This document shows positions 1 through 64,000 of a stretch of DNA of 64,000 bases, piece by piece. A model generated the notes under the pieces. That model did not search any database. It was not told the DNA's origin and saw nothing but the letters and a program-made list of their open reading frames with translations. Origin of the DNA: an uncultured Isosphaeraceae bacterium (lineage in GTDB: Bacteria > Planctomycetota > Planctomycetia > Isosphaerales > Isosphaeraceae); contig CAMFLR010000004.1 of the NCBI GenBank assembly GCA_945957605.1, positions 372,001-436,000 of the forward strand, in the 5' to 3' direction. Both the position numbers and the translations under genes were made by a program. Numbering within the stretch: the stretch's first letter is position 1; each line of letters begins with the position of its first letter.

Positions 1-145
1 TAATCATTGCGATCCCGCATAACATTAGAGTTCAACGATTACTTTGTAACTTCTTTTTTTTCGCGGAGGATGATTCACTTCGAGGCAAATCGTTTGCACA
101 CGAGCGGTCGGATTGCGAGCTTCAATCGACTAGGGCTATCTTGTT

Positions 146-1291
146 TCAGTTCCTTCTTAGCAATTCGGGAATCATCGTTTCGAGCTTGCCTCGCGCATAA
201 ATCGAGTGCAAGTTGCCCTTTTGGTCGATCACGTAAATCCTCGGAATCCCACTCTCTACAAGCGCGAACCTTGACCTATCCTGTGCAGAGCCGTCAGCGA
301 GAAAGTACTGTGGCCAGCGAACGTCATTCGCAGCCACAAACGCCTCGAGCTTTGCGAGCCCCTGTTCGGTCTGTCGATCCAGGCTTATGCCGATGAACTC
401 GACACCGCGCAGATGATACTGGTCGTACAGCCGCTTCAGCCTCGGCATTTCCTCAAGGCATGGGCCGCACCATGTCGCCCAAAAATCGACAACTACAACC
501 TTGCCGCGCAGGTCGGCGATATTGATCCGCTTGCCAGTCGTCACGTCGTCGAATTCAAACGCAAATGGCTTGCCCACGCCTGCGAGTTTCGCAAGAAGGG
601 ATTCGGCCTGCGCCGCGAACGAACTCGTGGGATAGTCGCCAATTACCCGAAACAGTAAAGCGGATTGTTGGTCCGAATCTCGGAGACGGCGCGCAAGCCG
701 AAACAGCAAGTCCGCCCCGCGATTGTCGTTCGGCGCCAGCCGAATGAACTCATCGATAGCCGGAAGACTGCTGAGCGAAGGAGGCCACGATTCGAGCCCA
801 ACTTCCGCTTTCCAATACACAACTTCGACCTTGGTTCTCTCATTCCTGGTACCCACAAGCACAGCATTCATCTCATCACTGAGTTGTCTGAACCAAGGCA
901 GGGCAGCCTCCTCAGAAATGCGCTTTATGTCCGCGCCGGCCTTCCGAAGAGTGCGTATCGATTCACTGCGTTTGTCAATCACCTGCAAAATTTGAGAACG
1001 CCAGATATCACCCAACAGCTCCGGTAGACGATCGTTCTCCGGGTCAGTCTTTAGAAGCTCGCGCACAAGCACCGCTTTTCGACGATGGACCTCATCAACT
1101 CTGGCGGCAAATTCAGCGATTAATCTCTTATCCTTGAGTGCTTCCTCACTAGGCCGAGGCGGAAACGATATCTTGTCGATCTCGGCCAAGATCGCGCTCG
1201 CTTGCCGCCCATCGGCACCGGCAATCTCGGGTCTAGAACTAACAAGTCCGATGAAAAGCGCGAAGCATGCTATCGAATTCGCCTTGCTCAT
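146..1291 (-). CDS. Secreted TlpA-type thioredoxin-fold protein
   Basis: Probable exported thiol-disulfide oxidoreductase of the TlpA/ResA type (381 aa). The C-terminal third, about residues 238-381, is a thioredoxin fold with the active-site motif WATWCGPC (cysteines near 275 and 278), preceded by the typical VVVDFWA strand and followed by EEMPRLKRLY. The first 240 residues are a helical extension with no domain I recognise; it probably spaces the redox domain from the membrane or binds a partner. I start it at 1291 because the residues after it (KANSIACFALFIGLVSS) form a signal peptide and an AAAGGACG-like ribosome site precedes it; a longer start at 1357 would bury the signal. It stands alone, divergent from the next gene. 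Such proteins usually reduce cytochrome c or periplasmic cysteines; the actual substrate is not visible. Bases 1-145 downstream hold nothing I recognise. Confidence 0.85.
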   Translation of the reverse strand: MSKANSIACFALFIGLVSSRPEIAGADGRQASAILAEIDKISFPPRPSEEALKDKRLIAEFAARVDEVHRRKAVLVRELLKTDPENDRLPELLGDIWRSQILQVIDKRSESIRTLRKAGADIKRISEEAALPWFRQLSDEMNAVLVGTRNERTKVEVVYWKAEVGLESWPPSLSSLPAIDEFIRLAPNDNRGADLLFRLARRLRDSDQQSALLFRVIGDYPTSSFAAQAESLLAKLAGVGKPFAFEFDDVTTGKRINIADLRGKVVVVDFWATWCGPCLEEMPRLKRLYDQYHLRGVEFIGISLDRQTEQGLAKLEAFVAANDVRWPQYFLADGSAQDRSRFALVESGIPRIYVIDQKGNLHSIYARGKLETMIPELLRRN

Positions 1292-1478
1292 CCTGGACCG
1301 TCCTTTATCGAAACGCACAAATCGAAATATTTCCGGATAATCTCCTATTTGTTCCATAAGTTTGCTCTCTTAAACGTCGCCGGGCAAGAACCATTTTTGA
1401 GACAATGAGCGGCAATGTCCGCCGGTCTCGACCTTGGCAAAATGGATCGCATTAGCTGACCATTCTCGACACGAGGCC

Positions 1479-2915
1479 ATGATGCTCTCGCTGCTGATTA
1501 CCTTGCTCACCCTCCGATGCGTCGATGCGAAATCCGAAGACGCGTTCGCTCAACGTGGCTATTACATCACGTTCATGCGGATGCCGACTTACGACCTGGC
1601 CGACTGGAAAAAGATTGTGGACGGTATTCACGACGACGGCGGCAACACGCTGCTACTCTGGGTCGCTGGAGCATTTCGATCGCCGAAATTCCCGATAACG
1701 TGGCGATACAACGCCGATCACGAGAATATCCGCCAAGACTTCGTTCGGGCTTTGATCGACCACGCTCATTCGAAGGGGATCAAGGTGCTCCTTGGCTTTA
1801 CTCCGTTCGGATATGACGGCGTGAACCAGTACTCATTGGAGCATACGAACCTTAAAGCAATTGGCAAGGACGGCAAACCGGTGCAACCCTTCGGCATTGG
1901 CTGCTGGGGTTTTAATCTTTGTCCGTCGAAGCCTGAGTCGCAGCGGTTTATGCTCGAGTATACGCGTGAAATGGTGTTCGATTTTTATCCGAACGCCGAC
2001 GGCCTGCTCATCGAATCTTCCGACTACGCCATCTGCCACTGCAAAGATTGCGGCGAACATTTCTTCGAGAGAGAATTCGAGTTCGTCCGGCGCATCTCAA
2101 ACGAGATCTGGGCAAAAAAGCCCGACGCCACAATCGTGGTTTTCCCTCATTACTTCAGCGGATCCGAGGTCCCCGGTTTCGGTGTCAAAGCGGCAAAGCT
2201 GCCGTTCGACCCGCGCTGGTCGCTCGTTTTCTCTCCTCACAGCGCACACCCCGAGCCGGCCCTGATCAAAAGGGCGAAAAGCAGCCTGTGGTGGGACGAC
2301 TCGCCCGCACTGCGGACTCCAAACGAAATCCGCGCTGGGGCAAGACGAGCGAAAGAGATTGGAGCGACCGGCTACGTTCCTTCGCTTGAAGCGTTCACCT
2401 TTGTGGCGACCGAAGCCGAGGAAGGTCAGTCATGGCTCAAGGGAAGGCGTCAGATTCCGTTAGGCTTCGGCTGGCTCGAACCCGGCGAACCGCCCTACAA
2501 CGAGTTGCCAATGCAGGTCCAGCGGATCGCCTATCGCGAGTTCAGCCGTAACCCCGACCTTCCGTTTGAAACCTACAAGCAGATCCTCGGCCGTGACCTG
2601 TTTGGATCGGTCTCAACCCCGCGGCTTATCGATGACGCCCTGAATCTCCAAGCCATTCTCAACTTCCAGCGGACGTGGTGCCAACCCTCGCCGCTGACGA
2701 GCCCCGAACGCGTCCGGGCGATGAAGATGCGAGGCGAATTGACATCGCAGAAGCGATCCGATTATCGTGCCGCACTCGATCGCCTGAAGAACATCGAGCA
2801 GATGCATCGCGAGTCGAGGTCGAGCGGCGAGAAGGAACTGCATCGAATCACGAATTGGGTGCTCAATCTCTGGAACGACAAGGAAGCAGCACCACTTATC
2901 GCACCCAACAATTAG
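1479..2915 (+). CDS. Secreted glycoside-hydrolase-like TIM-barrel protein
   Basis: About 478 aa with an N-terminal signal peptide (LLITLLTLRCVDA) when begun at 1479 or 1482, just after a GAGG ribosome site; a TTG-initiated longer form from 1434 would place 15 polar residues before the signal. The body reads like a family of (beta/alpha)8 carbohydrate-active proteins: GGNTLLLW, ALIDHAHSKGIKVLLGF and PNADGLLIESSDY look like successive barrel strands, and the Glu of LLIESSDY is a plausible catalytic acid. It is followed by a CHCKDCG motif (Cys-x-Cys-x2-Cys), a cysteine pattern that recurs near the active site in several uncharacterised barrel hydrolases, possibly for metal. Substrate and exact family are unknown to me. 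It stands alone, divergent from the thioredoxin gene. Confidence 0.65.
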   Translation: MMLSLLITLLTLRCVDAKSEDAFAQRGYYITFMRMPTYDLADWKKIVDGIHDDGGNTLLLWVAGAFRSPKFPITWRYNADHENIRQDFVRALIDHAHSKGIKVLLGFTPFGYDGVNQYSLEHTNLKAIGKDGKPVQPFGIGCWGFNLCPSKPESQRFMLEYTREMVFDFYPNADGLLIESSDYAICHCKDCGEHFFEREFEFVRRISNEIWAKKPDATIVVFPHYFSGSEVPGFGVKAAKLPFDPRWSLVFSPHSAHPEPALIKRAKSSLWWDDSPALRTPNEIRAGARRAKEIGATGYVPSLEAFTFVATEAEEGQSWLKGRRQIPLGFGWLEPGEPPYNELPMQVQRIAYREFSRNPDLPFETYKQILGRDLFGSVSTPRLIDDALNLQAILNFQRTWCQPSPLTSPERVRAMKMRGELTSQKRSDYRAALDRLKNIEQMHRESRSSGEKELHRITNWVLNLWNDKEAAPLIAPNN

Positions 2916-3138
2916 CGAACGAAATAGGAAGCCCTAACTCCCGCATATTTGGATCATGGAGGTATACTACGCCGACGGGTCAGGCGTGGGCATGATTCTT
3001 GAGGACGACCATGTCGAACTCAGCGGCCGCGACATTCGGCGGCAGCCCAGGCGACCGTCAGTCGATAAAACGCCGAACGCCTCTCCACTCTCGCCAGCGG
3101 ACATGCCCATGGACCGCGGCGACTTCGCCCCAGATGAG

Positions 3139-3837
3139 TCATGAAATCCCGGGCGATTGTCGATCAGTTGCCAGCGCCTTTTGCAGCGGGCAGTCGCTGC
3201 CGATCGTGTCGCCGCGGCGGTAACGTGCCAGCAACTCCTGCGAACGATTTGCGAGCATCCTACGGATTTCTCGCCGCTTTCCTTTGACTCTGGGAATCGT
3301 CATCGAATCATAAGCGGTCGTCTGGTGTCGCATCCAGGCGATGACCGCGGCCTCGGCCCGCTCCTCGATGGGGATTCGCTCCGTACGAGCCACAGTCCCG
3401 CTCCCGACGGGTGTGGCGTGCTCGGTTACAAGCTTCGCAAGCCGACCGGCGGCCTCGGAATGGACTGGATGGAAAGCCAGAAACGCCTCAACAGCTCCAT
3501 GAAAATCTTCGACATATTCCGCCTGCAGTCGCTCACGACGTCGGCCAGTTGCTTCCTGTTTTCGAGCGTAGCCTTCAGTCGATCGTTCAGCGTCAAGCTC
3601 TGCACGAATCCGTTCAATCGTCACCAAGGCTGCCCACACTCCCCTCGAAAACATCTTGCGACCGACCTTTTCCTGAACGACCCAGTGGTCGCCCGCGGCT
3701 TTCACCCGTCGAGTGAGACCGGCATCCCCGGGCGGCAACAAGATCCAGCCTTCGGGTACGTTTATAACCTTGCCATCCGAGGCTGTGACACTGTTCGCCG
3801 TCGGGCCTGGGGCGTAGGTGTTGTTCGTCGCTTTCAT
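3139..3837 (-). CDS. DUF2293 domain protein
   Basis: 232 aa, cytoplasmic, no signal or membrane segment. The C-terminal part, about residues 155-208, matches my memory of DUF2293: AEAAVIAWMRHQTTAYD, then IPRVKGKRREIRRMLA and a terminal helix. This small basic domain occurs in bacteria and eukaryotes and has no established role. The first 150 residues are not a known domain: a short beta-rich stretch with WILLPPGDAGLTRRVKAAG, then long charged helices (RIRAELDAERSTEGYARKQ). The basic, helix-rich make-up would suit nucleic-acid or ribosome binding, but this is a guess. No strong ribosome site is visible before the ATG at 3837. The gene is isolated; nearest same-strand genes start 700 bases further on. 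Confidence 0.7.
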   Translation of the reverse strand: MKATNNTYAPGPTANSVTASDGKVINVPEGWILLPPGDAGLTRRVKAAGDHWVVQEKVGRKMFSRGVWAALVTIERIRAELDAERSTEGYARKQEATGRRRERLQAEYVEDFHGAVEAFLAFHPVHSEAAGRLAKLVTEHATPVGSGTVARTERIPIEERAEAAVIAWMRHQTTAYDSMTIPRVKGKRREIRRMLANRSQELLARYRRGDTIGSDCPLQKALATDRQSPGIS

Positions 3838-4082
3838 TTCCAGTTCGTCGCTCCGTCCCCTGCGATCGCGGATAGCTCAAACTCAGTCGATCTTAGAGGA
3901 TTGGCGAAACGACTCAAGGCGGGTTTTCACCGCATTGGTTATGGTTGAAGTCGACACGAAGCCGCCGCATTTACGATCACCAAGGGCGACGATTGTCCAG
4001 AGAAGAGGCGTGTGTCCGTCGCGACGCGAGGATATAGTTCGAAACGATGTTTGTTTCTTTTGATGAATCATTTGGACGCGTC

Positions 4083-4334
4083 ATGATCCAAAAACGAATA
4101 CGCGTCGGCACACTGATGCTGTTGGTGATCATAATTGGCCTGGGCCTCGCCTTGATCGTTCGGGAGCGGCGAGCGGTTCGTCGCGAGGCTGAGTTCGCGG
4201 CCCAAATCGCCAGGATTTACTCAACGCACGACCGCGAAATGACATTGATCCGACTGAACAACGCCCAGGCCGAGCGCCGGCAAAAGCTTCTTAAATCGGC
4301 CGTTGATAGCAACCGTCAATCCGATTCGCGATGA
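4083..4334 (+). CDS. Small single-pass membrane protein
   Basis: 83 aa if begun at the ATG at 4083 (95 aa from 4047). It has a short basic head (MIQKRIRVGT), one transmembrane helix of about 20 residues (LMLLVIIIGLGLALIV) and a charged helical tail rich in Arg and Glu that looks cytoplasmic and coiled. Heads of this RIRVGTLMLLV kind recur in planctomycete small membrane proteins. It has no recognisable domain. It faces the Tad operon, with about 200 bases and a terminator between the two stop codons. Confidence 0.5.
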   Translation: MIQKRIRVGTLMLLVIIIGLGLALIVRERRAVRREAEFAAQIARIYSTHDREMTLIRLNNAQAERRQKLLKSAVDSNRQSDSR

Positions 4335-4482
4335 CACTGGGAGGCAAAATACTTTCCCTGACTGCGATCATTTCAATCCGACTCCAATCCGGCCCAGAGA
4401 CTTGGGACGAGTGGCTCGTGTCAGTCTGCGGCTTCCTACGAGAGAAATCGTCGTTTCGAACCCAACCGTCCCCATTAACGAC

Positions 4483-4507
4483 AAAAACCCCTGGGTGACC
4501 AGGGGTT
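4483..4507 (-). terminator. Rho-independent terminator of the Tad minus-strand operon
   Basis: A perfect 9-bp stem, AACCCCTGG with CCAGGGGTT (4486-4494 and 4499-4507), closes a 4-base loop. Read on the minus strand it is followed by a run of T (complement of the A tract at 4483-4487). It lies about 30 bases after the stop of tadC, the last gene of the operon. Confidence 0.85.
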
Positions 4508-4535
4508 CTTCGTCCGACTCAGCAGAAATCTTTCG

Positions 4536-5450
4536 CTACTTATTCCCATTCACGAACAGCGCCTGCACCTCGAATGCCGCGGGGGCGAGCAAGATGATGA
4601 ACACCGCCGGAAAGATGAAAAGCAGCGTCGGCACTAGCATCTTCGTTGCTGCCTTCTGAGCCCGTTCTTCCGCCTTCTGCTTGCGCTTCGATCGCAGATT
4701 TTCGGAGTGATTTCGCAGGCTCTTCGTCATACTGGCACCAAATCGTTCCGACTGAGCCACTACCGATGCGAGGCTCAGCGCCTCTTCGAGATCGGTACGC
4801 TGCGCCATGTGCCGGAGCGCCTCGCCGATGTTGACGCCAAGCTGAATTTCGCGGTCGACAATGCGAAGTTCATCGCCAAGTTGCTTGTGCACGCCGCGAA
4901 GTTCGTCGGTCACGCGCTGAAGCGATGACTGAAGGCTCAAGCCGCCTTCGAGGCAAATCACAAGCACGTCGAGCGCGTCGGGCAACCCGCGACGAAGTTG
5001 CGTTTGGCGTGCGGCCTTTCGCTTATCCAGCCAGAAGCTGGGGCCGATCATACCGGCCATGTAGAGGCCCATCGCAATCATCAGCGCCTGTCCGGTCGGC
5101 AACGCCTTGGTTAGCGTTAGTCCAATACCGACAATCGTGGCAATGATCAACATAATGAGCTTGATGCCCAAGAATATATACATCGCCTGCGGTTGATATA
5201 GTCCTGCGTGAATGAGTCTTGCACGCAGCTTCGTTCGCTCGGCCTCGTCTTCCGGGACGATCGCCTTACCCATCTTCGGCAATGTCGCCCTGGCGATTTG
5301 CGTCACTTTTTCCGGGCGTGCCTTGCCCGCAAGCGAGTCGAGCCGCGCGTCAACCTTACCGCGACCGCTGGTGAGGAGCAAACCCACCACGAGCGCGGCC
5401 GCTACTACGAAGAGAAACACCACACCTGCAAGAATGATTTCATTACTCAT
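4536..5450 (-). CDS. tadC: Tad pilus platform protein TadC
   Basis: 304 aa inner-membrane protein of the GspF/TadC fold. With TadB it forms the platform on which the ATPase CpaF acts to assemble Flp pili. It has an N-terminal membrane helix (about residues 5-27), two further helices around 100-140, then a cytoplasmic GspF-type domain with GLPDALDVLVICLEGGLSLQSSLQRV and LASVVAQSERFGASMTKSLR, and a final helix pair near 275-300. LPDALDxLVxxLEAGLSL-type motifs are the family hallmark. It is the last gene of the operon, 61 bases after tadB, with an AGGAT ribosome site and a terminator just downstream. Confidence 0.92.
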   Translation of the reverse strand: MSNEIILAGVVFLFVVAAALVVGLLLTSGRGKVDARLDSLAGKARPEKVTQIARATLPKMGKAIVPEDEAERTKLRARLIHAGLYQPQAMYIFLGIKLIMLIIATIVGIGLTLTKALPTGQALMIAMGLYMAGMIGPSFWLDKRKAARQTQLRRGLPDALDVLVICLEGGLSLQSSLQRVTDELRGVHKQLGDELRIVDREIQLGVNIGEALRHMAQRTDLEEALSLASVVAQSERFGASMTKSLRNHSENLRSKRKQKAEERAQKAATKMLVPTLLFIFPAVFIILLAPAAFEVQALFVNGNK

Positions 5451-5511
5451 GATCGAATCCTGTTAACTCTGTACTTGGCGATGGCTTGCCGTGTCGCACC
5501 GCCAATCGGTG

Positions 5512-6471
5512 TCAGAAGTCGAAGTTGACGATCTTGCGAATCCAGAGCGCACCAATCAATTCGATTCCGAACGTGCCGAATAGAATGCTCATATGCTTGA
5601 AGTGAACCCCCGCATACGCAGGGTTGATCATCATCAGGAAGAACAACATCAAGGGGGGCAGCCCGGCGAGAATCCAGCCTTGCATACGTCCTTCCGCCGT
5701 CAGCGAACGAATCATCCCGCGAATCTGGTAACGCTCGCGGATAATGGTGGCGAGCTTCGTGAGCAGTTCGGCCAGGTTGCCACCGGTTTGCTGTTGCACG
5801 AGCACAGCCAGCACGAAAATCTTCAGCTCGATGACGTCCGATCTCCGATTCAGATCGCGAAACGCCTGCTCGGCCGAGAGACCCATGTTTTGCTGTTCAT
5901 AGCAGTAAGCGAACTCTGCAGCGAGCGGCTGCGGGAATTCATCCGCAACCGCCATCAGGGACTGGTTGAGCGTTTGACCGGAACGGACGACGCGTGCCAT
6001 CAACTCAAACGCGTCGGGCAGTTGCGACCGCAGCTTCTCGATGCGTTTTTCCTTGCGACGCTTCACGACCCAGAACGGGAGCACGCCGCAAAAGGCGCCG
6101 CCAAGCAGAAAATCGACGATGCTCAGCCGAAGCACGAACGCAAGCACTCCGCCGCCGACCGCAGCACCTGCTGCAATGGCAATGAGTCGGTCGGTGGTGA
6201 TGTCCATGCCCGACTGCTCGACCATCGCGTCGAGCCGCTGACGAAACGATGGCTTACCTTCGAGCGAGGTCGCCGCGGCCACTTGCCCAAGATTTTTGAA
6301 CAGCGGCGATTTCTTGACTTGTTCTTTGCGCTTCTTGAGAAACTCATAGTCGACGCGATCGTTCACGCGCGACCTGTCCTTCAAGAACAGGTCGCTAAGA
6401 ATCTGGTAGACGGCGAAAACGCCGGTGATCGCCGTAAGACCCGCAAGGGCTGAGACAATCGCTGGGCTCAT
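5512..6471 (-). CDS. tadB: Tad pilus platform protein TadB
   Basis: 319 aa inner-membrane GspF-domain protein, partner of TadC. Membrane helices lie near residues 5-25, 95-130 and 265-310. The cytoplasmic domain carries LRSQLPDAFELMARVVRSGQ, then EFAYCYEQQNMGLS and VLAVLVQQQTGGNLAELL, all typical of TadB. Its ATG overlaps the last bases of cpaF (ATGA overlap), so the two are translationally coupled. Length is normal for the family. Confidence 0.93.
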   Translation of the reverse strand: MSPAIVSALAGLTAITGVFAVYQILSDLFLKDRSRVNDRVDYEFLKKRKEQVKKSPLFKNLGQVAAATSLEGKPSFRQRLDAMVEQSGMDITTDRLIAIAAGAAVGGGVLAFVLRLSIVDFLLGGAFCGVLPFWVVKRRKEKRIEKLRSQLPDAFELMARVVRSGQTLNQSLMAVADEFPQPLAAEFAYCYEQQNMGLSAEQAFRDLNRRSDVIELKIFVLAVLVQQQTGGNLAELLTKLATIIRERYQIRGMIRSLTAEGRMQGWILAGLPPLMLFFLMMINPAYAGVHFKHMSILFGTFGIELIGALWIRKIVNFDF

Positions 6472-7841
6472 CGCATAGTCTCCTGAGCGCGCTGGCCAGT
6501 CAGCATGCGCCGCTCGAACATCTCGAGCGGCAGTTTTTCGCCAGCTTCTTCAAGCTGTTCGAGGCACTTGGGACGAATGCCTGTGCAGACGAAATAACCC
6601 TGAGCAACGCGGTTCTCGTCAACGCCCGTTTGCTTGAAGACGAAGATGTCCTGCATACTCACGACATCTTCTTCCATACCGGTGATTTCAGAGATCTTGA
6701 TGATCTTACGCACGCCACCGGAGAGTCGTGCAGCCTGGACAATGAGCCGCACGGCCGAAGCGATCTGACGGCGAATGATCCAGATCGGCAGGTCGAAGCC
6801 AGCCATACCGACCATCATCTCGATACGGCCGATCGCGTCACGCGTATCGTTCGCGTGAATCGTCGTCATCGAACCGTCGTGGCCTGTGTTCATCGCCTGA
6901 AGCATGTCCAGCGTTTCACCGCCACGACACTCACCGACGATGATCCGGTCGGGACGCATACGAAGGGCGTTTTTTACGAGGTCGCGGGTGAGAATTTCAC
7001 CATTGCCTTCAAGGTTCGCCGGACGCGTTTCCATCCGGACCACGTGCGGCTGTTGCAAGCGAAGTTCAGCGGCGTCTTCGATCGTCGCCACGCGCTCGTC
7101 AGACGGGATGAAAGCGGAAAGCGCGTTCATGAGCGTCGTTTTGCCGGAACCGGTACCGCCAGAAACAACCATGTTCACCCGAGCACGCGTACATGCCGAG
7201 AGGAAGTCGACCATCTCCTGCGTGATCGCCCTTTTCTCAACCAAGTCTGCGAACTGAAGCGGAGTTTTGCCCGAGCGACGAATCGAGAGCAGCGTGCCGT
7301 CGAGCGCCAGTGGCGGAATGACCGCGTTCACGCGAGAGCCGTCCGGAAGACGGGCGTCGCAAAGCGGCGACGTTTCATCGATACGTCGGCCGACGCGGCT
7401 AACGATGCGCCTGACGATATCCTGTAGGTGCTTTTCGTCGTTGAAGACGACTTCGGACCGACTTAGTCGACCGCGTTTTTCAACATAAACGCACTTCGGA
7501 CCGTTCACAAGAATATCGGAAACCGCCGGGTCGCGCATCAAGGGTTCGAGCGGGCCGATGCCGAATACTTCGTCGAGCACTTCACCAACGAGGCGGTCAC
7601 GTTCGGCGAGGCTGAGCAGGTCGTTGCTTTGGCGGCAGAGTTGCTCTGCGCCTCGGCGTACCTCCTCGCGCAGCTCCTCATTGCCCAGGCTGCTCATCGC
7701 GGAAATATCCATTTCCGTGATCAGCTTGTGATGCAAGTCTTTCTTGATTTTGAGCAGGCGGTCCTCGCCTGCAATCGCGTCAGTCGCAAGGGCGCCATTC
7801 ATTCCGGTCATTGATTGAATCACGGTCAGATCCCTCATCAT
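6468..7841 (-). CDS. cpaF: Tad pilus assembly ATPase CpaF (TadA)
   Basis: 457 aa cytoplasmic secretion ATPase of the GspE/VirB11 superfamily that powers extension, and in some species retraction, of Flp pili. The N-terminal domain spans about residues 30-200. The ATPase core has Walker A GGTGSGKTT (228-236), an acidic Asp/Glu-box region IEDAAELRLQQ, Walker B RIIVGECRG (299-307) and the His-box region TTIHANDTRD. It lacks the tetracysteine zinc motif of GspE, as expected for CpaF. Two tandem ATGs open the frame (7841 and 7838); no clear ribosome site precedes them, but the stop of the DUF362 gene lies only 10 bases upstream, so coupled translation is likely. Confidence 0.95.
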   Translation of the reverse strand: MMRDLTVIQSMTGMNGALATDAIAGEDRLLKIKKDLHHKLITEMDISAMSSLGNEELREEVRRGAEQLCRQSNDLLSLAERDRLVGEVLDEVFGIGPLEPLMRDPAVSDILVNGPKCVYVEKRGRLSRSEVVFNDEKHLQDIVRRIVSRVGRRIDETSPLCDARLPDGSRVNAVIPPLALDGTLLSIRRSGKTPLQFADLVEKRAITQEMVDFLSACTRARVNMVVSGGTGSGKTTLMNALSAFIPSDERVATIEDAAELRLQQPHVVRMETRPANLEGNGEILTRDLVKNALRMRPDRIIVGECRGGETLDMLQAMNTGHDGSMTTIHANDTRDAIGRIEMMVGMAGFDLPIWIIRRQIASAVRLIVQAARLSGGVRKIIKISEITGMEEDVVSMQDIFVFKQTGVDENRVAQGYFVCTGIRPKCLEQLEEAGEKLPLEMFERRMLTGQRAQETMR

Positions 7842-7850
7842 TGAGGCTAG

Positions 7851-8891
7851 TTACAGCTTCGTAGGAACGTTGGACGCAAGGTGAGACGGTTTGCGCGGGT
7901 CGAGCCGAGCGAACTTCTGGACAAGAGACGCGACAACTTCGCCGCGCTGGGTGATCAGCGTTTCCGAAATCGGTCCCATCGACCGCGCTGCAAGCGCGAG
8001 ATGTTCGATCTCATAGGGATCAATTCCCATCAAACGAGTCGCAGTTGCATCAACAGCCGGCAGGTTTGTGCCCATGATCACAACACCACCATTGCGTGGT
8101 GTGCCCATGATCGGACCGTCGCCTTCCATGCCGACAATGCCGTCGATGATCGCCAGATGCGGCTTCACCGCCGCGTTGATGTCGAGAATCGAGCCGGTGA
8201 TTCCCGCGTGATGCAGCACATTCTTCGGCCAGCCGTAGGCGACGCCCGGCATCATGCCGAAAAGGTTTTTCATCGAAAGCGTGACACCGGCCCAGTGATG
8301 CGTCTTCAACTTCGCCATCGAGACGACGATATCCGCACGCTTCAGCGACTCGGGCAGATAGAGATTCTTCATCCGCGTCGAGCCAAACGTGTTGCGGACC
8401 GACATGACGTCGTCATGATTGAGGTCGACGAACGAGAGACGAGACTCATCGAGCACTGGACCAAGTCCCGACTGCTCGAGCACGTAATCGGTATCGCGGC
8501 AATGTCCCTGGCCTTCCGCCACAAAGACTTCGCTCGCCCCCCAACTCCGAAACACATCGGCCGTCGCGCGGATGATTTCCGGATGAGTGTTGATGTGCGG
8601 GCTCTGGCGATCGGGCTCGACAAGATTCGGTTTGAGCAGCACGCTCCGCCCGCGGACCCAATCCGGCCCCAGCTTCAGCTCTTTCAATCCGTCCGAAACA
8701 ACGCGTTTGAGATCCGCCTTGTAAGATTCAGCCTTACCGACGAATACGTCAGCGAGAGGTGTCTTTGCCGCAAATTGGCGACACGCCACAACGGCAAGCC
8801 CCTGCGCAGCGAGCACTCCTGCACCAATCATTACATGGCGACGATTCAATCCCTGCCGCTGCTCATTTTGTGTCACTGACGTGTCACTCAT
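7851..8891 (-). CDS. DUF362 protein with twin-arginine-like leader
   Basis: 346 aa from the ATG at 8891, chosen because it follows a GGAGG site and gives a leader NRRHVMIGAGVLAAQGLAVVA that looks like a twin-arginine or signal-anchor sequence; a frame from 9032 would hide it. The body is a DUF362 domain: SVLLKPNLVEP, NTHPEIIRATADVFR, VSMAKLKTHHWAGVTLSMKNLFG, IDGIVGMEGDGP and a C-terminal DATATRLMGIDP. DUF362 members are often tied to iron-sulfur chemistry, but no CxxCxxC ferredoxin cluster is present here. The start overlaps the upstream repeat-protein gene by 8 bases and the stop lies 10 bases before cpaF, so it sits inside the Tad operon. Its job there is unknown. Confidence 0.85.
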   Translation of the reverse strand: MSDTSVTQNEQRQGLNRRHVMIGAGVLAAQGLAVVACRQFAAKTPLADVFVGKAESYKADLKRVVSDGLKELKLGPDWVRGRSVLLKPNLVEPDRQSPHINTHPEIIRATADVFRSWGASEVFVAEGQGHCRDTDYVLEQSGLGPVLDESRLSFVDLNHDDVMSVRNTFGSTRMKNLYLPESLKRADIVVSMAKLKTHHWAGVTLSMKNLFGMMPGVAYGWPKNVLHHAGITGSILDINAAVKPHLAIIDGIVGMEGDGPIMGTPRNGGVVIMGTNLPAVDATATRLMGIDPYEIEHLALAARSMGPISETLITQRGEVVASLVQKFARLDPRKPSHLASNVPTKL

Positions 8892-9783
8892 GGGAATTCT
8901 GCGCCTCCAATCTCGCGGCCCCAAAACCCCTGAGCGAATCGCGATCGGCAGCGAGGATGAGCATCGCGAGCGAGATCGCTGAGCCGGGACGATCGACGAG
9001 TCGGTCGAACGCATTTTCGAGCCATTCGTCACTCAGCTTCGGCTCACACTCCCACGCCCGAAGCCCGAGCAAACCCCACCCCAGTGATACCGGCGCACTC
9101 GTTTGCGTCAGAATGCGTTGAAGGTATTCGATTCCCGCCTCCACGGCCGGCTCGTTCCTTCCGGTCGTGCTCAGCGCTAAGAGTGCGAGTCCAGTTGGTG
9201 CGGGAACAGGACGAAGTGGCGTCCCGAAGACGACTGGATTCCCCATGTTCCAACCACCTGTGGGAATCGCTCGGTCACGCAGTACCGAAACCCCTTGTTT
9301 CGTCCGACCGTGAGATTGCATTCCGGCCCCTGACAGCGCGAGGATCGCCAGGCTCGTCGGCTCAACCCAGGAATGGGTACCTGCTAGCCACGGCCAGCCG
9401 ACAAGCTGCATATCGTGACCAAGTGGCCAACGCTCGGGATTCGCCGCGGTTTCCCCTTTTTGACCGAGCAGCCAGTTCAACGCCGAGGTTCGTTGTGTGG
9501 TATGCGATTCCAGTGCGGTCCAAAGCAGGCAAGCGTAAGACGTGGGCCAGCCAGCATCCTGGAATGAATGAGTCACTCCGATCGATCCGTTCGATCTTTG
9601 CTTCGAGGCCAGCCAGGCGGCAGCCTCCGCCGCAATGGCGCGATGACTGCTCAAAAGGCTCAAGCCGGCAAGCGCGGTAGGCTCGGCGGCGGAAGTCGCG
9701 GATTGTGCATACGCCCAGCCGCCGTCGCGTCGACGCTCAACGAGGAGGCGACGGCGAGCGGCTTCGATCCAGTCGGCTCTCAT
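8884..9783 (-). CDS. Squalene-cyclase/prenyltransferase repeat protein
   Basis: 299 aa made of alpha/alpha-toroid repeats related to squalene-hopene cyclase and prenyltransferase beta subunits: RRDGGWAYAQ, EPTALAGLSLL, SNGSIGVTHSFQDAGWPTSYA, GGWNMGNP and PAPTGLALLAL are spaced like QW-type repeats. It is less than half the length of a true cyclase and I find no DxDD catalytic motif, so terpene cyclisation is unlikely; ligand or lipid binding is possible. No signal peptide is seen. I begin it at ATG 9783 (GGAG eight bases upstream) rather than GTG 9792. It lies 45 bases after cpaE and overlaps the DUF362 gene, so it is co-transcribed with Tad genes. Confidence 0.75.
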   Translation of the reverse strand: MRADWIEAARRRLLVERRRDGGWAYAQSATSAAEPTALAGLSLLSSHRAIAAEAAAWLASKQRSNGSIGVTHSFQDAGWPTSYACLLWTALESHTTQRTSALNWLLGQKGETAANPERWPLGHDMQLVGWPWLAGTHSWVEPTSLAILALSGAGMQSHGRTKQGVSVLRDRAIPTGGWNMGNPVVFGTPLRPVPAPTGLALLALSTTGRNEPAVEAGIEYLQRILTQTSAPVSLGWGLLGLRAWECEPKLSDEWLENAFDRLVDRPGSAISLAMLILAADRDSLRGFGAARLEAQNSHE

Positions 9784-9827
9784 CGCGGTCACTCCGTTCC
9801 GGTCCGGCCGCGATCAGGAAGAGCCTT

Positions 9828-10937
9828 CTACTTGGCTGTCCCGTTCACACCCGCGGCAATTTGAACGATTACTTTTGAGACTTTGGCGGAGGGAGCGTCG
9901 ACCACGACCGGTACACCGCGATTGTTCGCTCGGTTCACCACCTTGGCGTCTTCTGGAATATAGTGCGAGATTTTGAGTCCGAGCGCTTCTTCTGCCTTAG
10001 ATGCGGGAACTTCTTGCGGTTGGCCATAGCGATTCACAACTGGACGCAAACGTTCCTTCGGAATTCCCAGCTTTGTCAGGTATTCAATCGTCCTGCGCAT
10101 GCTACGCAGCGAGGTAAAGTCGAGCCGGAAGACGAGCAAAATCAAATCCGCCTGCTGCAGCACGATGCGCTGCTCCTGACGGAATGAATGATCGACATCG
10201 ACCACGACAAACGGAAAGCTTGCCCGCGCCAGCGTAATGGCCTGATTCACGCCTTCAGGACGCACGTGCGCAACGTCGGCAATTTCCTGTGGGGGCGCAA
10301 GGAGGAAGATGTTGGGCTCGTATTTCAGGAGCGATCGCTCGAGCATGCTGCGATCGAGATGTGCTGAGTTATGGCAAAGATCGGCGAGAGTATAAGTCGC
10401 GGTGAGGTCGAAGAGTGCGGTCAGGTCGCCCGATTCGAGCTTCATGTCGACTACGCCGACACCCTTCGCACCTTTGCCAAGCGCGACAGCAAGATTCGCC
10501 GTCAACGTGCTCGCACCAACGCCGCCGCTTGTGCCCAGCACAGCGACAAGTTTTCCAGGCTCAACTGGTGGCGCAGCCGCTTTTTGCATCCGTTCGATCG
10601 CGGACTTCAGATCGACTTCGAGATCCGCGGTGTCGACATAATCAACTGCGCCACAGCGCAGCGCGCGGAGAATCGTACCGCCGCCGGAAGTTGGTCCGAC
10701 GACAATAACCTTGCCGGGGGCAAGCTTCGCCAGGACCGGCAGCACCGCCAGTCCACGATCCATGTCGGATCCAAGCGAGAGAACAACGACATCGACCTGT
10801 TCTTCGCGGGCGATGTGTTGCGAGGCGGACTCGATCGACACGACTCGTAGGGCGTCCGGCCGTTTTGAGTCGAAACTGAGGACTTCGCGGATCCGATTCG
10901 CCGTCGAGTCGTGATCACAAGCGATAAAAGCAGGCAT
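9828..10937 (-). CDS. cpaE: Tad pilus localisation ATPase CpaE (TadZ)
   Basis: 369 aa, begun at ATG 10937 behind CAGGGAG. The first 120 residues form an atypical receiver-like domain (VDVVVLSLGSD, KVIVVGP, GAVDYVD). The rest is a MinD/ParA-type ATPase: LGTSGGVGASTLTANLAVALG near residues 135-155, GVVDMKLESGDL, and FVVVDVDHSF. The P-loop has Ala where ParA/MinD proteins have the second lysine, and also lacks the signature lysine before GGVG. Loss of one or both is known in the CpaE/TadZ family, which positions the pilus machine at the pole or membrane. It lies between cpaB and the repeat-protein gene. Confidence 0.9.
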   Translation of the reverse strand: MPAFIACDHDSTANRIREVLSFDSKRPDALRVVSIESASQHIAREEQVDVVVLSLGSDMDRGLAVLPVLAKLAPGKVIVVGPTSGGGTILRALRCGAVDYVDTADLEVDLKSAIERMQKAAAPPVEPGKLVAVLGTSGGVGASTLTANLAVALGKGAKGVGVVDMKLESGDLTALFDLTATYTLADLCHNSAHLDRSMLERSLLKYEPNIFLLAPPQEIADVAHVRPEGVNQAITLARASFPFVVVDVDHSFRQEQRIVLQQADLILLVFRLDFTSLRSMRRTIEYLTKLGIPKERLRPVVNRYGQPQEVPASKAEEALGLKISHYIPEDAKVVNRANNRGVPVVVDAPSAKVSKVIVQIAAGVNGTAK

Positions 10938-10996
10938 TGTCACTCCCTGAACCGGCGCGGCCACTTTTCCAATTGCTAACTATCAATGATCTCACA

Positions 10997-11983
10997 TTAC
11001 GGAGAAGTTGGGGACGGGGGACCGACGCGATCGGCAAGTTGATCGCCCGCGACGATCGCCGCCAGGCCACCGCGAGAACCCGCATTCGCTGCCGGCATGC
11101 GAATCGTCAACTGATCGGCACCGACCGATGTCCCACGAAGTGTGCGAATCGAATACGAAATCTCAACCGGAGCAGGGGGAGCCAGCGGGGGCGGAGGAGC
11201 AACTGGCGGAGGCGGCGGAGGAGCAACCGCCACTTCCTTCTTGGCCGCCTTCTTGTCGCCCAGGGACGTGAGAATGTCCAGCATCGTCGCCGGCTTCGCG
11301 TCTGGCGCTTCCTTGTCCGTCGGGTTGCGGAGCGAAAGGTGAAGCGTTCCCTTATTTTGGCCAAGGTCGAGAAGCGCCGCTTCAGCAGGCTTCACAAGTA
11401 GCGTCACCGACAGGGCATCTTTGGGATCGATCTTGTTTGTCGCGGGTGTATCGACGGTCGTATGCACCGCGAGAATCTCGACGTTTGTCAGCAGGGTGCT
11501 GGTCGTCGCACCGCCGGCAGGGTCGTCGAGACCACCTGCACTTGTCACCGTGAACAGCACGTCGACCCGGTTTCCAGGGAGAAGGAAACCCGCGAGCGAC
11601 GACGAAAGGCTGGGAGTTTGAATCGTGAAGGCCCGGAAGCCGGGACGAATGAGCGATGCCATCCCGCTGCCCGAACCTTTAGGCGCAAGCTTCGCGTCGA
11701 GAATGATATCGCCTTTGAGCATCGGCATGTGTGCCGACCGTTCGAGGACATCGGCGGAGTTACCGAGAACAGGCGAGGTAACCTGATCGACCGGTACCTG
11801 GCGCACCTCGATCATTTGCTCTTTGATCGTCTCACCGCGCTGGATGTCGACGGCCGCATAAATGACCGGCGTCGTTTCGATGGCTGGGCCACCGGGTTGC
11901 TTGCGGAGCAAGAAAATGCCGCCGGCCGCGCCAACACCGCAGATGAGCGCCAGAGCCAGAACAATGATCGTGCGTATACTCAT
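10997..11983 (-). CDS. cpaB: Flp pilus assembly protein CpaB (RcpC)
   Basis: 328 aa periplasmic protein with an N-terminal anchor (IIVLALALICGVGAAGGIFLL). It carries a SAF-like beta-clip domain (IYAAVDIQRGETIKEQMIEV) and the RcpC/CpaB domain (GFRAFTIQTPSLSSSLAGFLLPGNRVDVLFT). The stretch after it is Pro/Lys/Ala rich, PPPPPPVAPPPPLAPP, and probably crosses or lines the peptidoglycan. CpaB helps seat and stabilise the secretin CpaC. GGAGG lies five bases before the ATG. Gene order cpaA-cpaB-cpaE is conserved in Tad loci. Confidence 0.9.
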   Translation of the reverse strand: MSIRTIIVLALALICGVGAAGGIFLLRKQPGGPAIETTPVIYAAVDIQRGETIKEQMIEVRQVPVDQVTSPVLGNSADVLERSAHMPMLKGDIILDAKLAPKGSGSGMASLIRPGFRAFTIQTPSLSSSLAGFLLPGNRVDVLFTVTSAGGLDDPAGGATTSTLLTNVEILAVHTTVDTPATNKIDPKDALSVTLLVKPAEAALLDLGQNKGTLHLSLRNPTDKEAPDAKPATMLDILTSLGDKKAAKKEVAVAPPPPPPVAPPPPLAPPAPVEISYSIRTLRGTSVGADQLTIRMPAANAGSRGGLAAIVAGDQLADRVGPPSPTSP

Positions 11984-12050
11984 GACGTTCCTCCCGCGAT
12001 GCCGAGCGAATCCGCGCCAGCAAACTCTGGACGCTCGCCCTGACGTAAGC

Positions 12051-12605
12051 CTAGATCACACTTCGCAGATTGAGCAAAACTAGGGTCAGAAACCCGACGC
12101 AGGTCATCGCACCAAACGGCACGAGCCTGGAGCGGCGGTCGGCCCGGCCGACCTCCTCATCAATTTTCACGCGAGGCCGACGCCATTGAGACGGCGTGGC
12201 CATTTGATAGCTAAGCATGCTGAGGTCTGTGAGCACGATCGTCAGGCCACCGCGCATCAGCGTAAGCACCACGGCATAAATCCCAGCGGCAATCGCAGCG
12301 GCGGCGAAAACTTCAAGCGTGAGCATTGGGCCGAGCCAGGCGCCAATTGCCGTGAAGAGTTTGACGTCGCCAGGTCCAACGCCGCCGAGAGCGCAGAAGA
12401 AAACGAGGACGGCGAATCCGACCATCGCCCCGGACAGGCTATATGCGAAGCCCCCAAAACCATGAAACGCTGCTCCAGCGACGAGGCCGGCGAGCAGCGT
12501 TGGAAATGTCAGCACATTGTAAATCTTGAATGCAACCAGGTCGGTGACCGCGGCGATCATGGTTACGGCCGCCACGACAACAAGCGCGATGCTTGCGAAT
12601 TCCAT
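12051..12605 (-). CDS. cpaA: Prepilin peptidase CpaA (TadV, family A24)
   Basis: 184 aa polytopic membrane aspartyl protease that cleaves the Flp and TadE/F leaders after Gly. The two family aspartates are visible: TDLVAFKIYNVLTFP (first Asp, the D-x2-x-I-x-N pattern) and GGVGPGDVKLFTAIGAWLG (GxGD, the active-site signature). It has about five to six membrane helices and no N-methyltransferase domain, as normal for the short Tad-type enzyme. The only other pilin system in the window (26-35 kb) has no prepilin peptidase of its own, so this enzyme or one elsewhere must serve it. It starts five bases after the small membrane protein gene. Confidence 0.93.
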   Translation of the reverse strand: MEFASIALVVVAAVTMIAAVTDLVAFKIYNVLTFPTLLAGLVAGAAFHGFGGFAYSLSGAMVGFAVLVFFCALGGVGPGDVKLFTAIGAWLGPMLTLEVFAAAAIAAGIYAVVLTLMRGGLTIVLTDLSMLSYQMATPSQWRRPRVKIDEEVGRADRRSRLVPFGAMTCVGFLTLVLLNLRSVI

Positions 12606-12610
12606 CTCAA

Positions 12611-12811
12611 CTATCTCCCCTGATCGAAGGCCATGGCCACCTGGGCGTCGTCATCGCTGTTGGCCGAAGTGTCGCTGTTGAACACGGTGAACTGAATGGT
12701 GAGAAACAGAACCGAGAGTACGACGGTGATGGTCAGCGAGAGCTCGGGAGACTTGCTCTGAATTGTGAGCGCTGCGACGACTGCGATGATGATGACGCTA
12801 AGGGCAAGCAT
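12611..12811 (-). CDS. Small two-helix membrane protein in Tad operon
   Basis: 66 aa, almost entirely two hydrophobic helices (LALSVIIIAVVAALTIQ and LTITVVLSVLFLTIQFTVF) followed by an acidic tail (SANSDDDAQ). A GGAAGAAG stretch precedes the ATG. It lies between the Flp pilin and the prepilin peptidase with a five-base gap to the latter. I know no family for it; a small accessory subunit of the pilus or peptidase is an inference from position. Confidence 0.6.
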   Translation of the reverse strand: MLALSVIIIAVVAALTIQSKSPELSLTITVVLSVLFLTIQFTVFNSDTSANSDDDAQVAMAFDQGR

Positions 12812-12988
12812 GTTCGTCTTCTTCCTCGTCTCGCGGACGATCCGTCAGAAACACACGACCGAGCTCGAGAGCACCCTGGTCGATTGCACCTGGGCTAAAG
12901 CAGCTCTCACGTTGCACTGGCAACTCCATCGCCACGCGTCGCGAGCTCGGTCATCGAGAGCAAATCGGTCGTGCTTGAATTCAATCCA

Positions 12989-13010
12989 TCCCCGGCGGAG
13001 GCGCCGGGGA
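12989..13010 (-). terminator. GC-rich hairpin after the first Flp pilin
   Basis: A perfect 9-bp stem (12989-12997 with 13002-13010, core CCCCGGCG/CGCCGGGG) closes the loop GAGG, nine bases past the pilin stop. On the minus strand no T run follows, so it is more likely an attenuator or mRNA-stabilising hairpin that raises pilin over downstream gene expression than a full terminator. Confidence 0.6.
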
Positions 13011-13018
13011 AACCTGGA

Positions 13019-13195
13019 TCAGCTACCGGCGCCGGAGACGGCGGTCGCGGTCGAGGTGAACTGGCCGCCAATGGCGGTCGAGAGCGTGCTGATGACGGTG
13101 ATGAGCGCCGCACCAATCAGGGCGATCATCAGGGCGTATTCGACCATCGTCGCGCCCTCTTCTTCACGAACGAGTTTCTTCAGGAAATTGGCCAT
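13019..13195 (-). CDS. flp: Flp/Fap-type type IVb pilin
   Basis: 58 aa prepilin. A short basic leader (MANFLKKLVREEEG) precedes the cleavage site, then ATMVEYALMIALIGAAL, with Glu at +5 and Tyr at +6 of the mature protein as in all Flp pilins. The remainder is one hydrophobic helix and a short Ser/Thr/Gly tail. AGGAG lies eight bases before the ATG at 13195, which decides the start over the GTG at 13204. It is one of two near-identical pilins; this is the copy closer to cpaA. Confidence 0.95.
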   Translation of the reverse strand: MANFLKKLVREEEGATMVEYALMIALIGAALITVISTLSTAIGGQFTSTATAVSGAGS

Positions 13196-13275
13196 CGAAC
13201 TCACTCCTGTTTCTGAAAGTTGTGCGACTTGCCTTGCCGCCGTCTCTCAAGTTGAGACGTGTCGTACATCTTGAA

Positions 13276-13340
13276 AATGCAATCGCCTGAGCAGCAAACT
13301 CGTTCGAACAAGTAAACGACTCAGGCGAAAAGCACGCATT
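13276..13340 (-). repeat. Long interrupted inverted repeat between the two pilins
   Basis: TCGCCTGAG (13283-13291) pairs with CTCAGGCGA (13320-13328), and the flanks AATGC (13276-13280) and GCATT (13336-13340) also pair, so the whole can form a long hairpin after the stop of the upstream pilin at 13402. A T run on the plus strand (13342-13347) lies beyond it. It probably terminates, attenuates or stabilises the pilin transcript; which of these cannot be told from sequence. Confidence 0.55.
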
Positions 13341-13401
13341 GTTTTTTCCGAACCGTGACGAGCCGTACCCAGAGAGCCACGACTCGCCACGGTCCAGGTT
13401 A

Positions 13402-13578
13402 TTAGCTACCAGCGCCGCTGACGGCGGTGGCAACTGAGGTGAACTGACCGCTGATCGCGGTCTTGAGTGTGCCGACGACCGTGATGAGTGCCGCACCGAT
13501 CAGCGCGACCATCAGGGCGTACTCAACCATCGTCGCGCCTTCTTCACCGTTCAGCAGATTCTTGAGGAAAGCCTTCAT
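13402..13578 (-). CDS. flp: Flp/Fap-type type IVb pilin, second copy
   Basis: 58 aa prepilin begun at ATG 13578 behind GGAGAG. Leader MKAFLKNLLNGEEG, then ATMVEYALMVALIGAAL, identical at nearly every position to the downstream pilin, with a matching tail TSVATAVSGAGS. It differs mainly in the leader and in residues around 40-50 (KTAISGQF against STAIGGQF), so the two look like a tandem duplication. It is first in the operon and probably the major shaft subunit; whether both are incorporated is unknown. Confidence 0.95.
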   Translation of the reverse strand: MKAFLKNLLNGEEGATMVEYALMVALIGAALITVVGTLKTAISGQFTSVATAVSGAGS

Positions 13579-13677
13579 CGCAATCTCTCCGTTCCCGTTT
13601 GGAATTCGAGCCCTGGAATCTCGCCCCACTCCATTCTTCACCGTGGACAAACAGTGAAGCTCGGGGTTCCACAAATT

Positions 13678-13725
13678 CAAGAATATTCGCATTCTTGATC
13701 GTACGAATATTCTTGTCTAACAAGA
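13678..13725. promoter_or_regulatory. 12-bp inverted repeat plus overlapping 6-bp repeat, candidate operator
   Basis: CAAGAATATTCG (13678-13689) and CGAATATTCTTG (13704-13715) are perfect inverted copies separated by 14 bases, and TCTTGT/ACAAGA (13711-13716 and 13720-13725) overlaps the right arm. The block begins 100 bases upstream of the first pilin ATG. It may be a dimeric regulator site or, as RNA, mutually exclusive leader hairpins. Confidence 0.5.
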
Positions 13726-13998
13726 CGACGCGTGATAACTCATCAACGAGACTTGTTTCGCGTCAGTCTTGCGTCACTCACTGCGACGCGTGTCGCATCT
13801 ACCACAAACCTGTGTCATGTATTGAAAGTTGTCAAAGTCACATCGCGATTTTTTAGGCAACCGGCCCAAGAGATCGAATCCAAGTTCAAATGCGCAAAGG
13901 GAGATCAGCGACTGCAAGCAGATCGGCTCGTGGTAACGGGCGCTCTCCGTTAACTGGTTAAACCACGCCGATCGCCCTCAATGGCCGCTTCAATCACA

Positions 13999-14029
13999 TT
14001 GTCAATCTGGGGTGTTCGCGAAATATAGC
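13999..14029 (+). promoter_or_regulatory. Weak sigma-70-like promoter candidate for cpaC
   Basis: TTGTCA at 13999-14004 matches five of six bases of the -35 consensus; AATATA or TATAGC at 14022-14029 gives a poor -10 at 17-19 base spacing, in an AT-rich stretch about 135 bases before the gene. Planctomycete promoters are poorly defined, so this is tentative. Confidence 0.25.
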
Positions 14030-14161
14030 TAAATTACTAAAACGAATAAGGTTCATTTTAAGTTAAAGACGCGACTTTAGCCTTCAGTCGCACCACTTCT
14101 GCGCCGATAACCAATTTGACGATTAGGTAAAAACTGCCGATTCTAGGCGGGGGAATTGCTC

Positions 14162-16063
14162 GTGGGCCAAGACCGGAAATCGCGACGCCGACGTTGCCTG
14201 ACCGGGCGATTCCACATGCCGTGTGCGCTGGCGATGGTCGCATTGCTCGTCTCAACGCACGCAAGCCGCGGCCAGGATCGGCTCGAGGCATTGCCGACGC
14301 TGCCAATTCGGCAACCAAACACACTTGCCACTCCGCCACCGCTTCCCGACGCCATTCCACTGGCCCCCTCGCAGCCATCTTTCATCGAAAGCCTGACAAC
14401 GCCGACGTCGTCGATCGAGGTGAAAGTCGGCCAGGGGCGATTCCTGACGCTCAAGGAAAACTTGGTCGTTCCAGGCCAGCAGGCTGCGTTGATCGCGGTT
14501 GGTGATCCCACGGTGCTCGACTTCTTCCAGGCCGGCCCGCGCCAGCTTCGATTGCTCGGCAAGCGACTCGGTACGACAGACCTTTCCATAACCACAGGCG
14601 CAGGCAAAACCTACGACTATGAGGTGACCGTAACGGCCGACCTCGACATCCTGCGTGCCCAGCTCAGGCAAATGTACCCGGACGCGTCGCTGCAGGTCGC
14701 ACAGCTTCGTGAGCGATTGGTCGTTGAAGGCCAGGCACGCGACTCGGTCCAAGTAAGCCGAATCATTTCGACCATCGACACTTACATTCGCTCAATCCAG
14801 CGCGTGCAGATCAGCGGCCAGATCGACAATGTGCAGGTCAAGGCCGACGGCGCGCCAGCGGGTCCTGCAAACGCACCGCGGACGACCGAAGACCAGCCAC
14901 CACCACCGCCCAGTCCGGGCTCGTCGGTGTCGTCATTGATGAACGACGCCTCGGCGAACTTCAGTAGCGGCGGACCGCAAAGCGGCAATCAACAGGTTTC
15001 GCCGGGCGCCACGACCACGAATCAGATCGTCACGAACCAGCTTCAAATCATCAATCTCATCCGCGTGCCAACCTCGCAGCAGGTTCTGCTCAAGGTGCGT
15101 GTCGCCGAGTTGAACCGGACCGGCTTCCGCCAGATTGGCGCCGACTTCCTGGCCTCGATCCCGCAGTTTGGCTCGCTTTTCGGCACGCAGATCAGCGGCG
15201 GCACGTTCGTCCCCGGCCGGCTGGGAAACACGACCTTCCGTCCCCCGGCCGGCGCGACTCCCGACGTCCGCGCCATGAGTGTTGCCGCGCAAGGAACGGT
15301 CTTCGGCACGTTCTCACAAGGGCAGTTCAACACGGTGCTAAGCGCACTACGACGGAACAACCTCCTGAAAGTGCTTGCCGAGCCGAACCTGATCGCCCTC
15401 AACGGCCACCAAGCGAACTTCCTCGCTGGCGGCGAGTTCCCCGTTCCGGTCCTGCAAGGTTCGTCCGGAAGCACGGGCGGCGGTAACAGCATCAGCGTGC
15501 AGTTCAAGGAGTTCGGCGTTCGCCTCGCCTTCCTCCCGCTCATTCAAGACAACGAAACGATCCGGATGACGATCGACCCGGAAGTAAGCACGATCGACAC
15601 GACGCTCGGAACCACGCTCGTGCCGGGCGGCACGCCGATTCCCGGCCTGAACACGCGCAAGTCCCACACGACCGTCGAGCTAAAACAGGGCGACACGCTG
15701 GCAATCGCCGGCCTCATGCTCGTGAGCATCGACGGTTCAACCCAGCGCATCCCTGGGCTTGGCGATCTTCCCTACATTGGTGCGTTCTTCAGCAACACGA
15801 CCAGCCAGCGAATCGAAAAAGAGCTCGTCGTGCTGGTCACGCCATACATCATCGAGCCGATGACGCCGAGCCAGGTGCCACCGCTTCCCGGCGACGAAAT
15901 CAACGAGCCGAATGATCTCGAGTTCTACCTCATGAACCGGATCGAAGGCCGCACTGGTATCGATGCTCGTTCAACCACAAGCTTCGACGACCCGCTGCAT
16001 CTCATCCGTCATTCGATCGTTGAGCGCAAGTTCCTTGTCGGTCCCTCGGGTTATTCCAAGTAA
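14162..16063 (+). CDS. cpaC: Tad secretin CpaC (RcpA)
   Basis: About 633 aa outer-membrane secretin through which Flp pili exit. Order: signal peptide (CALAMVALLVSTHASRG), Pro-rich spacer, pilus-formation N-domain (IEVKVGQGRFLTLKENL to about residue 160), a BON-like domain (about 163-215, LRERLVVEGQARDSVQV), a Pro/Ser/Asn-rich linker (about 240-290), then the secretin core (LLKVRVAELNR; NNLLKVLAEPNLIALNG; GGEFPVPV; KQGDTLAIAGLM; ELVVLVTPYII). The start is uncertain: TTG 14156, GTG 14162 (best spaced from GGGGG) or ATG 14216, which would give a tight signal peptide. It heads the plus-strand arm. Confidence 0.93.
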   Translation: MGQDRKSRRRRCLTGRFHMPCALAMVALLVSTHASRGQDRLEALPTLPIRQPNTLATPPPLPDAIPLAPSQPSFIESLTTPTSSIEVKVGQGRFLTLKENLVVPGQQAALIAVGDPTVLDFFQAGPRQLRLLGKRLGTTDLSITTGAGKTYDYEVTVTADLDILRAQLRQMYPDASLQVAQLRERLVVEGQARDSVQVSRIISTIDTYIRSIQRVQISGQIDNVQVKADGAPAGPANAPRTTEDQPPPPPSPGSSVSSLMNDASANFSSGGPQSGNQQVSPGATTTNQIVTNQLQIINLIRVPTSQQVLLKVRVAELNRTGFRQIGADFLASIPQFGSLFGTQISGGTFVPGRLGNTTFRPPAGATPDVRAMSVAAQGTVFGTFSQGQFNTVLSALRRNNLLKVLAEPNLIALNGHQANFLAGGEFPVPVLQGSSGSTGGGNSISVQFKEFGVRLAFLPLIQDNETIRMTIDPEVSTIDTTLGTTLVPGGTPIPGLNTRKSHTTVELKQGDTLAIAGLMLVSIDGSTQRIPGLGDLPYIGAFFSNTTSQRIEKELVVLVTPYIIEPMTPSQVPPLPGDEINEPNDLEFYLMNRIEGRTGIDARSTTSFDDPLHLIRHSIVERKFLVGPSGYSK

Positions 16064-16108
16064 ATTCGCGGAGGCCCGCTGGCCTTCGATCCATAAGGGA
16101 GAAGTCAG

Positions 16109-16903
16109 GTGCCGACATCAGGATATCGAACGTTCGCCAGCGGAGTCGCCCTGCTTCTCAGCGCGGCCAAACTCGGCCTCGCTCAGAACGCACCGCCGCC
16201 TCCACCACAGCCAGTCGCGCCGCCCATCGAGGCAAGCGGCCCGGTCGATCAACCGATGCACGTCATCCCGACGCCGCCGGTCATCATCGTGCCGCCGGAA
16301 GGGATTCAACCCACCTGGAACGGCCGGACGATTGACCCGATCGCGCTCGAACGAAAGCAACCCAAGCACGTCGAGAAGAAAGCACGGTCGTGGTTTTGGC
16401 GCAGGTCTCAAGGAAAGATTCTAGGATACCCAGAAGAGTTCACGCCGCGCCCACTCGGCTCGGCCGTTCACGATCACGCGCGAGTCATGGTTGCGAACGG
16501 CGCGGCAGGCCGTCTCGCGCTCTTTGATTATGACTTTGTCCAAGGTTCGCATCAGCTTACAACCCGGGGCCGCGATCAACTCGCGAAGGTTGCCGCGCAA
16601 CTCGCGGTCAGCCCGTATCCGCTCGTGATCGAGCGGACGCCCGGCGCTCCCGCACTCGCCGAGGCTCGTCGCAATGCCGTGCTCAACGAACTTGCGGCAA
16701 ATCGCAATCCGGTCGATCCATCGCGCGTACTCGTCGGCCTACCTGTGCCGACCGGCATGTCGGGGGTAGAGGCGCAGGTGATCAGCGCGAATCAGTTGAA
16801 CCGGACTCAGCAGTACGGTCCGACTGTCCCAATCAACAGCAACGGTTTGAACAGCCCCAGCGGCGTGACGAACAACATTTCCGGCACACTTCCGGGCCAG
16901 TAA
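16109..16903 (+). CDS. Secreted OmpA-like protein of the Tad locus
   Basis: 264 aa, GTG start behind AGGGAG. Signal peptide (ASGVALLLSAAKLGLAQ), then a Pro-rich stretch (PPPPPQPVAPP), a basic patch with SWFWRRSQG, and a region from about residue 130 that resembles an OmpA/Pal or CpaD-type fold: LALFDYDFVQGSHQLTTRG, DQLAKVAAQLAVSPYPLVIE, LAEARRNAVLNELA. The tail is Asn/Ser/Gly rich. It lies 45 bases after cpaC and 46 before tadD, where CpaD/TadD-like accessory proteins that anchor or pilot the secretin are often found. An anchoring role is inference; the classical OmpA peptidoglycan residues are not clear. Confidence 0.65.
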   Translation: MPTSGYRTFASGVALLLSAAKLGLAQNAPPPPPQPVAPPIEASGPVDQPMHVIPTPPVIIVPPEGIQPTWNGRTIDPIALERKQPKHVEKKARSWFWRRSQGKILGYPEEFTPRPLGSAVHDHARVMVANGAAGRLALFDYDFVQGSHQLTTRGRDQLAKVAAQLAVSPYPLVIERTPGAPALAEARRNAVLNELAANRNPVDPSRVLVGLPVPTGMSGVEAQVISANQLNRTQQYGPTVPINSNGLNSPSGVTNNISGTLPGQ

Positions 16904-16949
16904 CGTGTGGCGTGGAAACCTCGAAACCGAGCCCCGGAGCGTGCCGAGC

Positions 16950-17765
16950 ATGATGCGATGCCGCAGCTATTCTCACTTCTTCTGGCGAGCGTTCGCTTGC
17001 ATGTTGTCTCTGGCAGTCGTCGGCTGCGGCCACACGCGCCAGTCGAAGAAGCCCGAGCACGAAACGGCCGCGTTGCTCAATCCGGGTGGCACATCCAAGG
17101 TGACCAACCAGCAAGCCGCCGACTTGCGCATCGCACTCGGACGCACGCACGAAGAAGAAGGCCGGCTCGATGAGGCGGAAACTGCCTATCGCGACGCGAT
17201 CAAGAACGACTCCAAGCGTGCCGATGCTCACGCCCGACTGGCGATCCTCTGCGACAAGCGCGGCGACTTCAAGGAATCGTCGAAAGAGTTCGCCGAGGCA
17301 ATCAAGCGAGCGCCCAAGGATCCCGAATTGCTCTGCGACCAGGGCTACAGCTTTTACGTCCAGCGCCGATGGTCAGAGGCTGAAACCAGCCTTCGCAAGG
17401 CGATCAAGCTTAGCCCCAGACACGCCCGAAGCCACAACAACCTCGCGCTCGTCCTTGCCCGCGAAGGAAATGCCGACGCCGCCGTCGCCGAGTTCGTAAA
17501 AGCCGGCTGCGATCCCTCCGACGCCCGAGCCAATCTTGGGTTGGTCCTGGCAATGGAAGGTCGTTCGACAGAGTCGCAAGCCGCCTACACCCGTGCTCTG
17601 GAACTCAAGCCTGCCTCTAAAGTTGCACGAGAAGGCCTGACCGCCGCGAACAACGTGATCGCTCGCCAGAGCACCGCCAAACCAGCTCAGTCCGCACAAA
17701 TCGCTTCGACAGGTCTGATCAAGGACGAAGCGGTCGCCCGAACTTCTTTCACGCCTGCTCGCTGA
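16950..17765 (+). CDS. tadD: TPR lipoprotein TadD
   Basis: 271 aa, begun at the tandem ATG 16950 (GGAG upstream) rather than GTG 16905. The leader ends in a lipobox (SLAVVGC), so it is an outer-membrane lipoprotein. Six or so tetratricopeptide repeats follow: LGRTHEEEGRLDEAETAYRDAI, HARLAILCDKRGDFKESS, LCDQGYSFYVQRRWSEAE, HNNLALVLAREGNADAAV, NLGLVLAMEGRSTESQ. TadD is a TPR lipoprotein needed for secretin assembly in Tad systems, and the position between the secretin and TadE genes fits. The C-terminal tail is low-complexity Ala/Gln/Ser. Confidence 0.88.
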   Translation: MMRCRSYSHFFWRAFACMLSLAVVGCGHTRQSKKPEHETAALLNPGGTSKVTNQQAADLRIALGRTHEEEGRLDEAETAYRDAIKNDSKRADAHARLAILCDKRGDFKESSKEFAEAIKRAPKDPELLCDQGYSFYVQRRWSEAETSLRKAIKLSPRHARSHNNLALVLAREGNADAAVAEFVKAGCDPSDARANLGLVLAMEGRSTESQAAYTRALELKPASKVAREGLTAANNVIARQSTAKPAQSAQIASTGLIKDEAVARTSFTPAR

Positions 17766-17910
17766 GACACGTCCGCATGGCACTACACAGGCTGCACAAC
17801 AATAAAGGAACAATTTAGAAACGGCCGACGCACGGTGCTGTTGTGATCTAGGATTGAATTAGGGGATGTTGTCATCAACAACGATCTGACCGCCGCGCGA
17901 GCCGACCGCT

Positions 17911-18333
17911 ATGAATGTGCAACGCCTGAGTCGTCGGCATAGCGTCTCAACCCGCCGGGGCGCGGCTGCGGTCGAGTTGGTGCTTGTTCTGCCTGTACTT
18001 TGTTTAGTTTGCATGATCGCGATCGACTACGCGCGACTCTTCTACGCCTGGGCTCTGATCGCTGATGCCGCACGCAACGGAGCGCTTTATGCCTCCGACT
18101 CGAGCCTTGCCACTTCGACGACGCTCGGCAGCATTCAAAATGCCGCGCTCGCCACAACGACGAATCTCTCTCCCACGCCAACCGTTGCGAACACCAGCGG
18201 AACCGATGGTTATGGCGTGTCGTACGTCGAAGTGACGGTGAATTATCAGTTTTCCACCTTGATTAGCTATCCCGGTATTCCCAGCTCGGTCGCGCTCAGC
18301 CGCACGGTCCGTATGGCGGCAACTCCGCCGTAA
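17911..18333 (+). CDS. tadE: TadE-family minor pseudopilin
   Basis: 140 aa with a type IV prepilin-like leader: basic head STRRG, then AAAVELVLVLPVLCLVCMIAID with Glu at +5, followed by the TadE-conserved YARLFYAWALIADAARNGAL. The remainder is a Ser/Thr-rich beta region. It is probably cleaved by CpaA and added to the pilus tip or base. First of three pseudopilin genes in this arm, 145 bases after tadD. Confidence 0.88.
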   Translation: MNVQRLSRRHSVSTRRGAAAVELVLVLPVLCLVCMIAIDYARLFYAWALIADAARNGALYASDSSLATSTTLGSIQNAALATTTNLSPTPTVANTSGTDGYGVSYVEVTVNYQFSTLISYPGIPSSVALSRTVRMAATPP

Positions 18334-18375
18334 AACGGCCCTGTCCGCGGATCGAGCTTTCAAAAGGTGACGACC

Positions 18376-18780
18376 ATGATCTGTTCGCCACGCCGTCGCA
18401 AGCGGAGAGGCTTGATGCTTGTCGAGGCGAGCATCGTCTACATCATCGCGATCTTTCTGATCGTGGGTGTGATGTCGCTGGGCCTGGGTATCTTCCGCTA
18501 TCAGCAACTGGCATGGCTTTCGGCCGAATGCGCGCGCTGGGCTTCGGTACACGGATCGACGTATCAAAGCGAACAGAGCGCGGCTGCAATAACGAGCACG
18601 GATATTTACAACAACGTGGTCAAGCCAAATCAGCTTCTGCTCGACAGTAAATACATCGGAGTTTCCCTGACAATGACCTCCGGTGTCGCCACAGTAACGC
18701 TCACGTACAACTGGACGCCCGAGTTCTACCTTAGCGCCATCACAATGCGTGCCAAGGCGGCGTGTCCCATTACCTACTGA
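18376..18780 (+). CDS. TadE-family minor pseudopilin, second in arm
   Basis: 134 aa from ATG 18376 (AAGG seven bases upstream; GTG 18367 is the alternative). Basic head PRRRKRRG, then LMLVEASIVYIIAIFLIVGVM with Glu at +5, and a conserved FRYQQLAWLSAECARWASVHGS segment like the TadE helix. About 43 bases after the first tadE. May correspond to TadF, but the assignment between TadE and TadF is not secure. Confidence 0.82.
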   Translation: MICSPRRRKRRGLMLVEASIVYIIAIFLIVGVMSLGLGIFRYQQLAWLSAECARWASVHGSTYQSEQSAAAITSTDIYNNVVKPNQLLLDSKYIGVSLTMTSGVATVTLTYNWTPEFYLSAITMRAKAACPITY

Positions 18781-18846
18781 TCGCAACGAATGTACTGGGC
18801 GTGGTTGGTTTGAACCCCGCCCACTAATGCCACACGAGCTAACATC

Positions 18847-20103
18847 ATGATCGTTTCGAGCGGTGCGTGGACCAAAACGCGTCGGCGCGGAGCCGTCGCG
18901 GTTCTCGTTGTCGTCTGTCTCATTCCGCTGGTAGGCGTGCTCGGTATGGTGCTCGACTGCGCGCTCTTCTTCGGCGAGCGGCGCCGTTGCAAGGCCGCCG
19001 CCGATGCGACAGCCCACGCCGCCGCTTGTTCGCTTTACACGAACTATTCGACCGACAATGGACTCGACCCTCGCGGACTCGCGCGCTCCGCCGCCCTTTC
19101 GATCGCATCAGGCAACGGTTACACAAACGACGGCACCGTGTCGAAGGTTACGATCAACATTCCTCCCACGTCCGGCACTTTCAGCGGCAAGAGCGGCTAC
19201 GCCGAAGTGATCGTCAATTACTATCAGCGCAAACTTTTCAGCGCGATTTGGGGAGCCGGCACTCAAACGATCACTGGCCGCTCTGTCTGCCGTGGAACTT
19301 TCGCACCCTACTCGCCCGCGTCGCTCATCGTCCTTGACCCGCTCGGCTCGGCTGCGCTTTCTGTCGCGGGAAGCGGACACATCATTGCTCAGTCTAGCGT
19401 GCAGGTGAACTCCACCAACTCGGGGGCTGTCCAGGCGACGAACTCCGGCTACGTCAAAGCCACGAACATCAACATATCTGGCAACTACACCACAAGCAGC
19501 AGCGGTTATCTGAGCGGATCGATCGCCACGAACGCCCCCTCGGTTAGCGACCCGATGACGAACATCGCCGCTCCAACCACCTCGGGACTGACGACTCGCG
19601 GCACAATTCCCGCCTACGGCACCTTCACGATGAGTCCCGGCGTTTACAACGGCGGCGTATCCATCGGTGGTGGCGCAAACGTGACGATGAGCCCCGGACT
19701 CTACTACATGAAGGGCGGGTCGTTCAGCATCGCAAACGGTGCGACGGTAAACGGCAGCGGCGTCACGATCTATGTCGACAGCGGTGGCGGTCAAATCAGC
19801 TTCCAGGGCGGAGGCGTGATCAACATGAGCGCTCCGACGAGCGGCACCTACGCCGGCATCGTCATGTTTCTCGACAAGAATTCGAGTCAAGGAATCAATA
19901 TCGCAAACGGCTCGACGACGACGGTAACCGGAACGGTTTACGCCCCAAGCGCGACTGCGACATTCGCGGGCGGCGCCTCGGCCACTCAGCTCGGTTCGCA
20001 GTTCATCGTCAAGAAAATGAACATCTCGAATAATGCGGACATCCGCATCAACTGGAGCACGGGGACAGTCGCCCGTACTCGTTCGATCAATCTCGTCGAG
20101 TAA
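18847..20103 (+). CDS. tadG: TadG-like pseudopilin with beta-helix-like extension
   Basis: 418 aa. The N-terminus is a TadG/Tad domain leader, RRRGAVAVLVVVCLIPLVGVLGMVLDCALFFG in essence: basic head, Gly, hydrophobic helix lacking Glu at +5, then RRRCKAAADATAHAAACSLY. Residues 60-150 hold the TadG beta region. From about 165 the sequence turns very Gly/Ser/Thr/Asn rich with recurring turns (TMSPGVYNGGVSIGGGANV, TMSPGLYYMKGGSFSIANGA, VTGTVYAPSATATFAGGA), which looks like a right-handed beta-helix or polymer-forming fold. No von Willebrand A domain, unlike some TadG. Last gene in the plus arm; converges on the second module. Confidence 0.82.
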   Translation: MIVSSGAWTKTRRRGAVAVLVVVCLIPLVGVLGMVLDCALFFGERRRCKAAADATAHAAACSLYTNYSTDNGLDPRGLARSAALSIASGNGYTNDGTVSKVTINIPPTSGTFSGKSGYAEVIVNYYQRKLFSAIWGAGTQTITGRSVCRGTFAPYSPASLIVLDPLGSAALSVAGSGHIIAQSSVQVNSTNSGAVQATNSGYVKATNINISGNYTTSSSGYLSGSIATNAPSVSDPMTNIAAPTTSGLTTRGTIPAYGTFTMSPGVYNGGVSIGGGANVTMSPGLYYMKGGSFSIANGATVNGSGVTIYVDSGGGQISFQGGGVINMSAPTSGTYAGIVMFLDKNSSQGINIANGSTTTVTGTVYAPSATATFAGGASATQLGSQFIVKKMNISNNADIRINWSTGTVARTRSINLVE

Positions 20104-20153
20104 CTCTCGCCGCGCGATGATATTCACGCGGCGAGATCGCGACTCGATTCGAT

Positions 20154-20786
20154 TCAGTTTCCGAGCGTCACCGTGCGATCGGTGTTGTCGGTCGAGACGA
20201 GCGTCTTACCTCGGTAGTAACGCACTGCAGTAAGCGTCATCGACGCCAGCCGGTTCGACCCGAACCCAACACCCGAGTTGCTCACGCTATCGTCAGGGCT
20301 GTAATAGGTGAGTGATGTTCGGCGCGTCGAGGAGGTCACCGCGAGGTCGGAAGCTCCAACCCCAAACTGACCCCAGGTTGTTGAGGAACCCGCCGAAACC
20401 TTGAAGTTCAGCGCGCCGTTGCTCAAGCTCATTCGCTGGGTCCAGGTGATCGTTTCATTGTTCGTGTTGAGCTGACCCGTACCTTGGGTGGCACTCGCGC
20501 GAATCGTGTCACCGTGCTGGATCTTCACCTGCAAGCCACCGGCGACGAAGTCCGGATTTTCGCTGTAGTTCAGGTTGAAGACCATCATCGTCGAACTCGG
20601 CGTGCTCGAATCCGGGCGCATGATCGTCTGAATTTGCGGACACGTGAGATTGACGTCCGGCGTGTTAATGACGATTTGCCAGTCTTCTTCGATCCCATCA
20701 ATTGTGGGGTCGATTGCCGCCGGTGCACTCAGATTGACGGCGAGTGATCCGACTGCGAAAAGCGCGATTGCCACGAAACGACGCAT
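20154..20786 (-). CDS. Secreted protein of unknown function, last in minor-pilin operon
   Basis: 210 aa with a clear signal peptide (MRRFVAIALFAVGSLAVNLS, cleavage near APAAID). The rest is beta-rich, with many Ser/Thr and VFNLNYSENPDF, ITWTQRMSLSNGALNFKVS and LTYYSPDDS stretches; I recognise no domain. AAAGGAAAG lies seven bases before the ATG, and the gene begins 24 bases after the tadG-like stop, so it is the last gene of this minus-strand operon. A surface-exposed accessory or pilus-associated protein is a guess from position. Confidence 0.75.
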   Translation of the reverse strand: MRRFVAIALFAVGSLAVNLSAPAAIDPTIDGIEEDWQIVINTPDVNLTCPQIQTIMRPDSSTPSSTMMVFNLNYSENPDFVAGGLQVKIQHGDTIRASATQGTGQLNTNNETITWTQRMSLSNGALNFKVSAGSSTTWGQFGVGASDLAVTSSTRRTSLTYYSPDDSVSNSGVGFGSNRLASMTLTAVRYYRGKTLVSTDNTDRTVTLGN

Positions 20787-20810
20787 GCGAGCTTTCCTTT
20801 CTGGTCGATG

Positions 20811-21971
20811 CTAGCGCGAAAGACGGAGAAATACCGCTCCGCCCGCCGACCATGGGTTGGGATTAGACGTGTCGAGGATCGCCGACGAATCCGTGCTGAG
20901 GGCGGGTTGCACCACGACATACTTGGGGTTGCCTGTAAGGTCGACGGCGACGATGCGCACGCTTGCAAATGACGTCGCGTTGTACCAGGCGTTATTTCCG
21001 CTGCCGCCTGACGTATCGTAAATCGGTACAAAAACCGGTTTGCCAATGATTCCTGTGAGGTTGCTCTTCACCGCCGCACTGATGCCGGGATTGGCGCTGA
21101 AAGTGTGCGGCAGTGTCACAGTTCCGCTAGGAAACTCCGTGGTCATTTGCGTAGGAGTGACGCCGTTCGAAATCTGGTCCCCAAGCGTCGACGTGCTGTT
21201 GTTCGAGACGCCGAATTTGATCGTTCCCCAGTTGCCCGAAAGGCCCGTCGTCACCGGATACGCGACCGATTCCGTAACGCCATCCGCGCCGGAGGTAACA
21301 CCGTTCGCGTTCGGCGGATTGTAGTTTGCCGGCGTAAACGTGTAGGAATCGCCTCCCGTACCACTCACCATTCGTGAATAGGCGGCGGAATCCATGACGA
21401 GCGGAAGAATCGACGTGTTGGCTGTGCCGATCGTGAACCCGCTGACCTGCACGAGTTCCACACTTGCCGTACTCGTTACGGATACCGTCGATCCCCCCGA
21501 ACGAAATGGGGCGGTGAAGAGGCCGGAAACATTGACCGACGCCGTTACTTGCACAGAATTGAACTTCGTCGAAGATGTTGAAACGCTCAAGGGAGCATCG
21601 GGAGAGTCAGCGTTCGCGCCGTCGAGAGCTTTGTAACCAATCACCACGTTCTGGCTGGATATGGAAAGTGCTTTTCCAAGCACCGAGTTCGCGTTTGCCG
21701 TGGAAATCGCGAAAGCTGTTGCCGAGGTCATCTCAGGTGTCAGATCAGAAATCGTCGTACTGATGCGGCGATCACTCGCGAGTTGGCGCGCGCCTGCTAG
21801 CGCAGCAGCGTCGGTCGCTGCCTTGAGCTGAGCGCTCGCCGTGGCGATCACGCCGATATCAACCGCGAGTGCGACGAAAACCGTGAGAACCACGAGCACG
21901 ACCGCGACGTGCACCAGCACCATCCCGCGCCGTTCCGTAATTCGACACGATCCCGTCGTTCCGGCCTTCAT
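20811..21971 (-). CDS. TadG-like pseudopilin, second module
   Basis: 386 aa. Leader head ITERRG, then MVLVHVAVVLVVLTVFVALAVDIG (no Glu at +5), followed by the Tad/TadG-typical ASAQLKAATDAAALAGARQLASD helix. The long C-terminal part is Ser/Thr/Asn-rich beta structure without a von Willebrand A domain; blocks such as GNWGTIKFGVSNNSTSTLG and VFVPIYDTSGGSGNNAWY recall Tad proteins in which the C-terminus holds a long beta domain. AAGGAG eight bases before the ATG. It follows two TadE genes and is the counterpart of the plus-strand tadG. Confidence 0.85.
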   Translation of the reverse strand: MKAGTTGSCRITERRGMVLVHVAVVLVVLTVFVALAVDIGVIATASAQLKAATDAAALAGARQLASDRRISTTISDLTPEMTSATAFAISTANANSVLGKALSISSQNVVIGYKALDGANADSPDAPLSVSTSSTKFNSVQVTASVNVSGLFTAPFRSGGSTVSVTSTASVELVQVSGFTIGTANTSILPLVMDSAAYSRMVSGTGGDSYTFTPANYNPPNANGVTSGADGVTESVAYPVTTGLSGNWGTIKFGVSNNSTSTLGDQISNGVTPTQMTTEFPSGTVTLPHTFSANPGISAAVKSNLTGIIGKPVFVPIYDTSGGSGNNAWYNATSFASVRIVAVDLTGNPKYVVVQPALSTDSSAILDTSNPNPWSAGGAVFLRLSR

Positions 21972-21987
21972 CTCAGGCGCTCCTTGC

Positions 21988-22410
21988 TTATGGGCGTTCG
22001 CTGCTCATCGTTGCCGACGAGGAGAGAGTGGTTGTCTTGAGGTAAAACGGGCTGCCGAACCAACTCACATTCTTGAACGCAACACTCACGGTAACCGACA
22101 CGGAATCACCCATATGCGACGTCGTAACGTCTGAAGGTGACGTCGTCAGCGTGTACGCACTCGACTTGATCCCGCTCGAATTCAGGACGGAAGCGACGGC
22201 TTTCGTCACGTCCGACTGCGATCGGCCGTTGATCACCGCCATCCTGCATCCTGCGCTCGCCGCAGTCGCAATCACCTGAGACGTCATCCCCATTTGCGAC
22301 ATCTCGATCGCGCCAAATATCAGTACGGTCAGCACCGACAGCGCGATCGACGATTCAACCATCGAAAGCCCGCGTCGTTTGCTTGCGCGTCGTGATGATC
22401 TGATAAACAT
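21988..22410 (-). CDS. TadE-family minor pseudopilin, second module
   Basis: 140 aa. Basic head SSRRASKRRG, then LSMVESSIALSVLTVLIFGAIEMSQMG (Glu at +5), followed by a conserved VIATAASAGCRMAVINGRSQ helix and a beta C-terminus ending in FKNVSWFGSPFYLKTTTLSS. The end of the protein is very like the neighbour at 22474 (YWLKSPFFYKSTTLSS), so the two arose by tandem duplication. 16 bases before the tadG-like gene. Confidence 0.88.
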   Translation of the reverse strand: MFIRSSRRASKRRGLSMVESSIALSVLTVLIFGAIEMSQMGMTSQVIATAASAGCRMAVINGRSQSDVTKAVASVLNSSGIKSSAYTLTTSPSDVTTSHMGDSVSVTVSVAFKNVSWFGSPFYLKTTTLSSSATMSSERP

Positions 22411-22473
22411 TGAACAGCTCGTGAATCGTTTCGGCGACGGCTCGAACGAACTGCGTCCGAGGCGCTGCCGGAA

Positions 22474-22893
22474 TTAGGGGCGTTGGCTGAGCATCACCGT
22501 CGTCGATGAGAGTGTTGTCGACTTGTAAAAAAATGGGCTCTTGAGCCAGTACACGCTTGTGAACGGAACCGAGAGCTTGAGCGAAATTTGCGTGTTGAGC
22601 GTGGTGGTTTCGATGGTCGAAGGGGTAAGCGTCATCGTAACAGCCGATGAGGAAATTCCTGCCGCAGAGAGTGTCGACTTCACGCGGGCCGAGACGTCGG
22701 TTGATGTTTTACCTCGACTCACTGCAACGCGGCACCCTTCGCGGGCGGCGTTCGCAAGCACGATTGAAACCGTGCACATGCGTCCGGCTTCCATCATGCC
22801 GAAGACAAGCAGAACAATGAGCGGCGCTGCCGCTACCAGCTCTACCAGGGCCGCACCGCCCCGCCGATGTGTGTGCCTCGACCGAATAAGCAT
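22474..22893 (-). CDS. TadE-family minor pseudopilin, first of second module
   Basis: 139 aa from ATG 22893, set by a strong GGAGGAGGAG site; the frame extends to 22992 but the extra residues are Cys/His-rich and unlike a leader. Head RSRHTHRRGG, then AALVELVAAAPLIVLLVFGMMEAG, then VLANAAREGCRVAVSRGKTS, which is the TadE signature. C-terminus matches the next gene. It heads the four-gene minus-strand operon TadE-TadE-TadG-secreted protein. Confidence 0.88.
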   Translation of the reverse strand: MLIRSRHTHRRGGAALVELVAAAPLIVLLVFGMMEAGRMCTVSIVLANAAREGCRVAVSRGKTSTDVSARVKSTLSAAGISSSAVTMTLTPSTIETTTLNTQISLKLSVPFTSVYWLKSPFFYKSTTLSSTTVMLSQRP

Positions 22894-23305
22894 CGACGCT
22901 CCTCCTCCGTGGCGCGTGCATCCACAATGCGAACGTGTCGCGCAGGAAAATCCGAATTCACACGAGATAGGCGTTGGTAAACACCGCGCCATCTGGAGGC
23001 AAACCCATCACGAACAAATCGTGCTATCCCAAAGCGTGTTCGCCTCTAATACAAACCGTAGTTAGCATTTCTGAACTTGGTCGGAAGTTGAGACAGAATT
23101 TATCTTTGGCAAGAATCGTGGCGAAAAAGAAACAGAATCGAGGAACATTCGTGCTGATGAGACGGATCCGCAACCTGAAACATAGTATTCGAAAACGCGC
23201 GACGGAAGACGGCAAAGACACTTCCCGAGTGATTCGTTCGACGAGGACCGCGATAGCGCCTTGGGCTTTGGCGGCGCGAAAGATCAAAGTCGCTCGTAAA
23301 TCGCG
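22894..23305. other. Intergenic region upstream of second minor-pilin operon
   Basis: 412 bases without a convincing gene. It should contain the promoter of the minus-strand TadE operon; I see no clear -35/-10 pair, no strong hairpin and no repeat. Open frames here (for example a plus-strand one over 22974-23456) have no ribosome site or recognisable protein character. Confidence 0.5.
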
Positions 23306-23596
23306 TCACTTGGGTAGAGACGAAATCATGGCGACGACCGAAACAAACGCCAGAACAACGCCGACGAAGCAACCCGGCGCCTTTTGTTTCGGCCCTGCCT
23401 GGAACACCAGCCACCCAAGCCACACCGCCATGCCCGCAAGATACGAGTTCCACTGAACGCCAATTTCGATCGGGTAAGACCAGGCCACGTTGCCGACTTC
23501 ATAATTCACAATGAACCGGCCGACAAAGCCCGCAACGAAGAACGCAAGGCTGACAATCCACAGACGCACTTTTAATTGGCGGTGCCACTTGGACAT
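23306..23596 (-). CDS. Small membrane protein of unknown function
   Basis: 96 aa from ATG 23596. Three hydrophobic segments (VRLWIVSLAFFVAGFVG; SYLAGMAVWLGWLVF; CFVGVVLAFVSVVAMI) with a conserved-looking IEIGVQWNSY stretch between. No domain recognised. It lies about 70 bases after the stop of the WGR-like gene upstream on the same strand. Confidence 0.55.
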   Translation of the reverse strand: MSKWHRQLKVRLWIVSLAFFVAGFVGRFIVNYEVGNVAWSYPIEIGVQWNSYLAGMAVWLGWLVFQAGPKQKAPGCFVGVVLAFVSVVAMISSLPK

Positions 23597-23664
23597 ATCA
23601 ATCTCGAACAATCGCTGCTAGATCAAGCGACATGGATCGATCGCATTCGCGAGGATCAGTTCTT

Positions 23665-24153
23665 TCAGTCGTCCCCGTCGTTCTCCTCGTCATAAATGCG
23701 GCTGAAATTCGCAAACTCCGTCCCCGCCAGGTCGGCCTCGATGACACATTTCGCGATTTCGAAGTCCGCAACATAACAACACACTTCCATCGTTCCCGAC
23801 CCGATGCTACCGCCATCGCAGTGACCCAGCCCCGTCCATCCCAGCGTCTCATTCATCCGGACTTCGAGCGCATGCCGTTTCTTCAGATCCTTCTTTGTGC
23901 CAAATCCATCGACGACGTACTCGATCAGTAGCGTGAATTCGCCAATCTCCTCGACGGGTACGTATCCGCTCTCGATGGCACCTTTGAGAACTTCCTCAAT
24001 CGCCGCGTCTTCATCGGAGCCTTTCGCACGTTTATGCGTCGTCATTTCACCACGCTCACCGGCCACGCCCCAGTGCTCGACAATCTTCCCGCGCGCGGCC
24101 CATGCTTCGTGGTAATGAAGTACGCCGTCGATTCTCTTGTAGAGCTTCTGCAT
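23665..24153 (-). CDS. WGR-like small cytoplasmic protein
   Basis: 162 aa from ATG 24153. The first 65 residues look like a divergent WGR-type fold: KLYKRIDGVLHYHEAWA, then IVEHWGVAGERGEM, then a helix ending in ESGYVPV, which matches the WGR layout of strand, W-G-x2-G turn and a terminal helix with GY. The rest has an acidic mix (IGEFTLLIEYVVDGFG; CCYVADFEIAKCVI) of unknown fold. WGR domains often bind nucleic acids or partner proteins. No partner gene is obvious here. Confidence 0.6.
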   Translation of the reverse strand: MQKLYKRIDGVLHYHEAWAARGKIVEHWGVAGERGEMTTHKRAKGSDEDAAIEEVLKGAIESGYVPVEEIGEFTLLIEYVVDGFGTKKDLKKRHALEVRMNETLGWTGLGHCDGGSIGSGTMEVCCYVADFEIAKCVIEADLAGTEFANFSRIYDEENDGDD

Positions 24154-24211
24154 CGCACACAACTCCGCTCAGGAAAGAAGGCATGCCAAACCCATCATCG
24201 CCGCAAACCAT

Positions 24212-24538
24212 CTAAACCCATTCAAGCGAAACGATCAGCCCATAGAGAAGTGCGAGAAGGCCCATTACAGCCATGGCCGTAAGACACTCGACGAGCCACG
24301 TCCATGGTCGGCCACGCCATCGTTCGATAACCCAAACCGAAATCACACTCGCGAGACACATGAGGGCGGTAATTAGGTAGAAGCGGCTCGACAACGATTG
24401 CAATTCGACCCACGTCTGTCGCGTCAACCACCAGACATAGTTGGCGACGAAAAAGAGAATCAGCCGCCACAGACGAAATAGGCGAACTGATTCTCGATTT
24501 TCATTAACGGGACGACCCGCTTCGTATCCCACAGTCAT
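24212..24538 (-). CDS. Small membrane protein of unknown function
   Basis: 108 aa with three hydrophobic stretches (LILFFVANYVWWLT; LITALMCLASVISVWVI; AVMGLLALLYGLIVSL) and basic loops. A GAGGCG site lies five bases before the ATG. No family recognised. Part of a group of four small membrane-protein genes between the Tad and type II-like clusters. Confidence 0.5.
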   Translation of the reverse strand: MTVGYEAGRPVNENRESVRLFRLWRLILFFVANYVWWLTRQTWVELQSLSSRFYLITALMCLASVISVWVIERWRGRPWTWLVECLTAMAVMGLLALLYGLIVSLEWV

Positions 24539-24564
24539 TTTCGCCTCAACGCGCGAGCATTTGA

Positions 24565-24699
24565 CTACTTATCACCTTTACTCACAGCATCAAGGCGGGC
24601 GTCGGAATGATTTGTCTCATCTCGTAACTTCCAGGGGTGCGTCGAGGTGAACGCATTGATCGTAGTGGTTAACAACCCGCCGATGAGCAAAATTTGCAT
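24565..24699 (-). CDS. Possible very small membrane peptide
   Basis: 44 aa with one N-terminal hydrophobic segment (QILLIGGLLTTTINAF) and a charged tail. There is no good ribosome site before the ATG at 24699. It lies 20 bases after the stop of the acyltransferase-like gene, so coupled translation is possible. Weakly supported; may be noise. Confidence 0.25.
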   Translation of the reverse strand: MQILLIGGLLTTTINAFTSTHPWKLRDETNHSDARLDAVSKGDK

Positions 24700-24719
24700 G
24701 AGAGTCGAACCACTGATAG

Positions 24720-25898
24720 TTAACGCGCACGTGCAAAGCGTCCCCGAACACCGTACCACCAGATGCAAGGGTAATAGAGCAGCGCAACGGTAATCACCCA
24801 GAAGCAATACACAACACCCAGGTTATGACCGTAATCATCGGGCGCCTGGAATGGCGGGAACTGAAATAACCAACCAATGGGATATCCCCGCATAGACGCC
24901 CAAACCACTGCGAGCCCGTGGGCAACCGGCCATTGCATCAGGTAAAAGAACAGCGGCACTCGACCAAAAACGTGCAATACATGGCCAACGCGACCAATTC
25001 CGCGATCGAACAACGCCAGCACAACGAGCATTGGCCCCAGGGTCATCAACAGGTAAAGCAATGATGGTGGGTACTTCAGGCAGTTCAGAATTGACATCAA
25101 TGTGAACGTTTGATTCTGCTGCGTTTTCCATGGTACGGGATCACCGTAGATATTGAAGCCTCGCAACACGACGAACGCCAGAATTGCGGACAGTCCCAGG
25201 CCAAGTAAAATCTTTACTCTCGTCGCTCTCGACTCCAAAAATACGGGACCAAGCGCATAGCCGCACGCCATCACTCCGACCCAGGGAATGAAGGCATAGC
25301 CAACCAGAACGGGCACCGGCCCAAGCATCACGAATCCGCGACCGTGGAGAAACGTCCAGACGATGTTCAACCACGGAGTTTGAAACTGCACCGCGTCGAA
25401 CGCGTTATGACCGAAGATGAGCAAAAGCCCGATCGTGGCAATTGCAGCGCGAGGCAAATAAATGAGACCCGCCAGTCCAATCATCGACCAGCCGATCGCC
25501 CAGAGCACCATCCCCAGAACAAGGTGAGGATACGTGAAGAACATCGTCACGTTTCCCCACGTCTGCTCGAGCAAAATCAGCCAGAATCCTCGAATGAGGA
25601 GATGCCGCGCCATTTCGTTTCGCGTCCTGCGTTTGGCTGCAAGCGCAGCGCTCACGCCGGCGAGAAACATGAATGTTGGCGCGCAGAAATGGGTGATCCA
25701 GCGCGTGAAGAACAGGGCGGGCGTCGTTACAGCGAGATCCTCAGGCCTGGTCGGAGCGTGGCCGAAATAATCGCGCACATGGTCTAAGACCATGAGCACC
25801 ATCACCAGGCCACGCACCAGGTCGATCGACTCGACTCGTGCAAACTTGGGCGCGGCCGTTGTCGTGTCGGCAAACATCGGATCTGACGAGCCATCCAT
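24720..25898 (-). CDS. DUF1624/HGSNAT-type membrane acyltransferase
   Basis: 392 aa with about ten membrane helices. The N-terminal ESIDLVRGLVMVLMVLDHVRDYFG, with its Asp-Arg and Asp-His pairs, and THFCAPTFMFLAGVSAALA are the signatures of the DUF1624 / heparan-alpha-glucosaminide N-acetyltransferase-like family, which moves acyl groups across a membrane, probably to sugars. The histidine of LDHVRD would be the catalytic base. ATG 25898 is preferred over GTG 25904, with GGAAGG upstream. The acceptor is unknown; nothing adjacent is a glycosyltransferase. Confidence 0.8.
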   Translation of the reverse strand: MDGSSDPMFADTTTAAPKFARVESIDLVRGLVMVLMVLDHVRDYFGHAPTRPEDLAVTTPALFFTRWITHFCAPTFMFLAGVSAALAAKRRTRNEMARHLLIRGFWLILLEQTWGNVTMFFTYPHLVLGMVLWAIGWSMIGLAGLIYLPRAAIATIGLLLIFGHNAFDAVQFQTPWLNIVWTFLHGRGFVMLGPVPVLVGYAFIPWVGVMACGYALGPVFLESRATRVKILLGLGLSAILAFVVLRGFNIYGDPVPWKTQQNQTFTLMSILNCLKYPPSLLYLLMTLGPMLVVLALFDRGIGRVGHVLHVFGRVPLFFYLMQWPVAHGLAVVWASMRGYPIGWLFQFPPFQAPDDYGHNLGVVYCFWVITVALLYYPCIWWYGVRGRFARAR

Positions 25899-25999
25899 GC
25901 GCACCGGCCTTCCTGCGGGAACGTTGCGGGAATTTCACTCCAGCCTAACCGGTTGGCGGCTCGTCGTTAAGCCAACGCCACATTTGTTCCAGGTTCGAC

Positions 26000-26434
26000 C
26001 TACATTTGCTGTAGCAGGCAAAGTTGATAAGTGATTAGCACAACATACGCAATAACAAAGCACGGCAAAATGTGTTCAACGCGAAGCCAGGGGAAAAACA
26101 CCGACCGACGACGGAAAACGAGCAAGATCGGCAATCCGATCACAGTCATCAAGTACTTGCCGGCGACGAACGCGACAGGCCCTGCCTTGAGCAATAGCCG
26201 CATCAGCGGATTCGCCTCTTCAAAATGCCCTGTCAGCAAGAGCAACGTAAGAAACGCGTCGGCGAGCGTCAGTGCGAGCAACGAAAAGACGAGCACCAGC
26301 GCAGATAGGGTACAATGATCGTGGCGGCGCGCCCAGAAGCGTGAAGCCTTGCCCGCGAACGATGCTGCATACTGCTTCCAGCGCGAGTCGGCAATGGTGG
26401 CAGAAGACAGGTTGATGGTTTCATGCCCAGCCAT
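26000..26434 (-). CDS. DUF5658-like membrane protein
   Basis: 144 aa. After a 40-residue soluble head come three or four helices: LVLVFSLLALTLADAFLTLLLL, then HFEEANPLMRLLLKAGPVAFVAGKYLMTVIGLPILLVF, and FVIAYVVLITYQLCLL. The pattern ADxxLTxxLL followed by EANPLM and a Lys in the next helix is what I recall of DUF5658. Function unknown. GAGGG lies eight bases before the ATG. It lies 65 bases after the stop of the last pseudopilin gene but may be independent. Confidence 0.6.
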   Translation of the reverse strand: MAGHETINLSSATIADSRWKQYAASFAGKASRFWARRHDHCTLSALVLVFSLLALTLADAFLTLLLLTGHFEEANPLMRLLLKAGPVAFVAGKYLMTVIGLPILLVFRRRSVFFPWLRVEHILPCFVIAYVVLITYQLCLLQQM

Positions 26435-26499
26435 GATGTTGCCCTCTAAAATGTTGTACCAGAGACTTTGATATCAGATTTCAGTCGGCGAGACGAGAC

Positions 26500-26889
26500 T
26501 CAAGGCGCGGTCGTTTGAAACTGCGTTGGATCAAGAGGCGGAAGCGTGTTGTCGGTCGTCGGCTCGACCGCCACAACCCATTGGTTTGACGTGGTTGCAT
26601 CGAAGTTGTAAGTCACCGAAAAACGCTGATCGGCCGACAACACCACGACACACTGATACGAGTTCGACGGGGGGTAGCCAACCTCGAGCGCGGCCAAGGC
26701 TTGTGATAACGCAGCCTGCGCAGGGAGTCGAGCTGCATCCTGGCTAACTCGAGCGGAACGAGCCTCCTCAATGCGAATCATCTGGGCGATCTCACGCGAT
26801 GCCTGGCCCCAGTAGCCAACAAACGCGACGAGAAACACTACGACGAGCACCATCGCAAATCCGCGCCGTCGGTTTGATCGTACGATCAT
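26500..26889 (-). CDS. GspK-like short minor pseudopilin
   Basis: 129 aa from ATG 26889. Head VRSNRRRG, then FAMVLVVVFLVAFVGYWGQ: a prepilin-type leader in which +5 is Leu rather than Glu, as is characteristic of GspK, the pseudopilin that caps the tip. True GspK is about 300 residues with a large helical domain; here only about 90 residues follow (IRIEEARSARVSQDAARLPAQAAL and a beta tail). It is the last gene of the minus-strand operon, two bases after the GspJ-like stop. The gene order matches gspH-I-J-K. Confidence 0.65.
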   Translation of the reverse strand: MIVRSNRRRGFAMVLVVVFLVAFVGYWGQASREIAQMIRIEEARSARVSQDAARLPAQAALSQALAALEVGYPPSNSYQCVVVLSADQRFSVTYNFDATTSNQWVVAVEPTTDNTLPPLDPTQFQTTAP

Positions 26890-26891
26890 GA

Positions 26892-27461
26892 TCAAGGGTC
26901 CGGAATGAACAGCGTGTAACTTCTCGTATGATCACCCAGTATCGAGCCATCGCTTACTTTTTCGAGCACGCGATGCGAAAGAGTCAGATCAATCCGCACG
27001 CCCGAGACTGATGAACCATCTTGCATGAGAGGCATCGTCGTCGACTTTGATTGAAAGTCTGAGACAAGCGTTGCCACCACGCGCTTACCGCTAGAATCGA
27101 TCCGAAAAAGTTTCCCGGGATCAGCATTATCGATTGCGTAGGTGACGTTTTGCTGCACGCCGTTGCCCTGGTCGAGAGTCATACTCAGCGAAGTGCCATT
27201 GGCCTGCACATTTTGGTAACGCGAGTCAGTTTGCGTGCCGCTGGGAGCGGCGAGCGATCCGATGTCTCGGGACAGGGCCTCGGCTGCGAGATTCGCTTCC
27301 TGAGCGAGTCTCGCTCGGGCAACCGCTGAAAGAGCAGGGGGGCCAAAACCACTCCAGGCATTGCACAACAGCATCATCAGTACGACGATGAGAGTCGCCG
27401 TGACCATGATCTCGGCGAGTGTAAATCCACGGCAACGTTGGCCCTGATTCCTCACTCTCAT
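26892..27461 (-). CDS. GspJ-like minor pseudopilin
   Basis: 189 aa. Leader NQGQRCRG, then FTLAEIMVTATLIVVLMMLL with Glu at +5, followed by an amphipathic helix (ARARLAQEANLAAEALSRDI) and a beta-rich C-terminus ending in SGVRIDLTLSHRV. This is the usual layout of GspJ. Its start overlaps the stop of the golvesin-like pseudopilin by four bases (ATGA type), and its stop precedes the GspK-like gene. Confidence 0.82.
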   Translation of the reverse strand: MRVRNQGQRCRGFTLAEIMVTATLIVVLMMLLCNAWSGFGPPALSAVARARLAQEANLAAEALSRDIGSLAAPSGTQTDSRYQNVQANGTSLSMTLDQGNGVQQNVTYAIDNADPGKLFRIDSSGKRVVATLVSDFQSKSTTMPLMQDGSSVSGVRIDLTLSHRVLEKVSDGSILGDHTRSYTLFIPDP

Positions 27462-28270
27462 GGCTTGCGCACCACGTTTGCACGACGTGCCATACCTAAC
27501 GATGAACTTGGCGAGTCACTATCGAGCAACGGAGAAATCGTCACTTCATTGCGGACGCCAATACGAATCGAATCCGCGACGACTGGTCCGACCAGCGAGC
27601 CCGAGAGCGAGACTTGTAGCGTGCTTCCCAAAGTCACATTGCCCGCGTCGCGCCAGGCGTCGCTATTGGGCTGCGTTGCGGATGCGAGCGACACGGTTTG
27701 CGTTGCAGTTCCGCTCGTCAGCACAAGCTGGGCATCCGAAGGAATCGAAATCGCCACAGGCCAGCATATCATCAGCCGATACGTACCAGGAGTGATGGTG
27801 CCAAAATCCCACGTGGCCTTGGCACCGTTGACTGCCATTGCGAGAACGCGACATGAACCGTTCGTCGCATCGTCCTGCGACTGTGTCGCCCATGTGCCAG
27901 TGATGGTCGCCGAGGCGTCGTCAATGCTTGATTCTGTGAGCAATTGCGTAAGGCTGCTGGACTTCACACTCGATTGAAATGGCGCAGCGAGCCCGAGCCG
28001 TCGCACCCAGAGGTCGCTTGAAGGTTGCAACACGGCCACAGGTGGTTCTGAGATAATTCCCGCTGCAGGAACAGGCGAGCCGTCGATGATTCTCGATCCC
28101 CGGATGACCTGAGGGTTATCGGATCCGATTGCCGTCGATTCGATGCGATAAAGCAACTTCTGCTGCATCATGACAAGCGGAATGATGCCGGCGAGAACGA
28201 CGCCTAGCACCACAATCGCCACCTGGACTTCAAGAAACGTAACCCCCGCGCGTCGGGGCGACGCAATCAT
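27458..28270 (-). CDS. GspI-like pseudopilin with golvesin-like C-terminal domain
   Basis: 270 aa. Leader SPRRAG, then VTFLEVQVAIVVLGVVLAGI with Glu at +5 as in GspI-type minor pilins. The ordinary pseudopilin would end near residue 110; here residues about 115-250 form a beta-sandwich that reads like the golvesin C-terminal / xly-type carbohydrate-binding-like domain: ATITGTWATQSQ, ATWDFGTITPGTYRLMICWP, then a TQTVSL strand, GNVTL and VVADSIRIG. VVADSIRI is the family hallmark. The domain may bind sugar or protein at the pseudopilus tip. Start and stop overlap the neighbours by four bases each. Confidence 0.78.
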   Translation of the reverse strand: MIASPRRAGVTFLEVQVAIVVLGVVLAGIIPLVMMQQKLLYRIESTAIGSDNPQVIRGSRIIDGSPVPAAGIISEPPVAVLQPSSDLWVRRLGLAAPFQSSVKSSSLTQLLTESSIDDASATITGTWATQSQDDATNGSCRVLAMAVNGAKATWDFGTITPGTYRLMICWPVAISIPSDAQLVLTSGTATQTVSLASATQPNSDAWRDAGNVTLGSTLQVSLSGSLVGPVVADSIRIGVRNEVTISPLLDSDSPSSSLGMARRANVVRKP

Positions 28271-28740
28271 GGCGTCGGCTCCAGAGTGGGAGTGAGAATC
28301 AGGCCATCGAACGCCACCATGCTGGTGAGCTGACCGGTCTGGTCCATCGTCACGATGCCGGTGTAGATCATGTTATTCGGGTGCGTGGCAGTGGCGACGA
28401 ACGACTGGCTGTCGGCCGAAAGCGAAAGCGTGTACGCATAATAGGTCGTTCCCGAGACAAGTGAGATTTCGATGAGATCGTTCTCATCCCCTGTGCCCGG
28501 CCGTAGTTCTTCGAGCGTGCCATAGCGTCCATGTTGCAGGTGATAAAACCGCTCGGCTGCCCAGATGGCGCGTAGGTGACTTGCGGCGACGTCGAGCTTC
28601 GACTGTTCGAGCGCCTGTTGGAACCGAGGCACAGGAAGCGCGATGAGAACTCCCATGATCGTCATCACCAGGATGACTTCCAGGAGGCTGAACCCCTTGC
28701 GGAGCCGCTTGCCAGTTGTTGAAGGGTCAATCCTCATCAT
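28267..28740 (-). CDS. GspH/GspG-like prepilin
   Basis: 157 aa from ATG 28740 (or the tandem ATG 28737) behind GAGGAAGAG; the frame extends further upstream to 28788, overlapping gspF, but those residues are not leader-like. Head TTGKRLRKG, then FSLLEVILVMTIMGVLIALPVP with Glu at +5, a long helix (RFQQALEQSKLDVAASHLRAI) and a GspG-like Y(H)LQHGRYGTLEEL segment. GspG-like more than GspH-like in the helix; it lies where gspH is usually found. The predicted calcium-site loop is not clear. Confidence 0.8.
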   Translation of the reverse strand: MMRIDPSTTGKRLRKGFSLLEVILVMTIMGVLIALPVPRFQQALEQSKLDVAASHLRAIWAAERFYHLQHGRYGTLEELRPGTGDENDLIEISLVSGTTYYAYTLSLSADSQSFVATATHPNNMIYTGIVTMDQTGQLTSMVAFDGLILTPTLEPTP

Positions 28741-28784
28741 CTCTTCCTCAGTTGAGTCAGCGAGCAAATGCCATTCGCCATGGG

Positions 28785-29879
28785 TCACTTCACCTTACCG
28801 GCCATTTCAAACATAGGCATATAAATCGCGAGCATCAAACCGGCAATCGTGGATCCCATGAAAACGATGATGATCGGTTCGAGCAATTTTGACACTTTTC
28901 CGATCAAACCTTCCATCTTCTCCTTGTAGTACGGAGAAAGTTGCTCCATCACGAGCGCGAGTTGGCCTGATTCTTCGCCGGTGCGAACCATGTTGGTTAA
29001 CATCGACGTGAAAAGGTTCGTTTCACCAAGGGCAGCCGCCAGCGGTCTGCCGGCTGCGACGCGCCCGCGCACCCGTTCCAGGGCGTCCCGATAAATCGGC
29101 GAATTCTGAAAAATGCCTCCGAGCGTCTGCAATGTTTCGAGCATCGGCACACCAGCTTTGAGCAAGAGTCCGAGGTTCGAAGCAAAGCGGTACATCGCCA
29201 TTTGCACGAGCAGAGGGCCGATCATGGGCGTTACCATCCCCACGCCGCCCACGTTTCTCTTACCGGCTTCGGTTTTCATATAGCGCTGAAAGCCAAAACC
29301 ACCAACGATAATCCCTACGAACGTATACGGGCCATATTTCACCACGCCTGCCGATGCGTCGACGACGAATTGTGTGATAGCCGGCAGTTCGGCGCCCATG
29401 TCCTTGAACATGCCGGCGAACGTGGGAACGACCATCCAGAGCATGACCGTCACCGCGAGAATGGCAATCACGATGAGCACGAGCGGGTACATGAGCGCGC
29501 CCGTCACCTTTCGGCGCGTTTCGCGGGAATCTCGAATCTGCTTGTTGAGTTCGAGCAACACGCCGCCCATCTGTCCCGTCATTTCGCCGGTGCGGATAAC
29601 TTCGATCCAGTACGGCTCAAAGAGCTGAGGGTAAGCGGCAGCAGCGCCGTTGAATGATGAGCCAGCCGCCACGCGCCCGGCGATTTCGCCCAGCACGTTG
29701 CGCAGCTTGATACTTTCGCACTGATCGGCGGCCTGGCGCAGCCCCTGCAACAGCGGTGTCCCCGAGGTCACAAGCGTCGAAAGTTGCTGGAAGAACGACA
29801 TCTTGTCGTCCATCGAAACCTTCTTGTGCGGCTTGCTCGAAACCCGGGCATGTGCGATGACGAATTCCTCGAACGACAC
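28785..29879 (-). CDS. gspF: Type II secretion platform protein GspF (PilC)
   Basis: 364 aa, GTG start set by CAGGAG six bases upstream. Two GspF domains: first about residues 25-155 (FFQQLSTLVTSGTPLLQGL, GEMTGQMGGVLLELN) and second about 228-355 (FASNLGLLLKAGVPMLETL, GEESGQLALVMEQLS), each followed by membrane helices (LIVIAILAVTVMLWMVVP and IIVFMGSTIAGLMLAIYMP). This is the inner-membrane platform that couples GspE to the pseudopilus. The usual length is about 400; the N-terminal cytoplasmic head is short. It lies about 77 bases after gspE. Confidence 0.93.
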   Translation of the reverse strand: MSFEEFVIAHARVSSKPHKKVSMDDKMSFFQQLSTLVTSGTPLLQGLRQAADQCESIKLRNVLGEIAGRVAAGSSFNGAAAAYPQLFEPYWIEVIRTGEMTGQMGGVLLELNKQIRDSRETRRKVTGALMYPLVLIVIAILAVTVMLWMVVPTFAGMFKDMGAELPAITQFVVDASAGVVKYGPYTFVGIIVGGFGFQRYMKTEAGKRNVGGVGMVTPMIGPLLVQMAMYRFASNLGLLLKAGVPMLETLQTLGGIFQNSPIYRDALERVRGRVAAGRPLAAALGETNLFTSMLTNMVRTGEESGQLALVMEQLSPYYKEKMEGLIGKVSKLLEPIIIVFMGSTIAGLMLAIYMPMFEMAGKVK

Positions 29880-29956
29880 ACGCGTCTCCTGTAACGACCA
29901 TCATCGTCGCAATATTTTGGGAAAAAAGCCGATCTGGGAATCATCCCGACAACAGC

Positions 29957-31684
29957 TCAATCATCTTCCGACATGGTCACGCTGAGTGCAGTCTCGAGGC
30001 TCGTCTGACCTGTACGCACTTTTTCGAGCGCACTATCGACCAGGAGCTTCATCCCTTCCGATCGTGCAGCTTCGCGCAACTCGGGAAGGGGAGTGCGAGC
30101 CTGGATCAGCTTCGCCATCAGCGGAGTGATTCTCACCACCTCGAAAATGCCGACGCGGCCGCGATAACCAACGCCACGGCAAGCCTGACAACCCTTTGGC
30201 TGGAAAAGTTGCGAACCAACTTCCATTCCGTAGCGTGCCGCGGTGTCATAGTCGCACGCATAAGGCTCGCGGCATTGCTTGCAGAGCTTGCGAACGAGAC
30301 GCTGAGCTTCAAGAACACGCAGCGTCGATGCGAGCAGGAACGGCTCGATTGCCATGTCGACGAGACGACTCACGGCAGAAAGGGCGTCGTTCGTGTGAAT
30401 CGTCGAGAGCACGAAGTGGCCCGTGAGTGCGGCGCGCAAACAGATCTGCGCAGTCTCCTGGTCTCGAATTTCGCCCACCATGATGACGTCGGGGTCCTGC
30501 CGCAGGAACGCACGAAGCGCCGACGCGAATGTCAGGCCGATGCTCGACTTCACCTGAACCTGATTGAGGCCCGCGAACTTGTACTCGACCGGGTCTTCGA
30601 CCGTACAAATGTTCGTCTTCGGATCGTTCAGAAGATTCAAGCAGGAATAGAGCGTTGTACTTTTGCCGCTACCGGTCGGGCCGGTTACGAGCATCAGGCC
30701 GTGCGGCATGTGAATCGCTTCGATCAAGTCGTTCGACTGGCGTTCGTCGAGACCGAGATTCGTAAGCTGCAGCGGAATACTGCCCTTGTCGAGCAGTCGC
30801 ATGACCATCTTTTCACCGAACACCGTTGGTACGGTGTTCACACGAAGGTCGATACGACGCTCGCCGGTACGAATCGCGATTGCACCGTCCTGCGGGAGCC
30901 GTTTTTCGGCGATGTCCATCTTCGCGAGAATCTTGAAACGCGAGATGATCTTGATGAACTGAGAGCGAGAAGGAGGTGCGAGTTCTTGAAGAGTACCGTC
31001 GATGCGGAGCCGAATCTTGCACGAATCCTCGAAGGTTTCGAGGTGAATATCGCTCGCGCCACCGCGAACGGCCTGTTCGAGAATCTGATTCACGAGACGA
31101 ATCATTCGACCGTCGCGACCTGGCGGCGGCGGTTGATCGATCCTTAGAACTTCGTCCTCGTCCTTTTCGACATCGTCGTCATCGTTCTGGTCGAAGTCCT
31201 CAGAGCCGGTCGGGTAGGTTTCTTCCTGCGTGTTGCTAAAGAGCGCGTCAAGCTGCTCCTCGAGCACGGATATTTGCGCGACGACGGGCCGAACCGAGAG
31301 ACCGGTCAGGAGTTGCACCTCGTCGAGCACGAGCAGTGCGTTTGGATTCGCGATCGCCAGTTCCATCACCGTGCCGGTGATCATGGTTGGCACGATCATT
31401 TGTTCGCGCAAGAACTTTTCCGGCAGCAAGCGCCCGAGCTCGGCCGACGGCTTTTCGTCTTCGCACGGCTGGTGAAGCGGAATCGACAGATGCTTCGAGT
31501 AGATCTCGGCGATTTCGGGTTCGGTCGCGAGCCCGAGTCTCACCAGCAACCGTTCCGCGGATTCGTTCTCGTTCGCTTTCGAAACGCGGTATTCTTCCAT
31601 CTTCGCCGCGTCGATGCGTCCTTCGCGTCGAAGAAGCGCGAGGATGAGCGACTCGGCGGCGTCGGTCTTTTCGGTACGGATCAT
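29957..31684 (-). CDS. gspE: Type II secretion ATPase GspE (PilB-type)
   Basis: 575 aa cytoplasmic ATPase that drives pseudopilus assembly. N-terminal MshEN-like domain (about residues 5-150, EEYRVSKANENESAERLLVRLGL), an acidic linker (SEDFDQNDDDDVEKDEDE near 161-178), then the ATPase core with Walker A GPTGSGKST (335-343), Asp box VEDPVEYKF, Walker B VIMVGEIRD (400-408), His box STIHTNDA and the zinc tetracysteine LCKQC and GCQAC (Cys 468, 471, 499, 502). All key residues are present. Its start overlaps the GspC/PilP-like gene by four bases. Confidence 0.95.
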   Translation of the reverse strand: MIRTEKTDAAESLILALLRREGRIDAAKMEEYRVSKANENESAERLLVRLGLATEPEIAEIYSKHLSIPLHQPCEDEKPSAELGRLLPEKFLREQMIVPTMITGTVMELAIANPNALLVLDEVQLLTGLSVRPVVAQISVLEEQLDALFSNTQEETYPTGSEDFDQNDDDDVEKDEDEVLRIDQPPPPGRDGRMIRLVNQILEQAVRGGASDIHLETFEDSCKIRLRIDGTLQELAPPSRSQFIKIISRFKILAKMDIAEKRLPQDGAIAIRTGERRIDLRVNTVPTVFGEKMVMRLLDKGSIPLQLTNLGLDERQSNDLIEAIHMPHGLMLVTGPTGSGKSTTLYSCLNLLNDPKTNICTVEDPVEYKFAGLNQVQVKSSIGLTFASALRAFLRQDPDVIMVGEIRDQETAQICLRAALTGHFVLSTIHTNDALSAVSRLVDMAIEPFLLASTLRVLEAQRLVRKLCKQCREPYACDYDTAARYGMEVGSQLFQPKGCQACRGVGYRGRVGIFEVVRITPLMAKLIQARTPLPELREAARSEGMKLLVDSALEKVRTGQTSLETALSVTMSEDD

Positions 31685-32418
31685 GATCTGCCTCCTGTTG
31701 GTCGTCTCGTCGACCTGGTCTTTGCCGCATTGTTCGTCGCGGCCTTCGCGGGTGTAGGCGCCTTCGCCTTGGGCATTGGCCGGTCTACCGGCGCAGAATC
31801 AGACGGCTTGAAATTCAAAACCGCAAACGTGTTCTTATATCGCAGCGTTGCCGTACGGCGGCCCACGCTCATGAGCTTTACCGGCCCGCTCAAACCAGCG
31901 AGCGAGTCGATAACCTCCCCTTCCATAAATGTCCGATCATTCATCGTTGCAAGCGGACGCTGGCCACCAAGCAACGTGGCCGTTAGCCGTACTTTTTCGA
32001 CCACTTCCGCACGCGCCATCGCGGCGTCTTTGGCCTTTGCGTTAGCTTCGTTCACTTTCTGTTTGACATAGCCTGACACGCGGTTAGCGAGCGTCTTAAC
32101 GTATTCAAAGCGAGGCTTGTTACGAGTGCTCGCTGATTTATCTGATTTCGCGTCGGCCGACGACGCCCCTTTGGTGGCTGCTTTTCCCGCAGCGGCAACA
32201 GCGGTGGGCGGTTTTTCGGTCTTTGGAACGGGAAGCGTGAACGGATCGCGCGCCGATGCATCACCAATCTTCGGCTCCAGCAAGCCACCGTCGATTTTCT
32301 CGACCTTCGACTTACTTGCGCCTGGCTTGGGTGGGGTTTCAGAATAATTCCATGTTTGCCACCCCGCAATCGAGGCGATCACAACCACAGGAAGTGCGTG
32401 CGATGCAGGGGTTCTCAT
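31681..32418 (-). CDS. PilP/GspC-like periplasmic linker protein
   Basis: 245 aa. Short N-terminal membrane anchor (HALPVVVIASIAGWQTW), then a long Lys/Ala/Ser-rich disordered stretch with the motif ASARDPFTLP, which in PilP and GspC binds neighbours, a Lys-rich helix, and a small beta domain near residues 145-205 (VRLTATLLGGQRPLATMNDRTFMEGEVI ... RRTATLRYKNTFAVLNF). That domain resembles the GspC homology region / PilP fold with its conserved VIDS and YKNT turns, which docks on the secretin N0 domain. Its Lys/Arg-rich tail (RRPTGGRS) is unusual. Operon position after PilO fits. Confidence 0.6.
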   Translation of the reverse strand: MRTPASHALPVVVIASIAGWQTWNYSETPPKPGASKSKVEKIDGGLLEPKIGDASARDPFTLPVPKTEKPPTAVAAAGKAATKGASSADAKSDKSASTRNKPRFEYVKTLANRVSGYVKQKVNEANAKAKDAAMARAEVVEKVRLTATLLGGQRPLATMNDRTFMEGEVIDSLAGLSGPVKLMSVGRRTATLRYKNTFAVLNFKPSDSAPVDRPMPKAKAPTPAKAATNNAAKTRSTRRPTGGRS

Positions 32419-32419
32419 G

Positions 32420-32953
32420 TTAGGCGGCGACCCCCATCACGGTCATCTTGAGCGTGAGCCCGCCGCTTCGGCCGTTCGAAGGGGCGATGTTCAACGTATC
32501 GATGCGCAAGAGCCGGGGATTCTTTTCAACCCAGGCGAGCACGGCGTCGAGGTCGGGGAAGTTTCCTTCGAGGTCAACCTGCAAGATGACGACCTCGAGC
32601 GGGCCATGTCTCAGCGCGCCGCGAGGCTCGAGTCGAATGAGTTTAACCGGATAATTGCGAACGCCGGCGAGGAGGTATTCCACCCATTCGTTCGTATCGG
32701 TTTGATTCGGCACGCGTGATTTGAAGTCCTCGGAAACCGCACGGAGCGAATCGATCTCACGGGCCAGCGTGAAGTGACGCTCGGCTTCCGCGCGATTCTT
32801 GGAGGCTGCCTCAATCTGATCGCGTAAGGGCGAGAAAACGAGGAGGTACCAAGCGAGCAATACGGCGCCGCCAAGGAAAATCCGAAGTTGCAGCGGGTCG
32901 CGCAGGCGGCGTTGAAAATTTGCAAGCGCGGGGCCGAGACGTCCGGTGTTCAT
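32420..32953 (-). CDS. PilO/GspM-like inner-membrane protein
   Basis: 177 aa. Cytoplasmic head of 25 residues, one helix (LRIFLGGAVLLAWYLLVFSPLR), a coiled coil (QIEAASKNRAEAERHFTLAREIDSL), and a C-terminal ferredoxin-like beta-alpha domain (VKLIRLEPRG, VVILQVDLEGNFPDLDAVLAWVEKN, RLLRIDTLNI), which is how PilO and GspM are built. With PilN it would form the periplasmic alignment subcomplex. It lies 12 bases after the PilM/N-like gene. Confidence 0.78.
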   Translation of the reverse strand: MNTGRLGPALANFQRRLRDPLQLRIFLGGAVLLAWYLLVFSPLRDQIEAASKNRAEAERHFTLAREIDSLRAVSEDFKSRVPNQTDTNEWVEYLLAGVRNYPVKLIRLEPRGALRHGPLEVVILQVDLEGNFPDLDAVLAWVEKNPRLLRIDTLNIAPSNGRSGGLTLKMTVMGVAA

Positions 32954-32964
32954 CGCATAGCGTC

Positions 32965-34491
32965 CTATTTAGCGCCCTTGGCTTTGGGGGCGGCTTTCGG
33001 CTGGTTTTTGGCAGCCGCTTTTACCGGCTGGCACACAACGCTGAAGTTGGCCGTCGCCAGACCGTTACCGCTCGAGTTGATCCAGCGCAGGTCTGACATT
33101 TCGACGTCGGGGAAGTCCTTCTTGAACAGGGGCGCATCACGCAAGTTCTTGAGGAATGCGTCGATTTGCGGCGGCATCGTCCCTGTTCGCGGAATCGGCG
33201 ACGCGAAGTTGAACGTCAGAATTCGCTTAGGCCGCACGCGCTGTCCCGGCGACTCAAGCTCATATGATCCGGTCACAGAGACAATCGCGAGCTCGGGCGT
33301 CAATCTTGCCGCCAATGCGCGATGATAGGCGGTCCAGAGGATACGAGTTCCCATGAACGACCTGACCGATTCGATTCGTTCTTCGAGGTCCTTCTTTTCC
33401 GCGGCGAGCTTGTCGCTCGAGAGCTTGCTCGCCCAGCTGTACTTTCGATCGTCGGCGCGGGTTTGTCTGTCGACTCGCTTGTGGCTTTCAAGGTGACACG
33501 CCAACCAGATCGTCGCAGCGATTAGCAGAACCGCGCTGATGGCCGCTTGCCCCCACGGAAAGATGTCGAGAAACCTCGGCTGCCCTTGTAGCAGGCGCAC
33601 GAGGTTGAAGGGTTCGGCTTGCGTCTTGGCGGTGAGCACCAATCCGCGCGCGCTTTCAACGTCGTTCAGCTCAGGCCCTTGCATGTGCAGGAGCTCGAGC
33701 TCTTCCATCCCCGGTGTTTCGGCGAAACTACTTGCAAGCGAAAGGTCGGGACGACCGTGGATCATCACGGTGCTCGCTTCGCTCTTCAGTCCGCTCTGGC
33801 GGCCGAGCATTCGTACCGATGCAACGGCGGCGATGATCGCACAGGCTTCGGTGCCTGGCGTCATCTCGAAAGGGCGCCAGCGAATCGGCAAGTCGTCGCG
33901 TGTTGATAAGACTGCAAGGCCTTGGTCGCCACCCAGGAAGACGCGAATGATCATCTTCGCCTTGCGAGGCGGCTTGTGGTCGCGTGAGGCGACACGCATC
34001 AACGCGCAGGCAGCGGGTTCGGCTCCCGTTGGTCGGAATTCGCTCGCTTCAAGTGCGGCGACGACTCCCGTCAGATACTTTTCACGGCAGCAAACGAGGC
34101 CAGCCAGTTTCTGTTGATTGAAAGAATGCTTGACCATATCGACCGTCATGTCGTCGATCACGACGGCGGACGACTGGATCATTTCGTGCAAAAGGGTCTG
34201 CGGTGTTTCTTTGGATTGCTTATCAGTGATCGTTCGAGTGAGGAGAAACAGGCGGAGAGTTGGCAGGCCAAGGATGATTTTGACTCGCGACCGGTCCTGG
34301 TCGCCGACGCATTCGGTGAGAACTTCTCGGACGACTGCGGCGAGGTTTTCAGGCTTGTATGGAACCGAGATCAACTTCGGTTCTTCGCTGCGTCCGGTTC
34401 CCGTTGAAATCACAGCGGCAGTGATTTCATGTTCGCCCACATTCAGGCCGACCCGGGTTTCACGTAACAGCTGGGGGAGTTCGAGGTGCAC
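32965..34491 (-). CDS. GspL/PilM-PilN-like fused cytoplasmic-periplasmic protein
   Basis: 508 aa, GTG start behind AGGGA. Residues about 10-300 form an actin-like (PilM/GspL) cytoplasmic domain: TRVGLNVGEHEITAAVIS, SRVKIILGLPTLRLFLLTRT, a MIIRVFLGGDQGLAVLSTRDDL strand pair and ACAIIAAVASVRMLG. A membrane helix follows (AAISAVLLIAATIWLACH, near 318-338), then a coiled coil (KLAAEKKDLEERIESV) and a PilN-like periplasmic domain ending in a Pro/Lys/Ala tail. PilM and PilN are separate genes in type IV pili; the fusion is like GspL. It begins just after the terminator hairpin at 34551. Confidence 0.72.
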   Translation of the reverse strand: MHLELPQLLRETRVGLNVGEHEITAAVISTGTGRSEEPKLISVPYKPENLAAVVREVLTECVGDQDRSRVKIILGLPTLRLFLLTRTITDKQSKETPQTLLHEMIQSSAVVIDDMTVDMVKHSFNQQKLAGLVCCREKYLTGVVAALEASEFRPTGAEPAACALMRVASRDHKPPRKAKMIIRVFLGGDQGLAVLSTRDDLPIRWRPFEMTPGTEACAIIAAVASVRMLGRQSGLKSEASTVMIHGRPDLSLASSFAETPGMEELELLHMQGPELNDVESARGLVLTAKTQAEPFNLVRLLQGQPRFLDIFPWGQAAISAVLLIAATIWLACHLESHKRVDRQTRADDRKYSWASKLSSDKLAAEKKDLEERIESVRSFMGTRILWTAYHRALAARLTPELAIVSVTGSYELESPGQRVRPKRILTFNFASPIPRTGTMPPQIDAFLKNLRDAPLFKKDFPDVEMSDLRWINSSGNGLATANFSVVCQPVKAAAKNQPKAAPKAKGAK

Positions 34492-34550
34492 TGCTCAGTC
34501 CCTGTTCGATGTCGGGGTTGAACTAAGTGGCAGAGCGTGGTGTTTGTAAA

Positions 34551-34580
34551 CGAGAGCGGGAGGCCCAAGCGGGCCCCCCG
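34551..34580 (-). terminator. Terminator or attenuator between gspG and the pilM/N-like gene
   Basis: GGGAGGCCC (34558-34566) pairs with GGGCCCCCC (34571-34579) across loop AAGC; the one mismatch becomes a G-U wobble in the minus-strand RNA. It lies 44 bases after the gspG stop, followed by GCTCTCGTTT on the minus strand, a weak T tract. It would raise pilin over the downstream machinery. Confidence 0.6.
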
Positions 34581-34623
34581 TCTCATCAATCCGCCGTGTG
34601 GGGTCAGATCAGGTTGCGTTCGA

Positions 34624-35076
34624 TTACGAACCGAACGGGTTGATCACGGACAGGGTCTGGTCGCTCGAGATCGTGCTGTTCGTCGTGTCGAAACCGTCCT
34701 GGGTGAAGGTGACGGTGTAGGCACCGAAGGACGACGTGGCGGCCGTACGGGTAAGGGTGAGCGTCCAGGTCGGGTTGCCGGCCGTGGTGGTGGTGGTGAT
34801 GGCACCCGGGGGGTCGAAGTACTTGGGGTTCGGGATCGAGATGTCGAGGTCGGTCACCGTGGTGGCGTAGATACCGTTCTTGGCGATGAACCGTTCTTCA
34901 GCGGTGCGGATGGCCGAGAGGTAAGCGACGGCTTCAGAAGCCTTCGACCGTTCGACCGAGTTGAGGAACTTGGGCACGCCGAAGGCGGCGAGGACGCCGA
35001 TGATCACGATGACCACGGCCAATTCAACCAGCGTGAACCCCTTACGAAACTTCTTCGACTTCATTGCCTGGATCAT
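34624..35076 (-). CDS. gspG: GspG-type major pseudopilin / type IV pilin
   Basis: 150 aa from ATG 35076 behind GGAG; the open frame runs further upstream but those residues are not leader-like. Leader MKSKKFRKG, then FTLVELAVVIVIIGVLAAFGVPKF with Glu at +5, a helix (RSKASEAVAYLSAIRTAEERFI) and a beta C-terminus with IYATTVTDLDI. The C-terminal half is very rich in Thr (ITTTTTAGNPTWTLTLTRTA). The long helix and AIRTAEERFIAKNGIY place it with GspG/PilA. The hairpin downstream and the structured leader upstream suggest it is expressed at a higher level than the rest. Confidence 0.88.
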   Translation of the reverse strand: MIQAMKSKKFRKGFTLVELAVVIVIIGVLAAFGVPKFLNSVERSKASEAVAYLSAIRTAEERFIAKNGIYATTVTDLDISIPNPKYFDPPGAITTTTTAGNPTWTLTLTRTAATSSFGAYTVTFTQDGFDTTNSTISSDQTLSVINPFGS

Positions 35077-35567
35077 GTTGCTAGCTCCGTTGTGAATCGC
35101 CCCGGACAAAATCAGAAACCTGAACCGTCGAGCCGTAGAACGCCACGGCTCTGCCCACGAAGGAACACGCGTCCCCGTAGACTTCTTTTCCTCGTTGGCC
35201 GATTCGTGGCGACACGCCACTCGACCTTCATTGCGATGACTCATCGCATCGGAATCCGCGACCGTTTGCTTCGTCGCTCTTTCATTCGGCGGCTGTCAGA
35301 TTCGCCCCCGAACTCATCTCGTCGTCACTCGCTGCGTCGCGTTTCCGTCGTTCACACTCTTATGTAGGCCAGTTTAAAAACCATGTCAAATCAGAGGCAA
35401 AAATTCGCAAGATTATTTCGCGATCCGAGAATGCGTCTTCCGCAAATTCATTGCCTGAATGAACTTATGCCAAGCACAATTCAAGACGTTCCGATTCTGA
35501 CCATTTATTTGGTCGAATCTGAGACAATTCGCAAATGTGATGCTATCCTAAGCCCTTTGGCGTGCAT
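35077..35567. other. Long leader/spacer between the secretin and gspG
   Basis: 491 bases without a gene on the same strand between the gspD stop and the gspG start. It holds a 7-bp stem GAGCCGT/ACGGCTC (35130-35136 and 35145-35151, 8-base loop) some 60 bases before gspG, and from about 35370 to 35560 a stretch clearly richer in A and T than its surroundings that probably includes the gspG promoter. No convincing terminator of gspD is seen. Confidence 0.5.
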
Positions 35568-38189
35568 TTAGCGATCGAACGGCGCATTGGGCCGCGGCTT
35601 GGCGTCGGGAGGCAGCAATAGTCGCTGACCAAACGTCGGATTGCCCGATCGCGGCAGGATCTCGCGATTGAGATAGAGGATCTCGTCTGCGCGATTCGCG
35701 TCTCCCAGCCGATCGCGGGCGATGCTTCGCAGAGTCTCGGAAGTCCCGACAACGTGCGTGATCGACGTGCGGGCCTGGGGAATGGCATCAATAGTACGAG
35801 GCGGCCGACCGGCGGGAGCTGTCGTCGTCATGACATGCGACGCCCGCTGAGTTTGATTGTCGGCCCGTCGGGCGAGCACCGCGTCGACACCGGCAGCGAC
35901 CGTCATTCCATTGGAGAGCCGCTTGGTGCGCGAGTCGACGCGGAACCGGACGTCGAGGTCGTCCTCGTGTGGGATCGAAATGCGGTCGCCAACTCGAAGC
36001 GACTCCGGCCGCGCACTGATCTCGCGGTTCGCGTACCAGAGCGAGACATAGAACTGCCCCGTTCCATAATACTGGCGCGAGATCGTCCAAAAATTCTCGC
36101 CAGCCTTCACGACATGGTCGAGCGCATCGTTTTGAGAGAACCCCGTGCGTGCGATCGAGCCGTCGGCGATTTTCTCTTCGCGAGCCGGCGCGGCAGCCGG
36201 GCTGGCCGGCGCTGCGGGTGAAGCCGGGGTTGCCGGCGCCGTCGCATCAGCACGCGGCGTTGCGGCTCGGGTGGTCCCTGTGGCCGGTCGAACTGTGGCC
36301 ATGGCGGCGAGTGCGGTCGTCGGATCGCCCACGCTGGCGGCGGTTCGCACACGATTGATCGCAGCGACCGTTTCCGCGGCCGCAGCGACGGGGTCGGGTG
36401 CGACACCGGCGCCACCGGTCCGCAAGATGTGCGGCGTGAGCATGACGATCAGTTCGGTCTTCGTCTTTGTCTTCTGCCGCATACCGAACACCGTGCCAAG
36501 CACGGGAGAGCGATGCACGCCGATCAATCCCTGGAAGCTGTTGTCGTCCTCGTTTTCGATAAGACCGCCGATCACGAGCGTCGTGCCGTCGGGAATCATG
36601 ACGTTGGTGGTCAGCTCGGCAGTGTTCGCGCTGGGAACGCCGTTGTCGCCAATCGCACCAGTGGAACGTTCCGGATGAATTTCCATGCGGATCATGCCGT
36701 CGGACGAGACGAACGGACGCAGGCGGAGCAGGGTACCTGTATTAAGGAACTGAATGTTTTGGACGTTGGTCGTGAGGTTGGTGGTCACGGTGCTATAGCC
36801 AAGCCGCTGACCGAGCTGAATCTCCGCGCGCTGCTTGTTGAGGACCAGCAACCGCGGACTCGCGAGCACGCGAGTTTCGCCGATGGTTTCAAGCGCCTGG
36901 ATGAACCCGGAGTTGTTCTTACTCACCCAGCCAAACTTGATGCCGTTTGTCGTTGAGTTGAATCCACCGGTTTCCGTACCACCATTAATGCGGCCCGCAG
37001 CCGCCGCGGCGACCGCTGTCGCAGCGGAAGGAACCGATAGCAATTTCGCCGTGTTGAAGCCCGAGTTAGCGGCGAGGTCGACACCGTTACCGATCGTGCC
37101 GAGCGTTTTTCCCAGGCTGTCAACGGCGGAGTAGTTCACGCCAAGGTCTTTGTTGCGGGTCAACACGACCGAAACGATGACGGCTTCCACCAAGACTTCG
37201 ATGGGCTGAACGTCGAGACGCGCGACGATTTCGTCGACTGCCTTGAGGTTGTTCTCGTAGTCGCGAACGATGAGGACGTCGCCACCTGAAAGCGAGTTAC
37301 CGCCGGAAGTGCCTCGACCGCCACCACCGCCACCGCCGCCACCACTGCCGCCGCTGCTTCCACCCCCGCCGCCGCTACCACCGCCGCCACCGCCGCCCGA
37401 GGCACCGCCGCCACCACCACCGCCACTGCCCGTGACGCTGGCTGGGTTAAAGGTCGGGCTTTCGTTAATGCCTTCGCGGCTATCGGGCGTCGACGTCATG
37501 TTGCCGTCTGGACTGAGCAGGTTGGTGATCATCGTCATCACGTCGCCTGCACGAATGTAATTGAGGCGATAGATGCGCGTGGCGAGCTTCTGGTTGTAGT
37601 TCGCGAGTTGTTTGAACTCGTCGGCGGTATAAACGAATACGAGCCCTTCCTCCTTCTGGGAGTTCAGGTTCGCAAGCTTGAGGATTGCGGTGAGCGCCTG
37701 CGGAACGGTCGCGTTCTCGAGGTTCGCAGTCACGCGCCCCGTAACGCCCGGTGAAACCATGATGTTCAGACCACCTTGGCGGCTGAGAAGCTCGAGCGCA
37801 CGCCGGACGTCAAGGTCGTCCATATGGAGCGTGATTCGTCCGTTCGCATCGACCTTGATTTGCCTCTCGGCATCGGTCAGGTCTTGCGTCTTCTCAGTAG
37901 GAGGGGGAGGCGAGATCGTGCCCGCTCCGGGTTTCGGCGGCAAAGGGACGAGCGTCGGCCCTTCGGCTGCCTGCGCGACCAGGTCGGGTGCGCGGAGTTG
38001 AAGAGGCACCTTATCGGTCGCTTCTTGCGCGCGGGCAACCACACTGGCAAAAGCACAGACGATCAGCCCCGCGAAGCATGGATTCGATAACCGAGCCACA
38101 AAACCCCTCCGCAGTCGAAATCCACTTTCGCGCGAACACTTGCCGTTATGCTGCGCTGCGCGGATTTTCGCGGCGAAGCGAAGATCCAC
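35568..38189 (-). CDS. gspD: GspD/PilQ-type secretin with two LysM-like domains
   Basis: 873 aa outer-membrane secretin of the second system, GTG start with AGGA before it. Signal peptide (CFAGLIVCAFASVVARA), STN-type N-domain (about 110-150, RITLHMDDLDVRRALELL), a secretin_N domain (about 204-325) interrupted by a 45-residue poly-Gly/Ser loop (254-298), the secretin core (about 430-592: VLASPRLLVLNKQRAEIQLG, IPDGTTLVIGGL, ELIVMLTPHIL), an Ala/Pro/Thr-rich linker (600-675), and two LysM-like modules: VVKAGENFWTISRQYYGTGQF to RVGDRISIP (about 692-742) and VVGTSETLRSIARDRLGD to FGQRLLLP (about 812-862). Secretins rarely carry C-terminal LysM; here they would bind peptidoglycan or a cell-wall glycan. 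It may be its own transcription unit. Confidence 0.88.
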   Translation of the reverse strand: MDLRFAAKIRAAQHNGKCSRESGFRLRRGFVARLSNPCFAGLIVCAFASVVARAQEATDKVPLQLRAPDLVAQAAEGPTLVPLPPKPGAGTISPPPPTEKTQDLTDAERQIKVDANGRITLHMDDLDVRRALELLSRQGGLNIMVSPGVTGRVTANLENATVPQALTAILKLANLNSQKEEGLVFVYTADEFKQLANYNQKLATRIYRLNYIRAGDVMTMITNLLSPDGNMTSTPDSREGINESPTFNPASVTGSGGGGGGGASGGGGGGGSGGGGGSSGGSGGGGGGGGGRGTSGGNSLSGGDVLIVRDYENNLKAVDEIVARLDVQPIEVLVEAVIVSVVLTRNKDLGVNYSAVDSLGKTLGTIGNGVDLAANSGFNTAKLLSVPSAATAVAAAAAGRINGGTETGGFNSTTNGIKFGWVSKNNSGFIQALETIGETRVLASPRLLVLNKQRAEIQLGQRLGYSTVTTNLTTNVQNIQFLNTGTLLRLRPFVSSDGMIRMEIHPERSTGAIGDNGVPSANTAELTTNVMIPDGTTLVIGGLIENEDDNSFQGLIGVHRSPVLGTVFGMRQKTKTKTELIVMLTPHILRTGGAGVAPDPVAAAAETVAAINRVRTAASVGDPTTALAAMATVRPATGTTRAATPRADATAPATPASPAAPASPAAAPAREEKIADGSIARTGFSQNDALDHVVKAGENFWTISRQYYGTGQFYVSLWYANREISARPESLRVGDRISIPHEDDLDVRFRVDSRTKRLSNGMTVAAGVDAVLARRADNQTQRASHVMTTTAPAGRPPRTIDAIPQARTSITHVVGTSETLRSIARDRLGDANRADEILYLNREILPRSGNPTFGQRLLLPPDAKPRPNAPFDR
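37296..37430 (-). repeat. Poly-glycine coding repeat inside the secretin
   Basis: About 45 codons, nearly all GGN with a few AGC/TCC, giving a Gly/Ser run (residues 254-298 of the secretin) within the secretin_N domain. On the plus strand it appears as a purine-free CCACCGCC repeat. Such runs are prone to length change by slippage. Confidence 0.85.
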
Positions 38190-38352
38190 ATATCCTGGTT
38201 ATCGCCCAGAATAAGGTCCAATCTTGACTGTTCTTCGAGTCATAACGGCTGGGTAAACCTTGAGGGCATCATCCAAAACCACCCCAAACACCCCATTTTA
38301 ACGAACAGCTTTCAACGAGTTGCTTCTGCCGAGCCAAACCTGCGGAAATGAC

Positions 38353-38409
38353 AAAACCGCGAGCCCGCCAGGAGACCGGTGTGTCGACGGTCGACCTGGC
38401 GAGCTCGCG
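38353..38409 (-). terminator. Terminator of the DUF3568-like lipoprotein gene
   Basis: CGCGAGCCCGCCAGG (38358-38372) pairs with CCTGGCGAGCTCGCG (38395-38409) over 15 positions with one mismatch (G-U in the minus-strand RNA). The loop has a second stem GACCG/CGGTC. On the minus strand the hairpin is followed by GGTTTTG. It lies 26 bases after the lipoprotein stop, so the secretin downstream needs its own promoter. Confidence 0.8.
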
Positions 38410-38435
38410 ATTATCTGCTGACAATTTCGAGTGTC

Positions 38436-39059
38436 TTATTCGGGAAGAGGCGTTCCCGGGAGGTTTGAGGGCATGGTCGTCAGCGGTGCCGGGGGCGATG
38501 CGAACGGGCTCGGAGCTTCGCCGGCGCTCGGCGGAGCCGCCTCATCCGGTAGAGAAACATCCATCATGCCACCGCCATTGAGCGGATCGCCGGCCATCGG
38601 GTTCCAGCGCGAGCGAATTGGATCGATTCGCCGCGAGAGAACCGGCTCCATCGGGATGATCGTCCGCGGCTGCTCTCCGAAGTTGAGCGAGACGCGCTGA
38701 AGGAGTGCCTGTGCCACCATCTCGTCACCGAGATCGCCAATTTTCACGACGATCATCGCCATCGTGTTACGCGGCTTGAGCGTGATCAGCGCCTTGCGGC
38801 CATCGACGGTGCGGGCGTTGATAATGATGATCTCGCCGTCGCGCTCGCAGTGAACCTCGTAGTAGCCAAGGTCTGCCATCGCCTCGATCAGCGAGCCGTA
38901 AACCTGCGGCACCGTTTGCTTATAAATCTGGCTCGAATAGCAGAGAAATGTGTGATACGCGTAGTCGGTCGGGTCGATCCCCGGCAGCCTGCCGATGGAC
39001 TCGCAACCGGTTACACCGATAAGCGGCGGGATGGCTAACAACATCGCCCAGCGTTTCAT
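38436..39059 (-). CDS. DUF3568-like lipoprotein
   Basis: 207 aa from ATG 39059 behind GGGGAGCGGG; longer frame to 39350 is not leader-like. Signal ends in a lipobox (IGVTGC), so it is an outer-membrane lipoprotein. The domain about 30-125 resembles DUF3568: VYGSLIEAMADLGYYEV, RDGEIIIINARTVDGRKALITLKP, AMIVVKIGDLGDEMVAQALLQRV. The tail is Pro/Ala/Ser rich. DUF3568 function is unknown. It lies upstream of the secretin gene, but a terminator separates them; a pilotin-like role is only an inference from position. Confidence 0.7.
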   Translation of the reverse strand: MKRWAMLLAIPPLIGVTGCESIGRLPGIDPTDYAYHTFLCYSSQIYKQTVPQVYGSLIEAMADLGYYEVHCERDGEIIIINARTVDGRKALITLKPRNTMAMIVVKIGDLGDEMVAQALLQRVSLNFGEQPRTIIPMEPVLSRRIDPIRSRWNPMAGDPLNGGGMMDVSLPDEAAPPSAGEAPSPFASPPAPLTTMPSNLPGTPLPE

Positions 39060-39373
39060 ATCCCGCTCCCCGCGCGTCGCACACCGACGCCCCCGGTCCG
39101 CTATCATCCGCCATTGCGTAACCATCCGTGCGTCACGCTTATTCGTTAAAATCGGCGAATACCGTCTCCAACTTGAGCATGTCGGACACGATCGCTCCCT
39201 GTCGCCATCATGGCAACGACTTGACCAGCCGGCCCAAGGATGATGCAATTCAGGGAAGTCTCGGCCGAAGCGTCTCGTCCGCTTCGACCACCTTCCGCCC
39301 GAACACCGTATCCGCGTGAACCATGCGGACGCCAAGTTTCGAGCCCCCACCCTCGCCTCGACCGAAAGCCAGC
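39060..39373. other. Divergent promoter region of the lipoprotein and cytochrome-like genes
   Basis: 314 bases between divergent starts. An inverted repeat TATTCG/CGAATA (39140-39145 and 39156-39161, 10-base spacer) lies in its AT-rich part. Nothing else stands out. Confidence 0.4.
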
Positions 39374-42136
39374 ATGGCTCGTCCCCCCGCGTTATCCTGG
39401 TTTTTTAGCCTGATCGTGCTGAGCTCATGCACCTGCAAGGCGGCAGCCGATGGTCCGCACGACTTCTTCGAGCGCAAGATTCGCCCTGTGCTTGTGGAAA
39501 AGTGCGTTTCGTGCCACGGCCCCAAGTCACAAAAAGGGGGCTTGAGGCTCGATTCAAAGGCCGGACTTCTCCAGGGTGGTGCGAACGGGCCGGTCGTGTC
39601 GACCGAAGATCCGCAAGCCAGCACACTGATCGAAGTGCTGACATACGAGACCGAAACTCGGATGCCGCCAAAGGGGAAGCTCGACGACGCGGCCATTTCC
39701 GACTTCAAAACCTGGATAAAGCACGGCGCAGCCTGGCCCGACCAGCCAATTACCGCCTCAAAAGACGAAACACCCCAACTCTGGGCGCTGCAACCCGTCG
39801 CGCGACCGGCTTCACCCGCAATCAAGCTGGCCAACTGGCCTCAAACTTCGGTTGATGCGTTCATTCTTGCACGTCTCGAACCACAGGGCTTATCACCTGC
39901 CCCCAAGGTCGACCGTCGCACGCTCCTGCGTCGCTGGTGCTACACGTTGACCGGCCTACCGCCTACGCCCGAGGAAGTTGAAGCGTTCGAACGCGATAAC
40001 CGTCCCGACGCCGAAGCCAGAACCGTCGACCGGCTACTCACATCGCCGCACTACGGCGAGCGCTGGGGCCGGCACTGGCTCGATATCGCACGTTACGCTG
40101 ACACGAAGGGCTACGTGTTCTTCGAGGACGCGGGCTATCCGTGGGCGTATACCTATCGCGATTACGTGATTCGCGCCTTCAATAATGATCTGCCTTACGA
40201 TCGTTTCATCATCGAGCAACTCGCCGCCGACAAGCTTGATCTGGGAACCGATCGCCGCGCTCTGACAGCCCTCGGCTTTGTGACCGTCGGCGGACGATTC
40301 ATGAATAACGTACAAGACATTCTCGACGATCGAATCGACGCCACGACACGCGGACTTCTAGGCTTAACGGTCGCCTGCGCCCGTTGTCACGACCACAAGT
40401 TCGACCCAATTCCCACCGCTGATTATTACTCGCTCTACAGCGTATTCGCATCGAGCGTTGAGCCGCCGATTCCCCCGCTGTTCGAAACGCCGCCCGACAC
40501 CGCCGAATATCGCAAGTTCGACACAGAACTCAAAAAACGCGAAGACGCGCTCGAAGCCTTCCTCTTTGATAAATACACCGCGCTGATTAACTCCTCAAAA
40601 ACGCGCGCGACTGAATACCTCCTCGCAGCCCGCGCCGCGAGGAACAAGCCAAAGACCGATGACTTCATGCTGCTGGCGGACACAAACGACATCAATCCGC
40701 TGATGATCACGCGATGGCGGGCCATGCTCGATCGCATGAGGCGCGGGCATGATCCCGTATTCGCGATCTGGAACGCGCTGTCTGATCTCGATGACGATAC
40801 ATTCAAGGCGAAGGCCGCCGAAACGCTCGCCAAGCTGATTCAATCCGGCAAGCCGCTCAACGCGGCGATCTTGAACGCGATTAATACCGCTCCGCCCCAG
40901 TCACCCGCCGAACTTGCGGCGATTTACTCGAAATGGCTCAACCGTGCCGACATGATTGTCGCCGAGTCTGCCGAGCGAGCGCGACTCAATCGCACGCCAC
41001 GGTCGCCTTCACCTATTGAAGGACTCGACGAACTCTCCCAGGTGTTCCAGGGCCCCGACAGCCCTTCCTCACTCGCGCGATCGAGCATCGACAATCTCGC
41101 ACTCGTGCCCGACCGTGCATCGCAGGCTACACTGACCGCTCTGACGAAAGCCGTCGAATCGTGGCGAGCAACTGGACCAGGCGCACCGCCACGCGCGATG
41201 TCATTGGTTGACCTACCGCAGCCGATCTCGAGCCGCGTTTTTCTGCGAGGCAATCAAAACACGCCCGGCCCAACCGTAACGAGACACAACCTCTCACTCT
41301 TCGGTCCGGCCCCCGAGTTCAAGAACGGCAGCGGACGACTCGAACTCGCCCAGGCGGTTGCCAATCGTAGCAATCCGCTCACCGCACGTGTGTTTGTGAA
41401 TCGCGTTTGGATGAATCATTTCGGCACGCCGCTCGTTTCCACTCCCAGCGATTTCGGCGCACGATCCAGTCCACCAAGCCACCCCGAACTGCTCGACCAC
41501 CTCGCTTCGACATTCATGGACGAAGGCTGGTCGATGAAAGCCCTGCATCGTCGAATCTTACTTTCGAGCACCTTCGCACAGTCGAGCGACGCGAGTCCGC
41601 ATGCGAGGCGAGTTGATCCCGCAAATCTGCTCTACTCACGCATGAATCGCCGCCGGCTTGATTGGGAGTCGATGCGCGATTATATGCTCGCGCACGCGGG
41701 CAAGCTCGATCGAACCGTCGGTGGCCGATCGATGTCCGATCTCTTTGCGGCGAACGCCAACCGCCGAACGCTCTATGGCAGCATCGACCGCCTGAACTTG
41801 CCGGGGATCTATCGGACGTTTGATTTCCCCGATCCTAATTCGAGCAATCCGCTCCGCGTCGAAACATCCGTTCCGCCGCAAGCGCTGTTCTTCATGAATC
41901 ACCCGGTCGTGCGCGAAAGCGCACGAGCAATTCGCCAGCGCAGCGATATTCAGAAATGCGCAACGGTCGAAGAAAAGCTGATACGACTCTATGCGGTCCT
42001 TTTCAATCGGACGCCTGAACCGCGAGAACTGGCGGCTCTGCGAAACGCGCTTGGCGGATCGAGCCCGTCGGCTGAAGAATGGGATCGGATGATTCAGGCG
42101 ATTTTGCAGAGTAACGAGTTTGTCTTTGTCGACTGA
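39374..42136 (+). CDS. PSCyt1-DUF1549-DUF1553 planctomycete secreted protein
   Basis: 920 aa from ATG 39374 (the frame opens at 39323). Signal peptide (WFFSLIVLSSCTCKA), then the planctomycete cytochrome C domain PSCyt1 with CVSCHG (Cys 44, Cys 47, His 48), then DUF1549/PSCyt2 (about 150-360, with a second CARCHDHKFDP) and DUF1553/PSD1 in the last third (LARAVANRSNPLTARVFVNRVWMNHFG; NRRRLDWESMRDYMLA). The CxxCH motifs suggest heme binding; the large domain set is specific to planctomycetes and relatives, with roles proposed in sugar or sulfated-polysaccharide breakdown. The next gene is its usual DUF1501 partner, 8 bases after the stop. Confidence 0.93.
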   Translation: MARPPALSWFFSLIVLSSCTCKAAADGPHDFFERKIRPVLVEKCVSCHGPKSQKGGLRLDSKAGLLQGGANGPVVSTEDPQASTLIEVLTYETETRMPPKGKLDDAAISDFKTWIKHGAAWPDQPITASKDETPQLWALQPVARPASPAIKLANWPQTSVDAFILARLEPQGLSPAPKVDRRTLLRRWCYTLTGLPPTPEEVEAFERDNRPDAEARTVDRLLTSPHYGERWGRHWLDIARYADTKGYVFFEDAGYPWAYTYRDYVIRAFNNDLPYDRFIIEQLAADKLDLGTDRRALTALGFVTVGGRFMNNVQDILDDRIDATTRGLLGLTVACARCHDHKFDPIPTADYYSLYSVFASSVEPPIPPLFETPPDTAEYRKFDTELKKREDALEAFLFDKYTALINSSKTRATEYLLAARAARNKPKTDDFMLLADTNDINPLMITRWRAMLDRMRRGHDPVFAIWNALSDLDDDTFKAKAAETLAKLIQSGKPLNAAILNAINTAPPQSPAELAAIYSKWLNRADMIVAESAERARLNRTPRSPSPIEGLDELSQVFQGPDSPSSLARSSIDNLALVPDRASQATLTALTKAVESWRATGPGAPPRAMSLVDLPQPISSRVFLRGNQNTPGPTVTRHNLSLFGPAPEFKNGSGRLELAQAVANRSNPLTARVFVNRVWMNHFGTPLVSTPSDFGARSSPPSHPELLDHLASTFMDEGWSMKALHRRILLSSTFAQSSDASPHARRVDPANLLYSRMNRRRLDWESMRDYMLAHAGKLDRTVGGRSMSDLFAANANRRTLYGSIDRLNLPGIYRTFDFPDPNSSNPLRVETSVPPQALFFMNHPVVRESARAIRQRSDIQKCATVEEKLIRLYAVLFNRTPEPRELAALRNALGGSSPSAEEWDRMIQAILQSNEFVFVD

Positions 42137-42143
42137 GGCGAAT

Positions 42144-43553
42144 ATGAGCGAATGGTTGGCCCCGAACCTCACGCGCAGAGATTTGCTTCGCCGCTCGGGC
42201 ATGGGCTTCGGCATGTTCGGTCTGGCTTCGCTCGCGGCCGAGGAATCGGCGCGTGCGGAGAGTTCCGGTAATCCGCTCGCGCCTCGCTCGCCTCACTTCA
42301 AACCAAAAGCGAAGCAAGTCGTTCATTTATTCATGAACGGCGGACCATCGCAGGTTGACACCTTCGACCCCAAACCGCTACTCGACAAGTATCACGGCAA
42401 GCCAACACCCACCGGAAACTTACGGACCGAGCGCAAAACCGGCGCGGCCATGCGCTCGCCGTTCAAGTTTCAGAAGTACGGCAAAAGCGGCATCGAAGTT
42501 AGTGAGTTATTCACAAAGACGGCTTCGGCTCATATCGATGACATGTGCGTCATCCGCTCGATGCAAGCCGACGTGCCCAATCACGAACCCTCGCTCATGC
42601 TCATGAACTGCGGTGAAGGTCGACTGAGCCGGCCGAGTATGGGAGCCTGGATTACCTACGGCCTTGGGTCCGAAAACCAGAACCTGCCGGGGTTCATTGC
42701 GATGTGCCCGGGCGGATTTCCGATCGTCGCTACACAGAACTGGCGATCGTCGTTCCTCCCCGGCGCGTTTCAAGGAACATATCTCAACACCGCCGAGAAA
42801 GACGTTCGCAAACTCATCGAGAACTTGCGCAACGATTCACTTCCGCTCGACCAGCAGCGCAAGCAACTCGACCTCGCGCGGAAATTGAGCGAGATTCATC
42901 GCGACCGTCATCCTGAAGACGCCCAGCTTGACGCCCGCATCCAGACGTTTGAACTCGCCTACCGGATGCAGACTGAAGCATCGGACGCGTTCGACGCCTC
43001 AAAGGAACCGGAAGCGATTCGCAGGGCCTATGGAGAAACGGTCGTCGGCCGGCAAATGATCATCACCCGCAGGCTCATCGAGCGCGGCGTGCGATTCGTG
43101 CAAGTTTGGAGCGGAGCAGGGCAGCCCTGGGATAATCACGACGGTCTCGAGAATACGCACCGCGCGCTCTCAAAAGATTGGGACATGGCAATCGCAGCGT
43201 TCCTGACCGATCTCAAACGCCTTGGGTTGTTCGACTCCACACTCGTTCTCTGGGGCGGTGAGTTCGGGCGCACGCCAGTTGCCGAACTTCCCGCACTCAG
43301 CGGACGTGATCACAATCATTACGGTTTCAGCATGTGGATGGCCGGCGGAGGAGCACGCGGCGGACACGTTCACGGCGCAACTGACGATCTTGGCTTCGCC
43401 GCGGTTCACGACAAAGTGCACGTACACGACCTGCACGCGACGATGCTTCATCTCCTCGGCTTCGATCACGAGAAGCTCACATATCGTTACGCCGGTCGCG
43501 ATTTCCGCCTGACCGACGTGCACGGGCGCGTCGTAAAGGAATTGCTGGCCTGA
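42144..43553 (+). CDS. DUF1501 secreted protein
   Basis: 469 aa from ATG 42144 (GAGG six bases upstream). Twin-arginine-type leader TRRDLLRRSGMGFGMFGLASLA, then the DUF1501 domain (sulfatase/alkaline-phosphatase-like fold): AKQVVHLFMNGGPSQVDTFDPKP, SHID-type DDMCVIRSMQAD, and a C-terminal ALLWGGEFGRTP-like LVLWGGEFGRTP with GRDHNHYGFSMWMAGGGARGG. It is the partner of the preceding gene, and the two are found together many times in planctomycete genomes. The active reaction is unproven. It converges on the GntP-type gene with 21 bases between stops. Confidence 0.93.
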   Translation: MSEWLAPNLTRRDLLRRSGMGFGMFGLASLAAEESARAESSGNPLAPRSPHFKPKAKQVVHLFMNGGPSQVDTFDPKPLLDKYHGKPTPTGNLRTERKTGAAMRSPFKFQKYGKSGIEVSELFTKTASAHIDDMCVIRSMQADVPNHEPSLMLMNCGEGRLSRPSMGAWITYGLGSENQNLPGFIAMCPGGFPIVATQNWRSSFLPGAFQGTYLNTAEKDVRKLIENLRNDSLPLDQQRKQLDLARKLSEIHRDRHPEDAQLDARIQTFELAYRMQTEASDAFDASKEPEAIRRAYGETVVGRQMIITRRLIERGVRFVQVWSGAGQPWDNHDGLENTHRALSKDWDMAIAAFLTDLKRLGLFDSTLVLWGGEFGRTPVAELPALSGRDHNHYGFSMWMAGGGARGGHVHGATDDLGFAAVHDKVHVHDLHATMLHLLGFDHEKLTYRYAGRDFRLTDVHGRVVKELLA

Positions 43554-43574
43554 TCGCATGCGACGCAGATATGC

Positions 43575-44960
43575 TCAGATAATCGAGGCAATGGTCGCAA
43601 GCGCGAACACCGTCAAAGTCTTAAGCACAGTGATGGCGAAAATGTCGCGATAAGCCTGGCGGTGCGTTAGCCCGGTGATCGCCAGCAAAGTTATCACCGC
43701 GCCATTATGAGGCAACGTATCCATGCCCCCGGAGGCCATCGAAGCGACTCGATGCAGCAACTCCGGGCTGATTCCCTGCGTCTCGGCGAGCGCAAGATAC
43801 TTCGTTGCCATTACGTCAAGCGCTAGTGAAAGTCCGCCCGACGCCGATCCGGTGATTCCCGCAAGCACGTTCACCGCGGCAGCTTCGGAAATCAGCACAT
43901 AACGGCTGACCATGAAAACGCTGTCCTGAATTACACGAAAGCCGGGAAGCGTCTTCACAACGTTGCCAAACCCAACTTCAGACGCCGTGTTGAAGATCGC
44001 CAAAAGCGCGCCAGATGTGGCGGTTGTCATCGCCGTCGAGAGACGAATTCGCGCTTCACGGCGATGAATCGCAATCGCCGCAACAATTCCAAGCAGAAGT
44101 GACATGATCAACGCCCAGGCCGAGGCGACGGCTGCGACATTCATTCCCGGAAATTCACGTTCGAGCAGGTTCGCAGGGTACCACGTTGAAACGCTCCATC
44201 GGGAGCGGCTCAAAATGAGATTCGCAGCCAACACAATGATTAACGGAGAGATCGCCGCGAGGAACGTTGGGACTTTCGATTGAGTTCCGGTTTCATCTGC
44301 CTTTGCCGCTTCTTTCGCACCGTAGCCTTCGCCACCCGAACGTGCCTGATGTCGCCGCCATTCGAGCCAGGCGATGCCACCAATCGCGACAACCAGTCCA
44401 CCGCAAATGCCAGCGATCGGCGCGGCGTAGATATCGGTTCCAAAGTAGCGCGTCGGAATGATGTTCTGAATCTGCGGCGAACCTGGGAGCGCATCCATCG
44501 TGAACGTGAATGCTCCAAGCGCAATCGTTCCCGGAATCAATCGTTTGGGAATATCAGACGCCTGGAAGAGTGCCGCAGCGAGTGGGTAGACCGCGAACGC
44601 GACGACGAACAGCGATACTCCTCCGTACGTCAGGCAGCCGCACGCAAGCACTACCGCGAGGATCGACTTACCCGCGCCCAATTTTCGGGCAATTGTTTCC
44701 GCAATCGCACCCGCCGCGCCGCTGGTTTCCATCAACTTGCCGAACACGGCGCCGAGCAAGAAAAGCGGAAAAAACGACTTCACAAACGCGGCGGTGCTCG
44801 TCATGAACAATTCAGTATAGCTGGGCAACATCGCCCGGCCCGAAAGTCCCGCCGCTGCCACCGCGCAGAGCGGCGCAAAGAGAATGACGGGATACCCGCG
44901 ATACGCCGCCACCATCAAGAGCACGAGCGCACCGACAATGACGGCGACTTCAAACGTCAT
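43575..44960 (-). CDS. GntP-family permease
   Basis: 461 aa with about 12-14 membrane helices. Typical GntP features: FFPLFLLGAVFGKLMETSGAA, GGVSLFVVAFAVYPLA, ALPGSPQIQNIIPTRYFGTD and a C-terminal GGMDTLPHNGAVITLL. The family moves gluconate and other organic acids by proton symport. The PGSPQIQN element is in members beyond the classical gluconate permease, so the substrate is uncertain. It is 22 bases after the stop of the hydrolase gene and likely forms an operon with it. Confidence 0.88.
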   Translation of the reverse strand: MTFEVAVIVGALVLLMVAAYRGYPVILFAPLCAVAAAGLSGRAMLPSYTELFMTSTAAFVKSFFPLFLLGAVFGKLMETSGAAGAIAETIARKLGAGKSILAVVLACGCLTYGGVSLFVVAFAVYPLAAALFQASDIPKRLIPGTIALGAFTFTMDALPGSPQIQNIIPTRYFGTDIYAAPIAGICGGLVVAIGGIAWLEWRRHQARSGGEGYGAKEAAKADETGTQSKVPTFLAAISPLIIVLAANLILSRSRWSVSTWYPANLLEREFPGMNVAAVASAWALIMSLLLGIVAAIAIHRREARIRLSTAMTTATSGALLAIFNTASEVGFGNVVKTLPGFRVIQDSVFMVSRYVLISEAAAVNVLAGITGSASGGLSLALDVMATKYLALAETQGISPELLHRVASMASGGMDTLPHNGAVITLLAITGLTHRQAYRDIFAITVLKTLTVFALATIASII

Positions 44961-44981
44961 GAATTCCCCCGAACGGGTGAC

Positions 44982-47336
44982 CTAGCGCTGAGCCTGCGAA
45001 ATCTCTTCGAATGGCGCATTGAGGATGGGATATTTTGCCCAGTCGCGGAAGTCGAAGTGCCACCACTCAACCTCGTTCACGGTGAATCCTTCCGCCTCCA
45101 TGCTCCGCCGCAAGAGGTCGCGATGCCAGCGTTGGAGCGAAGTCCCGCCCGGATAATCCGGACTCGATCGGCTCGAAAATTCGTCGTACCCGCCAACCAT
45201 CTCAATCGGCTTGCCGGTGCTGAGGTCGTAGAGAGTCAAATCGACCGCGCAACCTCGATTGTGCTTCGATCCCTTCGCCGGATTCGCCACGAAGCCGCGG
45301 CCTGATTGCGGCGTCGCGTCCCAGAACATTTTTGTCACGTACCAGGGACGATACGCGTCGTGAATCAACAGCCCGAGTCCGCGTTCCTTGAGCTTCTTGT
45401 GTGCTTTCACAAGCGCTTCGGCCGCGGACCGTTGCATAAATGCTCGAGCCGATGAGTAGAACGGCGTCTGCAGAAAGTTGTTGTTCGTGGCATAGCGAAT
45501 ATCGAGCTTGATCGTCGGGTCGAGACTCACGAGTTCGACCAGCTCTGGCTTGCGAAACGACGCTGGCTCAAGCGGCGGGCGTCCTTTCAGAGCTTCGGGG
45601 CGAAGTTCCGCGACGGGACGCATCGGCGTGATGTGAAACGTCGTGCCATCGTCGCCGTCGATCTTTCGGCGCGCGAATTTTACGCCCGCCGCCTCAGCTT
45701 CAACGGCTCGTCCGGTCTCATCACGTTTGAAGCGAACGTGCTCACTCGCATAGAGCCGGCTGTTGTCGGGAAAACGGAAAACGTCGGGCGAAACCTCTTC
45801 GAGCCGGTCGAGAAAGAACCATTCGATGAGCACGAACAACTTGCCGTCATTTTCCAGAACGAACAGCGTGTTGTGATCCCATCCATATTCACCAATCAAC
45901 CCGCGCCAGGCATCAGGAGCAGCGGCGGGCTTGGTTCGCTGCACTTTCGCGAACTTCGTATCGCCTACGGTGAATCCGGTTGGTGTCGGTTTGAGCTTCG
46001 TGCCAAAGCCAAGCGTATCGTCGGTCACAAAAGTATCGCCTTGCTTGCGCACTTCGAGGCGGAGGCCACCTGTTGAACGAGTGGAAAACAGGCGGCCGTC
46101 GCGTGCGACGAGATCGAGTATCCCCGCGTCGGCCTTGTAGACTCCATCGACTTCTTGCGCCTCGCTTGAAGCGAGCGGTTCGGTGGTTTCGATCGAGGGC
46201 AGGGGAGCGTTTTGCTTCTGTGCGAGCAGCAGCCGGAATGCCGCGTTGCTGATTCGGCCGGCGACGCTATTTGCACAATCCTTACTAATGATGACCACCA
46301 CGCCGAGTTGATCGTCGGGCAAGATTGACACATCCGTCGCGAATCCATAAATCGCGCCGTTGTGGCCGACATGGCGATGGCCATCGAGCAGGGCGAGGTT
46401 GAAGCCAATTCCGAAGCCGGTTTTCGCGTCCTTCGCGGCGAACTGCGGCGTCCACATCGCCTTGAGCGTTTCCGGCTTCACCGCGCCCGTGCCGCCGTCG
46501 AGCATCGCGATGATGAAACGCCCCATATCGAGCGAGTTCGAGTAAAGATTGCCCGCCGGCCCCGTCCCAAGTAAAAACGTCGGCGAAGGAAACGTGCGGC
46601 CATCGTAAGTCCACATCACGCTATCGGCGACGCGCTCTTTTTCCGCGGCCGTCGGTTCAAAGGTCGACGCGTGAAGCTTGAGCGGTTCGAGCACCGCACG
46701 TTTGACGTATTTCGCGAACGGCTCGCCTTTCACCTTTTCAACGACGCGGCCGACGACCGCGATTCCCGCGTTCGAATATTTCTCGCGCGTCCCTGGTGCG
46801 TGAATCAATTCAGTCGAGTTCAAACTGGCAACCGTAGCGGCAAGCGATGGCTCGGTAGGATCAAAATAATTACCAACCGGCGACTCGCGCACGAGTCCCG
46901 CACGGTGCGACATGAGATGCCGCAGCGTAATCGGTTTGTCGAAACGGCTCTTGGGCGCGAAGTCGGGAAGGTAGCGCGTCACCGGCGCATCGAGGTCGAG
47001 TTCGCCCTTTTCGACGAGTTGCATCACGGCCAGGTCGGTGAACAGCTTCGACACCGATCCCACGCGGCAAAGCGTCTCCGCACTCGCTGCCGTTCCTTCC
47101 TTCTCCTTTGCTTTTCCAAAGCCGCGTGCCCATGTGATTTCGCGCCCCTCGACAATCGCCATCGAAACCGACGGCAGATTCTGCAGCTTCATCTCGCGTT
47201 CGATGAATGCCTCGAGTTTTGCAACGATCGGCTCGAGTCCAGTTCGAGGTTTGATCACCTCCTGAGCCGGAATCGCGCCACCCCAGATCGCGCAAAATAT
47301 CAGCGGCAGAGTTCGACGCACTGCGAGCCGGAACAT
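44982..47336 (-). CDS. Serine hydrolase fused to VanX-type D,D-dipeptidase
   Basis: 784 aa from ATG 47336 (GGAG eight bases upstream). Signal peptide (VRRTLPLIFCAIWGGAIPAQ); a class C beta-lactamase/D,D-peptidase domain about 30-380 with SVSK (Ser 94, Lys 97), EKYSNAG tyrosine motif and HVGHNG in the place of KTG; a middle beta region; and a C-terminal M15D/VanX domain (about 590-784) with the zinc ligands SKHNRGCAVD and EWWHFDF and the family's VTKMFWDATP and GGYDEFS. All metal and catalytic residues of both enzymes are present, so it is probably bifunctional in cell-wall D-Ala-peptide breakdown. Each half alone is common; the fusion is not. Confidence 0.87.
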   Translation of the reverse strand: MFRLAVRRTLPLIFCAIWGGAIPAQEVIKPRTGLEPIVAKLEAFIEREMKLQNLPSVSMAIVEGREITWARGFGKAKEKEGTAASAETLCRVGSVSKLFTDLAVMQLVEKGELDLDAPVTRYLPDFAPKSRFDKPITLRHLMSHRAGLVRESPVGNYFDPTEPSLAATVASLNSTELIHAPGTREKYSNAGIAVVGRVVEKVKGEPFAKYVKRAVLEPLKLHASTFEPTAAEKERVADSVMWTYDGRTFPSPTFLLGTGPAGNLYSNSLDMGRFIIAMLDGGTGAVKPETLKAMWTPQFAAKDAKTGFGIGFNLALLDGHRHVGHNGAIYGFATDVSILPDDQLGVVVIISKDCANSVAGRISNAAFRLLLAQKQNAPLPSIETTEPLASSEAQEVDGVYKADAGILDLVARDGRLFSTRSTGGLRLEVRKQGDTFVTDDTLGFGTKLKPTPTGFTVGDTKFAKVQRTKPAAAPDAWRGLIGEYGWDHNTLFVLENDGKLFVLIEWFFLDRLEEVSPDVFRFPDNSRLYASEHVRFKRDETGRAVEAEAAGVKFARRKIDGDDGTTFHITPMRPVAELRPEALKGRPPLEPASFRKPELVELVSLDPTIKLDIRYATNNNFLQTPFYSSARAFMQRSAAEALVKAHKKLKERGLGLLIHDAYRPWYVTKMFWDATPQSGRGFVANPAKGSKHNRGCAVDLTLYDLSTGKPIEMVGGYDEFSSRSSPDYPGGTSLQRWHRDLLRRSMEAEGFTVNEVEWWHFDFRDWAKYPILNAPFEEISQAQR

Positions 47337-47430
47337 GGTCATCTCTCCGAGGTCGCTCCCTGGAAAGACGTAGCCTAACGCGACCGTCGCGCGAACGCCA
47401 TTCATCAGCGTCGGTTGCGCATTCAGTCGG

Positions 47431-47895
47431 TCATCCTGCTGGCTTGACGACGCTGTATTTCGCGACGATCACGCCAATCAAAATGACGTGCAGCAACACG
47501 ATGAGCAGGCCGACACCGTAGATCGTTTGAGCACTCTCGTCGATTCGATGACGTGTCCGGAGAATTTGTGCCGTAAGAACCGAGCAGACCCATTTCCAGT
47601 GCAGCATGACATGAACGAGCACCGCGAGCGCGAGGGTGCAAATCACGCCGAACTGAAAGTCGGACCAGTCGTCATATGTTCGGCCCCAGATTTTCCATCC
47701 GTCCGCCTTCGTCGGCGCGGGAAAAACGAACCGGATAACGGCTGAAACTAGGCCGATGACCACCATCAACAAGAGCAAAACGAAGTCGAGCGCGAAATTC
47801 ACGACTGACATTGAAACACCGCTGCGCCGCGTTGCGGAAGTCTTCGCTTGTGTTTCTGAAGGCGAGCTGGGGGCTACGGACTCAGTCGAATCCAT
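47431..47895 (-). CDS. Four-helix membrane protein of unknown function
   Basis: 154 aa from ATG 47895 (AAGG upstream). Polar head of about 28 residues, then helices SVVNFALDFVLLLLMVVIGLVSAVIRFVF, DFQFGVICTLALAVLVHVMLHWKW and TIYGVGLLIVLLHVILIGVIV. The HVMLHWKW motif and a conserved Asp-Asp-Trp (DDWSDF) recall DUF4405-type heme-binding membrane proteins, in which paired histidines would lie in the membrane, but I cannot confirm this. It lies about 95 bases upstream of the hydrolase gene on the same strand. Confidence 0.55.
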   Translation of the reverse strand: MDSTESVAPSSPSETQAKTSATRRSGVSMSVVNFALDFVLLLLMVVIGLVSAVIRFVFPAPTKADGWKIWGRTYDDWSDFQFGVICTLALAVLVHVMLHWKWVCSVLTAQILRTRHRIDESAQTIYGVGLLIVLLHVILIGVIVAKYSVVKPAG

Positions 47896-48487
47896 GTCAA
47901 AACCTTGAAGCATACCAAACGAGCGCCGACTGCTTTGGGACCCGAGCAAATCAACGCGACTGACTGGAGTCTAACCCATCCATACGGAAACTTGAAGGCT
48001 CGCAGCACTGTCCTCGCGAATCGCTGTCGAAAAGAATACAGAGCCACAAACAACACACGCATTAACACATATGGTAACACGCCAATTCGCGATTGAAATT
48101 TGCAATCGCCTCGAAACAGTGCCTATGATCTGGCACAAGATATCGCATCGCTCGGAGCAACACACTCTCATCGACACGATTCGTAAGCCTTTTCCTGACA
48201 CGCGTCAGGCATTGTCACTCTTGTTCTGAAATCGAAATCTATCTATTCTAGGGCGGCAGTTGGTTGCATGCGGTTTGGCACCGACAGACCCTGCTCTGAC
48301 ACATAAGTCACAGGCAAGTGCGCGTGGTGATTGCACCCGTGACGTGCCACCTTCGAAATGATGGCTTTCCGAGCCCCTCTGCGCGGGCGATGATGCTGCG
48401 CGCGTGCTGATTGCATCGCTTCCTCCTTTCTCGACGTGCTGCGTTCGACTTAACGTCCAAATAGTCTTCATCTCGCGCTGGACTGTT
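47896..48487. other. Divergent region upstream of the DAB genes
   Basis: 592 bases without a convincing gene. A short palindrome CCTGAC/GTCAGG (48194-48199 and 48204-48209) lies about 280 bases before dabA. Frames over this region lack ribosome sites or recognisable protein. The dabA promoter must be here; I cannot place it. Confidence 0.4.
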
Positions 48488-51400
48488 ATGCAAACCATCA
48501 CATCGCACGCCGACGCGTCGCAGGAGCATGAAGGGCAGGACAACCAGCTTCAGCATCTCAATGAAGTGATCGAACACGCCGCACACCTTTTGCCGGCGCA
48601 AGGGCCGATCACGGTCTTCATCCATCACAATACGTTGCACGCATTCGAAGACCTACCGTTTCACGACGCCGTGAAAAAAGGCGCAATCACATTTGGCTGC
48701 CAGCCGTATCTCACAGAAGAGCGATATCGCTACGAACTCGCGAGAGGGCGCATTCGTTTCGGTGAACTTCAGGACGTCCTCGACCGCGATCTCGGCAGTC
48801 GCGCCGGCGAACAGCTTCCCTGCTTCGGCACGCGATTCGACCTGCGCCTGGCGATGCTTCAATATCCGCTTACGTCGGGTCCAACTTCCGAGCTGATCTG
48901 GCATGTCGCTGAGGCGAATGCCCTGCGTCGGATCCGGCACGATGCATCATCGGCCACACGCGGCCGGTTGATTGCCGAAACACGGCGATGGGTCATGCGC
49001 GACTTGCGTGCCCGGACCGAAAGCGACGCGCCAGGCGCTCAGGAACGTAGGATACCCGCTAGCATCACGGAGTTGCTCGATCGCTTCGGCGAAGCGACTA
49101 TGGAGATCTGGAGTGACGACGAGTGGGAGGGTTTCACGATTCAGGCCCTCTGGCGCATTTGCATCGAAGGCGTGCGCAACCTGCCGCAATACACTACTCC
49201 GCCCACGCCGCTCGTGCGACATCGCGACTTGCTGCATGAAGCCTGCGGTGTCGATGCCGACGAGCCTGTCAACGAGTTGCTGATTCGTTTCTGCGCGGCT
49301 TTCCTCGACCAGGGTCTCTCGCACTGGCAACTCCCTCGGCGCGACGAAGGGTTTTATCGAGCATTTCTGGCGATTTACCGCCATCGTGGGATGGGTCCGG
49401 ATCGCTGGCTCCGCGGACTTCCGCGCGAGCTGGCGCGACTCGATGACGCGCGTGTCGGTCCACTCGAGTCGATTCTCGAATCGCTCGAAATTCTCGGTGT
49501 TCCGCCCGACGAGTGGGAAAAGTTCATCGCCACCAGTTTGCTGGCGCTTCGTGGCTGGGGCGGAATGGTTCGCCAGGTGGAAACGCGCGGCGACCGCGCT
49601 GTTCATCCGATTCCTGGCGGCAGTCTGGTCGAGTTCCTGGCGATTCGCCTTATACTCGACCGTTTCTCGCTCGCTCATAACGCGCGTGAGGAACTGGGCT
49701 ACATGGGGCCGCTAGACGCATTTCGTAAAGAAGCACGTAAACATATCAAAGGCACATGGCCGCCTAGCGACGAACAGCGTGCCTATCAGGTTTTTCAACT
49801 CGCACAAATTCTCGGCCTTTCGCCCGACCTGCTATTCCGCCTGACCAAGCCGGAGTGGGCGACTCTCGTTGAAGAAGTCGAGTCGTTCACCGGAATCGAG
49901 CGCCGGCGAGTGTTTCACCTCGCTTACGAACTTCGATTCCAAACGCAAACGCTCGACGCCATCGCGATCCACGCGCGGAGTAATCGCGGACGTCCTCAGT
50001 CGCCGCGATTTCAGGTCGTTTGCTGCCTCGACGAGCGCGAGGAGTCGTTTCGCCGGCATCTCGAAGAGCTAGCGCCTAGCGTTGAGACGTTTGGCGCAGC
50101 GGGGTTCTACAGCGTCGCCATGTATTACCGTGGCGCGGCCGATGCCCATTACGTACCGCTCTGCCCGATCGTCATCCAGCCACGGCATTGGGTGACCGAA
50201 GAGGTGAACACCGACCTCAACAAGCGACATCAGCTTCGACAGCAAACACGCAAGGTGCTTGGTGCGGCGTCGCACCATTTCCACGTTGGCAGCCGGACGT
50301 TTGCGCTCGGCGCGGTGCTAACTGGCTTTGTCGGCGTGTTCGCTTCGGTGCCGCTCGTTGGCCGCATTCTGTTTCCCAAGCTCACCGCACAGATTCGCGG
50401 CATCTTCGGCAAGATGGTCGAAACGCCGCCAAACACGCGGCTGCACATGGAACGTGGCAATTGCGAGCCCGGGCCGGATCACCAGCACGTTGGTTATTCC
50501 GTCTCCGAAATGGCCGACATGGGCGAGCGATTGCTCCGCGATATCGGCCTCATCAACGGATTTGCGCGGTTGCTCATTTTGATTGGTCACGGCTCGAACA
50601 GCCAGAACAATCCGCACGTTTCGGCGTACAACTGCGGTGCCTGCGGCGGCTCGGCCGGTGGCCCCAACGCCCGCGCGATGGCGAACGTCCTCAATGATCG
50701 CCGTGTGCGAACCAAGCTAGCGGAGCGCGGCCTCATCATTCCCGAAACGACCGTGATAGTCGGCGGCTATCACAATACGTGCGACGATTCGGTAACGTTC
50801 TCCGACCTCGACCTCATTCCGCAATCGCATCGCGACGAATTCGACGACGCGCGTAGGTTGATCAATCAAACGTGCGACCGCAACGCGCACGAACGCTGCC
50901 GCCGTTTCATGTCGGCTCCGCTGACTCTCTCATTCGCCGACGCCCGCGACCACGTCGAAGAGCGTTCGGAAGACATCTCGCAAACTCGTCCCGAACTTGG
51001 TCACGCCACGAATGCGATCACGATCGTCGGCCGCCGCGAATGGACGCGTAACCTCTTTCTCGATCGCCGCGCATTCCTAACGTCGTACGACCCGACGCAA
51101 GACGACGACGAGCAGTCGATACTCACTCGAATCCTGGGTGCGGTCTTTCCGGTCTGCTCGGGGATCAATCTCGAATATTACTTCTCACACGTCGATAACA
51201 CGGGATTTGGTGCAGGCACGAAGTTGCCGCACAATCTCGCCTCGTTGCTCGGTGTGATGGACGGCGCGGCAAGCGACCTGCGTACAGGCCTGCCGTGGCA
51301 AATGGTCGAAATTCACGAGCCGGTGCGTTCGCTGTTCATCATCGAGACGACACCCAAGGCGATGCAACGAATCATCGACAACAATCCAGGTATCGGCCGG

Positions 51401-51586
51401 ATTTGCCGCAACGGTTGGGTTCTGCTGCACACAATTGATCCGACTACTCACGAGATCCAGGTTTACAGCGACGGCGATTTCCGCCCCTACAAGCCACAAG
51501 CGGGCGTCTTGCCAAAAGCCGCTTCCTCGGTGGATTGGTACCGCGGCTGGCGCGACCATCTTGAATTCGCTGAAATCGAGGCTTGA
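48488..51586 (+). CDS. dabA: DabA (DUF2309) inorganic-carbon transport subunit
   Basis: 1032 aa from ATG 48488 (48404 is a longer frame, not supported by a ribosome site). DUF2309 protein related to DabA of the DAB system, a carbonic-anhydrase-like peripheral subunit that traps CO2 as bicarbonate, driven by a membrane partner. The expected zinc-site residues are in order: CLD (Cys 513 and Asp 515), HGSNSQNN (His 701) and NCGACGG (Cys 716), with the His-to-Cys spacing of 15 as in the characterised DabA. Other hallmarks: FIHHNTLHAFEDLPF near the start and QMVEIHEPVRSLFI near the end. Followed by two membrane-subunit genes in an operon, which supports the call. Confidence 0.9.
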   Translation: MQTITSHADASQEHEGQDNQLQHLNEVIEHAAHLLPAQGPITVFIHHNTLHAFEDLPFHDAVKKGAITFGCQPYLTEERYRYELARGRIRFGELQDVLDRDLGSRAGEQLPCFGTRFDLRLAMLQYPLTSGPTSELIWHVAEANALRRIRHDASSATRGRLIAETRRWVMRDLRARTESDAPGAQERRIPASITELLDRFGEATMEIWSDDEWEGFTIQALWRICIEGVRNLPQYTTPPTPLVRHRDLLHEACGVDADEPVNELLIRFCAAFLDQGLSHWQLPRRDEGFYRAFLAIYRHRGMGPDRWLRGLPRELARLDDARVGPLESILESLEILGVPPDEWEKFIATSLLALRGWGGMVRQVETRGDRAVHPIPGGSLVEFLAIRLILDRFSLAHNAREELGYMGPLDAFRKEARKHIKGTWPPSDEQRAYQVFQLAQILGLSPDLLFRLTKPEWATLVEEVESFTGIERRRVFHLAYELRFQTQTLDAIAIHARSNRGRPQSPRFQVVCCLDEREESFRRHLEELAPSVETFGAAGFYSVAMYYRGAADAHYVPLCPIVIQPRHWVTEEVNTDLNKRHQLRQQTRKVLGAASHHFHVGSRTFALGAVLTGFVGVFASVPLVGRILFPKLTAQIRGIFGKMVETPPNTRLHMERGNCEPGPDHQHVGYSVSEMADMGERLLRDIGLINGFARLLILIGHGSNSQNNPHVSAYNCGACGGSAGGPNARAMANVLNDRRVRTKLAERGLIIPETTVIVGGYHNTCDDSVTFSDLDLIPQSHRDEFDDARRLINQTCDRNAHERCRRFMSAPLTLSFADARDHVEERSEDISQTRPELGHATNAITIVGRREWTRNLFLDRRAFLTSYDPTQDDDEQSILTRILGAVFPVCSGINLEYYFSHVDNTGFGAGTKLPHNLASLLGVMDGAASDLRTGLPWQMVEIHEPVRSLFIIETTPKAMQRIIDNNPGIGRICRNGWVLLHTIDPTTHEIQVYSDGDFRPYKPQAGVLPKAASSVDWYRGWRDHLEFAEIEA

Positions 51587-51688
51587 TCAGAGGATTTTGC
51601 ATTCAGATAAGCACTGCAACAACACTTGCCCGACGTTGGGTAAGTCTCGAATTTCTCCGGCATCCGACCGCCCCCGGAAGCACGTCCC

Positions 51689-53083
51689 ATGCCCGACTCC
51701 GCAACTTTGATCCATGCTCTCGGGTTCATCGTCGTCGCATCGCCGACGTTACTCACGGCGGTGCTCGGGTTCTCGAGCCTGATGGGCTGGAAACTGCCGG
51801 AAGAGCGGCAAGCGCGATTCGTCTATGTCGCGGTTGTGACCGGCTTGCTCGCTGCAGTGGCCATTCTCGCCGATATGCTATTCGTGGGCACGCGGCACAT
51901 TCCCATCAATATTGGCAACTGGGTCGTCATCCCGGGCCATTATCATTTTGCGATCAAGATCGTCTTCGACCGGCTTTCGGTTCCGCTTGCCATTCTTTCG
52001 TTTGTTCTCTCGGGAACGATTGGTGCGTTCGCAACACGGTACATGCACCGCGAACGTGGGTATAACCGGTTCTTCATGCTCTACGCGATTTTCATGCTGG
52101 GCATGGTGATTACTTCGCTCGCCGGAACGATCGAAACGCTCTTCACCGGCTGGGAACTGGTTGGCCTTTCTTCCGCACTCCTCGTCGCGTTTTTTCAGGA
52201 GCGTTCGGCGCCTGCGCGAAATGGCCTCTGGGTCTGGACGATCTATCGCGTTTCGGACGCCGCGCTATTGCTCGCCGCCGTTGTGATGCACCACCTGCGC
52301 GGGGAAGGGGATTTCGACCAACTTCTCGGTGGCGGTAACTGGCCGTTCGAACATTCGGCCGTTTCTTCGCACGAAGCGCTTGTTGTTGGATTGCTCCTGC
52401 TTGTCGCCGTGGCGGGCAAGTCGGCGCTCATTCCGTTTTCGGGATGGTTGCCACGAGCGATGGAAGGTCCCACACCATCGAGCGCCGTATTTTATGGATC
52501 GCTCTCTGTGCACCTGGGCGCGTTCTTGTTGTTGCGAGCGAGTCCGTTGTTGCAGAACTCGCAACTTCTCTGCGGCATCATCATCGCGCTCGGACTGACG
52601 ACCGCGGTTTACGCCTACCTCGCTGGTAGCGTACAAACCGACATCAAATCAGCGCTATCCTTTGCGTCGCTTTCGCAGGTAGGAATCATCGTGGCCGAAG
52701 TCGGTCTTGGGTTCCACTACGTAGCACTGTTCCACTTGCTGGGTCACGCTTGCTTGCGGACGTTGCAGTTCGTGCGCGTGCCGAGCTTACTGCAAGACTA
52801 TCGCTCGCTCGAGAACGCGATTGGCGAGCGGTTGCCACCGGCTGGCACGCCGTTCAAACGAATATCGGCGAATCGGGGGCGCGAGTGGCTCTTCCGATTC
52901 GCGCTCGAACGGGGTTACCTCGACTCATTCTTGAAGGAATACATCGTTACGCCTTACATCAAGGCGTTTCGCTGGTGCGACTCGCTCGAACGGCGCTGGA
53001 CTGACTTCCTTTCGGGCGAGGATTCGCGCGAGACTGAGAACGTCACCAAACCACACTTCGGCACGATCGAAGAGTATTCATGA
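51689..53083 (+). CDS. dabB: DabB-like antiporter-type subunit (NuoL-like)
   Basis: 464 aa membrane protein of the complex I/Mrp antiporter-subunit family, NuoL type. Visible features: [16 protein letters not shown], the Lys of [22 protein letters not shown], and [18 protein letters not shown]. These are the proton-path residues. The C-terminus departs from NuoL after the broken-helix region and ends in a soluble tail ([16 protein letters not shown]...), so it is shorter than NuoL. In DAB systems this subunit couples ion movement to DabA. It overlaps the next gene by four bases (ATGA). Confidence 0.87.
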
Positions 53084-54549
53084 ACATCCTTGAGCTCCCC
53101 TGGCTTGAGACCGCAATTGGTTTGGCGCTTGTCGGCTCGATCGTCGTCAGCCGATTTCGCGACCCCGACCGTGCCAGCCGTTGGGGCGTGTTTTTCACCG
53201 GCGCGAGCTTTCTTTGCACGCTGTTCGCGTGGCTGCAATTCTACGTCGGCATGAGCCCCGAGCAGATCGCCCGATACAGCATTCAGCCCAAGTTGTTCGG
53301 CCGAACGCTCTTCGCGCTTGACGAATTGACTGCGCCCATCGTGCCGGCGGTTGCAATTCTCCACTTCCTCTCTGCCGTCGCAACTTCGCGCGCACACATG
53401 CGACGATTCTCATTTGCCTGGTCGCTCGCCGCGGAATCCTTACGACTGGCGACCTTTAGCACGTCGGAGCCGTGGCTATTGATCGCCTTGCTTTCGATCT
53501 CCACACTTCCGCCTTATTTCGAGCTCTACAATCGCCGCAAACCAAAACGAGTCTACGCGCTTCACATGGCGCTTTTTGTGATCCTGCTGGTGCTCGGCTG
53601 GACGGCCGTCGAACTCGGTGGTGGACCGTCAAAAGCCGCAGCCTGGTGGGCGGCGATTCCGCTGCTTTTGGCCATCATGGTCCGTTGCGGAACCGTCCCA
53701 GCACATTGCTGGGTCAGCGACTGGTTTGAGCACGCGTCGATGGGCATTGCACTGTTGTATGTCGTGCCACTCAGCGGTGTGTACGCAGCGGTTCGTCTGG
53801 TTTTGCCGATCGCCCCATCGTGGGTTTTGAGCAGCCTGGGAATGATGTCGCTTGTCACTGCTGTTTACGCCGCCGGCATGGCGACCATCCAGCGCGACAC
53901 TCGTCGGTTCTTCGCGCAGCTCTTTCTCAGCCACGCTTCGTTGGTGCTGGTGGGGCTCGAACTTCAAAGCGTGCTGTCAATGACCGGTTCGCTCTGCCTC
54001 TGGTTCTCGGTCATCCTCTCGCTTGGCGGCTTCGGCCTGGCTCTGCGCGCGGTCGAGGCCCGTTTTGGCCGGCTTTCGCTCAACGACTATCACGGCCTTT
54101 ATGAACATTCGCCCGCCCTCGCCGTTTGTTTCTTGCTGACCGGGCTTGGAAGCGTGGGCTTCCCGGCGACGCTGGGTTTTATCTCGACCGAGCTACTCGT
54201 TGATAGCGCAGTCGAATTGAGTCCTTATATCGGCTTCGCGGTGGTTGTAGCCGCTGCACTCAATGGCATCGCAGTCGTTCGAGCGTACTTCTATCTCTTC
54301 ACCGGCGCACGACATGTCAGCACCGTTTCGCTCCAGCTTGGATTGCGTGAGCGGATCGCGGTGCTGACGTTTGCGATGCTGATTCTCGGCGGCGGACTCT
54401 TTCCGCAACCCGGCGTGACGACTCGCGAGAAGGCCGCCGAGGTGATACTGGCAGATCGCGCGAAGCGGCTCGGTCCCGCCGCGACCGAGCCAAATGCTCC
54501 CAAGGATCACCCCGCAGCCGAGCACACGGTCGACAATGAAAATCGATGA
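53080..54549 (+). CDS. Second antiporter-like subunit of the DAB operon
   Basis: 489 aa membrane protein with about 13 helices, distantly like NuoM/NuoN or Nuo[20 protein letters not shown] is the conserved Lys/His channel segment (PxHxWLPDA in relatives), and [20 protein letters not shown] the equivalent of the KRLLAYSSISHxG helix. Its start overlaps the preceding gene (ATGA), so it is coupled to it. In the best-studied DAB the membrane part is one protein; here it is two. The end has a soluble tail rich in Ala, Glu and Pro. Also reminiscent of subunits in hydrogenase/Mrp complexes. Confidence 0.8.
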
Positions 54550-54558
54550 CGGTGTCGC

Positions 54559-55020
54559 TCAGGTCTTCGGCACTTCCTTTCCGAGTGCCGTCGCGAGATC
54601 GATTTGATGATCTTGCTCGTCGACGAGAATCTCGCGCAGCACTTCCGAAAGCGCGAATTCCCCAAGTGCATCGGCTTGCTTCACGCGTTCACGGTAGTTG
54701 CGAATCGTTTCGGTCTCGTTGTCGAGATCGAACTGAAGCATGTCTTCCGCCTTGCTCGATTGCTTCACCGGCTTGGCCGTAACGGTTGGCGTGCCGCCGA
54801 GATAGTCGATCTGTTTCGCGATCATGAGCGCGTGCTTGAGTTCTTCGCCCGCATGCGACTCAAGCTCGGTCGCGATGTTCATATAGGATGCTCCCTTGAG
54901 CACCTGTGAATACGTCACATACGCGATGATGGCTTGATATTCTCGCGACAGATCTTCATTCAACAAGTCGATGAGCGCATTTCGGTCGATCGTCGTGCCT
55001 TCGGCGGCTTTGCTGGCCAT
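54559..55020 (-). CDS. Ferritin-like diiron protein (bacterioferritin-type)
   Basis: 153 aa from ATG 55020 (GGGGA upstream); the open frame to 55371 is not part of it. Four-helix bundle of ferritin-like type: LIDLLNEDLSREYQAIIAYVTYSQ, ATELESHAGEELKHALMIAKQIDYLGG, LDNETETIRNYRERV and VLREILVDEQDHQIDLATAL. The two E-x2-H metal motifs (EELKH and DEQDH) and the ligand glutamates are present, so it probably binds diiron. It is closer to the bacterioferritin/rubrerythrin-like ferritin-like group of unknown function than to true ferritin. It converges on the DAB operon with 9 bases between stops. Confidence 0.8.
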   Translation of the reverse strand: MASKAAEGTTIDRNALIDLLNEDLSREYQAIIAYVTYSQVLKGASYMNIATELESHAGEELKHALMIAKQIDYLGGTPTVTAKPVKQSSKAEDMLQFDLDNETETIRNYRERVKQADALGEFALSEVLREILVDEQDHQIDLATALGKEVPKT

Positions 55021-55184
55021 CGTTGTCGTCCCCAGGGGATGCAAGAGTTGTAACCCTGGAACGAGATGCAGTTTCCGTGCCGAATTGGCGCAGGAATGAC
55101 CCGCGGTATTGCGAGATCGCCGATGGCATTGCGGCAAATCCGTGCGCTGGAAGGAATTTAAACAGAGCGATCTGTTGAAACCGA

Positions 55185-57770
55185 CTACCGGCCAATTGCC
55201 CCACGCACGGCCGGAATCGCCTCGATCCCGGCGCCCCATGTGAAGCGGTGGAAGGCGGTATCCCAGCGCGAGTGCAGCCGGATTGCTCCCTTCGGGTCGA
55301 GCCCAATCGCCGAAGCGGCAATGATCACAACAATGACGCCAATCACCGCCCACGGCCAACGCGCCGGCCAAGCGAGTTCATCATGCTCGGCGCGGAAAGT
55401 TGCTACGGGCTTGGGCCAGATGAGCAATGCCAGAACGACGAAGACTCCAACGCCAGTGACGATCAATCCTGTGACAAATCCTGCCGGTCGATAACGAAAT
55501 TCAACTTTGTGCGCACCTTTATCGAGATACACCGCGCGGAACGCGATGTACGCCGGCCGAATCACGCCCGGGACGCCGTCAATCGTCACGCTCCAGCCCG
55601 GATCAAACGTGTCGGCCAAAAGCAAATAGGCCGGCGCTTCCGTGTGTGTGGAAACCACCACACGCTCCGGTTCATCGACGGTGATTTCCGCGGTTCCTGT
55701 TGGCGCTGAGTCTTCGGCCAGGGGACGTGTCGGATCCTCGACGACCAATCGCTCGCGGATCGCTGCTTCGAGTCGGTCCATCGCTTCGGCCGCCGAATCT
55801 TCGCTATCGGCGTAAACTGGCTGCCCGGCGATGCGTGCCCGCGGGAGTGCGGCACTGTTGCGGCTGATGTAGGTTGCGCCGACCTTTTTCGCCTTGCGAT
55901 CAATTGCAGTAATCGGCAGATTCGCGAGCAGGTGCGAGACCGATTCGATGTCGAATCTTCCCAGACCAGCCTTCGCGTGATCGGTGTACTTCAACAGCCG
56001 ACGCGCATACATCGGCGTTTCACCGGCTGACGACGATAACCCCCAAACCGGAGCCAGGCTCCAGGCGAGTGGATCTCGCGCGGCGAAAAAATCGATGTCT
56101 TCAGACGCATATCCCGGCTCGCCGGACGACCGGTCCGCCGTACCGAACACTCGCTTCAAACTCGGCTCGGACTTGAGATAAGCCACACTCGGCGGTGGCT
56201 GCGTCCAGTAAGTCGGCGAGATCGTCGGCACATCGGCATTGTGCGAACCGAGCAGGTCGAGAATCACCAAGACAGGAAGTCCCGCCGCGAGCCACGCGCG
56301 ACGTTTTGAATCGGCCGATGCACTCGCCTGCGCAGCCAGAGCCCATGCAACCAGTCCCAGTATCGCCGTTCGCGCTGACGCGATCCCAACCTCCCAGGCC
56401 AGCCAGCGGAATCGATTGATGTGATAAGGCGTATTCCAGCGTCCGACGCTGTTCCAGAGCGGCGCGTAAACCGAAAGAGCAACCGCGATCGCTGCGATCA
56501 CAAGCAGACCTCCCAGCACGAGCACGCCGTTAAGCTTGACCACGCCCGGCCGAGACAAACGATCGACGCCCACGCTCGCAAGCGCAGCAACCGCCAGTGA
56601 TACCCAAAGATGATAGCGCACGGGGATGCGCGAACTGCCAAGCACGGGCACGCGATTCATGAAATCAAATACACATGTGTATCGCCCCAGCATCATCAGG
56701 CTGCCAACGAGCGCAAGCAGAATCCAGAAGCCGACCCACCGGTCGCGCCTAACGCCCGCACCGACGACCGCTAGTCCCATCGCAATCAGGCCGAGATAGG
56801 CGTTCATTTCGTGGTAAGGGTAATAGCCATCGGGCCAGTCGGTGTCGCGGGCGCGAGTGCCATACGCTTCGCGGACAACGAGCGTCGGCAGCAGCTCGGG
56901 GCTCCACGAGCCGTAGGTCAACTGTTCCCACGATAGCCCTCCCGCGCGTGGTGAGCGATCGAGCAATTCCTTGGACGGAATCCATTGCACGGCGGCGACG
57001 ATCATTCCAAGTGTGACAAGTCCGATCGCAAACCCAAATGCACGCGCGCGATTTGGCCAGTCTCGTTCAGTCAAAGCGCGGTGAAGACCATACAGCCCCA
57101 CGATTCCGGACGTAAGAATCGTGTCCTGCAAGTGGCCAGCGAAGACCTGGCAAGCCAGCGCAATTGCACCAATCGCCAGGCCGCGCAACTTGCCCGAACT
57201 CCACGCACATTCGAGCGACCAGATGACGATCGGCACGCTGATGAGTGCGTTTGTCATGCTCGTGTGAATGAGATGCGCCCAGACGAATCCGCTCAGGCCA
57301 AACGTCGCCGCGCCCGTCAGTGCTCCCGCAGCATTCACATGCCGCCGAAGCCAGCCGTAGGTTGCTAAACCTGTTAGCCAAACCGACAGCACGGTGTCGA
57401 GATTGAACGCCTTCCAGGTTTCCATCCAGGGGTACAGCACGTACTTGAGCGGATGCCAGTAGCCGGCCTGGCTTTCGCTGTAGAGCGGAAAACCGTTGAG
57501 CAGGCCGGGCATCCATCGCGCGAAGCGTCCAAGTTTGATTTCGTGTGCAAGAAAGTCGCGATAAGGATAATTGATTTCAGTGACATCAAAATAGAACAGA
57601 GCTTTGCGAAGCAATGCGGCATCGTGGAAGAAAACGAGGATCGCAATCGTCCACACCAAGAGCGCAAGCAAGTCGGCACGGCCCCAGGGACGTGACGCAG
57701 CAGTCCAGAAGGATGACGGTTTCGTTTGCGCCTCGCTGACGACTTCGTCCACGGCTCGTTCCTCTTTCAC
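55185..57770 (-). CDS. YfhO-type polytopic membrane protein
   Basis: 861 aa, GTG start overlapping the stop of the preceding gene (GTGA). About twelve membrane helices: LLALLVWTIAILVFFHDAALL, then the conserved first-loop EINYPYRDFLAHEIKLG and GFPLYSESQAGYWHPLKYVLYPW, and many more; the final part is a beta-rich extracytoplasmic domain ending with VFVVLALLIWPKP. The N-terminal GFPLYSESQAGYWHP motif is characteristic of YfhO, a family related to GT-C glycosyltransferases and implicated in glycosylating lipoteichoic acid or lipid carriers in Gram-positives. The catalytic Asp-Glu pair in the first loop (DVTEINYPYRD) is there. Coupled to a GT39-like gene. Confidence 0.82.
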   Translation of the reverse strand: MKEERAVDEVVSEAQTKPSSFWTAASRPWGRADLLALLVWTIAILVFFHDAALLRKALFYFDVTEINYPYRDFLAHEIKLGRFARWMPGLLNGFPLYSESQAGYWHPLKYVLYPWMETWKAFNLDTVLSVWLTGLATYGWLRRHVNAAGALTGAATFGLSGFVWAHLIHTSMTNALISVPIVIWSLECAWSSGKLRGLAIGAIALACQVFAGHLQDTILTSGIVGLYGLHRALTERDWPNRARAFGFAIGLVTLGMIVAAVQWIPSKELLDRSPRAGGLSWEQLTYGSWSPELLPTLVVREAYGTRARDTDWPDGYYPYHEMNAYLGLIAMGLAVVGAGVRRDRWVGFWILLALVGSLMMLGRYTCVFDFMNRVPVLGSSRIPVRYHLWVSLAVAALASVGVDRLSRPGVVKLNGVLVLGGLLVIAAIAVALSVYAPLWNSVGRWNTPYHINRFRWLAWEVGIASARTAILGLVAWALAAQASASADSKRRAWLAAGLPVLVILDLLGSHNADVPTISPTYWTQPPPSVAYLKSEPSLKRVFGTADRSSGEPGYASEDIDFFAARDPLAWSLAPVWGLSSSAGETPMYARRLLKYTDHAKAGLGRFDIESVSHLLANLPITAIDRKAKKVGATYISRNSAALPRARIAGQPVYADSEDSAAEAMDRLEAAIRERLVVEDPTRPLAEDSAPTGTAEITVDEPERVVVSTHTEAPAYLLLADTFDPGWSVTIDGVPGVIRPAYIAFRAVYLDKGAHKVEFRYRPAGFVTGLIVTGVGVFVVLALLIWPKPVATFRAEHDELAWPARWPWAVIGVIVVIIAASAIGLDPKGAIRLHSRWDTAFHRFTWGAGIEAIPAVRGAIGR

Positions 57771-59341
57771 GGCCAGTCCAGAATGGCGCCATTCGACGTT
57801 CGATATTGCTCGCGACCGCCCGCGTTCGTCGCATTCTGGTAGAGTTCATTACCAATTGAGGTGCGTCGGGCAAGGACATGCGAGGCGTGCCCACCAGGCA
57901 AACCGTGCGACCATTCCGGGAAGCGGTTGGGATAATAGCCGACCGGAATCCCGCGCACCCGGCCGTTCGTTAGCAACGATAGGCGGTAGACATCCCAGTA
58001 ATCGCCGGTCAGCGACGCCACTTCAGGATGCTCATCCAACCATTTCAGGAATGGTTCGCCGCGTGCAGCCACGATCGGCCGTAGACCTGACGCGAGCCAT
58101 CCCAGACGGCTATACCAGTTGGCAGTATCAAGCGCGAAGCACGCAGCGTAAACGATCGCCAGCCCCACGGCCAGCGCCATGCCACCGCTCCCCTTGCGCG
58201 AGATCAGGTCGAACAACCGGCCCAGACCGATCGACCACGGAACGAGCAAGAAGACGAGATAACGGTAATTATCGGAATTAAAGATATTTCGATTCGCAAT
58301 GAATGCCGCGACCACCACCCCCGAAGTGAGCAGCAGCACGGCTCGAATCGCGAACGTTTCGCGTTTGCCGATGAAAAGCCCAACAATGCTCGGGACTAGC
58401 AACAGTCCCGAAAGCGCAGTCGCGATGAAGCCGACGGCATCGCGTCCGCCGCTCGCGGGTAACGCCTGGCCGTCGAGCGAGATTCCACCAGGCTCGGCCT
58501 GAAGGCCTGGCAAGCGGTGCCCAGCAATGAGCCGCGGCAAGCAATCCGCCGTCAGGATGCGCACGTGCTTCGCAAGGACGTTGGTATCCCACGAACTTGC
58601 GAATGTGTCGCGGTAAGCGTCGTAACCATCGGCCAAATTGCCGGCGATTTTTGGCAAAAGCCCGATGAGAAAGCTGAGCGTGACGACACCCGCTTCGCGT
58701 ATTCCCGATCGCGACCGCCCAGCGATGATCCAGCCGGCAACGCCAACGAGCATCATGCTTATTAGCGCGACAAGGAACATCGAATCATTCCAGACGCCAA
58801 GCCCGCAAATCAGCCCGAGGCTTGCGGCCGATCGCCAACCACCGCGTTTTCGTAGGAAATCGAAGGCGGTCAAAGCGAGTGCGAACCATGCAACTGCGAG
58901 CAAATGTCCGCCGGTGATTCGGCTCGAAAGCCAGATGGCTCCGGTCGAAACGAATGCAAGTGGGACGAGCGTGAAGGCAGCAGTTCGGCCGCCGAAAACC
59001 TTCCAGGCGAGCAAAAATGTCGTGGCGATTCCGAGAAGAGCGATCGTTATTCCGCCTGCCGCCAGAGCGAACAGGTTCGAACTATTGAGCAAACGAAATG
59101 GTGCGACGGCCAGAACCGATGCAGTTCCAACCGTCGGCGTGCCGGGATAATGCCAGCGAACGTTGCCGTTAAAGAGATCGACAAGCGTCAACCCATCGAC
59201 GGCAAGGTCGCTATCGAGATGATTCGCGACATTCAATGCCAGTGGAACGCGAATCAAGACCGCCCAGGCGAGCGCAAGGGCCAACGCAAGAAGCGGCCAG
59301 AGCCGCATCCAGCGTGGCAACGAGGGAGAGGGATCGGTCAT
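57767..59341 (-). CDS. GT39-like (ArnT/PMT-type) membrane glycosyltransferase
   Basis: 524 aa with about 11-12 helices. First loop has the GT-C acidic pair (NHLDSDLAVDGLTLVDL), then a typical AFTLVPLAFVSTGAIWLSSRITGGHLL and C-terminal soluble segment. GT39-like enzymes move sugars from a polyprenyl-phosphate donor to protein or lipid. AGGGAG lies seven bases before the ATG. It overlaps the YfhO-like gene, so both probably act on the same glycan. The exact donor and acceptor are unknown. Confidence 0.78.
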   Translation of the reverse strand: MTDPSPSLPRWMRLWPLLALALALAWAVLIRVPLALNVANHLDSDLAVDGLTLVDLFNGNVRWHYPGTPTVGTASVLAVAPFRLLNSSNLFALAAGGITIALLGIATTFLLAWKVFGGRTAAFTLVPLAFVSTGAIWLSSRITGGHLLAVAWFALALTAFDFLRKRGGWRSAASLGLICGLGVWNDSMFLVALISMMLVGVAGWIIAGRSRSGIREAGVVTLSFLIGLLPKIAGNLADGYDAYRDTFASSWDTNVLAKHVRILTADCLPRLIAGHRLPGLQAEPGGISLDGQALPASGGRDAVGFIATALSGLLLVPSIVGLFIGKRETFAIRAVLLLTSGVVVAAFIANRNIFNSDNYRYLVFLLVPWSIGLGRLFDLISRKGSGGMALAVGLAIVYAACFALDTANWYSRLGWLASGLRPIVAARGEPFLKWLDEHPEVASLTGDYWDVYRLSLLTNGRVRGIPVGYYPNRFPEWSHGLPGGHASHVLARRTSIGNELYQNATNAGGREQYRTSNGAILDWP

Positions 59342-59378
59342 GCGCTCGCTCCCTCAAGGGGACGGCGTGACGCGGTAA

Positions 59379-61175
59379 TCAGACCGCGCCGGCCATGGCC
59401 TCGAGTTGAATGATCGAGCGATTCTGTTCCTTCGCCAGGTACTCGCGTCCCTTCTTGACGTGGATATGATCCCACGGCAAAAGCTCTTCAATCGGCCGGT
59501 CGCGGTGCGAGTAGAATGGTATGTCAATATTCATATCTTCAAACACCGCCCACCATCGCTTGGCGTCGAAGTATTCACCCCATGCATCGAGCCGTGCTCC
59601 GCGACGCCACGCTTCTTCGATCGCCGCTGCCACGCGACGGTCGCCGCGCGTGAGAATTCCTTCGAGCAGGCTGCGTTCGATGTCGTGGCACTTCACAGTC
59701 ACCGAGCGAATGCGCACCTTGCTCTTGAGGTAGCGATGCGCCCACTGCAAATACTCGCGTTCACGCATGCCGTTCCACTGATACGGCGTATGCGGCTTGG
59801 GAACGAAGTTCGACACGCTGGCAGTTACGTCGGCGAAGCGGCCGGTGACGTCCTTGCCGATTTTAGCAATCGTTTCCGCCATCTCGATGATTCCATCGAG
59901 GTCGGCGGGGCGTTCGCCCGGAAGGCCGCACATGAAGTACAGCTTCACCTTGCGCCAGCCGCGACGGAATGCTTCAGCCGCGCCGTCGTAAAGATCCTGA
60001 TTGTTGATCGGCTTGCGAATTTGCTCACGCATGTCGTCGCGAGCGACTTCGGGCGCGAGCGTAAGTCCGCCGCGGCGGCCTTCTTGCAAGAGCGCGGGGA
60101 TTTTCTTGAGCGTTTCGGTGATTCGTAGGCTGGGCAGCGAAATCTTCACGCCCAGCGGCGTGAAAATTTCGCTCATCCGGGTGACGAGTTCCTCGAAATG
60201 CGGGTAATCGCTCGTCGAAAGCGAAAGCAGGCTAATCTCGTCGTAGCCGGTGTTTTTGTAGCTCTCGAGCGCCGCATGCAGGACGGTTTCGACTGTGCGA
60301 TAACGAAGCGGGCGTTTGATCACCGTGCTCTGACAGAACCGGCACTGCCAGGGGCAGCCACGCATGATCTCGATCGCGATGCGATCGTGCGCGGTCTCGA
60401 CGAAGGGAACGATCGGCGCGAGGGGAAGCGGAATTTCGTCGAGCGAGGTGATTGTGCACGGTTTGATTGCCGCCGGGACGTCGCTGCGCGTGCGAATGAT
60501 CTCGGCGATCGTCCCGTCTTCCGCATAGACCACTTCATAGAAGCGCGGCACATACGCCCACTCGACGGCGCTGGCAATCCGCGCGAGCTTGTCGGCCCGA
60601 GTCAGGGTCGGATCGCCCTGCATTTCCTTCCACATCCGGCAAACAACCGGCAGGCTCGGCTCGCCGTCGCCGATGACGAACAAGTCGACATATGGGGCGA
60701 GCAACTCCGGATTCTGAGCACCCGGACCGCCAGCGATCACGAGCGTGTCATCGGCGCTGCGATTTTCGGCGTGCAGCGGGATTCCGCCGAGGTCGAGCAT
60801 CGTCAGTACGTTTGTGTAGCAAATCTCGTACTGCAGCGAAAAACCGAGTACGTCGAACTTGCCGAGCGGCGTAAATGTCTCAAGCGAGTAGAGCGGCAAT
60901 TCGTGCTGGCGAAGCGCGGCTTCAAAGTCGGGCAGGGGGGTGAAGGCACGCTCGCACGACCAACCGTCGGCGTTCATCAGGCTGTAAAGCACTTGCAAGC
61001 CGTGGTGGCTCATTCCCAACGCATAGGTGTCGGGAAATGCGAGGCAAACCGTACCTTTGCAGTTCGCGTGATTCTTCCGCACGCTGTTCAACTCGCCGCC
61101 GAGATACTGGGCGGGTGTACTGATGGTCGGAAGGATTTTGCGCGTGATGTATTCTTTGAGCGGCTCGTTGAGCAT
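59379..61175 (-). CDS. TIGR03960-type B12-binding/radical SAM protein
   Basis: 598 aa from ATG 61175 (GAGG six bases upstream). N-terminal domain about 1-230 with the Rossmann-like TVCLAFPDTYALGMSHHGLQVLYSLMNADG and IAGGPGAQNPELL, which resembles a cobalamin-binding region; then the radical SAM core with GCPWQCRFCQ (Cys 274, 278, 281) and LTLAPEVARDDMREQIRK and YFMCGLPGERPADLDGI. This reads as the TIGR03960 family, of unknown role. In many genomes it is fused or next to a TIGR03936 (DUF2344) partner; I see none here. It lies 37 bases before the GT39-like gene on the same strand. Confidence 0.85.
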   Translation of the reverse strand: MLNEPLKEYITRKILPTISTPAQYLGGELNSVRKNHANCKGTVCLAFPDTYALGMSHHGLQVLYSLMNADGWSCERAFTPLPDFEAALRQHELPLYSLETFTPLGKFDVLGFSLQYEICYTNVLTMLDLGGIPLHAENRSADDTLVIAGGPGAQNPELLAPYVDLFVIGDGEPSLPVVCRMWKEMQGDPTLTRADKLARIASAVEWAYVPRFYEVVYAEDGTIAEIIRTRSDVPAAIKPCTITSLDEIPLPLAPIVPFVETAHDRIAIEIMRGCPWQCRFCQSTVIKRPLRYRTVETVLHAALESYKNTGYDEISLLSLSTSDYPHFEELVTRMSEIFTPLGVKISLPSLRITETLKKIPALLQEGRRGGLTLAPEVARDDMREQIRKPINNQDLYDGAAEAFRRGWRKVKLYFMCGLPGERPADLDGIIEMAETIAKIGKDVTGRFADVTASVSNFVPKPHTPYQWNGMREREYLQWAHRYLKSKVRIRSVTVKCHDIERSLLEGILTRGDRRVAAAIEEAWRRGARLDAWGEYFDAKRWWAVFEDMNIDIPFYSHRDRPIEELLPWDHIHVKKGREYLAKEQNRSIIQLEAMAGAV

Positions 61176-61327
61176 GACTGCCTCTTTGCACCTGCGGTCG
61201 TCGGCCGATTGGGCCAACCGCTTTCCACGTCTTATCTTACTGCTTTCTTGCCAGTCTGAAAAGCGAATCCTTGGCTGTCTCGACAGTTGCGTGGATCGGG
61301 AGCATAATAGCGCCGGGAGAAGATGCG

Positions 61328-61525
61328 ATGACAACGGCCCGACAGTTCAAGTCCTACTTATACTCAGGATTCATTTTCACGCTCTGCTGGTTCGCGCCGG
61401 GCTGTGCCGATCGCCCCGGAACCGATGCGCCTAAATTCGTGCCAGCGCCGGCACAGAATGTTTCGGGCCAGACCGATGATCAAGCGGCTCTGACCAAAGA
61501 TCCCAAGCGCATTGCCACGCACTGA
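61328..61525 (+). CDS. Small lipoprotein
   Basis: 65 aa from ATG 61328. The leader ends in FAPGC, a lipobox-like site, after a hydrophobic segment (SYLYSGFIFTLCWF). The mature part is short and polar with no domain. It lies 48 bases before pdxA and may be in its operon. A planctomycete small secreted lipoprotein of unknown role; the frame from 61271 is not supported. Confidence 0.5.
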   Translation: MTTARQFKSYLYSGFIFTLCWFAPGCADRPGTDAPKFVPAPAQNVSGQTDDQAALTKDPKRIATH

Positions 61526-61573
61526 TTTTTCCGTCGCACGTCCCTCACATCTCGCGCAGAAAGGCAGTTCATC

Positions 61574-62626
61574 ATGACCGACGACCGGCCGCTTGTCGCC
61601 TTGACAATGGGTGATGTTGCCGGCGTGGGACCGGAGGTGATCGCCCGCGCCTGGCATGAGTCGCCAATCCGCTCGCTGGCACGTCCCATTGTCGTGGGCA
61701 GTCGCGCTGTCCTACAAAAAGCCCTCAACCACGCGCGATCGGACGTGAAAATCCAGTCGATCCAATCGCCCGCCGAAGCCATGCCGACAGCCCACATCAT
61801 CCCATGCCTCGACCCGACCGGCGATCCGCTATCCGACATTGCCCCCGGCCAAATAAGTGCCCGAGCCGGCCGCGCTGCGCACGATTTCTTGATCACCGCG
61901 ACCGACCTGGCACTTGCGGGCGAGGTCGACGCCATCACCACGCTGCCGTTGCACAAAGAATCCCTGAGTCTGGCGGGCGTCAAGCATCCCGGCCACACGG
62001 AAATTCTGGCCGAGCGTTGCGGGGCGGCTGAGCACGCGATGATGCTCTATCTCGACCATCCCGGCGGAGGCGAGTCGGGCCTGGCGGTTTTACACGCGAC
62101 GCTTCACGTTGCGTTGCGGAAAGTCTTCGACTTGCTCACGATCGACCGCGTCGCCGCGAAAATTCGGCTGGCCGACGAAGCGTTGCCACCCTTGCTTGGC
62201 GGCCGCCCGCCGCGAATCGCCGTCGCCGGTTTGAATCCGCACGCCAGCGAGAACGGCCTGTTCGGCGACGAAGAGCAAACGATCATCGGCCCCGCCGTGA
62301 TGCAAGCCGCCAGCGAAGGGGCCGACGTGGTCGGGCCAATCGCCGCCGACACGCTGTTCGTTCGCGCTCTCAATGGCGAGTTCGACGCGGTGATTGCGAT
62401 GTATCACGACCAGGGTCACGTCGCGCTCAAAACAGTCGGCTTCGACCGCGCCGTGAACGTCACGCTCGGCTTGCCAATCGTGCGCACGAGCGTCGCCCAC
62501 GGCACGGCATTCGACATCGCCTGGACTGGCAAAGCCGAAATCTCAAGTCTGATCGAAGCCACGCGCGTCGCCGCTCGCATTGTCGCGGGCCGGCGAGCGC
62601 TTGCCGAAAACCGAGCCGTTAACTGA
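61574..62626 (+). CDS. pdxA: 4-hydroxythreonine-4-phosphate dehydrogenase PdxA
   Basis: 350 aa, the enzyme that oxidises 4-phospho-hydroxy-L-threonine with NAD(P)+ before PdxJ makes pyridoxine 5'-phosphate. Family hallmarks: LVALTMGDVAGVGPEVIA at the start, DAITTLPLHKESL with the metal-ligand His in GHTEILA, VAGLNPHASENGLFGDEE, and AMYHDQGHVALKT with the third His. Full length. It ends with TGATG, overlapping the next gene by one base, so the two are coupled. Confidence 0.95.
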   Translation: MTDDRPLVALTMGDVAGVGPEVIARAWHESPIRSLARPIVVGSRAVLQKALNHARSDVKIQSIQSPAEAMPTAHIIPCLDPTGDPLSDIAPGQISARAGRAAHDFLITATDLALAGEVDAITTLPLHKESLSLAGVKHPGHTEILAERCGAAEHAMMLYLDHPGGGESGLAVLHATLHVALRKVFDLLTIDRVAAKIRLADEALPPLLGGRPPRIAVAGLNPHASENGLFGDEEQTIIGPAVMQAASEGADVVGPIAADTLFVRALNGEFDAVIAMYHDQGHVALKTVGFDRAVNVTLGLPIVRTSVAHGTAFDIAWTGKAEISSLIEATRVAARIVAGRRALAENRAVN

Positions 62627-63258
62627 TGAGCAAGCCGACACTCGTTTACCTGATTCGCCACGGCTCGACTGCACTCAATCGCGAGATTCCGTATCGCTTG
62701 CAAGGGCGCGGGCTCAATCCCGAATTGGACGAGGAGGGGAACGACCAGGCCAGACGCGCTGGCGAGGCGCTTCGTTCGATTCCGCTGACTCGCGTTTACA
62801 CCTCGCCGCTGATTCGCGCGCAGCAGACTGCGGGCTGGATCGCGCGTCCGCACAATCTGCAACCGGTTGTGGTCGAGACTCTGGTGGAAGCAAGCCTCGG
62901 CGTCTGGGAAGGGCTGACGTGGGACCAGGCAAAGGCGTCACACCCTGCCGAGTTCGCCGCATTTCAGGCAAATCCCGGCACCGTACCATATCCTGGCGGC
63001 GAGTCGTTTTTCGATTCGCAGAATCGAGTGACACCGGCAATTGCGGCGATTGCAGGCGAACATCCCGGCGAGCGAATCGCCGTCGTCAGTCACAACGTGA
63101 CAAACCGCGCCTTCCTCGCCGGGCTACTCGGAGTGCCTTGCAACCGGGCGCGCGAGATCCGTCAGTCAAATTGCGGAATTAGCATCATCGCATACGATGG
63201 CGATCGAGTGACCGTCGAAACGGTCAACTCGACGTTTCATCTCGAGTCGCACGGTTAA
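62626..63258 (+). CDS. Histidine phosphatase family protein
   Basis: 210 aa of the phosphoglycerate-mutase-like (histidine phosphatase) superfamily. LIRHGSTALNRE provides the catalytic His with RHG, RVYTSPLIRAQQTA the second Arg, LVEASLGVWEGLTWDQ the acid, and IAVVSHNVTNRAFLAG the second His. Small size matches GpmB/CobC/SixA-like enzymes; substrate not readable. The start overlaps pdxA by one base. Its TAA shares bases with the stop of the facing epimerase gene. Confidence 0.88.
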   Translation: MSKPTLVYLIRHGSTALNREIPYRLQGRGLNPELDEEGNDQARRAGEALRSIPLTRVYTSPLIRAQQTAGWIARPHNLQPVVVETLVEASLGVWEGLTWDQAKASHPAEFAAFQANPGTVPYPGGESFFDSQNRVTPAIAAIAGEHPGERIAVVSHNVTNRAFLAGLLGVPCNRAREIRQSNCGISIIAYDGDRVTVETVNSTFHLESHG

Positions 63259-64000
63259 TTTGACGCCAGTTTGCGCGACTGCTCATCGAGAATGTCGGCC
63301 AGAATCTGGTCGAGGTTGCGCGTCGGCCGGTAGCCGATCAGACGTTTAATCTTCGACAGGTCAGGAACCCGCCGGTACATATCTTCAAAACCGGCGGTAT
63401 ATGCTTCGCCGTAAGGGACTGTCTGAATCGCGCTTTTTCCGCCAGTCAGCGCTCGTACGCGGTCGGCAAGTTGAAGAATCGAAACTTCCTCATCATTGCC
63501 AATGTTGAAAACCTCACCACGCGCCGCGGGATTTTGCATTAGCGCGACCAAAGCACCAACGATATCGGAAACGTGCGCAAAGCAACGCGTTTGATGGCCG
63601 GTTCCATAAACCGTAAGCGGCGAACCAGCGAGTCCCTGCGAAACGAATCGCGGAATGACCATGCCGTAGCGACCGGTCTGACGTGGACCAACGGTGTTGA
63701 ATAACCGAGCGATAACCACCGGCAAACGTGATTCGTTCCAGTGCGCTAGCGCCAGGAATTCATCAAGCGCTTTGGCGCAAGCGTAGGCCCAGCGACGGGT
63801 ATTAGTCGGGCCCATCACGCAGTCGTCGCCTTCGGCGAAGGGGATTTTCTCGCTCTTGCCGTAAACTTCGCTCGTGGAAGTGATGAGCACTGGCCGGCGA
63901 TATCGGGCGCAAGCACGCAGCACGACATCGGTGCCGTTGACGATTGTTTCAATCGTCTTGACCGGTTGTTCGACCACCAAGCGAACGCCAACCGCGCTTG
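63255..64000 (-). CDS. NAD-dependent sugar epimerase/dehydratase, N-terminus beyond window
   Basis: At least 248 aa of an extended short-chain dehydrogenase of the UDP-glucuronate decarboxylase / GDP-mannose dehydratase kind; the frame is open to the window edge, where SAVGVRLVVEQP is typical of the middle of the fold, so the Rossmann nucleotide-binding part lies outside. Visible: TSTSEVYG (Ser/Thr of the triad region), YACAKALDEFLALAHW (Tyr and Lys of YxxxK), FNTVGPRQTGRYGMVIPRF. Complete C-terminus. It faces the phosphatase gene end to end. With the YfhO/GT39 pair 4 kb away it hints at local glycan chemistry. Confidence 0.85.
   Translation of the reverse strand, partial: SAVGVRLVVEQPVKTIETIVNGTDVVLRACARYRRPVLITSTSEVYGKSEKIPFAEGDDCVMGPTNTRRWAYACAKALDEFLALAHWNESRLPVVIARLFNTVGPRQTGRYGMVIPRFVSQGLAGSPLTVYGTGHQTRCFAHVSDIVGALVALMQNPAARGEVFNIGNDEEVSILQLADRVRALTGGKSAIQTVPYGEAYTAGFEDMYRRVPDLSKIKRLIGYRPTRNLDQILADILDEQSRKLASN

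Follow-up and report, generated by a model that had tools for sequence, protein, structure and literature searches.

A squalene-cyclase-like protein (SQC) and a DUF362 protein, encoded side by side in a Tad pilus operon of an uncultured Isosphaeraceae bacterium, form an uncharacterised, putative enzyme pair that we find at Tad loci of three phylum-level groups. LarA is the lactate racemase, and the DUF362 protein is predicted to share the fold of its N-terminal domain; residues aligned with those that LarA uses for catalysis and for binding the nickel-pincer nucleotide (NPN) cofactor are conserved. We tentatively take the pair to be an old two-subunit envelope enzyme, probably NPN-dependent and exported by the twin-arginine (Tat) pathway, which was recruited several times to Tad loci, a reading that we hold at slightly less than an even chance.

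Two genes between cpaE and cpaF

The window analyzed here is a stretch of 64,000 nucleotides containing a Tad (Flp, type IVc) operon, in which the genes follow one another on the minus strand in the order cpaA, cpaB/rcpC, cpaE, SQC, DUF362, cpaF, tadB, and tadC (Table 1). An earlier note on this window had placed a 299-aa toroid protein lacking DxDD and a DUF362 protein with a twin-arginine-like leader between cpaE and cpaF, and we confirmed the coordinates of both, their 8-nt overlap, and the presence and conservation of the leader. The note was also right that DUF362 lies very close to cpaF, but its figure of 10 bases was not exact, as there are 9 nt between the end of DUF362 at 7851 and the start of cpaF at 7841. 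At the other end, 44 nt separate the cpaE stop from the SQC start. In the stretch from cpaE to cpaF, a pattern scan revealed no promoter-like site, a result compatible with, but not proof of, a single cpaE-SQC-DUF362-cpaF transcript.

Upstream of cpaA, the window also contains two near-identical small frames on the minus strand (13019-13204 and 13402-13578) with the motif EEGATMVEYALM.ALIGAALITV. Based on this motif, we take them to be Flp-type pilins, and thus a duplicated pilin gene.

Table 1. Coordinates of the SQC-DUF362 pair, selected codons, and neighbouring Tad genes in the window
Feature	Position	Strand	Description
SQC	8884..9783	-	ATG start, 299 aa; predicted single-domain alpha/alpha toroid, class II terpene-cyclase fold, without DxDD
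DUF362 protein	7851..8891	-	ATG start, 346 aa; predicted LarA N-terminal domain fold; twin-arginine leader
Overlap of SQC and DUF362 reading frames	8884..8891	-	8 nt
Codons R17-R18 of DUF362	8838..8843	-	Twin arginines of leader; at least 90% conserved in 81 rows
Codon His130 of DUF362	8502..8504	-	Aligned with LarA catalytic His (H108, L. plantarum LarA)
Codon His198 of DUF362	8298..8300	-	Aligned with LarA H174
Codon Lys208 of DUF362	8268..8270	-	Aligned with LarA NPN-binding lysine (K184)
Codon His227 of DUF362	8211..8213	-	Aligned with LarA NPN-binding histidine (H200)
cpaF/tadA ATPase	6468..7841	-	Directly downstream of DUF362
cpaE-type ATPase (MinD/ParA)	9828..10964	-	Directly upstream of SQC
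cpaB/rcpC	10997..11983	-	Pfam
cpaA-like prepilin peptidase	12051..12605	-	Named from position and likeness to cpaA-type genes of related loci
tadB (T2SSF)	5512..6471	-	Pfam
tadC (T2SSF)	4536..5450	-	Pfam
cpaC/rcpA secretin	14156..16063	+	Divergent unit, same locus; Pfam

Recurrence of the pair and its link to Tad loci

SQC homologues were detected in 30 of the 59 genomes searched, own genome included, and the same DUF362 gene lies directly downstream in 32 of the 33 SQC copies examined, the exception (G007) being cut by a contig end. A wider set of named loci comprises the best 80 of at least 579 DUF362 relatives found with the DUF362 alignment; several of the 80 come from genomes also among the 59 searched, and the phyla represented are Planctomycetota, Nitrospirota, Nitrospinota, Desulfobacterota-type 'Deltaproteobacteria', Acidobacteriota, and Verrucomicrobiota. 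SQC is located directly upstream of DUF362 in 79 of these best 80 loci, the remaining one (L113) beginning at a contig edge, and its matches exceed 150 bits in 76 of the 79 and are weak or cut in three (L066, L075, and L135). Moreover, SQC and DUF362 are joined in one open frame, 660-755 codons long, in four planctomycete genomes of one other family. Adjacency and fusion bear out the earlier view that the two genes belong together, here as an integral part of the Tad operon, and we consider it virtually certain that they are a functional pair. The fused loci are L059-L062 (G038, G047, G056, and G051). Two Singulisphaera-type genomes, G010 and G027 (L045, L046, L057, and L058), carry three copies of the pair each, one of them beside Tad. 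Among the named loci, L071 belongs to a cultivable planctomycete, Singulisphaera acidiphila DSM 18658, which has the pair next to its Tad operon.

At least two Tad families were found in the flanks of 38 of the best 80 loci, a fraction that may be too high because the loci were chosen by likeness to a Tad-linked query. Among loci of at least 18 kb, 18 of 36 have at least two Tad families, compared with none of 40 control windows of 20 kb picked arbitrarily (Fisher 7e-8), two of which gave a single weak ParA-type match; the controls were taken from six genomes (five belonging to the same family as the window, the sixth an Acidobacteriota), with phyla unevenly matched. Fewer than two Tad families were seen at 42 of the 80 loci, many of them from short flanks, but also at 18 of the 36 long loci.

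The position of the pair in these loci varies. It sits in line between cpaE and cpaF in the window and in L063, L064, L068, and L080; immediately downstream of tadC, in the same orientation and with small gaps, in five Nitrospira-type and four Desulfobacca-type loci; and divergently beside cpaA in many planctomycetes and some Nitrospirota and Deltaproteobacteria. The Tad link is thus seen in at least three layouts and in planctomycetes, Nitrospirota, and Desulfobacterota-type genomes, so that the suggested neighbourhood search found the pair beside Tad genes outside the planctomycetes as well. When 76 pairs were placed on a tree, those with the after-tadC layout fell into two distinct clades, both supported (SH-aLRT 98 and 95), and each half of the tree contained Tad-linked pairs. 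The earlier statement that the two genes are foreign to known Tad loci holds for the textbook gene set, which to our knowledge includes neither of them, but needs qualifying, as the pair is a recurrent Tad accessory across groups.

The earlier note had associated a chance insertion with absence of the pair from the Tad loci of related genomes. We found the pair within ~3.5 kb of cpaB/rcpC in 19 of the 26 genomes that carry it unfused, the window's own genome among them (distances were read off search coordinates). In the window's own family, this applies to 19 of 24 pair genomes; of the other five, three (G022, G028, and G031) are limited by short contigs or have no rcpC in the assembly, and in two (G020 and G021) the pair is truly distant. 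A fragment of a metabolic operon might have landed by chance in one planctomycete Tad locus, and many relatives do have Tad operons without the pair. However, Tad genes accompany the same pair in three phylum-level groups, and at least two Tad families were seen at half of the long loci and in none of the control windows. Because it recurs in this way, we regard chance insertion as refuted, with hardly any probability left to it.

The sister genome G001 has neither rcpC nor the pair. RcpC is present in 55 of the 59 relatives, so the presence or absence of Tad says little about the pair. Ten of the 33 RcpC-bearing family members lack the pair, and it is therefore an accessory of Tad and not a core component: it lies outside the Tad core gene set, is not required by Tad, and is not confined to Tad loci. 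These ten genomes, together with the half of the long loci having fewer than two Tad families, would also fit the idea of a self-contained module for envelope lipids or isoprenoids, placed near Tad genes as part of a convenient, co-regulated neighbourhood of surface genes and having no action on the pilus. So would the extra copies in G010 and G027, which are not at RcpC, and the pairs of the four fused genomes, which are far from it. Against such a module stand the tight insertion into operons at two positions (between cpaE and cpaF and, in two clades, after tadC) with small gaps, and the failure of any other neighbour family to recur; we find it possible, but rather unlikely. That the pair is functionally linked to Tad where the two are adjacent is, in our opinion, likely. 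The earlier note had suggested that the two proteins may modify or sense the pilus, or couple its production to a lipid or redox state; these roles are still hypothetical.

Our tally of neighbours at loci without Tad genes covered 86 of the 105 neighbours within 2.5 kb, 19 having been omitted by eye as short or doubtful frames, and no non-Tad family recurred among the 86 often enough to name a substrate. A glycosylation module was considered, as GT87 and PMT_2 adjoin some pairs, yet GT87 was found only three times and no family dominates the tally, and this candidate was rejected. In five Nitrospira-type Tad operons (L115, L124, L130, L140, and L142), a gene encoding 108-114 aa directly follows DUF362. 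Our literature search returned no paper linking DUF362 with squalene cyclase, nor, as judged by titles and abstracts, any paper joining Tad, DUF362, squalene-hopene or terpene cyclase, twin-arginine, and nickel-pincer.

Folds, conserved residues and cofactor supply

The Pfam family SQHop_cyclase_C matches the window SQC at E 1.2e-4, which falls short of its cut-off, and the squalene-cyclase label is therefore weak from Pfam alone. In a PDB search with a family profile of 76 SQC relatives, squalene-hopene cyclase was matched at E 4e-14. The predicted model (pLDDT 94.5) resembles this enzyme most closely, with Z 26.4 and an rmsd of 2.8 over 260 residues, followed by drimenyl diphosphate synthase (Z 25.6) and single-domain cyclases (Z 22-24), with 8paj, 8pak, and MstE among the best matches. 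Glycosidase-type toroids rank behind the cyclases (Z 20-23). SQC would therefore have in common with the class II terpene cyclases an alpha/alpha toroid (Z 22-26) and profile similarity, but differs from them in being one 299-aa domain, in lacking DxDD, in having only 17-21% identity, and in its invariant residues, which among the 76 members are G66, T81, W88, G129, W130, T136, W139, R171, G177, W178, N179, and G181. The D.DD motif is absent from the window SQC, and the string occurs in one of the 76 family members. Since the motif is missing in 75 of the 76, and the invariant residues are different despite the terpene-cyclase fold, the model suggests a cyclase homologue with a rebuilt pocket, and not a demonstrable cyclase.

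One could argue that SQC is nevertheless an active terpene cyclase that employs another acid, residue 34, and whose cyclised lipid is then modified by DUF362. Residue 34 is acidic (E or D) in 73 of the 76 members, and the best structural matches, including the single-domain enzymes, are cyclases. However, the protein is half-size, its invariant residues do not resemble the cyclase motif, and toroids also include glycosidases and epimerases (Z 20-22). With DxDD missing, we disfavour a functional terpene cyclase, and consider this alternative improbable.

The DUF362 protein is clearly assigned to its Pfam family (PF04015; E 2.4e-51, 175 bits vs a cut-off of 24, domain positions 1-199 of 200), and its match to NCBIfam NF052623 (Npun_F2552 family), at 102.7 bits, is far under that family's cut-off of 500. 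What sets the window's subfamily apart from PF04015 and NF052623 at large is that it is tied to SQC, and frequently to Tad loci. A PDB sequence search with DUF362 gave no credible match. The predicted model (pLDDT 91) matches 12 LarA-type structures at Z 15.2-17.9 over 210-220 residues, the next best match being at 6.3; one of the 12, 4nar, is a Thermotoga protein without a name, which Foldseek likewise ranks with the LarA-type structures. Nothing follows the N-terminal-domain fold in the 346-aa model, whose residues 50-333 are the aligned range, such that the LarA C-terminal domain with K298 is missing.

Narrower profile alignments of DUF362 and LarA gave no match when compared. With widened profiles, HHalign gave a score of 40.6 (E 1.7e-4 for one comparison, with a probability of only 50%), in a comparison controlled with shuffled, reversed, and unrelated profiles; the highest scores were 20.7 for 60 column shuffles and 23.9 for eight unrelated profiles. 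Of the 109 rows in the widened DUF362 profile, 28 were added, and as these are mostly pair proteins of other genomes, with the window's own repeated, the profile is less diverse than its row number. DUF362 and the DUF2088 of LarA belong to one Pfam clan (CL0471), and a 2024 study used DUF362 as the outgroup of the LarA tree (PMC11770544). We are highly confident that the DUF362 protein has a LarA-type fold and is a homologue of LarA.

In L. plantarum LarA, K184, H200, and R75 contact NPN, and D72, H108, H174, and K298 are catalytic (PMC7583248). In the LarA of the host itself (L160), HHalign places H130, H198, K208, and H227 of DUF362 on H117, H183, K193, and H209, whose spacing is that of H108, H174, K184, and H200 in L. 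plantarum; the equivalence thus rests on spacing and motif via the host LarA, and not on the L. plantarum sequence. Among 81 pair proteins, H130 is kept in 80, and H198, K208, and H227 are each kept in all. The D72/R75 region aligns with gaps and has a KPN nearby, with no clear counterpart or invariant D/R pair. Overall, the alignments and model suggest that DUF362 has in common with the LarA superfamily (Lar_N, PF09861) its N-terminal fold and four of the active-site residues, and is unlike LarA in lacking the C-terminal domain, in not clearly keeping D72 and R75, in its twin-arginine leader, and in its constant SQC neighbour. The predicted fold points to a LarA/NPN-type active site, which the earlier note had not anticipated. 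Weak Lar_N matches were also seen on three Nitrospirota DUF362 frames (G115:C44, G133:C92, and G140:C90), the in-frame overlap being derived from coordinates; they cover profile positions 144-190, the stretch expected to contain the NPN lysine.

We then asked where the genes for cofactor supply are found. In 40 genomes out of those carrying the 80 loci, LarB scored over its cut-off in 39, and LarA in 15. In seven of the 40 (G065, G067, G072, G080, G082, G087, and G089), LarB was present, LarA was not found, and the pair's DUF362 was the sole DUF362 found (DUF362 was searched in 25). Among 148 Nitrospirota genomes, 80 have LarB and DUF362, 22 LarB only, 10 DUF362 only, and 36 neither (Fisher 8e-11, on raw counts that ignore kinship and MAG completeness). 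When the 13 genomes with strong LarA are removed, DUF362 is found in 69 of 89 LarB genomes vs 10 of 46 without LarB. LarB is present in all six Nitrospirota genomes with the pair and in 96 of 142 without it, which is not a significant difference (Fisher 0.18); because LarB is so common without the pair, the counts support NPN use by DUF362 generally more than by the pair. In 14 control genomes scored at a looser threshold, LarB was found in six and DUF362 in five, with four shared (Fisher 0.09). LarE and LarA are found in nearly all planctomycetes examined, and are therefore uninformative for the pair. Twenty of the 148 Nitrospirota genomes have LarB, with neither LarA nor DUF362 found, and another NPN user may be present in such LarB-only genomes.

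As reported in PMC11796402, larB, larE, and larC occur without larA in ~15% of the genomes analysed there, and the NPN user of such genomes, for example those of many cyanobacteria, is left unidentified, a fold distinct from LarA being expected. With its predicted LarA-type fold and aligned cofactor residues in place, DUF362 is a concrete candidate NPN user, and if it proved to be a second NPN family, the lack of LarA in many NPN-producing genomes would be accounted for. Alternatively, DUF362 may be a LarA fold without NPN, in which the His/Lys cluster binds a metal ion, a nucleotide, or phosphate, and the pair serves as a sensor or scaffold. This would account for the unclear retention of R75 and D72, the loss of K298 and its domain, and the DUF362 genes still present in 10 of the 46 LarB-negative Nitrospirota genomes. 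It is at odds with the invariance of the residues aligned with K184, H174, and H200, and with the near-universal LarB of the pair genomes, where LarA is found in only 15; we regard it as a realistic, if tentative, alternative. Use of NPN by DUF362 is, in our estimate, an evenly balanced proposition.

Export and proposed reaction

The arginines R17 and R18 of DUF362 are at least 90% conserved (81 rows), and a Tat-like motif, scored by our own rule, together with a mildly hydrophobic stretch, is present at the N-terminus of 76 of 78 scored pair proteins, two of the 80 not being scorable. No leader was seen by eye in SQC. If DUF362 does use NPN, it would be an exported NPN protein; we know of no exported location for this cofactor.

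For the cofactor, the export, the complex, the substrate, and the pilus effect, we infer the following scheme. DUF362 would be the catalytic subunit, a LarA N-terminal half providing a lysine and a histidine for NPN and two histidines for catalysis. It would probably be loaded with NPN in the cytoplasm and then exported folded by Tat, with its N-terminus as an anchor, and SQC would probably bind to it and be exported as a hitch-hiker. SQC would stand in for the missing LarA C-terminal domain, closing the active site and offering an aromatic pocket for the substrate. A role for SQC as substrate-binding partner could, in our judgement, equally be right or wrong. The substrate would most likely be a prenyl-type or other lipid-linked molecule, although for a lipid or prenyl substrate our confidence is limited. 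The reaction envisaged is a LarA-like hydride transfer, namely an epimerisation or the oxidation or reduction of a hydroxy group, and not terpene cyclisation; in Tad operons, its product would be used for pilus assembly, anchoring, or surface modification. Taken as a whole, the most complete version of this scheme, in which DUF362 is a second NPN protein family and its Tad-linked subfamily is a Tat-exported heteromeric NPN enzyme, with a terpene-cyclase-fold subunit replacing the LarA C-terminal domain, that alters a molecule, lipid-linked or on the surface, on behalf of Tad pili, is speculative and rather doubtful.

The fused SQC-DUF362 proteins have no Tat leader, and obligatory export therefore fits them poorly. 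A linker, possibly amphipathic, takes the place of the leader, and the fused protein may be cytoplasmic or membrane-bound.

Follow-up and report, generated by a model that had tools for sequence, protein, structure and literature searches.

A secretin with two C-terminal LysM domains as a family-specific architecture of the Isosphaeraceae

The window analysed here, a stretch of 64,000 nucleotides from the genome of an uncultured Isosphaeraceae bacterium, encodes a secretin of the PilQ/GspD type at 35568–38189, the position correctly given in the earlier note, on its minus strand. Window coordinates given below likewise refer to the minus strand. The gene begins with a GTG start codon and forms one open frame of 873 amino acids. 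The hydrophobic core of a signal peptide (38025–38084; residues about 36–55, ...GLIVCAFASVVARAQ), assigned from the sequence, overlaps a predicted helix at residues 37–50. It is followed by an N0/STN domain (37620–37841; residues about 117–190), recognised by a Pfam STN match to residues 145–186, by the structural model and by a match to the N0 domain of PilQ (4ar0), and by a Secretin_N domain (37203–37580; residues 204–329 in Pfam) that is broken by a glycine-rich loop. The secretin barrel domain (36420–36896; residues 432–590) matches PF00263 at 1.6e-36, above the cut-off (125.9 versus 27.5 bits), with PilQ 6w6m as best fold match. About 280 residues lie beyond the barrel: a low-complexity linker rich in Ala, Pro and Thr (36126–36413; residues 593–688), delimited by its sequence and low pLDDT, a first LysM domain at residues about 690–742 (LysM1; 35970–36122 for residues 690–740), a spacer that is disordered in the AlphaFold model (35769–35951; residues 747–807), and a second LysM domain at residues about 810–862 (LysM2; 35610–35762 for residues 810–860). 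The distance from the end of the barrel to LysM1 is about 97 residues, which corrects the 75 residues previously claimed for the linker. The layout of N0, one Secretin_N and secretin domain is that of the PilQ of type IVa pili (Pfam, model, 6w6m as top fold match), and the full-length predicted model is closest in fold to Vibrio cholerae PilQ (6w6m). The protein reaches neither the cut-off for PilQ (TIGR02515; 206 versus 284.35 bits) nor that for GspD (TIGR02517; 199 versus 351 bits).

The genes downstream of the secretin encode, in order, a GspG/PilA-like major pilin or pseudopilin (34624–35244), a 508-amino acid protein with one transmembrane segment and no Pfam match that is probably GspL/PilM-like judging from its position (32965–34491), a GspM/PilO-like protein (32420–32953), and a 245-amino acid protein (31681–32418) that has no significant Pfam family and is putatively GspC/PilP-like, given its position and an HR-like stretch. 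These are followed by a PilB/GspE ATPase (29957–31684), a PilC/GspF protein (28785–29879), and three prepilin-like proteins together with a T2SSM-like protein (26500–28788). A prepilin-like protein at 27458–28270 carries a Golvesin_C domain (PF25275), an unusual feature for a minor pilin. Just upstream of the secretin, the window encodes a DUF3568 lipoprotein-like protein (38436–39350; lipobox LIGVTGC), a possible pilotin-like partner. The genome contains three secretins, namely the LysM-tailed one, a distant one and, in an earlier part of the window, one of the Tad type. Two PilT-family ATPases are encoded elsewhere in the genome, so that the channel may belong to a pilus capable of retraction, to a secretion system, or to both at once.

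Both C-terminal segments that had been read as LysM-like prove to be genuine LysM domains. The evidence for LysM1 is direct: Pfam matches residues 692–740, and the isolated segment scores 23.8 bits for PF01476, above the cut-off of 20.9 (20.6 bits in the context of the whole protein). Its A2 profile matches PDB entries at 4.6e-10, and the NCBIfam LysM model PRK11198 matches residues 688–742 at 3e-11, with a score under that model's own cut-off. LysM2 gives no Pfam match as an isolated segment and is recovered through its orthologues: a profile built from these matches LysM proteins in the PDB (best 1.2e-6) and aligns to the LysM1 profile (hhalign 97.9%), and seven of the ten segments in the LysM2 orthologue alignment match PF01476 themselves. 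AlphaFold, run on a 21-sequence alignment, predicts the beta-alpha-alpha-beta fold for both domains with pLDDT values of about 93–97. In Foldseek searches the best PDB matches of the tail model are LysM structures, headed by the fungal chitin-binding effector Ecp6, while the closest PDB relative by profile is the potassium-binding protein Kbp of Escherichia coli. A chance or low-complexity match was considered and is ruled out by the profiles, hhalign, the Pfam matches of the orthologues, AlphaFold and Foldseek. The domains keep the usual core motif and are under purifying selection, with dN/dS ratios of 0.10–0.33 in the three closest pairs versus 0.31–0.62 for the linker; a more distant pair, the window secretin and L092, is near saturation. 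Both LysM domains are thus confirmed as real, C-terminal to the barrel and conserved.

The second peculiarity of the protein is a Gly/Ser loop (37299–37433; residues 253–297, 34 of 45 being glycine) that splits the Secretin_N domain, as had been noticed before. Its DNA is an imperfect GGN repeat, and its length varies between strains as anticipated: at the corresponding position, three congeners have runs of 13 (L034), 10 (L081) and 6 glycines (L082). Gly/Ser-rich loops of about 100 residues occupy the same position in Secretin_N (about residues 276–400) in L065 and L067, two secretins without LysM; the loop and the LysM tail are therefore independent features.

The secretin was found in 18 of 45 genomes of the Isosphaeraceae, the family to which the window's genome belongs judging from its relatives Singulisphaera, Aquisphaera and Tautonia; this rules out the quirk of a single genome. 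At least one complete in-frame LysM domain is present in 16 of the 18 proteins, nine of which have two and seven one. The reading frame of the secretin in genome G005 stops within LysM1, and in Singulisphaera sp. GP187 (G010) a frameshift precedes the tail, whose LysM is intact in an overlapping frame (L038, L060, L095); this is either a sequencing error or a real truncation, and S. acidiphila, a close relative, has an intact secretin. According to the profiles built here, no LysM tail occurs in the nearest orthologues outside the Isosphaeraceae (L061, L062, L065 and L067) or in the orthologues from 119 genomes across the Planctomycetota. A routine architecture throughout the phylum is ruled out for the sampled orthologues, and a tail gained once in the Isosphaeraceae is compatible with the tree built from the secretin part. 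The search for secretin–LysM fusions covered Planctomycetota, and among the secretins examined the LysM-tailed form was found in the Isosphaeraceae only. Many orthologues outside the family carry TPR-like tails instead (among the best 25 of 41 matched families); the orthologous planctomycete secretins L041, L043–L045 and L123–L141 have such C-terminal tails in place of LysM, recalling the TPR pilotins. No viral relatives of the secretin were found. An earlier description of a LysM-tailed secretin was not encountered in the literature searched, which was partial. For Planctomycetales, Mahajan et al. (GBE, 2020) reportedly described the loss of peptidoglycan genes as well as extensions of outer-membrane proteins of type II secretion, and the C-terminal extension may have been mentioned there. 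The LysM-tailed secretin is a real, conserved and family-specific architecture in which a known channel carries a known domain in an unusual place.

Where the module came from is suggested by its few relatives in the same organism. The 8.8 Mb genome encodes only three LysM proteins: the secretin, a protein adjacent to mraW and a NodT-type efflux protein. The second of these is a Pro-rich protein with a single transmembrane segment and a C-terminal LysM pair, encoded directly downstream of mraW (G000:C2:693354–693947; L046, 5468–7972, plus strand), an adjacency kept in those Isosphaeraceae loci whose upstream DNA extends far enough for this to be assessed. A second family of the class (L201–L204) has the LysM-pair protein between mraW and an ftsI-type penicillin-binding protein (PBP), and Pfam finds Transpeptidase in these loci and MraZ in L204. 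The mraW-adjacent protein is a candidate for a divisome-linked protein in bacteria that lack FtsZ, one that has outlasted FtsI. The NodT-type efflux outer-membrane protein bears its LysM at the C-terminus (G000:C9:68804–69082; L047, 6469–8592, minus strand); further NodT-type efflux outer-membrane proteins (L195, L197–L200) have one C-terminal LysM and no second. The LysM of these efflux channels is of the LysM1 type. In the tree of the tails a branch with 87/88 support separates the mraW-linked copies from all secretin tails, which fits one transfer, in either direction. Given the position beside mraW and an ftsI-type PBP, the module is probably an old component of the division and cell-wall (dcw) cluster, of which two types of outer-membrane channel later received copies, and copying from the LysM-pair membrane protein of that cluster to the secretin is the most likely direction.

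A further twist is provided by genus g15, five genomes of which (G051, G015, G052, G050 and G049) encode exported proteins of 387–520 amino acids (L189–L193) that consist of half an N0 domain, the linker and the LysM pair, with the barrel gone. By sequence comparison the half N0 domain is clearly derived from the secretin, with 54% identity over 50 residues to L090 (E 3e-11), and in the tree of the tails the pore-less proteins nest among the secretins. In four of the five genomes no secretin of the LysM-tailed type was detected; the LysM tail seems to have outlived its channel, and the retention of the pair suggests a use other than pore assembly. This observation bears on the idea that the tail chiefly helps the secretin to reach its place and assemble, standing in, in cis, for a pilotin or TsaP, while glycan binding would be a secondary trait. 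The TPR proteins PilF and PilW are pilotins of type IV pili, and the TPR-like tails of the orthologues outside the family sit at the same place as the LysM pair, which speaks for such a role; so does the LysM domain of FimV, which promotes secretin assembly according to reference 101 as it is quoted in PMC7545093. With the pore-less derivatives set against it, we regard an assembly function as improbable.

We lean, with modest confidence, towards reading the LysM pair as a periplasmic glycan tether that is built into the channel and replaces AMIN domains and TsaP. The C-terminus of the secretin would leave the barrel on the periplasmic side, judging from the topology of the GspD S-domain, and the flexible linker would allow the LysM pair to bind a presumed ligand, a GlcNAc-containing polymer of the periplasm. 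A ring of 12–15 subunits would present 24–30 LysM domains, which may fix the channel in the envelope and do in cis the work of the N-terminal AMIN domains of PilQ together with a separate TsaP. The module would have been copied from the LysM-pair membrane protein of the dcw cluster, and a related single LysM is also present on the efflux channel. The established topology of such proteins would place the LysM domains of the mraW-adjacent, NodT-type and secretin proteins in the periplasm. It thereby also weighs on a quite different proposal, in which the tail would face outwards on the cell surface, with chitin in the surroundings or peptidoglycan from other bacteria as its ligand, and aid the attachment of polymer degraders. 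LysM domains do bind chitin oligomers, and Ecp6 heads the structural matches of the tail; however, the same module is found on the mraW-adjacent transmembrane protein and on efflux-channel C-termini that are predicted to be periplasmic, and in known systems the C-terminus of the secretin lies on the inner-leaflet side of the outer membrane (PMC9239104). A surface-exposed tail is accordingly the least probable of the readings, and very unlikely.

GlcNAc polymers are the usual ligand of LysM, and the earlier note had proposed that the tail could anchor the channel in a planctomycete cell wall. The half of that proposal which concerns the domains holds, in that they are real, C-terminal, conserved and under purifying selection; the other half assumes peptidoglycan, yet neither a PBP transpeptidase nor MurG was found in the genome, the one MurG-like match being a diglucosyl-diacylglycerol-synthase-like enzyme. 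A survey of 2025 reports that the Pirellulales, Isosphaerales and Gemmatales have lost murA, murC, murD, murF, murG, murJ and ftsW (PMC12283558). Ordinary peptidoglycan may be absent, since MurG, PBP transpeptidases and, according to that published survey, the genes for lipid II are missing; a tether to peptidoglycan as first envisaged is plausible but unproven. The window also encodes a beta-lactamase-family domain fused to a D-Ala-D-Ala dipeptidase (M15; 44982–47405) in this genome without PBP transpeptidases.

LysM domains can serve roles other than glycan binding, and the baseplates of phages and eCIS employ them structurally. The pair might therefore have been repurposed after peptidoglycan was lost, for protein–protein contacts or ion binding, so that the channel would dock onto a wall made of protein or onto other LysM-bearing partners. 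The missing MurG and PBP are in keeping with this, as are Kbp as best PDB relative, the structural LysM domains of baseplates and the occurrence of one module on three envelope proteins, which could mediate a common docking; that several orthologues have one LysM only counts against the tether. Purifying selection on domains that keep their usual core motif speaks against repurposing, as does the peptidoglycan context of a module beside mraW and, elsewhere, an ftsI-type PBP. Moreover, peptidoglycan has been detected in Gemmata obscuriglobus (PMC5147048), whose order belongs to the very group with the reported gene loss (PMC12283558). We consider repurposed docking doubtful but next in line, and the tether the most likely explanation. 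More tentatively, the Isosphaeraceae may keep a different or residual GlcNAc polymer in the periplasm, to which the LysM module of old dcw origin would stitch outer-membrane channels, secretin and efflux alike. The tail is found in a lineage with disputed peptidoglycan, in which the synthesis genes are apparently lost and few LysM domains retained; those that remain belong to envelope proteins, of which two are channels, and this prompts the question to what the secretin is fastened. Being small and predicted to fold well, the tail could itself be used as a probe for a peptidoglycan-like polymer in Isosphaeraceae cells.

In the secretins known so far, anchoring is the task of N-terminal AMIN domains or of LysM proteins separate from the channel; the LysM pair at the C-terminus of the channel represents another solution. 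Anchoring to peptidoglycan is attributed to the AMIN domains of PilQ, the LysM of FimV and TsaP (PMC5285504, PMC9239104, PMC7545093); AMIN is usual in PilQ but not universal, with 27 sequences lacking it (PMC7545093). The window secretin resembles PilQ in its N0 (STN) domain, single Secretin_N and barrel, and PilQ provides both the best fold match and the best NCBIfam subfamily score; it differs in having no N-terminal AMIN, in its linker and LysM pair, and in the glycine loop within Secretin_N. Its score for GspD is near that for PilQ, and the neighbours in the operon are GspG-, GspM-, GspE- and GspF-like. GspD, however, has domains N1–N3 where only one copy of Secretin_N was found in the window secretin, and the short S-domain of GspD is replaced by the LysM pair. 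With TsaP, the LysM protein that clamps PilQ (e.g. 6ve2), it shares a LysM domain near the secretin ring that is likely to act as an envelope anchor, but TsaP is a separate protein in proteobacteria whereas here the LysM domains are in cis. The notion of a built-in TsaP fits the gene content: no AMIN domain was found in the whole genome, and with only three LysM proteins, the other two being the efflux channel and the mraW-linked protein, there is no separate LysM protein such as TsaP. FimV/HubP, finally, is likewise a membrane-anchored LysM protein linked to secretin assembly, and its layout of a transmembrane segment, a long Pro-rich region and LysM resembles the mraW-adjacent protein; its LysM is not fused to the secretin, as it is in the Isosphaeraceae.
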